64,000 nucleotides of DNA from Staphylococcus saccharolyticus (lineage in GTDB: Bacteria; Bacillota; Bacilli; Staphylococcales; Staphylococcaceae): NCBI RefSeq assembly GCF_900458815.1, contig NZ_UHDZ01000001.1, positions 2,170,001 through 2,234,000 of the forward strand. The letters are read 5' to 3'. The translations under genes were made by a program, and so were the position numbers. Of the stretch, positions 1 through 64,000 are shown piece after piece; within the stretch, counting starts at the first letter, position 1; each line of letters starts with the position of its first letter. The notes below the pieces were generated by a model. That model saw only the letters and a list, made by a program, of their open reading frames with translations, was not told the DNA's origin and ran no database searches.

Positions 1-339
<339 letters not shown>

Positions 340-617
340 CTACAGATTGTCCCATACGTTCTTTTTGGAAATTTCGTAAAATATCAATTTTTCATGTTCA
401 GTCTCAACTTTTTTCAAATTTTACGAGCTTTGTCATTTACTTTGATATCTTTAAAATATCATGAAGCATAGTCACTAATTTCCATAAAGCCAACCTTCTC
501 ACCTTTTTATTCTACAAGAGGAAGTAAATGTAATAAAGCAATTTCTACTTTTCTTTCATTAATAGATTCATAAATTAAGTTAATTGCTTCTATTTCATGA
601 ACAATACTTTATATTAT
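340..617 (-). pseudogene. Decayed coding remnant between folK and lysS
   Basis: This 370-base gap has no intact gene, but its minus strand reads like broken protein. One stretch (about 617-507) gives 'YKSIVHEIEAINLIYESINE...LLHLLPLVE' before a TAA. After a frame change come 'GEKVGFMEISDYAS', a stop, 'YFKDIKVNDKARKI', a stop, and then, after a further shift, 'KKVETEHEKLIFYEISKKNVWDNL' and a stop close to the lysS ribosome binding site. Composition is protein-like (heptads rich in E, K, I and L) but I cannot name the family. It may be a small gene lost by several stops and shifts. Alternatively it is AT-rich spacer that reads by chance. Confidence 0.35.
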
Positions 618-682
618 ATAAGGTTTATTTAATATTTTCCTACCAACCACACTTTTTTAAATTTCCTCACATTTATTAACTT

Positions 683-1162
683 TTATCTCTTATACTTCTT
701 AACTGTGTCGTCTACCATTACTAAATTTTGTATAGTTTGATGCGAACGAGGTTCAACCCGATTTGGGGCAATATCATTCAAAGGAGTGAGAACAAAGGCA
801 CGTTCAGTCATTCTCGGATGTGGTATAGATAAATTCTCTTCTTCTATGATTAAATCATCATATAATAAAATATCTACATCAAGTGTTCTTGGTCCCCAAC
901 TAATAACTCTAACACGATGCAACTGCTGTTCTACGTCTAAACAACGTGCCAATAAATCTTGAGGGTTCAAATTAGTTTCTATTTCAACACACAAATTTAA
1001 AAAAAGGGGCTGTTCTGTATAACCAACAGGTTCAGTTTCATAAATATCGGAAATTTGTGTCACCTCAACACCTTTAAAGCTATCTAAAATCTTTATCGCT
1101 TCTTGAAGTTGTATCTCACGTTCTCCAATGTTACTGCCTAAACCTAAATATGCTTTAACCAT
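683..1162 (-). CDS. folK: 2-amino-4-hydroxy-6-hydroxymethyldihydropteridine pyrophosphokinase (HPPK)
   Basis: Transfers pyrophosphate from ATP to 6-hydroxymethyl-7,8-dihydropterin, the step before dihydropteroate synthase in folate synthesis. The 159 residues match the usual HPPK length. Visible signatures are 'AYLGLGSNIGERE' at the N terminus, 'FLNLCVEIET' for the pterin pocket, and the 'GPRTLDVDILLYDD' motif whose two Asp residues bind Mg2+. It is the last gene of folP-folB-folK: the folB stop is directly followed by the folK start with no gap on the coding strand, so translation is probably coupled. Intact, with no odd features. Confidence 0.95.
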   Translation of the reverse strand: MVKAYLGLGSNIGEREIQLQEAIKILDSFKGVEVTQISDIYETEPVGYTEQPLFLNLCVEIETNLNPQDLLARCLDVEQQLHRVRVISWGPRTLDVDILLYDDLIIEEENLSIPHPRMTERAFVLTPLNDIAPNRVEPRSHQTIQNLVMVDDTVKKYKR

Positions 1163-2363
<1,201 letters not shown>

Positions 2364-2500
2364 TTAAAAAAGTATTATCCATCATCACTCATTATTTATC
2401 ATATCATTCATTACTATAAGTTTTGAGTACAATTTCAAAATGAATACTGTACTTGATACGACGTTACATTATAAAAATGTATTTTTGAAGATGATTCAAA

Positions 2501-2600
2501 ATAAAAAAGACGAAGACACGAATGATAAATAATAACGAAATTAGTGCAATAAACGCGCTAATTTTGATACTCACTCATCAAAAATCTTCGTCAAAAATAA
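2501..2600 (-). terminator. Branched stem-loop region downstream of cysK
   Basis: Two nested inverted repeats lie just past the cysK stop. The outer stem pairs gacgaaga (2509-2516) with tcttcgtc (2585-2592). The inner hairpin pairs aaattagtgc (2538-2547) with gcgctaattt (2555-2564) with one G-T pair. A T-run follows on the minus strand (AAAAAA at 2503-2508 on the plus strand). Best read as the cysK terminator, although it is longer than usual. Confidence 0.6.
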
Positions 2601-2615
2601 AACATAGTTATTCAA

Positions 2616-3548
2616 TTAATCATCAAAAGAATATAAAGGTGTTGATAAGTAACGTTCACCATTACTTGGTAATATAGTAACTACAGTTTTTCCGTTACCT
2701 AACTCTTTTGCTTTTTGAATAGCCGCATAAATTGCAGCTCCAGAAGAAATACCTGCTAAAATCCCTTCTTCTTTAGCCACGCGACGTGCCATTTCCATTG
2801 CAGTTTCATTACCAACTTTAATGATACTGTCATATACTTCAGTATTTAAAGTGTCTGGTACGAAACCTGCTCCTAATCCTTGTAATTTATGTGGACCAGG
2901 TTCTCCACCACTTAGTACTGGTGAAGCTTCAGGTTCAATAGCAACAATTTCTACATCTGGATATTCTTTTTTTAACACTTTACCGACACCAGATAAAGTA
3001 CCCCCAGTACCGACACCAGATAAGAACGCATCAATTTTTCTACCTTCGAATTGTTCAACTAATTCAGGACCAGTAGTTAGTTCATGGATTTCAGGGTTAG
3101 CTGGATTTTCGAATTGTTGAGGTTCGAAATAGCCATGTTCTTCTTTTAATTCTTTCGCTTTTTTAATAGCGCCTTTCATAGCTTCAGATCCTGGTGTTAA
3201 TACAAGTTCTGCACCGTAAGCTTTTAATAAATTACAACGTTCTTGACTCATTGTTTCAGGCATTGTAAAAACTGCATTATATCCTTTTGCTGCACATACA
3301 AATGCTAAGCCAATACCTGTATTACCACTAGTAGGCTCAACGATTGTATCACCAGGCTTAATTTTACCTTCGCGCTCAGCTTTTTCAATCATTGCTAGGG
3401 CAATACGATCTTTAACTGAACCACCTGGATTTTGATATTCTAATTTAACATAAATATCAGCAGCATTTTTATCAACTACATTTCTTAATTTAACAACAGG
3501 TGTGTTACCAATAATTTGTGTAACATTATCTACGGGTTTTTGTGCCAT
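2616..3548 (-). CDS. cysK: Cysteine synthase A (O-acetylserine sulfhydrylase)
   Basis: PLP enzyme that makes cysteine from O-acetylserine and sulfide. The 310 residues are full length. The cofactor lysine is K46 in 'NPGGSVKDR'; the substrate loop 'TSGNTGIG' is at about 73-80, and the phosphate-binding '[12 protein letters not shown]' follows near 180. The ATG at 3548 has an AAGGAG site upstream. In staphylococci cysK is under CymR control; I could not pick out a convincing CymR box here. The gene is monocistronic, with its own terminator-like structure. Confidence 0.95.
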
Positions 3549-3886
3549 TCAGAACACTCCTTCTTAATTATATAATCATTAATACTTAGTTTTTCTATCG
3601 GATATAAATTTATTCTATCAGAATTTTCTAAAAAGAGAAACCGAATTGTCTTGTTGTCAATAAAAAAACTATATTTAATACATACATTAGAATTTTTCCC
3701 AAAAGAAATCAAATTAAACGTAAGGAGATAGTCGAAACAGTTTAAAAGTCAACAACGTATCGTCGTCACATACTTTTACATTAATAAACAACTATCTCCG
3801 CAGTAAACCACTGATATAATTAAATTTAAAATCGTTCAAATCAACAATAATCAAACGTTCATCACCTAGTCATTTTTCTAATAAAT
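3549..3886 (-). other. hslO-cysK intergenic region with a long folded element
   Basis: A 338-base gap with no real gene. On the minus strand it can fold as nested stems: ggagatagt (3723-3731) pairs with actatctcc (3791-3799); inside it AAAAGT pairs with ACTTTT, and innermost GACGACG pairs with CGTTGTT around an ATA loop. No T-run follows, so it does not look like a simple terminator of hslO. It could be part of a cysK 5' leader or a small RNA. Nearer cysK, TAGAAT at about 3611 may be a -10 box, but the -35 is weak. Confidence 0.4.
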
Positions 3887-4762
3887 TTATTTTGCTAATA
3901 GTTCTTCTAATTCACTTTCATTATATTGATACTTATTACCGCAGAAATGACATACAGCTTCAGCACCATGATCTTCTTTAATCATGCTTTGAATTTCTGT
4001 TTTCCCTAAGCCCTTAATCGCATTTAAGAATTTTTCATGACTACAATTACATCTAAATTGGGCAGACATTGTATCCAGAATTTGAACATTGTCGTCACCT
4101 AGTATTTCTTTTAAAATCCCTTCAGGTGTTAATCCTTGTTCAATTAATTTTGAAACTGGTTGCATTTGATTTATAGCATTTTCCAACTTTGTAATAGTTT
4201 CATCTTTAGCACCAGGCATCACTTGAATGATAAAACCACCAGCAGCTTTAATTGAGTTATCAGGATTAACTAGGACACCGAGACCCACTGAAGAAGGTGT
4301 TTGCTCACTTGTAGCATAATAATAAGTAAAATCATCTCCAAGTTCCCCTGATACAATTGGACTTGCACCGGAAAAATAATCTTTCATACCTACGTCTTTA
4401 ACAACTTGAATAGAACCATCTGTTCCGACTGCTCGCCTAACATCTAATTTACCTTGCTCATTAAGTGGAAAGTGTGTTTGTGGATGATCTACATAAGCTC
4501 GCACATTACCTTTCGCATTTGCATCAGCAATGATTCTACCAATTGGACCTTGTCCATCAACAGTAACTGTTAATTTTTGATTACCTTTTAACATTGCGCC
4601 CATCATTAATGTAGCAGTCATAGTTCTGCCCATTGCCGCTGAAGCAGTAGGCCATGTATAATGTCGAGTTTGTGCTTCTTGTACTGACTCTGTAGTGATT
4701 GTAGCATATGCTCTTATTTCTCCACTATATGCCAATCCTTTCACGATATAATCATGTGTCAT
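3887..4762 (-). CDS. hslO: Redox-regulated chaperone Hsp33
   Basis: Cytoplasmic holdase activated by oxidation: the zinc-bound cysteines form disulfides and the protein then binds unfolding clients. At 291 residues it has the normal length. The redox switch is complete: C238 and C240 ('RCNCSHEKF') and C271 and C274 ('CHFCGNKY'). The N-terminal core includes '[22 protein letters not shown]'. It lies between ftsH and cysK, the usual staphylococcal order, which links it to protein and thiol stress. Intact. Confidence 0.95.
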
Positions 4763-4946
4763 TGTTAAATCTCCTTTTTGAATTATCTATTGTTTTAATC
4801 TCTTATTTTTTAATTCTGGTTGATTATTATACATCGCCCATCGAGTAATATGAAATCAATTGCTCATTCAAAAAATATAATAAATAGAAACTAACATAAG
4901 TTTTTATTTTCCATAAATCCCTTGTTTTATTAATTAACACCTTAAC

Positions 4947-5030
4947 TTAAAGACATTAATTCTATTTCGTTGTCTTTAAATTAAAAAGCCTCTTTCCACT
5001 CCCATTATATAAAAAAGAGTAGAAAGAGAC
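4947..5030 (-). terminator. Terminator hairpins downstream of ftsH
   Basis: ctctttccactc (4990-5001) pairs with gagtagaaagag (5017-5028) with one mismatch, followed on the minus strand by GGCTTTTTAA. A second perfect hairpin, ttaaagaca/tgtctttaa (4947-4955 and 4971-4979), lies further downstream. Together they separate ftsH from hslO. Confidence 0.75.
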
Positions 5031-5045
5031 TTACTAAAACTTACT

Positions 5046-7166
5046 TTATTGTCTATGATTAGGATTATATGGTTTATCGATGCTCGGAGACTTTTGATGT
5101 CCAGGTTCTGTTGAATGAGATTCTTCATCCGATTCATGCCCTGCATCACCATGATGATGTTGGTGATGTCTTTCTTCATCAATATTGTGATCTTCTTGGC
5201 GATCTTGTTGTTCTTTTTCTTCGCCTTCTTCTAGCTGTTCTTTGCGAATATCATTGTAAGATTTACCGTATTCACCATCGCCGTAATCACTATCTTTATC
5301 TTTGACAACTTTTGCTGCATCATAGTCTACTTCAGGTAATACGCAATCATAGAATAGTGAGCGGATTTGCTCTGCAACCAATGTTTCTTCAGTAAGCAAT
5401 GTCTTAGCAATAAGTTTAAGTTGTTCTTCGTGTTCTAATAAGATTTGTTTACAACGTTCATATTGTGCTTTAACAATACGTTGAACTTCTTTGTCAATTT
5501 CATATGCGATTTGACCAGAATAGTTTGGTTCTCCTTGCATATCTTTACCAAGGAACACTTGTCCACCACTACTATTAGAAAATTGTAGTGGTCCAAGTTT
5601 TTTACTCATACCGTACTCTGTAACCATAGATCTTGCTATTTGAGTTGCACGTTCAAAATCATTTGATGCACCTGTAGATACTTCACCAAAGTTAATATCT
5701 TCAGAGACACGTCCACCTAGTAAACCACAAATCTTATCAAGCAATTCTGGTTCAGTCATTAAGAAACGATCTTGTTTAGGTAACATCATCGCATACCCAC
5801 CAGCTTGACCACGAGGTACGATAGTCACCTTGTGCACAACTTCAGCTTCATCTAGAACCATACCAATGATTGTGTGACCTGCTTCATGGTGCGCTACAAT
5901 ATTACGTTCTTTTTCAGAGATAACACGCGATTTTTTAGCCGGTCCGGCAATGACACGGTCCGTTGCTTCTTCAATATCATGCATATCAATTTTATTTTTA
6001 CCTTCACGTGCAGCGATTAACGATGCTTCATTAAGTAAGTTTTCTAAATCTGCACCAGAAAACCCAGGCGTTCTTTGAGAAATTGCTTTTAAATCAACTG
6101 TTTCATCAAGAGGTTTATTTTTAGCATGTACGTGAAGAATAGCTTCACGACCTTTTACATCTGGACGTCCAACTTGAATTTGTCTATCAAAACGACCAGG
6201 ACGTAATAACGCAGGATCTAAAATATCTGGACGGTTAGTTGCAGCAATCATGATAATTCCTTCATTTTCACCGAAACCATCCATTTCAACTAATAACTGG
6301 TTAAGTGTTTGTTCACGTTCATCGTGACCACCACCTACGCCTGCACCACGTTGCCGTCCAACTGCATCAATTTCATCAATAAAAATGATACATGGTGCAT
6401 TCTTCTTAGCATTTTCGAATAAATCACGAACACGGCTTGCACCCACCCCAACGAACATCTCAACGAAATCTGAACCACTGATTGAGAAGAAAGGTGCGCC
6501 AGCCTCACCTGCTACCGCACGTGCTAATAATGTTTTACCTGTACCTGGAGGGCCAACAAGTAAGACACCTTTTGGAATTCTAGATCCCATTTGCTTGAAT
6601 TTCTTATTATCTTTTAAGAAATCTACAATTTCGATTAATTCTTGTTTCTCTTCATCAGCACCTGCTACATCTGAGAAACGTACGCGACGTTTATTACTGT
6701 CGTACATTTTGGCCTTAGATTTACCAAAGTTCATCATACGACCACCGCCGCCTCCACCTTGGGCTTGGCTAAGGAAGAAAATAAATAATAATGCAATGAT
6801 TAATACTGGAATCAGTGTTGTCAGAATGCTAACGAAGACACTTTGTTTTTCTTCTTCTTTAACTGTTAATTTCAGACCATCTTGCTTCTTGGCTGTATCT
6901 GTAATTTTTTGTAGGTCTTTTTCATTGTTATATAAAATAGTTGATGAATAATCTTCATCATTTTTAGTTTTACCGCTTACCATATAAACATTTTGTTCAG
7001 GTTGAATTTCTAAGGATTTTAAGTCACCTTTTTCCAACTTATTTACAAATTGCGTGTATGTAAGTTGTTTCGGCATATTTCCATTTCCATTTAAAAATGA
7101 AAACAAACCAAATATAATAACGCCTATAATTGCGATAACTAGCACATTGCGAAAAGCTTTCTGCAT
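5046..7166 (-). CDS. ftsH: ATP-dependent zinc metalloprotease FtsH
   Basis: Membrane-anchored AAA+ protease that degrades unstable membrane and regulatory proteins. In the 706 residues, TM1 is at about 8-25 and TM2 at about 113-133, followed by a Gly-rich linker. Walker A 'GPPGTGKT' is at 205-212, Walker B 'IIFIDEID' at about 260-267, and the Arg-finger region 'RPGRFDRQ' near 322-329. The zinc site HEAGH is at 427-431. The C-terminal tail (about 640-706) is very acidic and His-rich ('[12 protein letters not shown]'), longer than in B. subtilis, as in other staphylococci. It sits downstream of tilS-hpt, the standard arrangement. Confidence 0.97.
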
Positions 7167-7206
7167 GCGTCATTTCCTCCTACTTCCAATAATAAAACTA
7201 ACAAAA

Positions 7207-7212
7207 ATTGTA
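7207..7212 (-). promoter_or_regulatory. Candidate -10 box of ftsH
   Basis: The minus strand reads TGTTACAAT, an extended -10 (TGn then TACAAT), about 40 bases upstream of the ftsH ATG, which has a TAGGAGG ribosome binding site. No good -35 is visible, which fits an extended -10 promoter. The rest of the 280-base gap to hpt (7213-7447) is AT-rich with no gene seen. Confidence 0.4.
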
Positions 7213-7447
7213 ACACAATACATCTCATATAGGCTAGTATTTCAACTTTCGTATTGTTTCTTCAATTTGAGTCAATTTCTAATAATTTACTGCTTAAAAT
7301 TTTGCTATCATAAATTAACTTAATCATGTACTCCCTTTAACTTATCAACAAGTTCATTAATACATAAATTGAGTCTACACTAAATCTAGTATTACGCATA
7401 GTTTTATTCTCTTTAAAAGTTGATTAATAGGCCTTCCAATTTAAATC

Positions 7448-7993
7448 TTATTTTGAGTGAATTTCAGGCTTTAATGTACCTATATATGGAAGGTTTCTAT
7501 ATAACTCTCCATAATCTAAACCGTATCCAACTACAAATTCATCTGGAATTTTTTTACCTACATACTTCGCTTCAATATCTGCTTTGCGACGATTAGGTTT
7601 ATCTAACAAAGTCACTATTTCCAATGAGTTAACCTTACGTGATTGTAGCAACTCTGTAATAGATTTTAAAGTAGTACCTGTTTCTAAAATATCTTCAATA
7701 ATAAGTACATCTTTTTTCTCTATTGATGCTCCTAAATCTTTTAAAATTTGAACTTCACCAGTAGATTCTGTACCACCGTGATAACTTGAAACATCCATAA
7801 AATCAATAGATAAATGAGTATCGATTTGTTTAATCAAATCAGCCATAAACATTACAGACCCTTTAAGAATCCCTACACATACGAGTGGGCGATCTTGATA
7901 ATCGTCTGTTATTTTAGCACCTAACTCCTTACAAATAGTTTGAATGTCCTCTTCCGTTAATAAAACATCCTTTAAGTCCTTATGCATTATCAT
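7448..7993 (-). CDS. hpt: Hypoxanthine phosphoribosyltransferase
   Basis: Salvages hypoxanthine and guanine to IMP and GMP using PRPP. It has 181 residues, close to the family norm. The PRPP-binding motif 'VLIIEDILETGTT' is at about 96-108, and the flexible-loop 'SSYHGGTESTG' is near 69-79. The start ATG at 7993 overlaps the tilS stop as ATGA; a second in-frame ATG at 7987 is also possible because GGAG lies upstream of both. tilS and hpt are therefore translationally coupled and lead into ftsH, the order found throughout the Bacillales. Confidence 0.94.
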   Translation of the reverse strand: MIMHKDLKDVLLTEEDIQTICKELGAKITDDYQDRPLVCVGILKGSVMFMADLIKQIDTHLSIDFMDVSSYHGGTESTGEVQILKDLGASIEKKDVLIIEDILETGTTLKSITELLQSRKVNSLEIVTLLDKPNRRKADIEAKYVGKKIPDEFVVGYGLDYGELYRNLPYIGTLKPEIHSK

Positions 7994-9288
7994 TCATCTC
8001 CATTATTTGAAATCATTATTAAATCTTTAAAATTCTCTTGGACATATAAACACCCAATAGCTATTATTTCATTTGAATTATTTATAATTAGAGGAATATG
8101 TTCACGCTCATCTGCAACAATTTTATTATCAATAAATAAACGACTTACTTTTTTATGGCCTTCTTGACCATTCAGTTTAAATACATCACCAGTTTGTCGC
8201 ACACGAACCTTTAGAGGATACGTTGTCAATGGTAAATTTTGACTAACATGAATTTTATAACCATTAAACAAATAATTACCTGGCCGTTCAATATGCATAT
8301 TATAAATTTTATTTTTATCTACTTCTGATTTGACCATTATTATTAATGTATCATATGCAATTTGAATTATCCATTTATCTGTTAAATCCAAATTAAATTG
8401 AGATTTATTACTTTGAATTTGTTCAAACCATTCCTCATAAGAGGTTTGTGGAATAGACAATTGTTGACCTAGTTTATTGAACAAACGATCCATAACTATC
8501 ATTTTGACATTAGTATCTAGTGCATTAAAAGTATCTCTTGAAAATGTATATTTCCTTTGCTTCTCACTTTCTGATACAAATTGAATGATAAAGTCCTGAG
8601 CTTGGTGGTTTAAAGACTGTAATTCACGATCATGCCACTCTTTAAATTTAAGTAATTGATGTGTGTTGAGATTAGGATTTTTATCTATCGCAGGTAGAAG
8701 TCGATGCCTAATATCATTTCGAACATACTTTGTATCATGGTTAGATAAATCTTCATAATATGGAACACGATTGACCTTTTGATAAGTTATAATATCGGAC
8801 TTCATAACATTTAATAAAGGTCGACATATACGATAGTTATCATAATATGTAACTGATGAAATTCCCAAAGAGTTTCGAGTTGAACGTCCCGTAAACAAGC
8901 GATAAAAAATTGTTTCGAGTTGATCATCAAGATGATGAGCAGTTAACAATACGTCTGCGTTAATATCTTTTATGATGGTCTCAAACCAATCATAACGACG
9001 TTGTCGGGCCTCATGTTGAATACTGTTACCTTTTTGAACGAGATGTGTTAAATCTAGGTGCTTAACGTATAATTCTATATGATTTTGTTCACAATACTCC
9101 TGTAGAAACCTTTCTTCTTCTTCGGATTCGTTTCGTAAACCATGATTGACATGAACACAAGTAATCTTACTATACGTATCTTGATAATCATTAAGTAAAA
9201 TATGTAATAAGCTCATACTATCAATACCTGTAGATACAGCTACAACGATATGTTCGCTCTTTGACCATCCATCTACATTGATATTCAT
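7990..9288 (-). CDS. tilS: tRNA(Ile)-lysidine synthetase
   Basis: Modifies C34 of the CAU-anticodon tRNA-Ile to lysidine so that it reads AUA; essential. It has 432 residues. The N-terminal PP-loop ATPase motif is 'VAVSTGIDSMSLLH' (STGIDS at 19-24), where most families have SGGxDS. Downstream are 'LTAHHLDDQLETIFYRLFTGRSTRNSLG' and 'RPLLNVMKSDI', typical of TilS, and a C-terminal substrate-binding domain ('VRVRQTGDVFKLNG'). From memory the STG variant also occurs in other staphylococci. It overlaps hpt by four bases. Confidence 0.93.
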   Translation of the reverse strand: MNINVDGWSKSEHIVVAVSTGIDSMSLLHILLNDYQDTYSKITCVHVNHGLRNESEEEERFLQEYCEQNHIELYVKHLDLTHLVQKGNSIQHEARQRRYDWFETIIKDINADVLLTAHHLDDQLETIFYRLFTGRSTRNSLGISSVTYYDNYRICRPLLNVMKSDIITYQKVNRVPYYEDLSNHDTKYVRNDIRHRLLPAIDKNPNLNTHQLLKFKEWHDRELQSLNHQAQDFIIQFVSESEKQRKYTFSRDTFNALDTNVKMIVMDRLFNKLGQQLSIPQTSYEEWFEQIQSNKSQFNLDLTDKWIIQIAYDTLIIMVKSEVDKNKIYNMHIERPGNYLFNGYKIHVSQNLPLTTYPLKVRVRQTGDVFKLNGQEGHKKVSRLFIDNKIVADEREHIPLIINNSNEIIAIGCLYVQENFKDLIMISNNGDE

Positions 9289-9390
9289 TAACCCACCTCA
9301 CTTTGCTACACTAAATTTAATTTAATTTATTTACGTTTGTAGAACTTTTATTTTAATAAATATTAATACATGAGTCTTAATTAAATAAAA

Positions 9391-9445
9391 ATAGGAGTAG
9401 GAGAGAATTCAAAAGTAATATATTTGAATTCTTCGTCCCACCCCA
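9391..9445. repeat. Dispersed intergenic repeat, copy 1
   Basis: Imperfect palindrome 'aggagtaggagagaattc ... gaattcttcgtcccacccc', with a perfect inner arm GAATTCAAA/TTTGAATTC (9405-9413 and 9423-9431). A related copy lies at about 36650-36690. Similar TGGGAC-type intergenic elements are common in staphylococci. Its position between tilS and yabR, outside any gene, fits a mobile or structural intergenic repeat. The rest of 9289-9563 shows no gene. Confidence 0.6.
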
Positions 9446-9563
9446 TGCGGATGATAAGCATGTTCAAACGTCGACTGAACATTTTTAAAAAGTCATCACA
9501 CACTCAGTTTACATTAATTAATCCTATTGTAATGACGTTTATAACCTTTAAATCTATATTATA

Positions 9564-9965
9564 TTAACGTCTTGAACCTTTACCACCACGACGTGATTCA
9601 GTTTGACGTTTAATTGACGTTAATTTATCTTCACTGTCTTTTAAGAAGTTACTTAATTTTTTCTCAAAGTCTTCAGTTTTTTGAGCTGGCTTTCCATGAT
9701 TAGGTTTATTATGACGAGGCTTGCGAGGACGATCTTTAGCTTTTTTTATCGATAGACTAATTTTACCGTCATCAGCAATTGATAGTACTTTAACTTCTAC
9801 TTCGTCACCAACTGATAAGTGGTCTTCAACGTTTTCTACGTAATTATCGGCAACTTCACTGATATGAACTAAACCACTTTTTCCTTCAGGTAATTCTACA
9901 AATGCACCAAATTTTTTGATACCTGTAACTTTACCTTTAAGCTTGTTTCCTACTTCGATTGACAT
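9564..9965 (-). CDS. yabR: S1-domain RNA-binding protein YabR
   Basis: Small RNA-binding protein of the general stress protein 13 type. Residues 1-70 form one S1 OB-fold ('VGNKLKGKVTGIKKFGAFVELPEGKSGLVHISEVADNYV', cut here for length). The tail is basic and low complexity ('KAKDRPRKPRHNKPNHGKP', ending SRRGGKGSRR), suitable for nucleic acid contact. It has 133 residues. It lies downstream of divIC and upstream of tilS, as in B. subtilis. Its exact target is not known to me. Confidence 0.88.
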   Translation of the reverse strand: MSIEVGNKLKGKVTGIKKFGAFVELPEGKSGLVHISEVADNYVENVEDHLSVGDEVEVKVLSIADDGKISLSIKKAKDRPRKPRHNKPNHGKPAQKTEDFEKKLSNFLKDSEDKLTSIKRQTESRRGGKGSRR

Positions 9966-10098
9966 TTTCTAAATAAATCCTCCCGGTTAGATTCGATTTC
10001 ATTCTTATTATATTCCTGTTCACGTAATTTCACAATGCTATAATCAGATTATTTTATTCTAATTTTTTTCACCATCGAATGATTTCGCTTTAGAGGAT

Positions 10099-10461
10099 TT
10101 ATTTTTCACCTGGTAATCTAAATATCACTTCACCTTTATTACTTAAATAATAATCATCCCGTGCAACTTTCTCAATATAATCTTTATCATTTAAATTATT
10201 CAATTTTTCTTTTAAGGCGATTTCTTCATCTTGTTGTTTTTGAAATTCAGTTTCTTTATGTTTTCTTTCAACAGCATCTTGATCGTTACTATGCTTTTGA
10301 ATGACAAGCAATACGAGTAAAATAAGAATAATCGCTAAAAGAATCCCACCAAATACAGCTATACGTCGACGCACCACTCGCATTTTCATTCTTTGTCGTT
10401 GTTTTTTCTTATTTTCTTGAGAAGTATATTGATTTCCTATATTTTCTACCTTTTTATTCAT
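10099..10461 (-). CDS. divIC: Cell division protein DivIC (FtsB-like)
   Basis: Bitopic septum protein that works with DivIB and FtsL in the divisome. It has 120 residues: a basic cytoplasmic N terminus (about 1-32, 'KKKQRQRMKMRVVRRR'), one membrane helix (about 33-55, 'AVFGGILLAIILILLVLLVI'), then an extracellular coiled coil (60-100) ending in 'DDYYLSNKGEVIFRLPG', the usual DivIC/FtsB C-terminal box. It sits 23 bases downstream of the S4-domain gene, in a probable operon with it and yabN. Confidence 0.9.
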   Translation of the reverse strand: MNKKVENIGNQYTSQENKKKQRQRMKMRVVRRRIAVFGGILLAIILILLVLLVIQKHSNDQDAVERKHKETEFQKQQDEEIALKEKLNNLNDKDYIEKVARDDYYLSNKGEVIFRLPGEK

Positions 10462-10484
10462 TGCTTGTCACCTCCTTATGCATT

Positions 10485-10748
10485 TCACGCTTCATTTATA
10501 CGTTCTTCTTTAATTAATTCATACATACCTTTTGCAATTTCTTTCGTGGCATGTTCATTTAATCCTGTAATTTTTACTGTTACTAACTTTTGACCAAAAC
10601 GAATAACAAGTTCATCATTTTCTTTAATATCTGTACCTGCTTTCGCTACGTTTCCGTTAACAGTTACACGACCTTGATCACTGATTTCTTTTGCTAATGT
10701 TCGTCGTTTGACTAGTCGTGAAACTTTTAAATACTTATCTAATCTCAT
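10485..10748 (-). CDS. rqcP: S4-domain RNA-binding protein RqcP (YabO)
   Basis: Small S4 protein of the Hsp15 type. In B. subtilis this protein (YabO/RqcP) works with RqcH in alanine tailing of stalled 50S-nascent chain complexes. It has 87 residues; the S4 motif is 'MRLDKYLKVSRLVKRRTLAKEI..GRVTVNG' at the N terminus. The start overlaps the stop of the upstream mazG part by four bases. Intact, even though its upstream partner is frameshifted. Confidence 0.9.
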   Translation of the reverse strand: MRLDKYLKVSRLVKRRTLAKEISDQGRVTVNGNVAKAGTDIKENDELVIRFGQKLVTVKITGLNEHATKEIAKGMYELIKEERINEA

Positions 10749-11931
10749 GTTTGATTCTCCCCTTGTTGTAAAAAATGTCTGAGAGTGTCTTCGTCGACTT
10801 GTTTATTTTTGGTTTCATCATACAACTTCAAGAAGTGGTCTGCAAATACTTTCTCGAATTTAACGCGAAGCTTCTTCCCTTCTTTTTCTTTAGCCTGTGA
10901 CCAAATGTCTTTTAAGTCATCTTCTGATTGTGCTTGCACGTTACTAAAGATATGCGGATGTCTGCGAATCATCTTAGCGTTTAAGCTTTCAATAACTTCC
11001 TTAATATCCATATACCCTTCTTTTTTACCAATACTTGTGTGCAATAAAACTTGCAACAATATATCACCTAACTCTTCTATCATATGCCAATCGTCTTCAT
11101 TATCGATAGCTTCAAATAGTTCGAACGTTTCTTCTAAAAGGTAACGTTTTAATGATTTATGTGTTTGAACTTTGTCCCAAGGACACCCTTTTTCATCATC
11201 TACAAGCAAATCAATTATTTGTACTGCAAAGTCAAAATCCTCATAGAAAGCATCATTATCAGTCACTTTAGGAATAAATAAACTCGTAAGGTTGTTAAAT
11301 TCATTTTCATAATGATCAATCTCATACAGTGGGCATTCTGTGACATACGCACCACCACTATGAGCACTAGTTACTATTTTAACGTTAAAATCATCTAGAT
11401 AACGTTCCATCAAGGTGAGCTTTAGGCAGCCACCACCGCGCTGTACACTTGTGTAATAATCGTATGAGTACGTATATTGAGCATCGACTGATCTATTGCA
11501 ATACCATCTAATAAGGTGAATCCATCATTAGGATCAACATCAACTGCTTTAAATATATCATCTATAAAACTTTTACCACCAAGTATACGAACTGAAATAT
11601 TGTCGTTTGTACAATCATGTTCCAAAAGTTTTGCAGTCGTTATTTCAGCAACTCTAGGATGATCAGGCACCGCATAGACGATATCATCTGATTGAGCAAG
11701 TTGAATCACCTCACGCACAATCTCTTCATACACATTTTCAAAATGATCATGAGATTCATAAATGGAGTCAAAGCTTGCGAAATGGATATCTTGTTGTAAT
11801 GTTTCTATCACAGGATGATCTAGAGTTCTTGCGTAAACTTTAGTTTGATTTTTTAAAAAACGATAAATACCTAATGGTAAATCATCAATATCATAGTTAC
11901 CTAAACCAACTATAGTAATTGCATGAGTCAT
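10745..11931 (-). pseudogene. mazG: YabN-type MazG nucleotide pyrophosphohydrolase, frameshifted
   Basis: The gene joins a tetrapyrrole-methylase-like domain ('ITIVGLGNYDIDDLPLGIYRFL') to a MazG NTP pyrophosphohydrolase domain ('GCPWDKVQTHKSLKRYLLEETFELFEAI', 'EELGDILLQVLLH'). Translation runs in one frame from 11931 to a stop at 11422-11424 (ending SAVVAA), then continues in another frame (LKLTLMERYLDDF) to 10745. Restoring one C in a GCTGCC|CTAAAG context (plus-strand GG at 11425-11426) gives one continuous protein of about 394 residues. Both halves are otherwise well conserved. The lesion is either a recent one-base deletion or a sequencing error in a short C run. Confidence 0.85.
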
Positions 11932-13464
11932 AACCGTCTTCCTCTCTTAAATTGATATAATTTATCTCCAAAAGGTAAATGCTTTAACTCTTTGTAGCTT
12001 AATACATTAAATATATCAACATATATAATTAAAACCACTACGCCTGCACACGTACTGACTAGAAGTTCAATTAAACCCATCATACGACTATCAGTAGTGA
12101 TGATAAACATAACGCTTTGAACAACTAAACTCATTATAGCCATACCACCAATAAGTTTACCTAAGAATGCTAGCATATGATTGAAAAAATAATATTTTAA
12201 TACCCCTAATTGCAAGATTGTTACAAAAACAATTAGTGATAAGACTGTGCTAACGCTAGCTCCTACAATACCCCACATGTGAATCAAAAGAACATTTAAT
12301 ATTGCTTTAAATAATAGTCCTAATGATGTACCAACTAAAATAGGACGAATTTGATTTAACACTTGTAATAATGCAATGTTCATCATAATAAGTGAAACAC
12401 AAATGACAGTAATCATATAAATACCCAATGTAATTGTAAGCTTATCGTTTTTGAAAAATACAAAATTCATTAAAGGTATCAAATTAATTAATCCAATACT
12501 TGCAGCCGTACTAATTAGGACTGTTATTTTAACGGAAGCATTAGTATAATGATTCAATTGCAGTTGGTTGTGTTTTTGAATTGCTTGTGTCAATAAAGGT
12601 ATCAACACAAAGCTAAAGGTAGTAGTAACAATTAAACCCATTTGAATAAATGATGCGCCCCGATCATAAATACCTTTTTGCATAATAGCTTTTTCAAATG
12701 ATAATCCACTTGTTTGTAACACTCGTATCACTGTAAAGCTATCCATAGTTTGCCATAAAATAACGATAAGCTGACTTAATGCAAAAAGTAAGAATAGAAA
12801 TAAATAATTGACGCCATTGCACTTGTGACGTGTTACGCTTTAATTTTATAGAAAATGCCCGTTTTAATAACAAATAAAACATTGATCCTAAAAACCCAAT
12901 TGAAGAAGCTAAGATGGCTAACATCCCCGCTTCATAGATACTCCAATCACGAAAGATAAAAAGAAGAATAGCAACAATAATTATTCCTACCCGAATCAAT
13001 TGCTCTATAACCTGGGAAATAGCAAGGGTATTCATTTCTTGTTTAGATTGATAAAAGCCTCTTAACACACCTAAAATACCAATCAAGATAAAACTAAAAC
13101 TTGCCATTCTTAACATTGGCATTAGGTTGACATCTCCCATCCATTGAGCAATCCAATAAGCAAAGATAAATAGCAATATAAACACTATAAAACCAAGATA
13201 TTGTAGTTTTAGTATCACCTTAGAGTAAACTTCGCTAGTTTGATTTGCACTCAAAACTTGTGTTACCGCACTAGGAATTGCATTCATTGATAAGATAACT
13301 CCTAATGCTACTATTGGATAGATTTGTTGATATGCATATAATCCTTCATCACCTAACACATTTTGATAGGGTATTCGATAAAGCGCGATAAGTATTTTAA
13401 CAATAATAAGAGCCAATGTCAGGATGACGACACCATTAAACGCCGTCTCACGCCTAGACTTCAT
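11928..13464 (-). pseudogene. MATE/MurJ-like polysaccharide flippase (SpoVB/YabM family), frameshifted
   Basis: Multi-spanning membrane protein of the polysaccharide-transport group, probably a lipid-linked precursor flippase. The N-terminal part (start ATG 13464, [11 protein letters not shown], overlapping the mfd stop by 11 bases) reads to about 12803 and shows 'RIPYQNVLGDEGLYAYQQIYP', typical of the family. The other frame then continues 'FLFLLFALSQLIVILWQTMDSF' to 11928. Removing one T from a TTT (plus-strand AAA at 12802-12804) restores one frame of about 511 residues with some 14 membrane helices. A one-base insertion or sequencing error explains it. Confidence 0.85.
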
Positions 13465-16400
13465 CTTTAATCGCCATACTTTCCTCAATACTTTTCACTA
13501 AAAATTTCAAGCTGTCTAACCATTGTTTAGACTTCGTTAAAGTAACATGCATTGCATTTTCTTGAACACCAACCTTCATCGCTCTTCCAAGAGGTTGTGT
13601 CTGTTTAAACAATTCTTCGCCATTTATATTTTCTGTTGCTTTAGGTGATAAGTAAACCCCAATTGATTTACCTTTATCTTTAATTGAAGTAATTCCCGCA
13701 TGTAAAGCATAAATTTTAATTTCAACAATATCTAGTAAACGTTCTACTTCGACAGGATAATCATTGAAACGATCAATCAATTCATTTTTAACATCAAATA
13801 ATTGTTCTTTAGATTCAACTTTACGTAATTTTTTATAAATCTCAATTTTGGCTTGTTCATTTTGAATATATTCGGCAGGTAAAAATGCATCCAAATGTAG
13901 TTCTACTTCAGGTGCATCAGGTGTTTCTTCAGTAATTCCACGCTTTTCATTTACAGCTTCTTCTAACATTTGTGAGTATAAATCAAAGCCAACAGAATCA
14001 ATAAAGCCGTGCTGTTGTTTACCTAGCAAGTTACCCGCCCCACGAATATTTAAATCGCGCATGGCAATTTTAAAACCTGAGCCAAGTTCAGTGAATTCTT
14101 TAATCGCTTGTAAACGTTCTTCAGCACTCTCATTCAACACTTTATTAGCTGGATGCAAGAAGTAAGCATAACCTATACGACTCGAACGTCCAACACGTCC
14201 TCTTAGTTGATAAAGTTGACTTAATCCAAAACGGTCTGCTTCTTCAATTATAAGTGTATTTGCATTTGGAACATCTACACCTGTTTCAATAATAGTGGTA
14301 GTTACAAGAACATCATATTTATGGTTAATAAAACTGAGCATTGTTTCTTCTAAATCACGTTCCGTCATTTGACCATGTACAACAGCAATGTTTGCATCTG
14401 GCATTAGCATTTGTAACTGTTCTCTTTTTTCATAAATAGACTGAACCTTATTATAAAGATAGAAGACTTGTCCATCACGTGATAATTCACGTTCTATAGC
14501 TTCTTTAATAAAATTGGTATTTTGTTCTAACACATATGTTTGAACTGGAAAGCGGTTTTCAGGTGGCGTTTCTATGATAGACAAATCACGTACTCCAAGC
14601 ATGCTCATGTGTAAGGTTCTAGGTATAGGTGTAGCAGTTAAAGTGAGAACATCTACATTCTTTTTCAATGTTTTAATTCGTTCTTTATGACGTACACCAA
14701 ATCGTTGTTCTTCGTCCACAATAAGTAAACCCAAATCTTTATACTGTATCTCTTTACCAAGTAATTTATGTGTACCCACCACTATATCTACGTACCCAGA
14801 TTTTAGTCCTTCTCTTGTCTGTCTTATTTCTTTCGTAGTACGAAAACGACTCATTAATTGGATTTCAACTGGAAAGTCTTGCATCCGTTCGATGAGTGTC
14901 TCATAGTGTTGTTGAGCTAAAATAGTTGTAGGAACTAGAAAAGCAACTTGTTTACCTTCCATGACAGCTTTAAATGCAGCACGAACAGCAACTTCTGTCT
15001 TTCCATAACCTACATCACCGCATAGCAAACGGTCCATAGGACGTTCACGTTGCATATCATCTTTAATTTCTTCAATAGATTTGCTTTGATCAGGTGTTAA
15101 TTCATATGGAAAATCCTGCTCAAATGCTGACTGCTCTACCGTATCTTCACCATATTGGTAACCCACAGACATTTCGCGCTCTTTGTATAAATCGATAAGT
15201 TCATCAGCAATATCTTCAACACTTTGTTGAACTTTAGCCTTTGTTTTCTTCCATTCAGTACCACCTAATTTATTCAATCTCGGCGATTTATCTTCAGAAG
15301 CTACGTATTTCTGGACCTGATCCATTTGATCAACAGGAACAAATAGTTGATCTGTTCCTTTATATTGTAATTTAATGTAATCTCGATGTGTGTCTCCAAC
15401 TTCTAATGTTTCAACACCTAAATAACGACCTATACCATGATGTACATGAACAATATAGTCACCCACATTTAAATCTTGATATGACTTAATCTTCTCTGCG
15501 TTAGAAATTGTTTTTGTACGCTTACGTTGTTTTTTTTGCTTCGTTTTAAATAGTTCTTTCTCAGTAATGATGACCAATTGCATATAAGGTAATTCAAAAC
15601 CTTCAGACAGACTCCCTACCATTACCACTACTTGACCACTGTCAATATTTTCATGAATATCAGTAACTGTTGGAATATGCATTTCATTCAACATAGATTG
15701 TATACGTTCAACTTTCGTTTCAGTCTCAACTAGTACCATAATTGTGTAGTCATTATGAACATATCTTTGAAATTCTGAACGCATGATGTCATACTGCCCA
15801 TAAAACTGCTGTACAGGTTTACAAGAAAATTTAATAATATGTTGTAACGGTACTTGCATTGTCGATGTAAACAAGGAGAAATAAGCGACTGGCCGACGCT
15901 CTAATAACGTTTCAAAGCTTTTATAGTTCATGAATCCCTGCCCAATAAAACCATTACCACTTTCAATCAAATTACTAATAAAATCATCAACTTCTGTTGT
16001 TAATGTTTCTTCTGTATCTTTGATACGATTTAACTCATCTACTACGATAATCGCATCTTGTTGAAAATAATTGATAATAGTAGAAGACGTCTCATACATA
16101 AATGCAACTAAACGTCTTAATAATTGATGGTCAAAAAAAGTTGACTCAAATAGCTTAAAACTTTCATAAGTTTCTTTTAAATCATTACACACCGATTTAT
16201 CTATTTTAGGTCGCGTCTTTTCATATGCTTCCTTCAGTTTTTTCTGCAAGTGCTGAATGACGTCATCTGTAATAATATAATCACTAGCTGTTGTAATTTC
16301 TACTTGTTCGAGATTGTCATTAGACCGTTGTGTTTCAACATCAAAATCTCTAATAGAATCAATTTCTGTATCAAATAATTCAATGCGAACAGGTGACCCA

Positions 16401-16957
16401 ACAAGAGGATATATATCGATAATTCCACCTCTTAGAGAGAATTCACCTATATGAGACACGACACTTTCACGTCGATATCCCATATTGACAAGCCTATTTA
16501 AAAATTTGTCGACATCAATATCTTCTCCAACTTTTAAGTTCATTTGATGACTTTTCCACATATCTTCTGGTGTCAACCACTTTTTCAGCCCATTTAAGGG
16601 CACAATAAATAACCCTTTGTCGCCTTGGGCAAGCGCAGTCAACGTTCTCACACGTTCACTCATTAATTGTGGACTTTGAGTTGAAAATTCTTCAGTCATA
16701 ATATCTTGTACAGGGTACTTATAAACTTCTGAATCATCAATGTAATGTAATAGATCCGTTTCTATTTTATCTGCTTGATATAAATTGTTTGTTACGAGCA
16801 ACAATTGTCTATGATCTTTGAGATACTTTTCAGCAATAATTGTAACTTTAGCTGATGGGGATAAGCCCGTAACTAAAATAGTATCTTGACCAAAAACTTC
16901 ATCTAGTTCCTGAAAACGTTTATCTTCACTAATATAATCTGTAATTATTGATTTCAA
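13454..16957 (-). CDS. mfd: Transcription-repair coupling factor Mfd
   Basis: DNA translocase that removes stalled RNA polymerase and recruits UvrA. It has 1167 residues. Domains in order: UvrB-like N-terminal module (1-350), RNA polymerase interaction domain (about 495-560, '[19 protein letters not shown]'), RecG-like helicase with Walker A 'GDVGYGKT' at 647-654 and '[13 protein letters not shown]', motif VI '[17 protein letters not shown]', and the C-terminal TRCF domain. The start is TTG at 16957: the codon before it is a stop, GGTGA lies six bases upstream, and it overlaps the pth stop as TTGA. Intact. Confidence 0.96.
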
Positions 16958-17526
16958 TTAACTTCACCATTATATTCATTCATTATATAATCAAAACGTG
17001 ACGTTTCAACGAAAGACTCTACTGCTCTTGCAGAATGTTCAATGACTTTGTTCATAGTAACCATCTCTTCTTTAGAAAAACGTTTCAATACATAATCAGG
17101 AATAGACATTCCATTGGTAGGTCGTCCAACACCAATGCGAATACGTTTAAATTGTTCAGTACCAAGTATCTTAATAATAGACTTCATTCCATTATGACCA
17201 CCTGCACTCCCCTTTTGACGCAAGCGAATATGACCTTGTTCAAGATCCAAGTCATCATACAATACGATTAAATCCTCAATATCTATATTATAATAATTCA
17301 TTAAAGGTACAACTGCCTCTCCAGATAAATTCATCATAGTCATAGGCTCGATGAACAAGACTTTATCTCCATTTAGACGCTCAATTGTATATGCTCCTTT
17401 AAATTTTTGTTTATCCAACGTAAATTGATGACGTTCTAATATATAATCGATGACTTCAAAGCCAATATTATGTCTTGTAAGTTCAAAACGTTTACCTATA
17501 TTACCAAGACCGACAATACATTTCAT
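16954..17526 (-). CDS. pth: Peptidyl-tRNA hydrolase
   Basis: Releases peptides from peptidyl-tRNA that drops off ribosomes; essential. The 190 residues are full length. The catalytic His is in '[21 protein letters not shown]' (about residue 20). Other signatures are '[18 protein letters not shown]', '[23 protein letters not shown]' and 'RIRIGVGRP'. It is followed directly by mfd with a four-base overlap, the conserved Firmicute arrangement. Confidence 0.96.
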
Positions 17527-17692
17527 TATGCGCTACCTCCATTGCTATTAACATCTATATACATTCATAGTTATTTCATTCATTAAACTTTTGTTCTAAA
17601 ATAACGGACAACCGATAACATAAAATTGAATCTAAAATGTGTAGGTGCGTCTTTAGAACTTTTTCAATTAATCATATTTCCTATAATAACAC

Positions 17693-17732
17693 AAAAAGCA
17701 CCATGCTTATTAATATAAGCACAGTGCTTTCC
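17693..17732 (-). terminator. Terminator downstream of rplY
   Basis: An inverted repeat aaagcac...gtgcttt with inner arms tgcttat/ataagca spans about 17695-17730. It is followed on the minus strand by CTTTTTG. It lies between rplY and pth. Confidence 0.8.
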
Positions 17733-17783
17733 TCTACATGTAAATCTGAAAATATCACGAAATATAGTAAAAAGACGCGAAAA

Positions 17784-18443
17784 TTAGTCTTCTTTGCTTT
17801 CTTCTTCTGCTTCTTCTTTATCTTCGCCAACAACTTCAGGTTCTTCAGTAGCTGATCCGCCTTCCATAGCTTCAACTTCTTCTTCAGAAGGTTCGTCTGT
17901 TGGAGGAACTACTGTAACGATAGAATCTTCTGGATTGTTTTCGATAGTGAAATCACCAGAAACTTTGATATCTGAAACTGCGAAGCTATCATTGATTTGT
18001 AATTCAGTGATATCTACTTCGATAGACTCAGGAATATTTTCTGGAGTAGCCGTAACTTCTAAGTTAAATAATGGTTGTTCAACTACGCCACCTTCTTTAG
18101 CACCTGCAGCTTCACCAACTAAGTGAACTGGCACTTCTACAGTACGTTCTTCACTCATGTTGATTGCTAAGAAGTCAATATGAGTAATTTGGTTTTTTAA
18201 TGGATCGAATTGATAATCTGATACCATTACTTTTATCGTTTTAGAACCTACGCCTAAATCGATAACCCCGTTACGTCCTACTTCACGAATCACTTTAATG
18301 AATTCAACTTCATCAACTTTAACTGAAGTATTTTTTGTACCGTAACCATATACAACTGCAGGAACTTTACCTGAGTTTCTTAATTGTTTAAGGTCAGAAC
18401 TCGTTTGTTTACCTTGACGGATGATTGACTTTAATGAAGCCAT
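17784..18443 (-). CDS. rplY: 50S ribosomal protein L25 / general stress protein Ctc
   Basis: Binds 5S rRNA in the large subunit. It has 219 residues from ATG 18443 (MASLKSII): an N-terminal L25 domain ('[21 protein letters not shown]', about 1-95), then the TL5 C-terminal beta domain, and a very acidic tail (about 180-219, rich in E and D), as in other staphylococci. An upstream in-frame GTG overlaps the ribosome binding site GGTGG, so I rejected it. A strong sigma-A promoter precedes it and a terminator follows, so it is probably monocistronic. Confidence 0.94.
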
Positions 18444-18568
18444 CCAAATTTCCACCTTTCAAATTTCGAGGTTGTTACATGAATCATGTCTAACCTACTC
18501 CTCACTTGCCCATCAACATTATTGTTGCTTGCAAATGTTTATTTGTCCATAAAATCACGGACGTAAGT

Positions 18569-18597
18569 ATTATACACGGTGAAGATTTATTCGTCAA
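18569..18597 (-). promoter_or_regulatory. Sigma-A promoter of rplY
   Basis: On the minus strand: -35 TTGACG (18592-18597), 17-base spacer, -10 TATAAT (18569-18574). The 5' untranslated leader is then about 120 bases and contains a small CAACAttattGTTG hairpin and the sequence GGGCAAGTGAGGAGTAGG. No sigma-B-type promoter was noticed. Confidence 0.8.
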
Positions 18598-18612
18598 ACC
18601 TAATTGTCATTA

Positions 18613-19578
18613 TTAGTCAAATAATACACTCACTGATTCTCTTTCATAAACACGTATAATCGCTTTTGCAATTAATCCTGCAACTGAAAGTCCTTTTGTA
18701 TTGGCAGGTTTTCTACTTTCTTCGAGTTGAATTGAATTTGTAACAATTAATTCTTTAATTGCAGAGTTTTCAATACGTTCTTTCGCAGGTCCTGATAACA
18801 CTGGATGCGTACAACAAGCATAAACCTCTTTTGCACCTTTATCTTTAAGCGCTTGTGCTGCTAAAGTAATAGTTCCTGCTGTGTCGATAATATCATCGAT
18901 AATAATTGCAGTACGTCCTTGAATATCACCTACAATGTTCATAACCTCTGCAACATTTGGTTTAGGACGACGTTTATCAATAATTGCAATTGGAGTTTTT
19001 AAAATGTCAGCTAATTTACGTGCGCGTGTCACTCCACCATGGTCAGGAGAAACAACAACACATTCTTCAGGATTAATGTCAGGATCATTTTCAAAATGTT
19101 GTGCAAGGATAGGTACGCCCATTAAGTGATCGATTGGAATATCAAAGAATCCTTGAATCTGAGGTGCATGTAAATCAAGAGCAATCATACGATTAGCACC
19201 TGCTGTTTCGATTAAGTTCGCTACTAATTTAGCAGTAATAGGTTCACGGCTACGCGCTTTTCTATCTTGACGTGCATAACCATAGTACGGTACTACGATG
19301 TTAATATTCGCAGCTGATGCACGTTTACACGCATCAATCATGATAAGTAACTCCATTAAATGAAGATTAACTGGGTATGACGTTGGTTGAATAATAAATA
19401 CATCACAACCGCGAATACTTTCTTCAATATTGATTTGAATTTCTCCATCACTAAAACGTTTTACAGAACATTTACCTAATTCAATCCCTACATGATCTGC
19501 TACTTCCTGGGCTAAAGGCTCATTTCCTTTAAGTGAAAAGATCTTCATTGATGAATTCTTATATTCATTATTTAACAT
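18613..19578 (-). CDS. prs: Ribose-phosphate pyrophosphokinase
   Basis: Makes PRPP from ribose 5-phosphate and ATP for purine, pyrimidine, histidine, tryptophan and NAD synthesis. It has 321 residues. Signatures are '[18 protein letters not shown]', '[21 protein letters not shown]', the catalytic '[17 protein letters not shown]' and the PRPP-binding '[15 protein letters not shown]'. It sits downstream of glmU, the conserved pairing. Intact; class I bacterial type. Confidence 0.96.
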
Positions 19579-19727
19579 TTATAGTCCTCCAATTATTTAC
19601 TTAGACAGTTATATTATATAGAAAATAGAACTTGATTACTATGCTAGATGATGAAACAAAATTGGTACGGTTGTTTAAACTCATTTTCGCGTCTTAAAAT
19701 TGATTGAGCTCCTGACTATTTTTTAAA

Positions 19728-21113
<1,386 letters not shown>

Positions 21114-21121
21114 TCATAATT

Positions 21122-21151
21122 ATTATAATTTAACAACTAATAGAGTTTCAA
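21122..21151 (-). promoter_or_regulatory. Sigma-A promoter of glmU
   Basis: Minus strand: -35 TTGAAA (21146-21151), 18-base spacer, -10 TATAAT (21122-21127), about 40 bases before the glmU ATG. The sequence from 21152 to 21340 is AT-rich and shows no gene. Confidence 0.75.
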
Positions 21152-21340
21152 CTTTTAAAAATTTTTGTTAACTAATCGTTAATTTTCTATAAATATTGAA
21201 CTTTTTATACAGCTGAAACGTATAGTTTCAATGTTCGAGAGCATAGACTTACTTAAAAATAAATCACAAGTTTCCCCACCTTGCTTTATCCGTTGAATTT
21301 ATTATTTCAAATTCTCAATTCTCAAACTCTCCAATAGCAA

Positions 21341-21380
21341 AAATGGTCAACGTTTCGAAAAGCAAACGTTGACCACTTTT
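21341..21380 (-). terminator. Terminator of spoVG
   Basis: Perfect 12-base stem: tggtcaacgttt (21344-21355) pairs with aaacgttgacca (21364-21375). It is followed on the minus strand by TTTTTGC. Confidence 0.9.
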
Positions 21381-21404
21381 TATACTTAAATATTTATTAT
21401 TTAA

Positions 21405-21713
21405 TTAAGCTTCATCTGATTCTTTATTATCAGAAGTTGCATTTTTATCGGGAATGACTTCGTCTGTTTTATCATATACTTTCATCACGGCATCTTGAAT
21501 TTCTTGTCTCATAACGGAATTGATAGGATGCGCGATGTCACGGAATTCACCATCTGGTGTACGTTTGCTTGGCATTGCGACGAAAAGACCAGAGTTTCCT
21601 TCAATTACACGTAAATCATGAATCACAAAGGCTTCATCTAGTGTAATGGAAACAAGTGCTTTCATTCTACCATGTGTTTGTATTTTTCTAAGTCTTACAT
21701 CTGTCACTTTCAT
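21405..21713 (-). CDS. spoVG: Regulatory protein SpoVG
   Basis: Small DNA/RNA-binding regulator; in S. aureus it affects capsule, virulence and beta-lactam resistance. The 102 residues are the usual length. The fold core '[23 protein letters not shown]', '[13 protein letters not shown]' and '[27 protein letters not shown]' is easily recognised. Two residues differ from the staphylococcal sequence I remember: H for D in 'QTHGRM' and V for D in 'NSVMRQE'. It is downstream of ridA/purR as in other staphylococci and has its own terminator. Confidence 0.94.
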
Positions 21714-21773
21714 GTAGTGAGCCTCCCTAGTATATATTTATATTATTAGAAGCTTGACAATTTTTTAAGAAAA

Positions 21774-22154
21774 TTATAATTCCTTAACTTTACCTATCAA
21801 TTCAATTTCTACCTTTACGTCTTTAGGTAACCGTGATACTTCAACACAACTGCGTGCTGGTTGATGTTTGACGAAATAGTTTCCATAGATTTGATTAATT
21901 TGCTGAAAATCATTCATATCAGAAACAAAAATTGTCGCTTTAACGACAGAATCTAAATCAGAACCTGCTTCTTTCAATACCACAGTTAAATTTTCTAAAA
22001 CTTGTTTCGTTTATTCTTGAACATTGTCACTTATTAGTGTTCCATCGAGGGTCAAAGGAATTTGACCAAATGTGAATACTAAATCATTTAATACAGTTGC
22101 AAGTGAATATGGACCTAACGCTGCTGCCACTTTTTCTGAGTTGATTACTTTCAT
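21774..22154 (-). pseudogene. ridA: RidA (YabJ) enamine/imine deaminase, premature stop
   Basis: RidA removes reactive 2-aminoacrylate; in B. subtilis YabJ also supports PurR. The frame opens at ATG 22154 (MKVINSEKVAAALGPYS) and reads 126 codons to 21774, but codon 48 is TAA (22011-22013). The intact form has Gln here ('VQEQTKQVLENL'), so a CAA to TAA change. The rest of the frame is well conserved ('KATIFVSDMNDF', 'PARSCVEVSRLPKDVKVEIELIG', with the active-site Arg). Either a recent nonsense mutation or a base-calling error. It lies between purR and spoVG. Confidence 0.88.
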
Positions 22155-22170
22155 GATGTTTGTGCTCCTT

Positions 22171-22995
22171 TTAAGAAAATTTAGACAAACTATTGCCAGG
22201 CTCTACTTTGAATTCTTGATTGTACTCATCGACATCTGATAATCTGACTAAGGAAGTATAATCTTCAATTAATCTTTGTTTAACTTCTTTCGATTCTACA
22301 AGTACTGATACCCCTTTTACATGAGCTTTAAACTCGTTCATCAAATTCATCACTCCGTTAATGGAACCACCAGCTCTCATAAAATCGTCTACTACAAGGA
22401 CATTAGAATTCTCAGCCAATGTACGTTTGGATAACACCATGGTCTCTATCTTTCTAGAAGATCCAGAAACATAATTAATGGACACAGTAGAACCCTCAGT
22501 AACTTTATTGTCTTTTCTAATTACTACTACAGGTAAATTTAATACGTTTGCTACTGCATTAGCAAGTGATATACCTTTCGTCGCAATTGTCACAACGGCA
22601 TCTAAGTCCTCATCCATATAAATACTCGCAATTAATTTTCCTACTTTTCTAAGCAATGTAGGATTACCTACAAGGTCAGATAAGAATAAATATCCACCTG
22701 GTAACAAACGTTCCTTCTCTTGCAAATGAGAGATAACATCGTTAACAACTTTAGTTGCCTCTGACTTGCTCATCATTGGTTTATAAGTAACACCACCACT
22801 TGCACCAGCAGTTGTTATTACTATACCCAATTCTTCTTTTTGAAAAGTATTTTTTATAATTTGTACGTCCTCACTAATTGAAGATTTCGCTTGTTTAAAT
22901 TTTTTTACAAAAAAAGTGAGAGGTATTAATTTATTCGGATTATTCATTAGGTATTGTGTCATAAACACTATACGTTCGCTTCTTTTATATCTCAT
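22171..22995 (-). CDS. purR: Purine operon repressor PurR
   Basis: PRPP-sensing repressor of purine synthesis genes in Firmicutes. It has 274 residues: an N-terminal winged helix (about 1-70, 'RSERIVFMTQYLMNNPNKLIPLTFF') and a C-terminal phosphoribosyltransferase fold whose PRPP motif is 'VLVVDDFMRAGGSINGVMN'. Transferase activity is absent in this family. The ridA frame that follows starts 16 bases past the purR stop, so the two are probably one operon. In S. aureus PurR also affects virulence. Intact. Confidence 0.95.
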   Translation of the reverse strand: MRYKRSERIVFMTQYLMNNPNKLIPLTFFVKKFKQAKSSISEDVQIIKNTFQKEELGIVITTAGASGGVTYKPMMSKSEATKVVNDVISHLQEKERLLPGGYLFLSDLVGNPTLLRKVGKLIASIYMDEDLDAVVTIATKGISLANAVANVLNLPVVVIRKDNKVTEGSTVSINYVSGSSRKIETMVLSKRTLAENSNVLVVDDFMRAGGSINGVMNLMNEFKAHVKGVSVLVESKEVKQRLIEDYTSLVRLSDVDEYNQEFKVEPGNSLSKFS

Positions 22996-23009
22996 CTTTT
23001 CAAACCCTT

Positions 23010-23858
23010 CTATCCTAATAATCTTACTAAGTACACTTCATTGCAACATCCGTTGACTGCATTGTAAATATTCTTAGCCTGTCTTTCTTTTTGTGCTAAA
23101 GCATAGACGGTAGGTCCACTTCCACTCATGAGTGCTCCGTCTGCACCGCATTGCATCATATTATCTTTGATTTTTTTAATTTCAGGATGCATTGATATTG
23201 AGATTGGCTCAAGACGATTAGATAAACTTTTGCATAACATATCATAATCATTCAATTTCAATGCGCTCTTACACAAATCATTATGAACGATATGTTTCTT
23301 ATTTAAATCAAGTGCTTTAAAAACTTCAGGGGATGATATTCCTATATCTGGTTTAGCTAAAACGACCCATGCAGAAGGCGGTTTATCCAAAAATGTTATA
23401 CATTCCCCTCGTCCTGTACAAATAGCTGTCTGATTAAAAATACAAAATGGTATATCTGTACCGATTTCTATCCCTAAAGCTGATAAATCATCTAAAGATT
23501 GTCCTAATTCAAATAATCGATTCATTCCTCTCATAGTAGCTGCAGCATCTGCAGACCCACCTGCAAGACCTGCTGAAACTGGAATATCCTTATCAATCGT
23601 TATCGTAACGCCTTCTTTAATATGATAATGATTCAACATCAATTCTGCTGCTTTATATGCAAGGTTTTTATTATTATTAGGCACATAATTATGCTCAATA
23701 TCTACTACTATTTTTTTATCTTTCCGTTTTTGAAATGATAGCCGGTCATTTAAATCAACCGTTGTCATAATCATCTCTATTTCATGATAACCATCATTTC
23801 TTTTAAGCAGTGTATCGAGCGTAAAATTTATTTTGGCTGGTGCCGTTTCATATATCAT
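23010..23858 (-). CDS. ispE: 4-diphosphocytidyl-2-C-methyl-D-erythritol kinase family protein
   Basis: GHMP kinase with the ispE signature '[21 protein letters not shown]' (ATP loop), '[22 protein letters not shown]' at the N terminus and '[14 protein letters not shown]' near the C terminus. It has 282 residues. Staphylococci make isoprenoids through mevalonate and lack most MEP pathway genes, so the annotated IspE step is doubtful in vivo; the gene is retained beside purR in all staphylococci that I recall. What it phosphorylates is open. It abuts purR with a 14-base gap. Confidence 0.88.
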
Positions 23859-24087
23859 TTTCTCGCCCTCGCTTCGAATTGTTATTAAGATGATTTTAAC
23901 ATAAAGGACTTAAATATTTGATAGATTATGTGCAATTTTTCGTAAAATCTTAATGAAATACATTTTAAAAGGTAATAATATACGTTTTTTGAATTTTATA
24001 AATATAGATTTACATAAGTGTAAATATCTAAAGTATACTGATAACTAAAAATTTATTATTTCATCAACATAAAACTATAAAGAAAAA
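23859..24087. other. AT-rich ispE upstream region without a gene
   Basis: About 230 bases, very AT-rich. It should hold the ispE-purR-ridA promoter, but I cannot single out one clear -35/-10 pair. The ispE ATG has a GAGGGCGAG site before it. No reading frame of note on either strand. Confidence 0.5.
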
Positions 24088-24116
24088 GAGTATTGAACTC
24101 AATGCCCAATACTCAC
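24081..24116 (-). terminator. Terminator of veg
   Basis: gagtattg (24088-24095) pairs with caatactc (24107-24114). It is followed on the minus strand by CTTTTTCTTT. Confidence 0.8.
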
Positions 24117-24182
24117 CTTAATTAATAAAATATAAAACTATAAAGTTCAGAGTAAACTCTTTCTCTAGTTAATTGATTCTTA

Positions 24183-24446
24183 TTAGTGTGCGACTGCTTC
24201 TTGATGATTATTTTCTTCAAATGAAACTTGTACATTTTCTGTAAGCACATCAGTGTATGTATATGATACGCGTTCAAAGTTGTGTTTATCTTGATCTAAT
24301 TCGACTATGAATACTGAAGGGTATGTTTCTTTTAAAACACCTGAGCGTTCAATCGTCTTCTTACGTCCACCATTGGCTTTAAGTACAATACGATTTCCTA
24401 AATGACAATCAATAGAATTTTTGATGTCCAAAATTGATTTTGGCAT
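24183..24446 (-). CDS. veg: Veg protein (DUF1021)
   Basis: Small conserved Firmicute protein of 87 residues; in B. subtilis Veg stimulates biofilm matrix genes and helps spore outgrowth. Features seen are '[32 protein letters not shown]' and '[14 protein letters not shown]', the standard family core, probably a small beta-barrel. Two tandem promoters and a clean terminator make it a highly transcribed single gene, as veg is in B. subtilis. Mechanism is not established. Confidence 0.92.
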
Positions 24447-24471
24447 AGTGCCCCACCTCGCTACAAGTTAC

Positions 24472-24539
24472 ATAATACCATATTTGAGGCGTTTTCGTCA
24501 AATAAAGATAATTTTATCAATGTCAAAGGACTTTGTCAA
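24472..24539 (-). promoter_or_regulatory. Two tandem sigma-A promoters of veg
   Basis: Near promoter: -35 TTGACG (24496-24501), 18-base spacer, -10 TATTAT (24472-24477). Far promoter: -35 TTGACA (24534-24539), 17-base spacer, -10 TAAAAT (24511-24516). The far one begins right at the rsmA stop. They fit the known strength of veg promoters. Confidence 0.8.
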
Positions 24540-24543
24540 CATT

Positions 24544-25434
24544 TTAATTTGTTAATTTAGGGAAATTTTTCTTTTCTTCATATAATTTGGCAAAATCTTG
24601 AATTGTAAGCGTTTCGCCACGTCTTTTAGGATCGATACCTGCGCTCTCTAACCATTGACGTATATCATCTTTGTACTGTTTACCATCTTTAAAGAAGTTT
24701 TTATAGTTATTATTAATTGTTTTACGTCGTTGTGCAAAAGCAGCTTTAGCGAGTTTGAAAAATGCTTCCTCGTTATCTACATCTATAAGCGGTTGTTGCC
24801 TTTGCATTAATTTAACTACGATAGAGTCTACATCTGGGGGTGGCATAAATACAGTATTAGGCACAGTTAAAACTTTACTTGTTTCTGTATAGTACTGCGC
24901 AACAATAGATAATGAACCATAAGCTTTAGTCCCAACAGTTGCGTTAAGTCGTTCGCCTACCTCTTTTTGCATCATAACAACAAATCCATCAATAGGAACA
25001 TCTTGTTGCATTAAGTTAAGTAATATAGGAGTCGTAATATAATAAGGTAAATTAGCAACTACCATTATCTTGTCACAATCTTTTAGGTGTGTATTCACAG
25101 ATTTAGTGATATCGGCTTTAAGTATATCTTCGTTTATTATTGTGACATTATCATAAGGTGAAAGTGTATCTTCAAGAACTGTAATAAGTCTTTGGTCTAT
25201 TTCAAATGCCATGACTTTCTTAGCATTTTTAGCAAGTTGCTCTGTCAATGAACCCATTCCAGGTCCTACTTCAATCACTCCTGTTGATTTATCTATTTGA
25301 CTTGCCTCAATAATTTTATTGATAATATTTACATCAACTAAAAAATTTTGTCCTAAGCTCTTCTTAAAATTAAATCCATATTGATCAAGCAAGGCACGTG
25401 TACATGATGGGGTAGCAATATCTTTATGTTCCAT
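24544..25434 (-). CDS. rsmA: 16S rRNA dimethyladenosine transferase
   Basis: Dimethylates A1518 and A1519 of 16S rRNA late in 30S assembly (also named ksgA). It has 296 residues. The SAM-binding region is '[28 protein letters not shown]', the catalytic motif IV is 'NLPYYITTP', and '[11 protein letters not shown]' begins the domain. The start codon follows the rnmV stop with no gap, so rnmV-rsmA form one transcript, the order in B. subtilis. Related erm methylases are smaller and act on 23S; the sequence here is clearly KsgA. Confidence 0.95.
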
Positions 25435-25983
25435 TTAATTCTCCTTTTTTTTTTCAAATAAAGCCTTTCTCACATCATCCTCAGTATATCCAAAAGCATT
25501 AAGTTTCTTTAAGAGTTGTTTACCATTAGAATGTCCGATATGAAGCTTTCGTCCTAAGACTTCTCTTTTATATCTAGCATCTTTTCCTATAATAAGTCCT
25601 AAATCGATAAGTACACTTTTATCTATCGTTTCTTCAGATTCCTCAAAGGGTGAACTCACATGCATCAATGCTTCTTGAATATCTTTTATATTAGCATGTT
25701 CTATACCAATTTTACCCCTTTTATTTTTAGCTTTTTCTTTATCAAGATATGCATGTTTGACACCAGGAACATGATTACGTATTGTCGTTCTAATTTTATC
25801 ACCCGGGAAATCTGGGTCAGTAAATACTATCACACCTCTATTTTCTTGAGCATTTTGAATAACATCTAAAATGTCTTTATTAATCGCACTACCATTCGTT
25901 TCAATAGTATCACACTCTACTGCACTTTTTACACGTTGTGTATCATCTCTACCTTCAACTACTATGAATTCATTTATTTTCAT
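25435..25983 (-). CDS. rnmV: Ribonuclease M5
   Basis: Toprim-domain nuclease that matures 5S rRNA in low-GC Gram-positives. It has 182 residues from ATG 25983 (MKINEFIVVEGRDDTQRVKSA), chosen because GGAAGG lies seven bases upstream; the longer frame upstream lacks a site. The Toprim acid residues are E in 'VVEGRDD' and D-x-D in 'FTDPDFPGD'. The C-terminal region 'HIGHSNGKQLLKKLNAFGYT' is typical. Directly followed by rsmA. Confidence 0.94.
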   Translation of the reverse strand: MKINEFIVVEGRDDTQRVKSAVECDTIETNGSAINKDILDVIQNAQENRGVIVFTDPDFPGDKIRTTIRNHVPGVKHAYLDKEKAKNKRGKIGIEHANIKDIQEALMHVSSPFEESEETIDKSVLIDLGLIIGKDARYKREVLGRKLHIGHSNGKQLLKKLNAFGYTEDDVRKALFEKKKEN

Positions 25984-26060
25984 TTTATAACCTTCCAATA
26001 ATGTTAAAGTTGTTAGCCTCATTTTATAAAATCTATAAGTATTATCAAAATGTAAACAAT

Positions 26061-26179
26061 TAAACATGAGCTGTTTACGATGCTCTTATGCTCATGTTTA
26101 AAGAAAATGAGAAAGATATCCTTAACTTTTGAAAGAGTAAAGATTTACCTCCTATTCAAAGTTAGACACCTTTCTCATT
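26061..26179 (-). terminator. Two stem-loops between tatD and rnmV
   Basis: First after tatD: aatgagaaag (26106-26115) pairs with ctttctcatt (26170-26179), enclosing a second weak arm and a GTAAAtcTTTAC hairpin; TTTTCTTT follows on the minus strand. Next: an 11-base perfect stem taaacatgagc/gctcatgttta (26061-26071 and 26090-26100) without a clear T-run. The first is the likely tatD terminator. Confidence 0.6.
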
Positions 26180-26190
26180 GGAAAACACAC

Positions 26191-26973
26191 TTATAATTGC
26201 TTTAAGTGAAATAAGCGCTCTGCATTTTCAGTTGTTTGTTGACATACTTCCTCATATGATATACCACGTAACTCAGCTATCTGTTGAGCGACTAGTGTAA
26301 CACGTTCAGGCTCATTTCGTTTACCTCTATACGGATGTGGAGATAAATATGGTGCATCAGTTTCACATAATAATCGATTCATAGGCACATGTTTTGCCAC
26401 TTCTTTCGGTTGTTTAGCATTTTTAAATGTTACCGGTCCACCAAGGGACACATAGAAGTTTAGTTTATTAATAATAACGTCAGCAATTTCAGGTGAAGCA
26501 CTAAAACTATGCATAATACCTCCGACTTCTTCAGCATGTTCTTCTAATAGGATGTCCACACAGTCTTGAGTCGCTTCACGATTATGAATAATAATAGGTA
26601 ATTGAACACGTTTAGCAAGTGCAATTTGTTTTCTAAATACTTCCTTTTGCACATCTGCTGGTGATTTATCCCAATGATAATCCAAGCCCATTTCTCCAAT
26701 ACCTATAATTTTAGGATGCTTAGATAGACTTTCAATCCATTCCAATCTCTCTTCCGTACAATCAATAGCATCGACAGGATGCCAACCGATAATGCCATAG
26801 ATAAAATCATATTTATCTATGAGTTCCATAGTACGTTCTATCGTAGGTGTATCAAACCCCACTACAAACATTCTATCCACGCCTGCTTCTCTAGCGCGAG
26901 AGATTACCTCATTTAAATCTTCATCATATTGTTCATCATTTAAATGTACATGTGTATCGATCAACATCATCAT
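26191..26973 (-). CDS. tatD: TatD family metal-dependent DNase
   Basis: TIM-barrel metal hydrolase of the TatD/YcfH family, a 3'-5' exonuclease linked to DNA repair and quality control. It has 260 residues with metal ligands 'DTHVHLND' at the N terminus, 'GEMGLDYHWD', 'IIIHNREA', 'GIMHSFSAS' and 'LLCETDAPYLSPHPYRG'. The start is one of three consecutive ATG codons; AGGAG lies just upstream, so the second or third may be used (as MLIDTHVH). It follows metG with a short gap. Confidence 0.92.
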   Translation of the reverse strand: MMMLIDTHVHLNDEQYDEDLNEVISRAREAGVDRMFVVGFDTPTIERTMELIDKYDFIYGIIGWHPVDAIDCTEERLEWIESLSKHPKIIGIGEMGLDYHWDKSPADVQKEVFRKQIALAKRVQLPIIIHNREATQDCVDILLEEHAEEVGGIMHSFSASPEIADVIINKLNFYVSLGGPVTFKNAKQPKEVAKHVPMNRLLCETDAPYLSPHPYRGKRNEPERVTLVAQQIAELRGISYEEVCQQTTENAERLFHLKQL

Positions 26974-26994
26974 CTCTCCTATCTTTAGACAAAA

Positions 26995-28977
<1,983 letters not shown>

Positions 28978-29209
28978 TCATTAATTACATAATAAATGAT
29001 ATCTAAATTTATTTTTCTTTTCAATGAAGTAGCGCACCACTATGTATTAGTTTTTACAAATTCACATCATTTGAAAATTAATTGTCATCATCTTTACTAC
29101 AATACCATAAAATCAATGTATTATGGTGCTTTTACTTTAATTTACTCATTTCAAATATACGATTGAGATATACAGTTTTTAAACTCTAGAAAGTTGATAA
29201 ATAACACAC

Positions 29210-29240
29210 AAAAACAGTAAGCATGATTATCACTTACACA
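29210..29240 (-). terminator. Terminator of rsmI
   Basis: gtaag (29217-29221) pairs with cttac (29233-29237), with additional pairing inside (TGAT/ATCA). It is followed on the minus strand by TGTTTTTGTG. The remaining gap to metG (28969-29209) has an ACCATAA/TTATGGT hairpin and no gene. Confidence 0.65.
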
Positions 29241-29242
29241 TC

Positions 29243-30082
29243 TTACTCAACATTATGATAAATATTGTAAACTTCTCCCGTTTTCATCTGTCGATCTTGA
29301 GCAACCATTTTAATTGCTTGCTTAGGTTTTATTTGATTATTTTCGATGTAGTAATTAACATGTTCTTTGATAGTGAACATTTCATACCAAAATTCATCAT
29401 TCAGAGGCACTGCACCTTCAATTAAAATGACAAATTCCCCTTTTAGTGGTATTTCTTCTTTGCTAATTTTTTCTATCATAACGTCAACAGAATGCGTAAG
29501 TACTTGCTCAAATTTTTTTGTAAGCTCTCTACCGACAGTTACATATCTTTGAGAATCAACTTTCGCAATGGCTTTCAAGGTGTCAGTAATCCTATGAGGA
29601 GATTCATACAATATTAATGTGCTATTTTGAAACATTCTCATATTCAATATTTCAATTTTTTCTTTCTCTTTTCTAGGTAAAAATCCTAAAAATGTATATG
29701 TAAATGAAGGGAGTCCACTAGACATCAAGGCAGTTAATCCTGCATTAGGACCAGGTACAGTTTCAACGTTAATATTCTTAAGTCGTGCCTCAACAACTAG
29801 TTCATAACCTGGGTCACTTATCAAAGGGAGTCCTGCATCAGAAACTAAAGCAATATTTAATCCCTCTTCTAATTGGTCAATTAAATAACTAGTTTGTTGT
29901 TCTTTATTATGTTCATGGTAAGACTTCAAGGGAGTCTTAATATCATAATAATTACATAACTTACTCGTCACACGAGTATCCTCGCAAGCAATCATGTCCA
30001 CTTTTTTTAATGTTTCTATAGCACGATATGTAATATCACCTAAATTTCCTATTGGTGTACCTACTAAATATAAAGTTGTCAT
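29243..30082 (-). CDS. rsmI: 16S rRNA 2'-O-ribose C1402 methyltransferase
   Basis: Methylates the ribose of C1402 in 16S rRNA. It has 279 residues of the tetrapyrrole-methylase fold: 'LYLVGTPIGNLGDITYRAIETLK' at the N terminus, 'ACEDTRVTSKL', 'VSDAGLPLISDPG' and 'VPGPNAGLTALMSSGLPS'. In S. aureus loss of RsmI makes cells oxidation sensitive. It follows the GIY-YIG gene by one base in the trmN-like/GIY-YIG/rsmI operon. Confidence 0.94.
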   Translation of the reverse strand: MTTLYLVGTPIGNLGDITYRAIETLKKVDMIACEDTRVTSKLCNYYDIKTPLKSYHEHNKEQQTSYLIDQLEEGLNIALVSDAGLPLISDPGYELVVEARLKNINVETVPGPNAGLTALMSSGLPSFTYTFLGFLPRKEKEKIEILNMRMFQNSTLILYESPHRITDTLKAIAKVDSQRYVTVGRELTKKFEQVLTHSVDVMIEKISKEEIPLKGEFVILIEGAVPLNDEFWYEMFTIKEHVNYYIENNQIKPKQAIKMVAQDRQMKTGEVYNIYHNVE

Positions 30083-30083
30083 C

Positions 30084-30332
30084 CTATCCCCCCTCTATCA
30101 TTTTTAACTTTTTTTGTCTTGAAAAGGTTTTTATTTCATATTCTCGTTTTAACGCTTCAGATTTTGTATAATAAACTTCTTGATAAACTAACTGAACAGG
30201 GCGTCTCATTTTTGTATATTTAGCACCTTTTCCTTCATTATGCATACTAATTCGAGCATTTACATCTTTGGCATAACCTGTATATAAACTTCCATCGTTG
30301 CACTTTACTATATAAACAAAATGCTTATCCAT
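30084..30332 (-). CDS. GIY-YIG nuclease family protein (YazA-type)
   Basis: Small UPF0213 protein of 82 residues with a single GIY-YIG domain: 'YIVKCNDGSLYTGYAKDVNARI', the Arg in 'RISMHNEG', and 'GAKYTKMRRPVQLVYQEVY'. The fold is that of the SLX1/UvrC catalytic module, but standalone proteins like this have no proven substrate. It overlaps the upstream methyltransferase by eight bases and abuts rsmI, so it belongs to their operon. Confidence 0.92.
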   Translation of the reverse strand: MDKHFVYIVKCNDGSLYTGYAKDVNARISMHNEGKGAKYTKMRRPVQLVYQEVYYTKSEALKREYEIKTFSRQKKLKMIEGG

Positions 30333-31050
30333 AATATATACCCTTCATTTCATCACTATACGTGTTATCTTCATTATAAATGTATAAAGGTTGACGAATG
30401 TCTAACCCTTGTTTACCACCTTTACGCCCTTCCACTACTATGGCTTGAGCAGGTTTGTTCATCTTACTATACACAAGCGTGAGTCTCTTTGGCTCAATTT
30501 TAGCACTTCTCATTTCAGTTAAGACATCCATAAGTCTTTCCGCTCTGTGAACAATGATAAATCGTCCACCTTCTTTAAGTACATGCTTAGCAGCTACAAC
30601 ACAATCTTTCAAATCACACATTACCTCATGACGCGCTATTTTATGAGCTTCTATTTGATGCTGATTGAGCTGATTCATTTTAAAATAAGGAGGGTTACAG
30701 GTAACTAATGTGTATTGTGAAGGTTTGAATGTACGATTTACAGTTTTTAAGTCCATCAAGTGCATTGTCAGCTTACTATCTAGCTGATTTAAAACAAAGC
30801 TTCGGCGTGCCATATCAACTAGTTGAGGCTGTACTTCAATGCCTTCAATAGATTGTGTGCACTTTGCAGATAGTAATAATGGAATAACTCCATTTCCAGA
30901 ACATAAATCTATTATCTTGTCATTTTTTCTAACTTCTGTTAAATGGCCTAATAATAATGCATCTGTTGAAAATGAAAAAACATCATCATTTTGAATGATT
31001 TCATAACCTTCTCTAATCAAATAATCAATTCGTTCGTTTTCTTTTAGCAT
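30325..31050 (-). CDS. tRNA1(Val) (adenine-N6)-methyltransferase-like protein (YabB)
   Basis: Class I SAM methyltransferase of the TrmN6 type, predicted to modify tRNA position 37. It has 241 residues with SAM motif 'KIIDLCSGNGVIPLLLSAK', catalytic 'VTCNPPYFK' (an N6-adenine NPPY motif), and a C-terminal 'VVEGRKGGKQGLDI'. The N-terminal 'YEIIQNDDVFSFSTDALLL' is typical. It heads the operon with the GIY-YIG gene and rsmI. The target was shown for E. coli YfiC; equivalence here is inferred. Confidence 0.9.
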   Translation of the reverse strand: MLKENERIDYLIREGYEIIQNDDVFSFSTDALLLGHLTEVRKNDKIIDLCSGNGVIPLLLSAKCTQSIEGIEVQPQLVDMARRSFVLNQLDSKLTMHLMDLKTVNRTFKPSQYTLVTCNPPYFKMNQLNQHQIEAHKIARHEVMCDLKDCVVAAKHVLKEGGRFIIVHRAERLMDVLTEMRSAKIEPKRLTLVYSKMNKPAQAIVVEGRKGGKQGLDIRQPLYIYNEDNTYSDEMKGIYYG

Positions 31051-31061
31051 GTCACTTACAC

Positions 31062-31115
31062 CTAAAAAAAGGATGTATTTATAGCATTAAGTCCATACTT
31101 TTAATACACCCTTAT
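31062..31115 (-). terminator. Terminator of yabA
   Basis: ggatgtatt (31071-31079) pairs with aatacaccc (31103-31111) with one G-T pair. It is followed on the minus strand by TTTTTTT. Confidence 0.75.
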
Positions 31116-31141
31116 GTTTACCCTTTCAATCATTTAGAACT

Positions 31142-31489
31142 TTAATCACTTAAAACATTTAAACATAATAGACAATCTTCACCATACCGATGTTTTCCAA
31201 ATAATTCACCTTTACATATATGAAAACCTTCTCGATAAAGCATTGCCAAATTATCTTTACTCGGAGATGGCATCTTTATATTTTTTGAGTGGTTTCTTTC
31301 TTGATTGTTATCAGTTGCTTGCTCAGTTTTATCCATTAATCTTTTTAAATTTTCATTCTCTACTTGTAGAGCAACGTTGTCCTCAACCAGCTCTACAGCT
31401 AGATCTTTGAGTTCTATCATATCTTCAGTCAACTGATTTACATTACGTTCTAACCTTGTAAGTCTTTCAAACAATTCATTTCTATTCAA
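31142..31489 (-). CDS. yabA: Replication initiation control protein YabA
   Basis: Bridges DnaA and the DnaN clamp to restrain re-initiation. It has 115 residues: an N-terminal coiled coil (about 1-60, '[26 protein letters not shown]'), a flexible linker, and a C-terminal zinc module ('[26 protein letters not shown]') with the His-Cys and CxxC ligands. It lies 16 bases downstream of ricT within the holB-ricT-yabA cluster, tying it to replication genes. Confidence 0.92.
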
Positions 31490-31505
31490 AGATCAGTCAA
31501 CCTCC

Positions 31506-32309
31506 TTAGTTCAACGCTTCTATTTCTTCCAATCTATATTCTAACGGTTGCTCAAGACCTTCTATTTTAACCTGCATAGAAATATCTAAAATATTTAGTC
31601 CAACGACCTTTCCATTACCATCAGGAGTATGAATAGTATCTCCAATATCAGGTAATTGAGATCTTGCTTCTTCATAATAATCATTTTCATATTTAAGACA
31701 ACACATTAAACGGCCACATGCTCCTGAAATTTTAGTAGGATTTAAGGATAAATTTTGATCTTTTGCCATCTTAATAGAAACAGGTTCAAAATCTCCTAAA
31801 AAAGTAGAGCAACATAGTGAACGGCCACATGGACCTATACCACCTAATAATTTCGCTTCATCTCTGACACCAATCTGACGTAATTCAATTCTTGTTTTTA
31901 AATTTTGTGCCAATATTTTAACTAATTTTCGAAAATCAATACGATCATCAGCTGTAAAATTAAAAATCACCTTAGATTTATCTAATGTATATTCACAATT
32001 TACTAAACGCATATCTAGTCTTTGTTCTTTCACAACTCTTTTGCATAGTTCTAATGCTTTTAAAGCATCACGTTCATTATTGTCATATGTAGTTTTATCT
32101 TCATTAGTCACTAAACGTATAATTTCTTTTAATGGTAAAGTAACATCTTTGTTATCCACTTCTTTTGGCGGAAACTTTACTAGTCCTATTTCAATACCTC
32201 TTTTAGATTCAACAACAACCTGATCTCCTACCTTTACATCTAAGTGGTTAGGCGCGTAGTATTCCAATTTCCCAGCTTTCTGAAACTGAACACCTACAAC
32301 ATTTGGCAT
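31506..32309 (-). CDS. ricT: PSP1-domain protein RicT (YaaT)
   Basis: Subunit of the RicA-RicF-RicT complex, which in B. subtilis binds [4Fe-4S] clusters and directs RNase Y maturation of mRNAs. It has 267 residues. Cysteine motifs are 'GPCGRSLCCSTFLGD' (about 158-172) and 'SGACGRLMCCLKYENDYY', needed for cluster binding. The PSP1 domain covers about 60-150. The start is one base past the holB stop, so they are co-transcribed. Only RicT is encoded in this window. Confidence 0.91.
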   Translation of the reverse strand: MPNVVGVQFQKAGKLEYYAPNHLDVKVGDQVVVESKRGIEIGLVKFPPKEVDNKDVTLPLKEIIRLVTNEDKTTYDNNERDALKALELCKRVVKEQRLDMRLVNCEYTLDKSKVIFNFTADDRIDFRKLVKILAQNLKTRIELRQIGVRDEAKLLGGIGPCGRSLCCSTFLGDFEPVSIKMAKDQNLSLNPTKISGACGRLMCCLKYENDYYEEARSQLPDIGDTIHTPDGNGKVVGLNILDISMQVKIEGLEQPLEYRLEEIEALN

Positions 32310-32310
32310 T

Positions 32311-33237
32311 TTAAATCACACCTTTTATTACTATTTGTTCAAATACAAGTGTTGGGTTAACATTTTGATTTAATTTTTTGTGCGCTTCAGTGATTTGATC
32401 ATACATTAAAATTAACTGATTATACGTTAAACGTTCCGCATAATTCTTAATTTCTTCACTTAAATCACTATATATAAAATGATTGTCAATATCTACTTTA
32501 GCGTGCATAATATCTTCAAAAAAACCATTCACTGCAGCTAAAGTTAACAATTGTAATTTGCGATTCTTGGCTTGTTTAAGTAATTCAATAATTCCTATCA
32601 AAGCCATGGATTTATTTGTTAAAATTAATTCGCACCATCGAATCATTGACTTTCTCAAAGCAGTTAAATCAAATTCTTCATTTAATGATATAGCAGTTTC
32701 TAACTGAGTTGTATATGTACTTATCATTTCTGCCACTGGTCTCGTTAAAGAAGCTTCTACCAATTTTTCAATAAATTGCTGTCTGTCTATAGGCTTAAAA
32801 TAAACATGTTGGCATCTCGAATGTATAGTATCCAAAATTTGTTCAGGCTTGGTAGATAATAAAATAGCAATTGTATTCTTAGGTGGTTCCTCTAAAAATT
32901 TTAGTATACTATTTTCACCTTGAACAGTTAATTTTTCAAAATCTTCTATAATATAAACTTTATACTGACCTTCTATGGATAATTGATTCATGTGATGAAC
33001 AAGTTTTTCAATTTGTTCTTTTTTTATTGTATTCTCTTCAGTTGAAACATACATAAAGTCAGGGTGATTAAACGTACCAACTTTCAGTTCACATTGCTCA
33101 TCATTATCACAAAGAATTAATTTAGAAAAATTAATAGCAACACGCTTCATTGTTTGAGCATCATCACCTTCAAACAAGTAAGCATGGGATAATTTACTTG
33201 AATGATACGCATTCGCTAACTGTTGTTGCTCATCCAT
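32311..33237 (-). CDS. holB: DNA polymerase III delta prime subunit
   Basis: Clamp-loader subunit that works with DnaX and HolA. It has 308 residues from ATG 33237 (MDEQQQLANAYHSSKLSHAYLF), chosen because AAGGAG lies upstream and 308 is the staphylococcal length. Features are 'NFSKLILC', 'GENSILKFLEEPPKNTIAIL' (RFC-like SRC region with 'IHSRCQHV'), and no functional P-loop, as expected for delta prime. It heads holB-ricT-yabA. dnaX is also in this window, at 43670-45373. Confidence 0.93.
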   Translation of the reverse strand: MDEQQQLANAYHSSKLSHAYLFEGDDAQTMKRVAINFSKLILCDNDEQCELKVGTFNHPDFMYVSTEENTIKKEQIEKLVHHMNQLSIEGQYKVYIIEDFEKLTVQGENSILKFLEEPPKNTIAILLSTKPEQILDTIHSRCQHVYFKPIDRQQFIEKLVEASLTRPVAEMISTYTTQLETAISLNEEFDLTALRKSMIRWCELILTNKSMALIGIIELLKQAKNRKLQLLTLAAVNGFFEDIMHAKVDIDNHFIYSDLSEEIKNYAERLTYNQLILMYDQITEAHKKLNQNVNPTLVFEQIVIKGVI

Positions 33238-33561
33238 GATCAGCTTGCTCCTTCTACTTACTCTTTTATAATACAAAAAGGCCACCCAAATCATAGCTTT
33301 AGACTTTCGACATGTTTCCTTCATTCAAATTCCAAACGACAAATACAATCTTAATCAAACGCATATAACTATTAAATTCTATGCTATAATTCTAAGGATA
33401 TTCATTAAAATTTGAATGAAAACGTCTTTAATCTTAAACTTCATTTAAAGTAGCCAACATTATAAAATAAAGAATTCTATATTAAAAATGTACCCCAATA
33501 AATTCATTCATCAATGTTGTCACAATTATACGTAAACGACATAATCAATCTTTATAACTGA
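33238..33561. other. yaaQ-holB gap
   Basis: About 320 bases, AT-rich. The minus strand holds an open stretch (upstream extension of holB, 'MKETCRKSKAMIWVAFLYYK') that I reject as coding. The holB promoter should be here; a possible -10 TATAAT reads near 33459-33464, but with no firm -35. No terminator was found for yaaQ. Confidence 0.4.
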
Positions 33562-35877
<2,316 letters not shown>

Positions 35878-35912
35878 TATTAGCCACTCTTTTCAAATAC
35901 AAATCTAACACC

Positions 35913-36440
35913 TTATCTTATATGTGATAAATCGTCATCATGTTTATTAATCCAATTTTTCTTGAGTAAACCCATAACATAACAATCTCTGTACTCACCT
36001 CTTGTATAAAAATGTTCTTTTAATGTTCCCTCTATTTCAAAATTATTACTTTTATAAATATGTACTGCTTTCTCATTCTTTATATCCACATATAAATATA
36101 CTTTATTCATATTTAATACTAAAAATGCGTAATCTATTGCCATTTTAAATGCTTTCTTAGCATAACCTTTATTCGCATATTGAGGATCAATAATAATCAA
36201 CACTTCACATGTTCTATGTATAAAATTAATTTCTAATAGCTCTACAACACCTATAGACTTCGACTTTTCTTCTACAATGAAACGACGCTCTGACTCATCT
36301 AAGATATGTTTCTTATATAAATTTTCTAATTCACTCAGTGATTGGTAAGGTTCTTCAAACCAATATGACATAATAGAATACTCATTGTTCAAATAATGAA
36401 CAAAAGGTAAATCTGTCTCTTCCAATGCCCGAATAATCAT
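35913..36440 (-). CDS. GNAT N-acetyltransferase, spermidine acetyltransferase-like
   Basis: GNAT-fold protein of 175 residues. The acetyl-CoA loop is 'IIDPQYANKGYAKKAFKMAIDYAF', followed by 'NMNKVYLYVDIKNEKAVHIYKSNNFEIEGTLKEHFYTRGEYRDCYVMGL', the RimJ/SpeG layout. The overall pattern (E-D-L-P-F N terminus, 'YSIMSYWFEEPY') looks like bacterial spermidine acetyltransferases. It lies 35 bases upstream of the decarboxylase and reads the same way, so a polyamine-related pair is plausible. Substrate is not shown. Confidence 0.8.
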   Translation of the reverse strand: MIIRALEETDLPFVHYLNNEYSIMSYWFEEPYQSLSELENLYKKHILDESERRFIVEEKSKSIGVVELLEINFIHRTCEVLIIIDPQYANKGYAKKAFKMAIDYAFLVLNMNKVYLYVDIKNEKAVHIYKSNNFEIEGTLKEHFYTRGEYRDCYVMGLLKKNWINKHDDDLSHIR

Positions 36441-37004
36441 AATAAAATCCTTTCCTCTTATATCTATTTAATACTAGTGTATTAAAAAAACAAAAAATAC
36501 TCTAATACTTTAAACAATTACTATTTAAAACTTGCGCTTAGTATGATAAAAAGAGACATTCAATACTTTCATTTTTCAACGTCTACTTCCAAGTATGATA
36601 TATTGTCTAATAATTTCCAATAGTTCCTAATAATTCACATTATTAATTAAGGAGATAGGATAGAATTCGTTGTCCCACCCCAGCAACGAAAGCTAGTGTT
36701 GAAAAAAGCTTGACTTGATATAAGTGCATTTTCAATTCAGTCATCGATTGCCGATACAAAAGAGACCTGAGACAATGATTGATGTCCGAGGCTATTTAGA
36801 ACATCAGTCTACTACCATTGGGTACTAAAAAGCTTACTCTACTCAAGATAAGCGCTCTCATCTTTCTTCATTTGTATCCCTCATCAGATTCATTTAGCTC
36901 GACTAAATTCGTTGCTCTCGCTTCTTAATTCATTAGCTCCAAACACTTTCTCTTCGTTGAGAATTTTACTTTTTCTATATCAAATACTCTCTATTTTTAA
37001 ACAT
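36441..37004. other. Long intergenic region before the rRNA operon
   Basis: About 560 bases without a convincing gene. It contains an intergenic repeat copy at 36650-36690. The rest (36700-36990) is somewhat richer in mixed bases and includes a gagacctgagacaatg segment, possibly remnant sequence. No tRNA was seen, although rRNA operons in this genus often carry them after 5S. Confidence 0.5.
36650..36690. repeat. Dispersed intergenic repeat, copy 2
   Basis: Shares 'gga(g/t)aggaNagaattc' and 'tgtcccacccc' with the copy at 9391-9445, but is shorter in the middle: agaattcgttgtcccacccc reads straight through. Lies between the GNAT gene and the rRNA operon. Confidence 0.55.
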
Positions 37005-37028
37005 AAAAAAAGAGACCTTACGGTCCCG
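37005..37028 (-). terminator. rRNA operon terminator
   Basis: Minus strand GGGACC-GTAA-GGTCTC followed by TTTTTTT; the stem has one G-T pair. It lies about 35 bases past the 5S gene. Confidence 0.85.
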
Positions 37029-37062
37029 ATTCAGCTCATCGCATCCATACGATTTGTATATT

Positions 37063-37177
37063 GCCTGGCAACGTCCTACTCTAGCGGAACGTCAGTCCGA
37101 CTACCATCGGCGCTAAGGAGCTTAACTTCTGTGTTCGGCATGGGAACAGGTGTGACCTCCTTGCCATTGTCACCAGA
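37063..37177 (-). rRNA. rrf: 5S ribosomal RNA
   Basis: Minus strand begins TCTGGTGACAATGGC and ends GACGTTGCCAGGC, so the two ends pair as the 5S terminal stem; the interior 'GAACACAGAAGTTAAGCTC' is the conserved loop region. About 115 bases, as in other staphylococci. RNase M5, encoded at 25435-25983, is the maturation enzyme. Ends are estimated to within a few bases. Confidence 0.95.
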
Positions 37178-37245
37178 CAAGTGAATGTTTATACATTCAA
37201 AACTAGATAGTAAGTAAGGTTTTGTGTCGCAAAACATTTTTATTT

Positions 37246-42098
<4,853 letters not shown>

Positions 42099-42223
42099 AA
42101 TTATGATGTTTGATTAGCTCATAAATACTAATAGTTTATAACGTTTCGTTACTATTTATTGGAATTAACGTTGACATATTGTCATTCAGTTTTCAATGTT
42201 CATTTCGTTACCGACAAGAAGTA

Positions 42224-42252
42224 ATTATACGCTTCATTAAAGACTAAGTCAA
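42224..42252 (-). promoter_or_regulatory. rRNA promoter P2
   Basis: Minus strand: -35 TTGACT (42247-42252), 17-base spacer, -10 TATAAT (42224-42229). Near-consensus, about 125 bases before 16S. Confidence 0.88.
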
Positions 42253-42321
42253 CAACTTTTTATAATTAATTTCAACATCGATTTTGAAAGTTCGTTAAGT
42301 TGTTTCGCTCAACAAATAAAT

Positions 42322-42350
42322 ACTATACAGGTTTCGAGATGTTTTAACAA
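42322..42350 (-). promoter_or_regulatory. rRNA promoter P1
   Basis: Minus strand: -35 TTGTTA (42345-42350), 17-base spacer, -10 TATAGT (42322-42327). Tandem promoters upstream of 16S are normal. The rest of the gap to recR (42351-42615) is AT-rich without a gene. Confidence 0.75.
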
Positions 42351-42615
42351 CAGTAAAATTTACACTAAATTAACATGACACTTCTGATCCCAAACCAAAA
42401 ACCGAACTTTTTTACCTAAAAACGAATTAAAAGCCATTATATCATTAAATATCAACTTATATCACATTAAAAAACTTACACTATAGAGCAATTCACAAAC
42501 TTTGAATGCTTTATTAATTTCTCTAATCTTTATAGGATTTTCGACTTATTCTTACTAATCCCTTCAACATTTTCAAACATACCCCTGTTCTTTAATGAAA
42601 CCATAACTTTTAATT

Positions 42616-42652
42616 TTAAAAAAAGACAACACCAACTTGGCATTGTCTTTAC
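42616..42652 (-). terminator. Terminator of recR
   Basis: aaagacaacaccaa pairs with ttggcattgtcttt (42622-42650) with a small mismatch. It is followed on the minus strand by TTTTTTT. Confidence 0.85.
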
Positions 42653-42660
42653 GAACATAT

Positions 42661-43257
42661 TTACATTTCAGTTCTTCCTGCAATCGCTTTAGAAAGTGTC
42701 ACCTCATCTGCGTATTCTAAATCACCGCCGACTGATAACCCTTGTGCTAAGCGTGTGACTTTTATTCCAATAGGTTTAACTAATCTTGAAATATACATAG
42801 CAGTAGACTCCCCTTCTAAATTGGGATTCATTGCTAAGATAAGCTCTTTGACTTCATCGTTTTTTAAACGTTCTACTAATGAGGGTATATTAATATCTTC
42901 TGGCCCAATCCCATCCATAGGTGAAATTGAACCATGAAGTACGTGATATAATCCTTTATACTCGCGCATTTTTTCCATTGCAATAACGTCTTTATCATCT
43001 TCAACTACACAAATCACTGACCAATCGCGTTGTTTGTCCTCACAAATATAACAAGGATTGTTTTCAGTGATGTGTCCACAAACACTGCAGTAAGTAAGCT
43101 CTCTCTTAACATCTACTAAGGCCTTAGCAAATTGTACAACATCGTCTTCTTTCATATCTAAAGTATGAAAAGCCAGACGTTGAGCCGTCTTAGGACCAAT
43201 GCCTGGCAATTTCATAAAACTGTCTATCAGTTTTGAAATAGGTTCTGGATAGTGCAT
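42661..43257 (-). CDS. recR: Recombination protein RecR
   Basis: Works with RecO and RecF to load RecA at gaps. It has 198 residues: N-terminal HhH ('[15 protein letters not shown]'), C4 zinc finger ('[16 protein letters not shown]', about 57-72), Toprim domain ('[15 protein letters not shown]') and a C-terminal Walker-like '[15 protein letters not shown]'. It is the third gene of dnaX-ebfC-recR, an operon conserved across bacteria. Intact, with a terminator. Confidence 0.96.
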
Positions 43258-43263
43258 TCTTTA

Positions 43264-43581
43264 TCACATTCCAGGGATATTTAAGCCTTGAGTATGTTTA
43301 CCTAAACGTTCTTGTGTTAACTCATCAGCTTTATTCATCGCTTCATTTGTAGCTGCTAATACTAAATCTTGAAGCATTTCTACATCTTCTGGATCAACAG
43401 CTTCTTCTTTAATCTCAACATCTACGACTTCTTTATGACCTGTAACAATTACAGTGACCATACCTCCACCGGCTGTTCCAGCAACACGTTCTTCTTTTAA
43501 TTTTTCTTGTTCTTGAGCCATTTTCTTTTGCATTTTTTGCATTTGTTTCATCATTTGTTGCATATTTCCGCCACCGCGCAT
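43264..43581 (-). CDS. ebfC: Nucleoid-associated protein EbfC/YbaB family
   Basis: Small dimeric DNA-binding protein of 105 residues. It has a long N-terminal helix rich in Met, Gln and Lys ('[25 protein letters not shown]'), then a short beta sheet ('[18 protein letters not shown]') and a C-terminal helix ('[23 protein letters not shown]'). It lies six bases before recR and 88 bases after dnaX, the conserved order. Its exact role in staphylococci is not settled. Confidence 0.93.
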
Positions 43582-43669
43582 AATATCATTTCCTCCTCGA
43601 AATTAAACAGTTTCTATAAAAAATAAGCTTTTATTACATTATACATACGAATATATTGCTTGTCATGTA

Positions 43670-45373
43670 TCATTCCTCATCAATCATATGTACAGTTTCT
43701 TCACCAAATAAGTCTTTTGCTTTTTGAGCAACATCCACGTATTGACTTTGTTTTACGCTATGTTGTTCATTATGATTATCTCCAGAATTACGGTTTTGTA
43801 AATACTCAGCTCTTACTCTTAACCATTGATCTGAAGGAACTCCAACAACTTTCACAGATTTATTAACAATATTACATACAACGCTCTCGATATTACTACG
43901 TTTTTCTTCATCTTTATTGACGATTTCACAGTGTATTTCTTCATCGAATTTGACTAACACATGATCTTCGCTTGCTGCTACTGGTTCAGAATTTTGAAGT
44001 AAGCTTACTAAAGATTTTTTATCATTACTTTTCGCATGGTCTATCACTTCTTGCCAGTGGTTTTTTAATAATTTAATGTCTTCTTTATTAGCCTTGTCTA
44101 ACACTTTAGCTATCTGTTGTATAGAGAAGGCGTTTTTCGAACGTTGTATTGATCGTACAGGTTTTTTAGATTGTTGATGAGATGATCCGCTACTTACACC
44201 TTGTGCTTTCAGAGCTTTCAGTTCACTTTCAAGCTGTTCCAAGCGTTGAAGTAACACTTCATTATCAGGTTCAGTAGCTACAGCAGTTGTTGAAACATTC
44301 TGTACAGTTTGTGGTTGATTTTTAATCATTTCCGCAAGTTTAACTAACAGTACCTCGAAATGAACATTTTGATTCACACTAAATCGAATATAGACTAAAG
44401 TATCATTAATAACATCAATTATTCGATATAACATATCTAAATCAAAATGAATAAGTGCATCATGTTCAATCGTTTTATCTGATGTTTTATTCATAATGGT
44501 ATCTCTCACAAAATAAATCATATCATTGATAAGTCGATTAACTTCTTTTCCTTCAGATATAAAATGATGATATCTGTTAAATGCTTCCTTTACGTTACTA
44601 TTGACGACATCTTTAAATAATTCATTTAAAGATGCTTCATCAACGCTGCCAGTTACATTCAAAGCATCTTGTAACGTTAGGCGCTCATCCCCGAATGCTA
44701 TGGCTTGATCCATGATACTTAATGCATCACGCATCCCTCCCTCAGAAACTTTAGCAATAAATTCAAGGGCAGCTTCATCGTAGTCTAAAGATTGAGCGTC
44801 AGCAACGTATTTTAAACGATTGATAATTTGATCCATACTAATCGCTTTAAAACCAAAACGTTGTGCTCTTGATATAATGGTAGGTGGTATTTTATGAGGC
44901 TCTGTCGTTGCTAAAATAAAAATAGCATGTGATGGTGGTTCCTCTAAAGTTTTAAGCAATGCATTAAATGCACCTGTCGTTAACATATGAACTTCATCAA
45001 TGATATAAACTTTGTATTTAGACTCACTAGGTGCATATTTAACCTTATCTCTAATGTTTCTTATTTCATCCACACCGTTATTACTTGCAGCATCAATTTC
45101 AATGACATCAGAATTTGTTCCTTGAGTTATACCTTTACATATTGCACATTCATTACAAGGCTCTCCATCATTACTATTCAGACAATTAATTGCTTTGGCA
45201 AATACTTTAGCAATACTTGTTTTACCTGTTCCTCTAGGCCCACTAAAGATATACGCATGCGATTGTTTACCTTTAGATATCGCATTACGTAGCGTTTTAG
45301 TTACATGTGTTTGACCCACAACATCATTAAAACTTTGCGGTCTATACATTCGATACAAAGCTTGGTAATCCAC
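43670..45373 (-). CDS. dnaX: DNA polymerase III subunits gamma and tau
   Basis: Clamp-loader ATPase. It has 567 residues. P-loop 'FSGPRGTGKTSIAKVFAKAINC' (about 43-64), zinc cysteines 'CLNSNDGEPCNECAICKG', 'YIIDEVHMLTTGAFNALLKTLEEPPSHAIF' (DExH, SRC region), then the tau C-terminal part ('VKFDEEIHCEIVNKDEEKRS'). The start is GTG at 45373 with GGAGG seven bases upstream. I saw no slippery A-run with a clear shift signal, so a separate gamma product is uncertain. It heads dnaX-ebfC-recR. Confidence 0.95.
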   Translation of the reverse strand: MDYQALYRMYRPQSFNDVVGQTHVTKTLRNAISKGKQSHAYIFSGPRGTGKTSIAKVFAKAINCLNSNDGEPCNECAICKGITQGTNSDVIEIDAASNNGVDEIRNIRDKVKYAPSESKYKVYIIDEVHMLTTGAFNALLKTLEEPPSHAIFILATTEPHKIPPTIISRAQRFGFKAISMDQIINRLKYVADAQSLDYDEAALEFIAKVSEGGMRDALSIMDQAIAFGDERLTLQDALNVTGSVDEASLNELFKDVVNSNVKEAFNRYHHFISEGKEVNRLINDMIYFVRDTIMNKTSDKTIEHDALIHFDLDMLYRIIDVINDTLVYIRFSVNQNVHFEVLLVKLAEMIKNQPQTVQNVSTTAVATEPDNEVLLQRLEQLESELKALKAQGVSSGSSHQQSKKPVRSIQRSKNAFSIQQIAKVLDKANKEDIKLLKNHWQEVIDHAKSNDKKSLVSLLQNSEPVAASEDHVLVKFDEEIHCEIVNKDEEKRSNIESVVCNIVNKSVKVVGVPSDQWLRVRAEYLQNRNSGDNHNEQHSVKQSQYVDVAQKAKDLFGEETVHMIDEE

Positions 45374-45439
45374 GTTAGCACCTCCATTAACAATTACTCA
45401 TCATTATATCATGCTTGTGACTTTTCTTTACAAATAAAA

Positions 45440-45970
45440 TTAATAAAAAACCTCAGGATAATGAACTACCATGCTAGACCATTCATTAGGATATGGTTTC
45501 AATAATTTAACAAGCAACGGATTTTCTACACTAACGTTTTCCATACTTATATGAAATTGTTTAGCTTCTTCATATCCCACCTGCTTAAAATACTCTGAAT
45601 GACAATTCACAAAAATTGCTTTGTATCCTTGGTTATTTGCTCTTTCTTCTACAGCGTTTAAGAGGGCTTTACCTAAGCCTTGATTTCTAACAGTTGCATC
45701 CACAGAAAGTGCACTGATTGCTAAAGCGACTTCTTCTCGACTTTGAGAAAAGAGTGAAACTTCAGCTAGCATGACATGTCCAACCACATCATTTGAATCA
45801 TTTTTAGCTATAACTTCTAATTCATAATTGTAATTCTCGGACTTTCTTAAATGCTTAACACGTGCTCGGTCTTTCCAACTCATTTCTGGATTTTGGTCAT
45901 AATTATTTTCAATACTATCTAATGATGTATCGTAATCAACTTCGGTTAATGTACTTAAATAAATCTGCAT
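45440..45970 (-). CDS. GNAT family N-acetyltransferase
   Basis: Acetyltransferase of 176 residues. Acetyl-CoA signature 'SALSVDATVRNQGLGKALLNAVEERANNQGYKAIFVNCHSEYFKQVGYEEAKQF'; the N terminus 'MQIYLSTLTEVDYDTSLDSIENNYDQNPEMSWKDR' is partly specific. It lies between dnaX and the SRP RNA on the minus strand, the same place as in S. aureus. Its substrate is unknown; the fold calls are firm, the function is not. Confidence 0.87.
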   Translation of the reverse strand: MQIYLSTLTEVDYDTSLDSIENNYDQNPEMSWKDRARVKHLRKSENYNYELEVIAKNDSNDVVGHVMLAEVSLFSQSREEVALAISALSVDATVRNQGLGKALLNAVEERANNQGYKAIFVNCHSEYFKQVGYEEAKQFHISMENVSVENPLLVKLLKPYPNEWSSMVVHYPEVFY

Positions 45971-46075
45971 GTATCCTCCAAATTCAATAGTTGTTGTGTT
46001 ATGTTACTCCATTACTAAAATGATTCTATATAACGGTATAACCTTAACAAATTATAAAAAATTAATCCATATAAT

Positions 46076-46107
46076 AAAAAAAGCGACTCAACTAAAAGTC
46101 ACTCAAT
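46076..46107 (-). terminator. Terminator of the SRP RNA gene
   Basis: Minus strand AGTGACT-tttagttg-AGTCGCT followed by TTTTTT; one G-T pair. About 35 bases past the SRP RNA 3' end. Confidence 0.75.
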
Positions 46108-46140
46108 CATCTATTTTCATTTTTTAAATTAATATTAAAA

Positions 46141-46416
46141 AACCATGCACCTTCGTATCGAACACATATCATAAACGTTACCGAAGTCGACAGCTAAATC
46201 TCGGCTACCCTACGGCACATATGAGGATCCACTTAATGCTGCTTCCGTCAGGACCTGACATGATTCATGGGTTCATATTGCATAGGACCGAAATCTTCAA
46301 ACACTACGTGCTTCGGGCAGACTTTACAAAAATGCGCCCTCAACAAAGGAATTAAGTCTCGCATAAAGCGGATTTCGAGTACAGGGAACCGCTACCTCCC
46401 CACCTAGCACGGCAAA
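46141..46416 (-). ncRNA. ffs: Signal recognition particle RNA (long, Bacillus type)
   Basis: About 276 bases. The Alu-domain start CTTTGCCGTGCTAGGTGGGGAGG and the domain IV hairpin 'GGTCCTGACGGAAGCAGC' (with the GGAA tetraloop for Ffh binding) match the B. subtilis scRNA layout; the 3' end GAAGGTGCATGG closes the terminal stem. Promoter: -35 TTGCAA and -10 TATTAT just upstream. In this genus it lies between dnaX and tre genes, as here. Confidence 0.95.
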
Positions 46417-46420
46417 GCTT

Positions 46421-46450
46421 ATAATACTATAATTGAGTATCTCTTTGCAA
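46421..46450 (-). promoter_or_regulatory. SRP RNA promoter
   Basis: Minus strand: -35 TTGCAA (46445-46450), 18-base spacer, -10 TATTAT (46421-46426). Transcription would begin near 46416. Confidence 0.7.
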
Positions 46451-46533
46451 GCGTAAAAATTTCATTTTTTACTCTTACCTTTATCAAAAAAATTTCAAAC
46501 ATGAAACTTTTCTTAAACTTCAACACAATTTAA

Positions 46534-47253
46534 TTATCGCCGTCTTGAAAACTCTTTAAATTTAAACTCTGTAGCTAAATGCTTTGAAATATTATATTGA
46601 AAACATGTGGTATCTTTTAAAAAAACAGTACTTCTGACAGTAGCCGTAAAAGGCGTGAGATGATTCCCAAAAATTTCATAGTCCAAAGATGAAAAAGATT
46701 CAAATGTAATTGCTTTACTTGAATAACTTATATCTAATTTCAATTTATTCTCTAAATACGCATAAATTGAGTCTTGAGCTATACCTTTAGTGATTGCCTC
46801 AACTACTGATTTCAAGAAGAAATCTTCATCGAAGATTTTCACTTTATTGTGAATAGAACGTGTCCGTTGAATATGAACTAATTTTTCATTGTCAGAAACC
46901 TCTAACTCTCTTTGAACTTCAGGAAATGCTTGTGCTTCTACAATTTCGTTTAAAATCACATTTGTTTCGTGTTTAAGATCTAATTCTTCTTTTACTTCTT
47001 TAAAGCTAATTAACTCAGAAAATGGAAATTCAGTAATTTCTTGATAAATAACCACTGAACCTTTACCTCGGATTTTTTGAATCATTCCATCTTGTTCTAG
47101 CATATGTAATGCTTTTCTAACAGTCTCACGCGAAGCATCATAAGTAGAAACTAAGTCATACTCAGAAGGTAACTGATTACCATAATTTAAATCTTGAGTT
47201 AAGATATTACTTTTAAGTTCATTATAAATAGTTAAAAACTTCTTTTGTTTCAT
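46534..47253 (-). CDS. treR: Trehalose operon repressor TreR
   Basis: GntR-family (HutC/FarR type) repressor, probably sensing trehalose 6-phosphate. It has 239 residues from ATG 47253 (MKQKKFLTIYNEL), chosen because GAGG lies eight bases upstream; an upstream TTG is possible. The winged helix shows 'LPSEYDLVSTYDASRETVRKALHMLEQDGMIQKIRGKGSVV'; the effector domain (UTRA) runs to the C terminus. It is the only unbroken gene of the tre locus, downstream of treC, and a near-perfect palindrome before treP is its likely operator. Confidence 0.93.
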   Translation of the reverse strand: MKQKKFLTIYNELKSNILTQDLNYGNQLPSEYDLVSTYDASRETVRKALHMLEQDGMIQKIRGKGSVVIYQEITEFPFSELISFKEVKEELDLKHETNVILNEIVEAQAFPEVQRELEVSDNEKLVHIQRTRSIHNKVKIFDEDFFLKSVVEAITKGIAQDSIYAYLENKLKLDISYSSKAITFESFSSLDYEIFGNHLTPFTATVRSTVFLKDTTCFQYNISKHLATEFKFKEFSRRR

Positions 47254-47270
47254 GGTTGTTGCCTCATTCT

Positions 47271-48911
47271 TCAAAATTCATGCGTCTCAATGACTATCGA
47301 ACCAAAACCAGATATTTCATTATTCGTTATTTTACCATTTTGAATAATAATATCTCCTTCAGTATTTAAATCAGTCGGTAATTTTATAACTTCTTTCGAA
47401 AAGTTGGCAATCACAAGCCAAGAAGTAGATTGATAATCACGACGATATGTAAAAAGTTGATCGTGGTTCATATATAAAGGTGTAATATTTCCGTATGTTA
47501 AAATATCATAATCGTGACGTAATTCTATCAGTCGTCGATAAGTGTGCAGTACTGAATTGGAATCTTTAATTGCTTGGTCGACATTCACATTTTTGTAATT
47601 AGATGTAACATTTATCCATGATTTACCCCTCGTAAAACCAGCTTCTTTACTATTACTCCATTGCATTGGGGTACGTGAATTATCTCTGGATTTCTGACTT
47701 AATATTTTTAATATATATTCCTCAGAATAACCTTTACTTTTTAATTCTTTAAAGGCGTTTAAAGATTCAACATCACGGTATTGATCGATAGTTTCAAAAC
47801 GAGGATTGGTCATACCAATCTCCTCACCTTGATAGATATAAGGTGTACCTTGTAACATGTGTAGTGCAATAGCTAAAGTCTTTGCACTTTTTTGACGTAA
47901 TTCCTCAGTCGTAGCATCTCCAAATCTAGATACTATTCTTGGTTGATCATGATTACATCAAAATATTGCGTTCCACCCTCCACCTTCATAGATACCTACT
48001 TGCCATTCCATTAATCTCTTTGTCAATTGTTGGAAATCATATTCGGCATATGTCCATTTTTCTCCATTGGCGTAATCAACTTTTAAATGATGGAAATTAA
48101 AAACACTATTTAATTCTTGTCTTTCAGGTTGAGTGTACTTAATACAATGATTAATAGTCGTTAAAGACATTTCTCCTACGGTCATTAACTCTTTATCACC
48201 AAAGGTATGACGATTTAGTTCATTTAAATACTTATGTACATGTGGTCCATCCGTATAGAATTCCTTCCCAATTTTCGAAGAATCCTTGAACTCACCTTTT
48301 GATATCAGATTAATGACGTCAAATCTAAAACCGTCAACACCAAAGTCAATCCAATAATTAACAATTTGATATAATTCTTGTCTTACCTTCAGATTGTCCC
48401 AATTTAAATCAGCTTGAGAAACATCAAATAAATGTAGATAGTATTCATCCGTTTTATCATCATATTCCCAAGCGTTACCACCAAATTTGGATTCCCAATT
48501 TGTTGGTGGTCCATCATCCGATTGTCTAAAGAAATAATAATCTCTTAAAGAACCTTCTTTAGAGGACTGGGCTTCTTTAAACCACTTGTGTTCTGTGGAT
48601 GTATGATTGATAACAATATCTAACATGATTTTTAAACCTCGATGATGTGCTTCATCTACAAGTCTCTTAAAGTCGTCAATCGTTCCAAATTGCTCATTAA
48701 TCTGTAAGTAATTACTAATATCGTATCCATTATCATTCATTGGAGATTCATATATAGGTGTAAGCCATAAATAATCGACACCTAAAAACTCTAGATAATC
48801 AAACTTTTCAATAATACCATTTAAATCTCCTTTGCCATTTCCAGTCGTATCATTAAATGATTTAGGATAAATTTGATAAACTACCGATTTTCTCCAATCA
48901 TTCCGTGACAT
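47271..48911 (-). pseudogene. treC: Trehalose-6-phosphate hydrolase, in-frame stop
   Basis: Glycoside hydrolase family 13 enzyme that splits trehalose 6-phosphate (also named treA). One frame covers 546 codons from ATG 48911, but codon at 47958-47960 is TGA. The context 'GGWNAIF-stop-CNHDQPRIVSRFGDATTEELR' shows that W (TGG) has become TGA. Other parts are well conserved, including 'DYLWLTPIYESPMNDNGYDI', catalytic 'GFRFDVINL' and 'TVGEMS' (the acid/base Glu), and 'GTPYIYQGEEIG'. The truncated protein (about 317 residues) lacks the C-terminal third and the third catalytic carboxylate. Confidence 0.88.
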
Positions 48912-48960
48912 AATTTTCCCACCTTTTAACAATTTTACTTTTAAATTTCACAATTTATCG

Positions 48961-50397
48961 TTAGTCTGCCACAAATTCTTCTACCATTTCTTTAACTTCT
49001 TGTTTGCTTAACTTTGATAGGAAAATGGTTATAAAGAATGGAACAATAATTGCTAAAACCGTAATAATACCATAAATCAACCAAAACTCTTTTTGGATTG
49101 AGATAATAGCTGGTACTCCTCCGACACTTACTTTTCCTAAAACTTGGTTAGCTCCGATAATTCCACCTAACACACAAGATGTAGATATTGCTGCGATAAA
49201 TGGATATTTCAATGGCAAATTGACACCAAACAAAGCGGGTTCAGTAACTCCAAGCAGTCCTGACACTCCTGATGTTAAAGCTAAGCCTTATTTCTTAGAC
49301 ATCCGACGTCGTTTATAGACATACCAAGCCCCAAAAGTTGTATAACCTTGACATATATTTGAGATGGCTACTATCGGCCATAAATATGTGCCTCCTAATC
49401 GACTACCCATCAACTGAAAATCAACAGCTAAGAACATATGGTGTAAACCTGTAATAACAAGCGGTGCATAAACCAAGCCATAGATAGCTCCACCAAGCCA
49501 ACCAACGTGTTCAAAAACAAAAGTAACTGCGTTGGTAATACCAGTACCAATAAGAAGTACGACAGGACCAACAATAATAAACGCTAAGAATCCAGTCACA
49601 AGCAAAGCAACTGGTCCAACAACGAGCACTTTAATGGAGGCATGAACTACTTTGTTTAATACTTTTTCAAGTTTTGCTAAAATATACGTTGCTATAAGAA
49701 CCAGCAATACCTGTCCTTGATAATTAAGTTGTTTAATATGTAAACCAAATATATTCCAAGTTGGTATATTCGTTTTGCCGATATCGTATTGAGAGACAAG
49801 TTGGAGATTCACCGAGCACTAAACCTAATATAGGACTCCCACCAAATACTCTCATACTACTCCATCCAATTAAAGCTGGTAAAAATATGAAAGCTGTGTT
49901 TGCAATCACATTGATGATATCGGAAATATCTGCAATTTGTGGATACATTTCAATTAATTTTTCAGGGCCAAATAAACCTTTCATAGTAAGTATATTGCTA
50001 ATACCCATGAGTAAACCTGCAGTAACTATAGCCGGCAATATAGGGATGAAAATGTCTCCCAATAATTTAATTAAACGTTGTAATGGATTACCCTTTTGTG
50101 CAGCTGCTTTTTTTTCTCATTTTTTGATGATGCTTCAACGCCTGTTTCTTCAATAAATTGTTTATATACTTCATCTACTGTACCAGGTCCTATAACTATT
50201 TGATATTGATGGTCTGCTTTAAATTGTCCTTTTACTAGTAGATTTTCATCTAATACAGTTTTATCAACTTCACTATCATTTTTTAGCACTAATCTTAGAC
50301 GTGTTACACAGTGTGTTGCTTTATCTAAATTTTGCTTTCCACCAATTGCTTCAACAATGGCATTTACATCTTTTCTTTTTACAGCCATACATTTCAC
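48961..50397 (-). pseudogene. treP: Trehalose-specific PTS transporter EIIBC, multiply broken
   Basis: Membrane PTS transporter. The EIIB domain (50397-50115) has 'MKCMAVKRKDVNAIVEAIGGKQNLDKATHCVTRLRLVLKN' in parts, with the phosphorylated Cys in ATHCVTRLR. Lesions: (1) a one-base loss in an A-run (plus-strand T8 at 50108-50115; nine expected); (2) a frame change with probable deletion near 49800-49815, after 'GGSPILGLVLG'; (3) an in-frame TAA at 49288-49290 between 'KRRRMSKK' and 'GLALTSG'. The C-terminal piece ends at 48961. The EIIC membrane helices are otherwise recognisable. No full transporter can be made. Confidence 0.9.
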
Positions 50398-50417
50398 TCC
50401 CTTACTTTCTTATAAAA

Positions 50418-50442
50418 AGTATAACTTGTCTAGATAAGTTAT
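50418..50442 (-). promoter_or_regulatory. treP operator and promoter (probable TreR site)
   Basis: A 22-base near-perfect palindrome at 50421-50442 (ATAACTTRTCTAGA-YAAGTTAT) with a central TCTAGA; only one position pair differs. On the minus strand, -35 TTATAT, 17-base spacer and -10 TATACT (50418-50423) put the palindrome over the promoter, as expected for a repressor site. Confidence 0.75.
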
Positions 50443-50564
50443 ATAAAGGCTTACATGAAATCGTAAAAAAATAGATACTGGCCATTCTAAATTTAACTCC
50501 TCTAAATAATGGATTAATTCCGAAATTTCGCTCGTGTTTATAAAGATTACAAATACAATATAAA

Positions 50565-50600
50565 AAAGGCAAATACTCATTAAAATAAGTACTTGCCTTT
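50565..50600 (-). terminator. Terminator of tRNA-Ser
   Basis: 13-base stem aaaggcaaatact/agtacttgccttt (50565-50577 and 50588-50600) with one G-T pair; TTTTTT follows on the minus strand. Downstream of the tRNA and upstream of treP. Confidence 0.85.
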
Positions 50601-50631
50601 TGTATCTATTAGTCTTGGAATTTAATTCTAA

Positions 50632-50724
50632 TGGCGGAGGAAGAGGGATTCGAACCCCCGCGGCCCGTTAAGGCCCTGTCGGTTTTCAAGACCGATCCCT
50701 TCAGCCGGACTTGGGTATTCCTCC
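50632..50724 (-). tRNA. tRNA-Ser (anticodon TGA)
   Basis: Minus strand starts GGAGGAATACCC and ends CTTCCTCCGCCA, giving the acceptor stem with an encoded CCA. The anticodon loop is CTTGAAA (anticodon TGA, reading UCA), and a long variable arm typical of tRNA-Ser is present. Intact despite the broken genes on both sides. Confidence 0.96.
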
Positions 50725-50740
50725 AAAGAACACAATAACA

Positions 50741-50769
50741 ATCATATAATAGCGTTCATTAAAAGTCAA
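50741..50769 (-). promoter_or_regulatory. tRNA-Ser promoter
   Basis: Minus strand: -35 TTGACT (50764-50769), 17-base spacer, -10 TATGAT (50741-50746). Confidence 0.8.
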
Positions 50770-50786
50770 TATAATTATTATTGTAT

Positions 50787-52250
50787 CTACACTAGAATTT
50801 TATTACTTAAATATTTATCAACTGACTGGGCAATAGCACGACCTTCTTTAATGGCCCAAACAACTAAACTTTGCCTGCGTCGAGCATCCCCTGCTGCAAA
50901 AATTTTAGGATGATTAGTTTGGAAGTCAACATTGTTTGCTACAATCTTATTACGTTCAGTATGAATCTCAAAAGCATGTGGAACAGTTGTCTCCGTTCCA
51001 ATAAAACCGATAGATAATAAGACTAAGTCAGCAAGCCAAAATCGTTCAGGCCCATCTTCTATGACCATACCATCAGACGTTTCCTTTAATATTTGAGTGT
51101 ATAGTCCTCTAACATTACCTTGATCGTCTACATCATATCGCATTGTTTGAACTCCTTAAGCACGTGGCTCTTGACCGAACTTAGCTTCATATTCTTTATG
51201 GGCATAATCCATCTTAAATACAGGCATTGCCAGAGGCCATGAGGTGTTACTTTCAAAAGTTATTTCTTCGGGTTGCTTAGTATATTTATTAAACTGAACG
51301 ATAGATTTACAGTTCTCACGCAACGCAGTAGCCACACAATCGGCTTCAGTATCACCAGCACCTATGATTATAACATTCTTATCTTTAGCAGTGATAGATA
51401 CATCATCAATCTCACCATTTAAATACTGAGTTTGTTCAGTGAGGTAAATCCATAGCGAAGCGTATTCCAAGCCCCATGCGTCCCTCTAAAGGTAAGTCTC
51501 TTGCATTTTGAGAACCTGTACAAAGAATAATTGCATCAAACATCTCTTCAAGTGTTTCTCGACTCATATCAACACCAATTTCGACACCTGTTTTAAAAAC
51601 AATTCCTGCCTCCTTCATCAATGATATCCTGCGACGAACAACTTCTTTATCTAGTTTCATATTCGGTATACCATACATTAGTAAACCACCAGATTCATGC
51701 GCTTTTTCATACACTGTCACTTTAAACCTTTAATATTCAATTCTTCTGCTGCTGTAAGTCCAGCTGGCCCACTACCTACAATTGCAATTGTTTGGGGTTT
51801 ATTGTCTTCAGGATATTTAGGTTGAACCCATCCGTTATCATACGCTTCATCTATAATCGTACGTTCGATACCTTTAATCGCTACTGACTCCCTATTAATT
51901 TTCATGACACAAGAATTTTCACAAGGGGCTGGACATACTCTTCCAGTAAATTCAGAAAAATTATTTGTTTCGCTTAATCTCTCATATGCCGTTTTAAAAT
52001 CTTGATGATAGACTAAATCATTCCATTCAGGAATGTAGTTTCCTATAGGACAACCTATCGTTTCTCTTCCATAAGGTTGACCTGTTTGACAAAATGGTGT
52101 CCCACAATCCATACAACACGCACCTTGAATTGAGGCATCCTCCTTTGTAAAACGTTGTTGAAACACTTCATGATTAGAAAGACGGTCTACCAAAGACAAT
52201 TCTGATAGAGACTGTTTATTATATTTCATAAATCCTTTAAATTCGCCCAT
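50787..52250 (-). pseudogene. gltD: Glutamate synthase small subunit, multiply broken
   Basis: The beta subunit supplies NADPH electrons to GltB. Four pieces remain, all clear in homology: 'MGEFKGFMKYNKQ...MDCGTPFCQTGQ', the FAD loop 'VGSGPAGLTAAEELN', 'GGLLMYGIPNMKLDKEVV' and 'VIIIGAGDTEADCVATALREN'. Lesions: one A lost near 51721-51723 (ending NIKGLK); one extra base at 51446-51448; an in-frame TAA at 51156-51158 where Tyr is expected ('PRA-stop-GVQT'). There are also substitutions at conserved places: GAGDTE for GAGDTG, GDARRR for GDARRG, GACCMD for GARCMD. This points to decay, not just read errors. Confidence 0.9.
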
Positions 52251-52268
52251 GATAAATCCCTCACTTTC

Positions 52269-55200
52269 CTAATAGATAACTGCTGGTTGTAATTCTTTTT
52301 CAATATTTTTTCTATCATCGTAGAACGCTGCAAGTGTTGCCTCGTCTTCACGTTCAATTTTACGTTTTTGTAAATCAATCTTTTGCATCATTAATTTATA
52401 GTCTTTTGGAATAACTTTCACTACAAATTGTTCAACACTTTCAAATTGATCCAATAATTTTTGAGCTTTAGTACTATGAGTATATTTATAATGCGCTTCA
52501 AGCATCTCTCTAATTAGAGTCTTTTCTTCTTCATGACACACATCACTAAATTCTAAAGTTTCCAGTACATTTACCTTTTTAAATCTTTCTACATCTGAAG
52601 GGAAGATATAACTCACACCACCACTCATACCTTGACCAAAGTTTTTACCTACATCTCTTAAAATAATGACATGTCCGCCAGTCATATATTCGAGTTCATG
52701 ATCACCAATACCTTCTACTACGACATCAGCCCCACTATTTCTTATACAAAAACGTTCTTCTGCCTTACCATTGATATAAGCTTTACCTTTGGACGCTCCA
52801 TAAAAGTTAACATTACCAACAATAATTTCATTTTCTCTTTTAACATTAGGTGCTTTAACAATAACCGTTCCACCGGATAAGCCTTTCCCAACATAATCGT
52901 TGGCATCACCTGTATGATGTATGGTTAAACCTTTCGGTGCATAGGCAGCTAAACTTTGTCCCGCATGACCTTCTGTATATACAAAAATTGTATCTTCAGG
53001 CAATCCTTCTTCACCGTAATGTCTTGTAATAGAACTACCTGTAATAACACCTACATCGCGTTGTTCATTATTTATAACATAACTACCAGTAAATGAATGA
53101 CCACTCTCAATACTGTGTTTCGCATCTGGATATAAATAATTTAGATCAAAACCTATATCCAATGGATGTTGTTAAGAAATTTCCTTTGTATTCGGTCCAT
53201 CAAAGTATTCGATTAAATTCTCTATTTGAATTGTAGCCGCTTTACTTCCAACTTTTAGTTGAGACGAACGCTTAAGAAAATCTGTACGTCCAACTAACTC
53301 TTCTACCGTTTCTAAACCTAATGAAGCTAAAATTTCCCTTAGTTCCTCAGCAACAAAGTACATAAAATTCACAACATATTGTGCCTTTCCTCTAAATAGA
53401 GCACGTAGATCTTTGTTTTGTGTCGCCACACCTACTAGACATGTACCGTTATGACACACTCTCATCATAATGCAACCTAAAACAACGAGCGGAGCTGTGG
53501 CAAAGCCAAATTCTTCTGCCCCAAGCGCACATGCGTATGCAACATCCTTTCCTGTTAGCAACTTACCATCCGTTTCTAATTTCACACGGCTACGTAAATG
53601 ATTGAGTTTCAGTGTTTGGTGTGTTTCAGCTAGACCGATTTTCCAAGGTACACCTACATGCTGAATACTTGTCTTAGGTGATGCCCCAGTTCCACCATCG
53701 TAACCACTAATCACGATTTTGTCTGCAAAAGCTTTTACTACGCCTGAAGCTATTGTACCTACTCCTGTTTTGGATACGAGTTTAACTGCAATATCTGCCT
53801 CTATATTTGAATTTTTCAAATCATGTATAAGTTGAGCTAAATCCTCTATTGAATATATATCATGATGAGGTGGCGGAGATATCAAACCGATACCTACTGT
53901 TGAACCCCTAGTTTCAGCTATCCATGGATACACTTTTGAACTAGGTAACTGACCCACCTTCCCCTGGCTTAGCGCCTTGCGCAACTTTTATTTGAATTTC
54001 TCTAGCGTGTTGCAAATAGTCACTCGTTGCACCAAAACGACCAGATGCAACTTGTTTTATCGCACTTATTTTATTGCTACCATCTTTTTGAGTTTCATAA
54101 CGTGATGGGTCTTCGCCGCCTTCGCCACTGTTACTCTTACCACCTATTTGATTCATCGCTTGAGCTAACGTCTCATGTGCTTCTGCTGAAATAGACCCAT
54201 AACTCATCGCACCAGTGTTAAAACGTTTAACAATCTCACTTGCAGGTTCAACTCTACTAATATCTATCGCACGTTGAGGTTTGAATCCTAACAAATGTCG
54301 TATATGATCAATACGTTTAAAATTTACTTCCTCTGAAAATTCCTTAAATAGCTCATAATTATTGTCTCTACATGCATGTTGTAACAGGAAAATTATACGA
54401 GGATTAAAGGCATGATGCTGACCTTGTTGTCTCCATTGGAATGTACTTCCTGATTCAAGGTAGTCTGACGCACCACTTTGTCTAGCTTTATTCTCCTCAT
54501 CAATTTGTTCAATACTAATACCAGATAATTTCGATTGAGTACCCGTGAAATATTGATCAATAACTTTTTGAGATAAACCAATCGCTTCAAAAATTTGTGC
54601 ACCTTGATAACTTTGAACCGTAGAAATCCCCATTTTAGCCATCACTTTAATAACACCTTCAGATATTACATTAGAGTATATGTGTCGACGTTCCTAGTCA
54701 CTTCATCTGAAAGCTGTCCTTGGAGCGTTAATTGTTCAATCGTACGCTGAGTAAAATAAGGTACCACCGCATTTGCACCATATCCGAGCAGACAAGCAAC
54801 ATGGTGAACTTCTCTAGTTTCTCCCGATTAAACAACTAGACTAGTCTCCATTCTTAAACCTTCACGAATTAATAATTGGTGAATATGACTCAATGCTAGT
54901 AACATTGGCATCGCATAACCACTCTCATTTACAAGTGGCTTATCATCTAAAACTAAAATTTTTGCGCCATTTTTAACAGCTTTTATCGCTTGTTTGCCTA
55001 AGTCAGTTAAACTATTCTCAAGTTGATCAGTATATAACGTAGATAGATATGTCACTTTGAAACGTGTTACATCTATAGTTGCCAACTGAGCCTCAGTTAA
55101 GACTGTTTTTTTTAATTGGATACGTTGTAACGCAGAAACATCAGGATGAAGTAAATTTCCTTCGCCACCTAAATAGGATAGTTCGCTAGTGACGATTTTC

Positions 55201-56765
55201 TCTCGATATGCGTCAATTGGAGGGTTTGTTACTTGTGCAAACAATTGTTTAAAATAATTAAACAATGATTCAGGCTTATCATTCAGTACAGCAATAGGTG
55301 CATCATAACCCATAGCTCCAATAGGATCTTTCCTATTTGTTACTAACTCCGTCATATATTTGCTTATATCTTCTTTTGTATAAGCGAACTGTTTTTGTAA
55401 ACGGAATAATGTATCATCACTCCACTCAGAAGGTTGATAGTCAATATTATCTAAATCATACGACGTCTTATTCTCTTTTAACCATTGTTCGTAAGGTAAC
55501 TCATTCGCAATATCTGCTTTCAACTCATTATTCTCTACAACTTTATTTTGTAAAAAGTCGACCAACAATAGCTTTCCTGAATTCAATTGCCCCTTAAAAG
55601 CCACATTTTCTTCAGGAACGTCAATTACACCTACCTCAGATGAAAAAACAATAAAATTATCTTTAGTTATAGTGTAACGACCTGGCCTTAATCCATTACG
55701 ATCGGTAAGTGCACCAATTTTATCTCCATTACAGAACGAAATCATTGTTGGTCCATCCCATGGTTCCATTAAATAACTATAAAATTCATAAAAAGCTCTT
55801 ACATTTTTATCATTCGATTTATTATATAACCACGGTTCTGGAATCAAGAGCATTACTGCTTTTTCTGGTTCCATAGCTAACAATAGAAATTCTAAAGCAT
55901 TGTCTACAATAGCTGAATCACTTACGTCCTCATCTACGTTAAAACGAACTTTATTTTTTCATCTTTAAACAATGTTTCAACGAGTTTACTTTGTCGCGCT
56001 CTCATCCAATTAACGTTACCTTTTATCGTATTGATTTCACCATTATGCATAAGCATACGATTAGGATGTGCACGTTTCCAACTTGGGAACGTATTTGTAC
56101 TAAATCTAGAGTGTATAAGTCCTAACTTAGATTGAAAGTTTTCATTCTGCAAATCTAGATAAAGACCCTTAATTTGATCGGAACGTAACCAACCTTTATA
56201 CGCTATTGTTCTATTTGATAAACTTGTAAAATATATATCTAACGAGTGTTCCTCACCATATTTTTCAATTTGCTTTCTTGCTAAAAATAGTTGTTTTTCA
56301 ACTTCTTTAACTCCTCTAATATTTACAAATACTTGTTGAATATAAGGCATAGTATCTGCAACATGCTCAGCAATAGCATTTGTATCTACAGGAACATCTC
56401 GATATCCAATAACTTTAAATCCTTCTCTTTCAAAGTAATGATTAAATTTCGTTTCATGTATAGAGTCTTTCACTTGTTCATTAGAAAAAATAATCCCACG
56501 GCATAATGACCTTCACCGGGAACTTGTATATCTGATAATTGATCAAAAAACTTAAATGGAATTTCTGTCATAATCCCTGCGCCATCTCCAGTGATACCAT
56601 CAGCCCCAACACCGCCACGATGATCTAGTCGACGCAACATTTCTAAAGATTTTTAATAATATCGTGAGATCTTTTATTATCCATATTGGAATAAAACCCA
56701 ATACCACACGCATCATGTTCTTCACGATAATCATATAACCCCTTTTTTAACTTCTCATTGTACAT
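52269..56765 (-). pseudogene. gltB: Glutamate synthase large subunit, multiply broken
   Basis: Should convert glutamine and 2-oxoglutarate to two glutamate. The start is ATG 56765 (MYNEKLKKGL; catalytic Cys in 'EEHDACGIGFYSN'). I count seven lesions in reading order: lost base in an A-run (56650-56654), lost base near 56492, lost base at 55950-55952, TAA at 54828-54830 (Glu expected), two extra bases near 54673-54677, one extra G at 53953-53955, and TAA at 53172-53174 (Gln likely). FMN and Fe-S regions remain visible ('KPGEGG', '[14 protein letters not shown]', where P is usual for L). About 1498 codons of frame remain. Confidence 0.92.
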
Positions 56766-56853
56766 GATGCACACTCCATTATTAGAATTTTATGACAATT
56801 TTGGTTTGATAATAATTATTATAATGTAATATATTTATCTGTTCAATATATAA

Positions 56854-56874
56854 ATTAGATTAAACCTATCTAAT
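56854..56874. promoter_or_regulatory. Inverted repeat between gltB and gltC (probable GltC site)
   Basis: Perfect repeat ATTAGAT-taaacct-ATCTAAT in the divergent region between gltB and gltC. Length and T-N11-A form fit a LysR-type regulator site such as that of GltC. A second palindrome, ataattattat, lies near 56812-56822. Confidence 0.65.
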
Positions 56875-56955
56875 AATTAGAATGATTTAGCAGAGTATTG
56901 CTATATTAGTTTTGTTTACAGAATTTTAATATGGAGTTTAGGAGGGGTTTACATT

Positions 56956-57838
56956 ATGGATATAAAGCAACTTAAATATTTTGTAAAGGTCGCACGTCGT
57001 GAACATATTTCAGATGCTGTACTAGAGTTGAATATAGCTCAATCTGCCATTAGTCGACAAATTAATCAACTTGAAAAGGAATTAAATGTCATACTTTTTA
57101 AAAGAAGTGGACGAAATATTATCTTAACTACAGAAGGTAAGCAGTTACTCTCTCAAGCTACTCAAATATTAGATCAAATCGATAAGACTGTTCAATCTTT
57201 TCAACAGCAATCTTCTACTGACCGACGTACAATTTATGTGGGTTATGAGGAAAGTGACGTATCACAAATGATGTTACCGCTCATTCAATCTTTTGAACAA
57301 CAAAGTACTAGTATTATGACTCCACAATTGATGTGCTATAAGACAATGATGGAAGACTTAATTACAGGTGTGTTAGACATAGGAATAACCGAATTGACTG
57401 AGGAAATCACAACTGAATCACAACTGCAAATGATGCCTTTATTTGAAGAAAATTATCATATATATGTACCTAAAGATCATCCTATCGCTTATGTCAATTC
57501 ATCCCTTACTGTCTCAATTTGAAACTGAACCTTTATATTGCCTCACACCGTTTGCCAAAAGCATCAAAAACAAATTGAAGGTAGCGACAAAGTCTAAAGT
57601 ACACTTCCTATCAAACAAACAACTAGCACAATATGTCTTACGTCAAAATAAAAGTTTTGTGATTTGTTCTCAAAACATCAATTTAAATGACAATAATGAA
57701 TGGGTAGACATTCCACTCATACATACAGAACTAAAGCGTACAATATGCGCAGTCACACGGTTTGATAATAAAAAAACGGACATTAAATTAGCATGGAACT
57801 TGATTTACAAATTAATGAACAAAACAACACCATACTAA
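56956..57838 (+). pseudogene. gltC: Glutamate synthase activator GltC, frameshifted
   Basis: LysR-type activator of gltBD, divergent from its target. The N-terminal piece (188 residues) has the helix-turn-helix 'MDIKQLKYFVKVARREHISDAVLELNIAQSAISRQINQLEKELNV'; it ends in a frame that changes at about 57493, where one extra base gives 'AYVNSSLTVSI' and a stop. The other frame continues 'SIHPLLSQFETEPLYCL' to 57838. The repaired protein would be about 293 residues. A GGAGGGG site precedes the ATG. The DNA-binding half could still be made. Confidence 0.88.
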
Positions 57839-57990
57839 TGGTTAAATGATTTATTATTTGATTCTTACCTATCAGCTATCAATACTAAAATTTCAATTAA
57901 CATTCTTTATAAATTTTTGTAATCAATAAATAATGGTCGTATAATCACTATATCAATTTAATTGAATAAATTGAGAATTGAGGTTTTAAA

Positions 57991-59103
57991 ATGCAATTCA
58001 AAACTTTTTTTAAAAATCCTTTCTCTTGGATGTTGATTACTTTTGGCTGTTTATTTTTGACTGCTTTTATATTTACATTTTTTAATGATAAATTTTATAA
58101 TATGCCAATCGGTCAAATCACTCAAGTCAATCATGTTCATTCCGAAAAGGTTACAGATAAACAACATAACAAAGACATAAAATACAAGGAGAAGCTAACT
58201 CTAAAGATTCTAAATGGCAAATTTAAAGGGCAAACAACCACGATTGACCACCAATATATGAAATCACAAGTAGATTCAGAATCATTCTCAAAAAATGATA
58301 AAGTTTTATTACATATTTCTAAAAAAACTAGTGATGCAAATATTATAGAGAAAAAACGTGATAGTTTAGTTGTTGCAATTACAGGAGTTTTTCTACTGAC
58401 TATCCTAATTGTTGGAAGAAAAGTAGGTCTTCAGTCTATACTGTCACTGATTGTAAATACTATTGCCGTAATAGGCACAATATATATACACAATCAACAC
58501 GGTCAAACCAACCTTTTCTTATTAATGACAGGCGCAATTATTTTCGCAACTTCACTCACACTATTACTTGTCACGGGTTGGCATATGAGAACACTCGTTA
58601 CCATAATAAGTGCACTCATAGGTACTTTCTTATGCGTGAGTATCACTCATATAATTATTAAATTGACAGGTGGTAATGGTATAAAATATGAAACTATGAC
58701 ATTCCTAACACTCCCACCTAAAGACGTATTTCTAGCTTCCGTCTTAATAGGAACATTAGGTGCAGTTATGGACGTAGCTATTACAATTGCAAGTGGTATG
58801 TATGAAATTCTTCAACGTACACCCACTATTTCAATGAGACGCTGGGCACTCGCTGGTCGTAATATTGGACAAGATATCATGGGTACAATGACGAATATTT
58901 TACTCTTTTCTTATTTATCCGGTAGCTTACCAATGTTTCTGATTTACTTAAAAAATACCAATACAATTACTTACACAATTTCAATGAACTGGTCATTAGA
59001 AGTTGCTAGAGCAATAACTGGTGGTATTGGCATTGTCTTAACTATACCTATAACCATTGCATTGATGGAAATTTGGTTTAAATTGCGAGGTGTTAAACAA
59101 TGA
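57991..59103 (+). CDS. YibE/F-like membrane protein, first of a pair
   Basis: Membrane protein of 370 residues. A first helix at about 13-30, then an extracytoplasmic domain (about 31-125, 'HVHSEKVTDKQHNKDIKYKEKLTLKIL'), then about seven helices with YibE/F signatures 'GRKVGLQSILSLIVNTIAVIGTIYIHN' and 'LPPKDVFLASVLIGTLGAVMDVAITIASGMYEI'. The 'GAVMDVAITIAS' motif is family-typical. Its stop overlaps the next gene as ATGA. The family is common in Firmicutes with no firm function known; a transport or export role has been suggested. Confidence 0.85.
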   Translation: MQFKTFFKNPFSWMLITFGCLFLTAFIFTFFNDKFYNMPIGQITQVNHVHSEKVTDKQHNKDIKYKEKLTLKILNGKFKGQTTTIDHQYMKSQVDSESFSKNDKVLLHISKKTSDANIIEKKRDSLVVAITGVFLLTILIVGRKVGLQSILSLIVNTIAVIGTIYIHNQHGQTNLFLLMTGAIIFATSLTLLLVTGWHMRTLVTIISALIGTFLCVSITHIIIKLTGGNGIKYETMTFLTLPPKDVFLASVLIGTLGAVMDVAITIASGMYEILQRTPTISMRRWALAGRNIGQDIMGTMTNILLFSYLSGSLPMFLIYLKNTNTITYTISMNWSLEVARAITGGIGIVLTIPITIALMEIWFKLRGVKQ

Positions 59104-59882
59104 GTGTCATTACTATCCTAGGACTCTTACTACTTATTTTAATGATGATTTTCGGAGGTAAGAAAGGACTCATATCTTTCTTTACATTATTTTTAAACTT
59201 CATCATTCTTATTATAAGTATCCTCTTAATTATTTTTGGTACACCTATTTATTTAGTTACATTTTTCTTTTGCATTGTCATAGCAGCAATTAATTTATTC
59301 GTTTTAAATAGTTATAATGTAAAAACGCAGGCAGCTTTTATTGGCACTATTGTAACAACTCTAATTTTAATATTATTGATTTTCTTTTCAATAAAACTAG
59401 GTCACCTTCAAGGATTCGCCACAGAACAACAAGATGAAACATACGTCTACTCGATGAATATTGGAATTGATATGGTGCAATTTATGGTATTTACAATTGT
59501 TTTAGCAGTCATAGCCGCTGTTATTGATTTAGCTATTACCATTAGTTCACCCATGTACGAATTAAATGAAACTAATCCAAATTTAAATCAACATCAACTA
59601 TTTCAATCAGGTATGCGCGTGGGGAGAGAGATTCTAGCAACCTCTGCTAACACAATTTATTTAGCCTATTTTGGTGGTCAATTGACGTTATTCTTTTGGT
59701 TCTTTAAATTGCATTATTCCTTTGGACACATCATTAACTCTAAGATATTCACACAAGAATTCGTTTCTATTCTTCTTGGAGGAATCGCTGTAACCATAAG
59801 TATCCCGATTACTGCTTGGATTACAGCATTTATGATTAAACGTACGAACTATAAAAGCTCCTCTACTACACAAAAGCATTAA
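59100..59882 (+). CDS. YibE/F-like membrane protein, second of a pair
   Basis: Membrane protein of 260 residues made almost entirely of hydrophobic helices, with 'AVIAAVIDLAITISSPMYELNETNP' matching the family motif of the first protein, followed by 'GMRVGREILATSANTIYLAYFGGQL'. It lacks the extracytoplasmic N-terminal domain of its partner. The ATGA overlap implies coupled translation and perhaps a heteromeric complex. A bidirectional terminator follows. Function unknown. Confidence 0.85.
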   Translation: MSVITILGLLLLILMMIFGGKKGLISFFTLFLNFIILIISILLIIFGTPIYLVTFFFCIVIAAINLFVLNSYNVKTQAAFIGTIVTTLILILLIFFSIKLGHLQGFATEQQDETYVYSMNIGIDMVQFMVFTIVLAVIAAVIDLAITISSPMYELNETNPNLNQHQLFQSGMRVGREILATSANTIYLAYFGGQLTLFFWFFKLHYSFGHIINSKIFTQEFVSILLGGIAVTISIPITAWITAFMIKRTNYKSSSTTQKH

Positions 59883-59926
59883 AAATATCCCACTGCTATT
59901 GTGTTTAATAGTGATGGGATATTTGA
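59882..59926. terminator. Bidirectional terminator between the YibE/F pair and the GNAT gene
   Basis: aaatatcccactgctatt (59883-59900) pairs with aatagtgatgggatattt (59907-59924), with two mismatches inside. AT tails on both sides allow it to serve both convergent transcripts. Confidence 0.8.
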
Positions 59927-59928
59927 CT

Positions 59929-60393
59929 TTATAAATAATATTTCATGATATGAACAGGTCTGCCGACTAATAAACTATCATATGTATGAATATAACCAGC
60001 TTGACAATACAAATGAATCGCCTTTAAATTATCAGTATTAACTGCAAGCGTGATTTCATTTACCTCTGGAAAGTTCTTTTTAACGTATTTAGGTAATATT
60101 TGAATAGTTTTCTTACCAATTCCACGGCCTCTATATCGACAATCAACACTAAAAGATCTAAAGAAAACTGCATTGCGATTATTCGCATAGTCTTTAGGCC
60201 CATTACCTTCGTGTAAAGTAAAAAAAGCTACACACGAACCATTTTCCATGACTAAGATAGGATGACGTTCTTTATCATGTTGTGCAGATATAATGTTATC
60301 TATCGGTGTCTTTGTAAATATTGAATCATTAGGAGAAATCTGTATAGCTTCTACGAATGGATATAAATGAGGTTCATACGCTTTTAAAAACAT
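59929..60393 (-). CDS. GNAT family N-acetyltransferase
   Basis: Acetyltransferase of 154 residues with 'RSFSVDCRYRGRGIGKKTIQILPKYVKKNFPEVNEITLAVNTDNLKAIHLYCQAGYI', a clear acetyl-CoA loop. The N terminus 'MFLKAYEPHLYPFVEAIQISP' is not diagnostic. It is 13 bases downstream of the Nudix gene, reading the same way, and may share its transcript. Substrate unknown; similar genes sit here in S. aureus. Confidence 0.86.
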   Translation of the reverse strand: MFLKAYEPHLYPFVEAIQISPNDSIFTKTPIDNIISAQHDKERHPILVMENGSCVAFFTLHEGNGPKDYANNRNAVFFRSFSVDCRYRGRGIGKKTIQILPKYVKKNFPEVNEITLAVNTDNLKAIHLYCQAGYIHTYDSLLVGRPVHIMKYYL

Positions 60394-60406
60394 GCCTTTA
60401 CTTTTG

Positions 60407-60796
60407 TTACTCCTCTTTCAAAAAATTATCTATCCAAGTTATCACTGCAGGTGCTATATAAGTAGTATCTTCAATATCAAACCATTGTATATCTGTAATT
60501 TCATTATCTGTATGAATTTGAGACCAGTCAATAAACCTAGTCGTTCTATAACCGTTAAGTTCAGTTAATGTATCATGTTGTGGATATGCTTCACCTACGA
60601 CTGTTCCTATAAATTCCAGTTCATGCGTAGTTAAATCCAATTGTAATTCTTCTTTAAGTTCTCTTTGTAAAGCTACGACATAGCTTTCACTTTCATCAAT
60701 TTTACCGCCTGGGAAATAATATTTATTTCTATGACGAACTTGAACTAGTAACAACTTATTATCCTTTTCTTCAACCAAACATACACATTTAATCAT
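60407..60796 (-). CDS. Nudix hydrolase
   Basis: Nudix-fold pyrophosphohydrolase of 129 residues. The Nudix box 'GGKIDESESYVVALQRELKEELQLD' has the G, E, REL and EE positions needed for Mg2+ binding. The front part 'CVCLVEEKDNKLLLVQVRHRNKYYFPGG' is the usual strand before it. It probably clears a nucleotide derivative, but the substrate cannot be inferred from sequence. It is followed by the GNAT gene. Confidence 0.9.
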   Translation of the reverse strand: MIKCVCLVEEKDNKLLLVQVRHRNKYYFPGGKIDESESYVVALQRELKEELQLDLTTHELEFIGTVVGEAYPQHDTLTELNGYRTTRFIDWSQIHTDNEITDIQWFDIEDTTYIAPAVITWIDNFLKEE

Positions 60797-60982
60797 TGCT
60801 AATCCTTCCCTATCTCTTTCTTAAACACTTCAAAAAACTTTTTATATTTAGTATTATGTTACCATAAATTAAATTATGCAGTGGTTTAACTCAATTGTAA
60901 CTAATTTTGAAAATCAAAATTTAGCCACGCATTAAACTTATATAATTTTAATTATGTACGTTAACTACTGGAGGGGATTTTT

Positions 60983-61204
60983 ATGGCAAAACAATCTAGC
61001 GCTTCACACTTAACTAATTTATTTAACGTTGCAGGATTTATTTTGGATGGATATAACGGTATTCGACACGATGCTAAAAATAAGCAATTGGTCTATTTGT
61101 CACTAGGTTTAAGTGCAGTTGGTACTGCTATTGATTTTTACGTTTCAATTAAATCGCCGTCTAAATTACGTAAATTAAGTGATTTAGGCTCGGTTTGCAA
61201 TTAA
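60983..61204 (+). CDS. Small membrane protein, possibly frameshifted at its C terminus
   Basis: A 73-residue frame, 'MAKQSSASHLTNLFNVAGFILDGYNGIRHDAKNKQLVYLSLGLSAVGTAIDFYVSIKSPSKLRKLSDLG', with two hydrophobic segments (about 12-20 and 36-55), preceded by a good GGAGGGG site. It ends in 'SVCN'. The next frame over continues 'LGLQLTGYACLQVLEKSK', which fits better as a continuation, so a one-base change near 61190 may have cut it. I do not recognise the family. A strong terminator follows at 61279. Confidence 0.6.
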   Translation: MAKQSSASHLTNLFNVAGFILDGYNGIRHDAKNKQLVYLSLGLSAVGTAIDFYVSIKSPSKLRKLSDLGSVCN

Positions 61205-61278
61205 CGGGTTACGCTTGTTTACAAGTTTTAGAAAAGTCAAAAATGAATACGATTATCATTAATAAAGTTGAATTTTAC

Positions 61279-61308
61279 ATTGGTCTTATTGTATAAGACC
61301 AATTTTTT
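61279..61308 (+). terminator. Terminator of the small membrane protein gene
   Basis: Perfect 11-base stem attggtcttat/ataagaccaat with a TGT loop (61279-61303), followed by TTTTT. The sequence from 61309 to 61367 holds no obvious ribosome binding site for the next gene. Confidence 0.9.
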
Positions 61309-61367
61309 AAAAAATCTTTATCATGTGTAATTAACAATTTTTAAAATAATCACACATTATAATTGCA

Positions 61368-62848
61368 ATGATTTATACAATTACATCAACACTTCCACTA
61401 TCACATGGTGGAAGAACTCAAGCTCTACTTAGGCGTATAAAACTTATTGATGAAGAATTTGGAATAGCGAGTAAAATTCTCACTACAAACTACAATGGTA
61501 ATCACCCCAGTATTTACAAACATTTTTTAAAAGAAAATAAAGTGACTGAAAATATGTACGAATGGTTATCCGGTTTCAAACTTTTTAAAACTCCTAAAAC
61601 ATTTATTACAAGAAATCCAAAATACGTTAAAATTCAAAGAAATATCAAAGATTTCACGCATAAAGAAGAAAGAAATGGTAGTATTATCGTTACTATAGCG
61701 GAGAAAACTATGTACGATTTCGAAAATACTATGGCACATCCGATGTTCTTAAACATGAGGTCTTTATTTCTACCACTACAGGATTAAAATATGAACGTCA
61801 CGAATATAATTTATACGGGCAACTTCATAGAAAAATCTATTATTTTGATAATTCTAAGCTTAAATATAGCGATAAACTATTCGATACAATAGGTACAATG
61901 TATTGCAAACGATACTTTCAAAACAACGATAAAAACAAGATAAATCGAATTGAATTATATAAAAACACAAAAATATATAAGACCTTTGAAAATGATAAAG
62001 CATTAGCACAATTTTATTTCCAAGCCAAGTTCAAAGATAATGATGTTGTATTTTGTGATGCTAGATTTCTAGATCGTCCTCTTTTGAAACAAACACATCA
62101 AACCAAAAATATATTTGTATTTCACAGTTCCCATTTATCAAGTAACACATTAAAAAATCTTATAAATTCACTTTAGAACATTCTAAAGGCGTATATAAAT
62201 TATATAGTTCTAACTGAACAGCAAGAACGTGATATTCAAAGAGTTTATCCTATAGAAGACCAGCGTTTCAAATTAATTCCTCATTTTATAGAAATTGCTG
62301 ACGATATTCATACAGAAACACATAAGAAAAAAGACCGTTTTATTTATATAGGACGTTTTAGTGCTGAAAAACAAATTGATCATTTAATTAAAGCATATCG
62401 ACAATTCTTGCAAAGTGGTCATCAAACATAATTACACTTGTTCGGAAGAGATGAAGATCAACAATTGACACTAATCAAATCACTGATTTCAAAACTTCAT
62501 GATAAAGTTAAAATTTTAGATTATACTAAAAATCCACTTACAGAATTTAAAACTTCTAAAGCTTCTCTATTAACAAGTAAATATGAAGGTTTCGGCTTAA
62601 CAATTATAGAAAGTATTGAAATGGGATGTCCTGCACTGTCATACAACATTCCCTATAGTCCCAGTGAAATTATTAAAAATGGAGAAAATGGTTACTTAAT
62701 AGAAGAAAATAATATAGATAGCTTATCTTAACATATGATTGATATTGTAGAAAACCCAATTAAAGAAGTAAAAAATCAGGATAAATTAAAATACTCAGCA
62801 GCTGTAAACAACTATAAGCAATTACTTGAAGAATTAAAATTAATATAA
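61368..62848 (+). pseudogene. Family 4-type glycosyltransferase, multiply broken
   Basis: Remnant of a teichoic-acid or glycoprotein glycosyltransferase (poly(glycerol-phosphate) alpha-glucosyltransferase type). Homology runs from 'MIYTITSTLPLSHGGRTQALLRRI' to the nucleotide-sugar site 'SKYEGFGLTIIESIEMGCPALSYN' with the EX7E motif. One frame change near 61735 (before 'VLKHEVFISTTG'), then stops TAG 62174-62176, TAA 62429-62431 ('SGHQT-stop-LHLFG', CAA expected) and TAA 62729-62731 ('DSLS-stop-HM', CAA expected). There is no ribosome binding site at the start, so the 5' end may also be lost. About 490 codons of trace. Confidence 0.88.
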
Positions 62849-62907
62849 ATTATTTCCATCAAAAACACTATTATCAAAGTAAAAAAATTTCCTCTTCAGA
62901 TATCAAA

Positions 62908-62950
62908 ATAGCCCATTAATGAATTGATAACAAAGCATTAATGGGCTTAT
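62908..62950. terminator. Bidirectional terminator between the glycosyltransferase remnant and the autolysin gene
   Basis: agcccattaatg pairs with cattaatgggct (about 62910-62921 and 62936-62947), a 12-base perfect stem. A short ATTTTG tract follows on the minus strand. Confidence 0.75.
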
Positions 62951-63005
62951 ATTCTAAATCATTCTAGAAATAAAATATTTCTTTTATAACATAAATGTTA
63001 GTCAT

Positions 63006-63803
63006 TTAGTGAATATATTTATAATTATAAACTTGGTACGCCGGGATTGTTCTATAAGTAACATATCCTGGAGCTGCACTCCAGTTCATTTCTGAAACTA
63101 AAATACTACCGTTACTGTTGATACGCTCAACAAATGCAACGTGACCATAGTAACCAGCGTCAGTTTGTGCTATCGAACCTACAGTTGGTCTGTAGTCAAT
63201 TGTGTAACCATCTGCTACTGATGCATTATCCCAATTATTCGCATTCCACCAGTAAGTACTGATACCTTTACCTATTTCAGAACGTCTATTAAATACGTGC
63301 CAAGTACATTGTCCCCAAGTATATAAGTTTTGATGGCAAAATACTGGTGTGTAATAACCACCATTTGAACTAGAATTACTAGCTGATGAACTACCAGAAC
63401 CACCTTTACCTGGAACTTTTAGTTTTTGGCCAGGATAAATAAAGAAATTATCAAGTCCATTTAACTGCATAATTTTTTGATATGTTGTTCCATACTTCGC
63501 AGCTATAGCTGATAATGAATCTCCAGCTTTAACAGTATAAACGGAGCCACCTTTAGATGATGTCGCCTTTGAAGATTTAGATGACGACCCCGATACTTTA
63601 AGAACTTGATTAGGGAAAATTAAGTTCGAAGTCAATCCATTCAGTGACTTTAATTTAGTAATAGAAATTCCATATTTGTGAGAAATTGACCAAACTGATT
63701 CTCCACTTTTCACTGTATGTGTTGTAGCAGCTTGTGCATGAGTTGATGCTAATGCGCTAATTGCAGTTGTTCCAATAAGAGCAGTTATGTATTTTTTTTG
63801 CAC
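63006..63803 (-). CDS. sle1: Secreted LysM-CHAP autolysin, Sle1/Aaa/Aae-like
   Basis: Peptidoglycan amidase for daughter-cell splitting. It has 265 residues: signal peptide (1-25, cut after AQA), LysM 1 at about 28-70 ('[29 protein letters not shown]'), LysM 2 at about 88-130 ('[29 protein letters not shown]'), a Ser-rich linker, and a CHAP domain (145-265) with catalytic Cys in '[11 protein letters not shown]' and His in 'YYGHVAF'. The S. aureus and S. epidermidis forms have three LysM (324-334 residues), so this one is short by a repeat. GTG start after AGGAGG. Confidence 0.9.
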
Positions 63804-63859
63804 TTGAAATCCTCCTCTACTTTACTTTTTTATTCCCCGAATATTTATAACTCATTAAT

Positions 63860-63914
63860 ATTATACTACTTAATTATGAACACGATGTGTGTGTTTGATG
63901 ACATTCTGATTACA
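63860..63914 (-). promoter_or_regulatory. sle1 promoter region with a probable WalR site
   Basis: Minus strand: TGTAAT-CAGAA-TGTCAT (63898-63914), one base from the WalR consensus TGTWAH-N5-TGTWAH. A -10 TATAAT follows at 63860-63865. In S. aureus the WalKR system controls this autolysin. No clear -35 is visible, as expected for an activated promoter. Confidence 0.6.
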
Positions 63915-64000
63915 AAAATTATCATTTATAAATAATAGGATTACACTCAAATATATTTACGACTATACAAATTCATCATTATTACAATATCTTTTTTATT

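Follow-up and report, generated by a model that had tools for sequence, protein, structure and literature searches.

The window, i.e. the whole 64-kb stretch of DNA that was analysed from the skin bacterium Staphylococcus saccharolyticus, contains trehalose (tre) and glutamate synthase (glt) genes on either side of a tRNA gene. The features of this locus and the broken genes downstream of it are as follows.

46534..47274, minus strand: treR, trehalose operon repressor (GntR/UTRA), unbroken 246-aa ORF
47271..48932, minus strand: treC (phosphotrehalase) pseudogene, one in-frame stop, leaving ORFs 47958-48932 and 47271-47858
48961..50397, minus strand: treP (trehalose PTS EIIBC) pseudogene, two frame changes and one stop
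50632..50724, minus strand: tRNA-Ser(TGA), intact (ARAGORN)
50787..52250, minus strand: gltD (glutamate synthase small subunit) pseudogene, two frame changes and one stop
52269..56774, minus strand: gltB (glutamate synthase large subunit) pseudogene, five frame changes and two stops
56955..57838, plus strand: gltC (LysR-type activator of gltAB) pseudogene, one frame change
60979..61250, plus strand: broken gene outside the block originally reported, one frame change
61361..62845, plus strand: broken gene, glycosyltransferase-like in the relative G023, three frame changes and two stops

Lesions were called by frameshift-aware alignment to the unbroken orthologues of a colinear relative, G002 (~80% nucleotide identity). 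The original prediction that treC, treP, gltD, gltB and gltC are all broken is borne out, as each carries at least one lesion, and the recount for the 10.6-kb block equals the approximate figure given before: 15 lesions, namely 10 frame changes and 5 stops (treC 1, treP 3, gltD 3, gltB 7, gltC 1). A further stop in the gltB alignment, at residue 3 of the G002 reference ORF, was taken to lie 5' of the true start and was not counted. The intact state claimed for treR and tRNA-Ser also holds: treR has no lesion relative to G002 and matches TIGR02404 with 233 bits, above the cut-off, and the tRNA gene is unbroken according to ARAGORN. In the family profile search, both pieces of treC match TIGR02403 below the whole-protein cut-off. 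The two scanned pieces of treP both match TIGR01992, each of the three scanned pieces of gltD matches TIGR01317, and the N-terminal piece of gltC reaches 285 bits with NF047354 (cut-off 300). The GATase_2, central and Glu_synthase domains of gltB are each divided among pieces, and none of the pieces scanned holds the full domain set. Judging from these domain-splitting lesions, GOGAT and the trehalose PTS/phosphotrehalase are probably non-functional.

The order tre-tRNA-glt is inherited, as seen in seven named staphylococci (7 of 80 named loci compared, L006-L012). gltD and gltB carry no counted lesions in G002 or in the close relatives G022 and G023, and treC and treP are whole in G002. The treCP genes are missing from the locus in G022 and G023, where they were deleted or replaced and glt was kept. 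Among 70 other genomes of the genus, the Glu_synthase domain of the main gltB lies in a single frame in 59; gltB is lost in 11, treP in four and both in one (Fisher P=0.50).

Across the window, 11 of 53 genes are broken by 25 lesions, a count that excludes rRNA-internal ORFs and one antisense ORF (10392-10674, kept in the three-way and stop-clock sets described below). Upstream of the block there are four single-lesion genes rather than the three first reported, one of them a 133-aa gene (10061-10461) with a frame change near its 3' end. Nor does the decay end at position 57838, since the genes at 60979-61250 and 61361-62845 add one and five lesions. If lesions were spread evenly over coding DNA, at least 15 of 25 would fall inside the block with P ~1e-5.

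The genomic background was estimated from 20 control stretches (232 kb of coding DNA out of 400 kb), in which 52 of 254 genes are broken by 87 lesions. These counts omit lesions among the initial 10 or final 4 residues of a reference ORF, genes cut by the end of a stretch, and reference ORFs unmatched in the paired stretch. All lesion calls for the species come from one isolate, and the 84 genus genomes hold no second genome of the species. In a method control, 2 of the 73 G023 ORFs aligned to G022, a number that includes rRNA-internal ORFs, showed three apparent lesions between them, which were judged to be start or spurious-ORF artefacts. In a three-way set of 203 genes, the genome under study has 39 broken genes with 67 lesions versus nine with 10 lesions in G023, where some calls of the same method may be false or may be true breaks. 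The three-way tests exclude genes with <85% coverage and one stretch (L112) for which no G023 counterpart was included.

Relative to this background the cluster itself is ordinary and belongs to a recent decay of genes that affects the whole genome. The block has 15 lesions where 12.8 are expected for broken genes of equal length elsewhere (P=0.27), and one lesion rate fits all 52 broken genes of the sample (chi-square P=0.18), the common rate in broken genes being ~1.1-1.4 per kb. The unbroken treR tells nothing about selection, because 36-44% of genes of its size would stay lesion-free by chance. It is very improbable that trehalose utilization and glutamate synthesis were lost jointly, through some functional connection or a single common event, with the block as the selected unit. 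Such a loss would fit the five neighbouring genes broken in a row (P=0.007 within the window), a run longer than the sample maximum of four. The 15 lesions in 10.57 kb likewise exceed the highest count in any of the 20 control stretches (11), which tells against an ordinary cluster, although only genes matched in the paired stretch enter the sample. However, a run of five somewhere in a genome of 2,200 genes has a probability of 0.48, and other stretches are clustered too, e.g. four consecutive genes with 4, 2, 1 and 3 lesions. Neighbouring broken pairs show a weak excess in the sample (14 vs 9.7 by shuffling, P=0.067). Moreover, the lesions are small and scattered, gltB and treP losses coincide only once in the genus, and G022 and G023 retain glt without treCP. 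On the strength of length-corrected lesion counts and the independent losses across the genus, a special tre-glt block was rejected. From the original proposal that the clustering reflects loss of selection on both pathways, the loss of selection stands; the two pathways being hit together as a special unit does not.

The original prediction named a local drop in read quality as the main alternative. A sequencing or assembly error is an unlikely source of the lesions, and we give it very little credence. In its favour, indels make up 10 of the 15 block lesions, and a run of at least five identical bases is found no more than 12 nt from 4 of the 10 frame changes (expected 9.8%, P=0.012); no such homopolymer enrichment was found among the frame changes of the genome sample (5/53). 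The remaining 5 of 15 lesions, in contrast, are stop codons within an otherwise matching frame, and the 42 unbroken genes of the window (35.7 kb) hold none of its 25 lesions, which has P=9e-14 under even error and counts against a window-wide error, less against a purely local fault. Lesions in the sample are scarce in conserved genes, the most conserved class having 6 in 61.8 kb and the least conserved 29 in 36.1 kb, and the lesion rate of the block is that of broken genes elsewhere. In addition, two other strains assembled from combined Illumina/Nanopore data contain 469 and 493 inactive CDS (PMC7953294).

The inactivation of the block genes is recent. A stop-codon clock gives 0.70% neutral divergence since selection ended on the block (0.23-1.63%) and 0.80% for 47 broken genes in the three-way data. 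Pooled dN/dS is 0.059 for the block and 0.071 for unbroken genes, the block having been compared with G002 and the sample with G022. Broken genes of the sample have a pooled dN/dS of 0.088, rising to 0.108 for the 10 genes with at least three lesions. The relatives' branches of broken genes are also raised in the three-way counts, so we read the higher values as faster-evolving genes breaking more often. No significant own-lineage excess of amino acid change was found for the glt genes in four tests (P=1.0, 0.12, 0.70, 0.39), one of which leans towards an excess (ratio 1.01 vs 0.76, P=0.12; references G002 and G022). An apparent acceleration from a G002/G023 ratio of 2.43 was discarded, as eight unbroken neighbours give 2.44.

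This normal protein conservation would be accounted for if the genes still functioned by recoding, read-through or transcriptional slippage, and treC and gltC, with one lesion apiece, also speak for it. We nevertheless assign this reading next to no weight: gltB would have to tolerate seven lesions including two stops, 6 of the 10 frame changes in the block have no run of at least five nearby, and ~20% of the sampled genes are in the same state. The amino acid excess expected after ~0.7% neutral divergence is, besides, too small to detect.

With regard to metabolism, growth on trehalose is likely to be absent, as predicted from the gene content; in published API 20A results, no strain used any carbohydrate (PMC6423177). 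Strict glutamate dependence is plausible by analogy, because B. subtilis gltAB mutants are described as glutamate auxotrophs, and glutamate dehydrogenases are reported to have a degradative role in vivo (PMC10938345). It is uncertain because the reading frames of GudB-, GlnA-, CitZ- and Icd-like genes, named from their Pfam families and corresponding to glutamate dehydrogenase, glutamine synthetase, citrate synthase and isocitrate dehydrogenase, are open, as is that of one SDF-family carrier of the glutamate/dicarboxylate type. A second GltB-like gene and the leuB-like and gltS-like genes are broken. The same enzymes and regulator are concerned as in the B. subtilis gltAB/gltC work, but there laboratory mutations were placed in a prototroph, whereas here natural decay occurs beside broken leuB-like and gltS-like genes (PMC10938345). 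The trehalose-specific PTS is reported to be absent in S. epidermidis and S. capitis and present in S. caprae (PMC6225691). This resembles the absence of treCP from the locus in G022 and G023 and the complete set in G002; the tre genes decay in place here, in contrast to their deletion or replacement in G022 and G023.

The inactivation of ~20% of S. saccharolyticus genes is already known: published genome studies of the species describe frame changes and stops as the inactivating lesions, with amino acid synthesis strongly affected (PMC6423177, PMC8066136, PMC7953294). The present assembly totals 2,366,437 bp, inside the published 2,321-2,396 kb, and its second contig (C2, 19,923 bp; 19,900 bases searched) matches the S. 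saccharolyticus plasmid NZ_CP068030.1 over 100% at 100.0%, a match that concerns the plasmid contig only. The plasmid of 13T0028 is also 19,923 bp according to a genome report that puts the inactivated share of CDS at ~21% (PMC7953294). The words 'glutamate' and 'trehalose' are absent from the main texts of PMC6423177, PMC8066136, PMC9742538 and PMC7465461, whose supplements may well list these genes, and a literature search found nothing pairing S. saccharolyticus with 'glutamate synthase'. Beyond the published decay, the lesion rate, its recency and the independence of the tre and glt losses are quantified here.

Taken together, we consider the block to be one ordinary patch of recent genome-wide pseudogene formation in S. 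saccharolyticus, with a probability of roughly 0.93. Purifying selection on treCP and gltBDC would have ended in a niche that presumably supplies amino acids and does not require trehalose, and frame changes and nonsense mutations would then have built up at the common rate. The glt genes would seem heavily damaged because they are long, adjoining genes having been released alike, and treR has escaped up to now, for which chance suffices. Glutamate might then be obtained by uptake, transamination or from peptides.

From published figures, the two S. saccharolyticus clades have diverged over all sites by 0.76% (core SNPs) to 1.05% (ANI) in each lineage. Although somewhat less likely than not, the release from selection may have been recent and near-simultaneous across the genome, mostly after the split of the clades, which would have decayed in parallel. 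Near-simultaneous release is suggested because the 52 broken genes sampled are consistent with one rate per kb, and a mostly post-split decay because broken genes have only ~0.7-0.8% neutral divergence, while neutral sites between the clades must exceed the all-site average. If so, glt and tre would be broken in both clades, mostly through different lesions, and the question of decay before or after the clade split would become a direct lesion comparison. An eye-catching concentration of broken genes in one place can simply be what routine sampling of a decaying genome yields, and the analysis supplies both a rate for the decay and its age.

Lesions (frame changes or in-frame stops) were called by frameshift-aware alignment of unbroken proteins of G002, a colinear genus relative with about 80% nucleotide identity, to the window. 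The block at 47271..57838 carries 15 lesions (10 frame changes and 5 stops), which agrees with the original count of about 15 in its five broken genes; treR and tRNA-Ser are lesion-free, as had also been noted. The arrangement in the window, from left to right, is as follows.

treR, minus strand, no lesion
treC, minus strand, 1 lesion
treP, minus strand, 3 lesions
tRNA-Ser, minus strand, no lesion
gltD, minus strand, 3 lesions
gltB, minus strand, 7 lesions
gltC, right of gltB, plus strand, 1 lesion

Each of the amidotransferase, central and Glu_synthase domains of gltB is divided among pieces, and GXGXG stands on its own, so that none of the scanned pieces is likely to be a complete enzyme.

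The block is typical of the genome-wide decay already published for S. saccharolyticus. Accounts of this decay give at least 301 pseudogenes in 2019 (PMC6423177), 470-490 on average in 2021 (PMC8066136) and, for strain 13T0028 (chromosome 2,332,643 bp, plasmid 19,923 bp), inactivation of about 21% of coding sequences (PMC7953294). The window has 25 lesions, which break 11 of its 53 genes. The control sample, twenty 20-kb stretches of this genome, each paired with the relative G022, contains 52 broken genes out of 254, with 87 lesions (53 frame changes, 34 stops). It counts 232 kb of coding DNA out of 400 kb, namely genes that have a counterpart in the paired stretch, and its maxima are therefore lower bounds. 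Under a zero-truncated Poisson model, the block has 1.36 lesions per kb versus 1.10 in sampled broken genes, i.e. 15 versus 12.8 expected (P=0.27), and a single rate is compatible with all 52 sampled broken genes (P=0.18). Against these lower bounds, the block exceeds the control maximum in lesions per 10.57 kb (15 versus 11) and in the longest run of broken genes (five versus four). Within the window, five broken genes in a row have P=0.007; across a genome of 2,200 genes, such a run would occur somewhere with a probability of 0.48. Adjacent broken pairs are slightly in excess in the sample (14 versus 9.7 after shuffling, P=0.067), in line with a joint release of operon partners, and luck would leave treR unbroken in 36-44% of cases. 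To the right of the block the decay goes on, with one lesion at 60979-61250 and five at 61361-62845. The latter gene (plus strand) has a glycosyltransferase-like copy in the relative G023 that resembles SdgA/SdgB far below the cut-off. At 10061-10461 (minus strand), a frame change lies near the 3' end of a short gene (133 aa in G023) that resembles divIC; this probably important cell-division protein may thus have an altered C-terminus. Of the original reading of the clustering as loss of selection on both pathways, the loss of selection stands and the special status of the block does not.

A sequencing artefact leaves a small doubt. Four of the ten frame changes in the block are close to a run of five or more (P=0.012), an excess that the sample lacks; such runs are also natural slippage sites. 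Evenly spread error would, however, have struck the 42 unbroken window genes too, which have no lesion in 35.7 kb (P=9e-14). Sample lesions are rarer in conserved genes, with 6 in 61.8 kb of the most conserved class and 29 in 36.1 kb of the least conserved, and stops make up a third of the block lesions. Applied to 203 genes, the same method finds 9 broken genes with 10 lesions in G023, versus 39 with 67 in the genome under study. The cause of the block lesions is loss of selection.

Inactivation appears recent. Pooled dN/dS is 0.059 for the block (against G002), and 0.071 and 0.088 for 202 unbroken and 52 broken sample genes (against G022). Own-lineage amino acid change in the glt genes is not significantly elevated in three-way comparisons. 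With G022 and G023 as references, the glt ratio is 0.89 versus 0.94 in unbroken window genes (P=0.70) and 0.80 in unbroken sample genes (P=0.39); with G002 and G023 it is 2.43 versus 2.44 (P=1.0), and with G002 and G022 it leans to an excess (1.01 versus 0.76, P=0.12). Given that 6.9% of neutral changes create stops under the lineage's own fourfold-site spectrum, the five block stops correspond to 0.70% neutral divergence since release (0.23-1.63%). For the three-way set, which includes window genes, 47 broken genes with 28 stops give 0.80%, or about 1.4% of the lineage's branch; these values are biased upward because only broken genes are counted. Clade-to-clade ANI of 97.9% (PMC7953294) and 33,164 core SNPs between clades (PMC8066136) give per-lineage all-site divergences of about 1.05% and 0.76% since the clade split, and neutral sites must have diverged more. 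Average inactivation therefore probably postdates the split, which makes parallel decay in both clades possible. The assembly of 2,366,437 bp consists of a chromosome contig of 2,346,514 bp, whose positions 2,170,001-2,234,000 form the window and whose length makes a strain or assembly other than 13T0028 probable, and a second contig of 19,923 bp that is 100.0% identical to the S. saccharolyticus plasmid NZ_CP068030.1 across 100% of 19,900 bases compared. Since the 19-kb plasmid is reported as clade 1-specific (PMC8066136), the strain likely belongs to clade 1.

The tre-tRNA-Ser-glt order is common to the window, G002 and seven named staphylococci compared. In a glutamate synthase domain search, the main gltB is one open frame in 59 of 70 other genus genomes (shorter in G035, 1,227 codons, and G053, 1,043 codons) and missing in 11. 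Some treP match occurs in 82 of 84 genus genomes searched, own included, and none in G024 and G031; the match is partial in G032, and short and located elsewhere in G022 and G023. In the latter two, treCP has been replaced or deleted and glt is kept, consistent with the account in PMC6225691 of a trehalose PTS in S. caprae and its absence from S. epidermidis and S. capitis. In G022 (L104/L105), a membrane-protein-like open frame of 347 codons and a LysR-like frame replace treC and treP between a decayed, adjoining treR remnant and tRNA-Ser. A linked loss of tre and glt was rejected, as gltB and treP are jointly lost once among the 70 genomes that both searches covered (Fisher P=0.50; P=1.0 with G032 scored as treP loss). 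Together with the retention of glt in G022 and G023, this suggests that the neighborhood is inherited gene order and no functional unit.

The API 20A kit includes trehalose. Growth on trehalose would likely be absent, because treC and treP are broken, as is the one further alpha-amylase-family gene found (1,269,545-1,270,916). In the API 20A results given in PMC6423177, no strain used any carbohydrate.

For glutamate, the GOGAT genes are broken, as are gltC, which encodes their activator, and a second GltB-like gene (498,336-499,408); genes resembling, by Pfam family, glutamate dehydrogenase, glutamine synthetase, citrate synthase and isocitrate dehydrogenase have open frames. In B. subtilis, glutamate dehydrogenases have a degradative role, and mutation of gltAB or gltC results in glutamate auxotrophy (PMC10938345); by this analogy, the strain would likely need glutamate or a convertible amino acid. 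Within the GltS and SDF families, uptake is thinned to one open SDF carrier gene, with two genes broken on the chromosome contig.

G000:C1:608787-609892, GltS-like sodium/glutamate symporter gene, in two pieces
G000:C1:2267671-2268656, SDF-family carrier gene, nine stops in the matched stretch

The latter was released earlier than the block, if its stops do not stem from one-frame reading across frame changes. An isocitrate/isopropylmalate dehydrogenase family gene in two pieces (G000:C1:848477-849486), probably leuB, fits the published leucine auxotrophy. One strain is predicted to be auxotrophic for every amino acid and another for most of them (PMC8066136). As most amino acids are thus predicted to be required anyway, the loss of GOGAT would have cost the species little.
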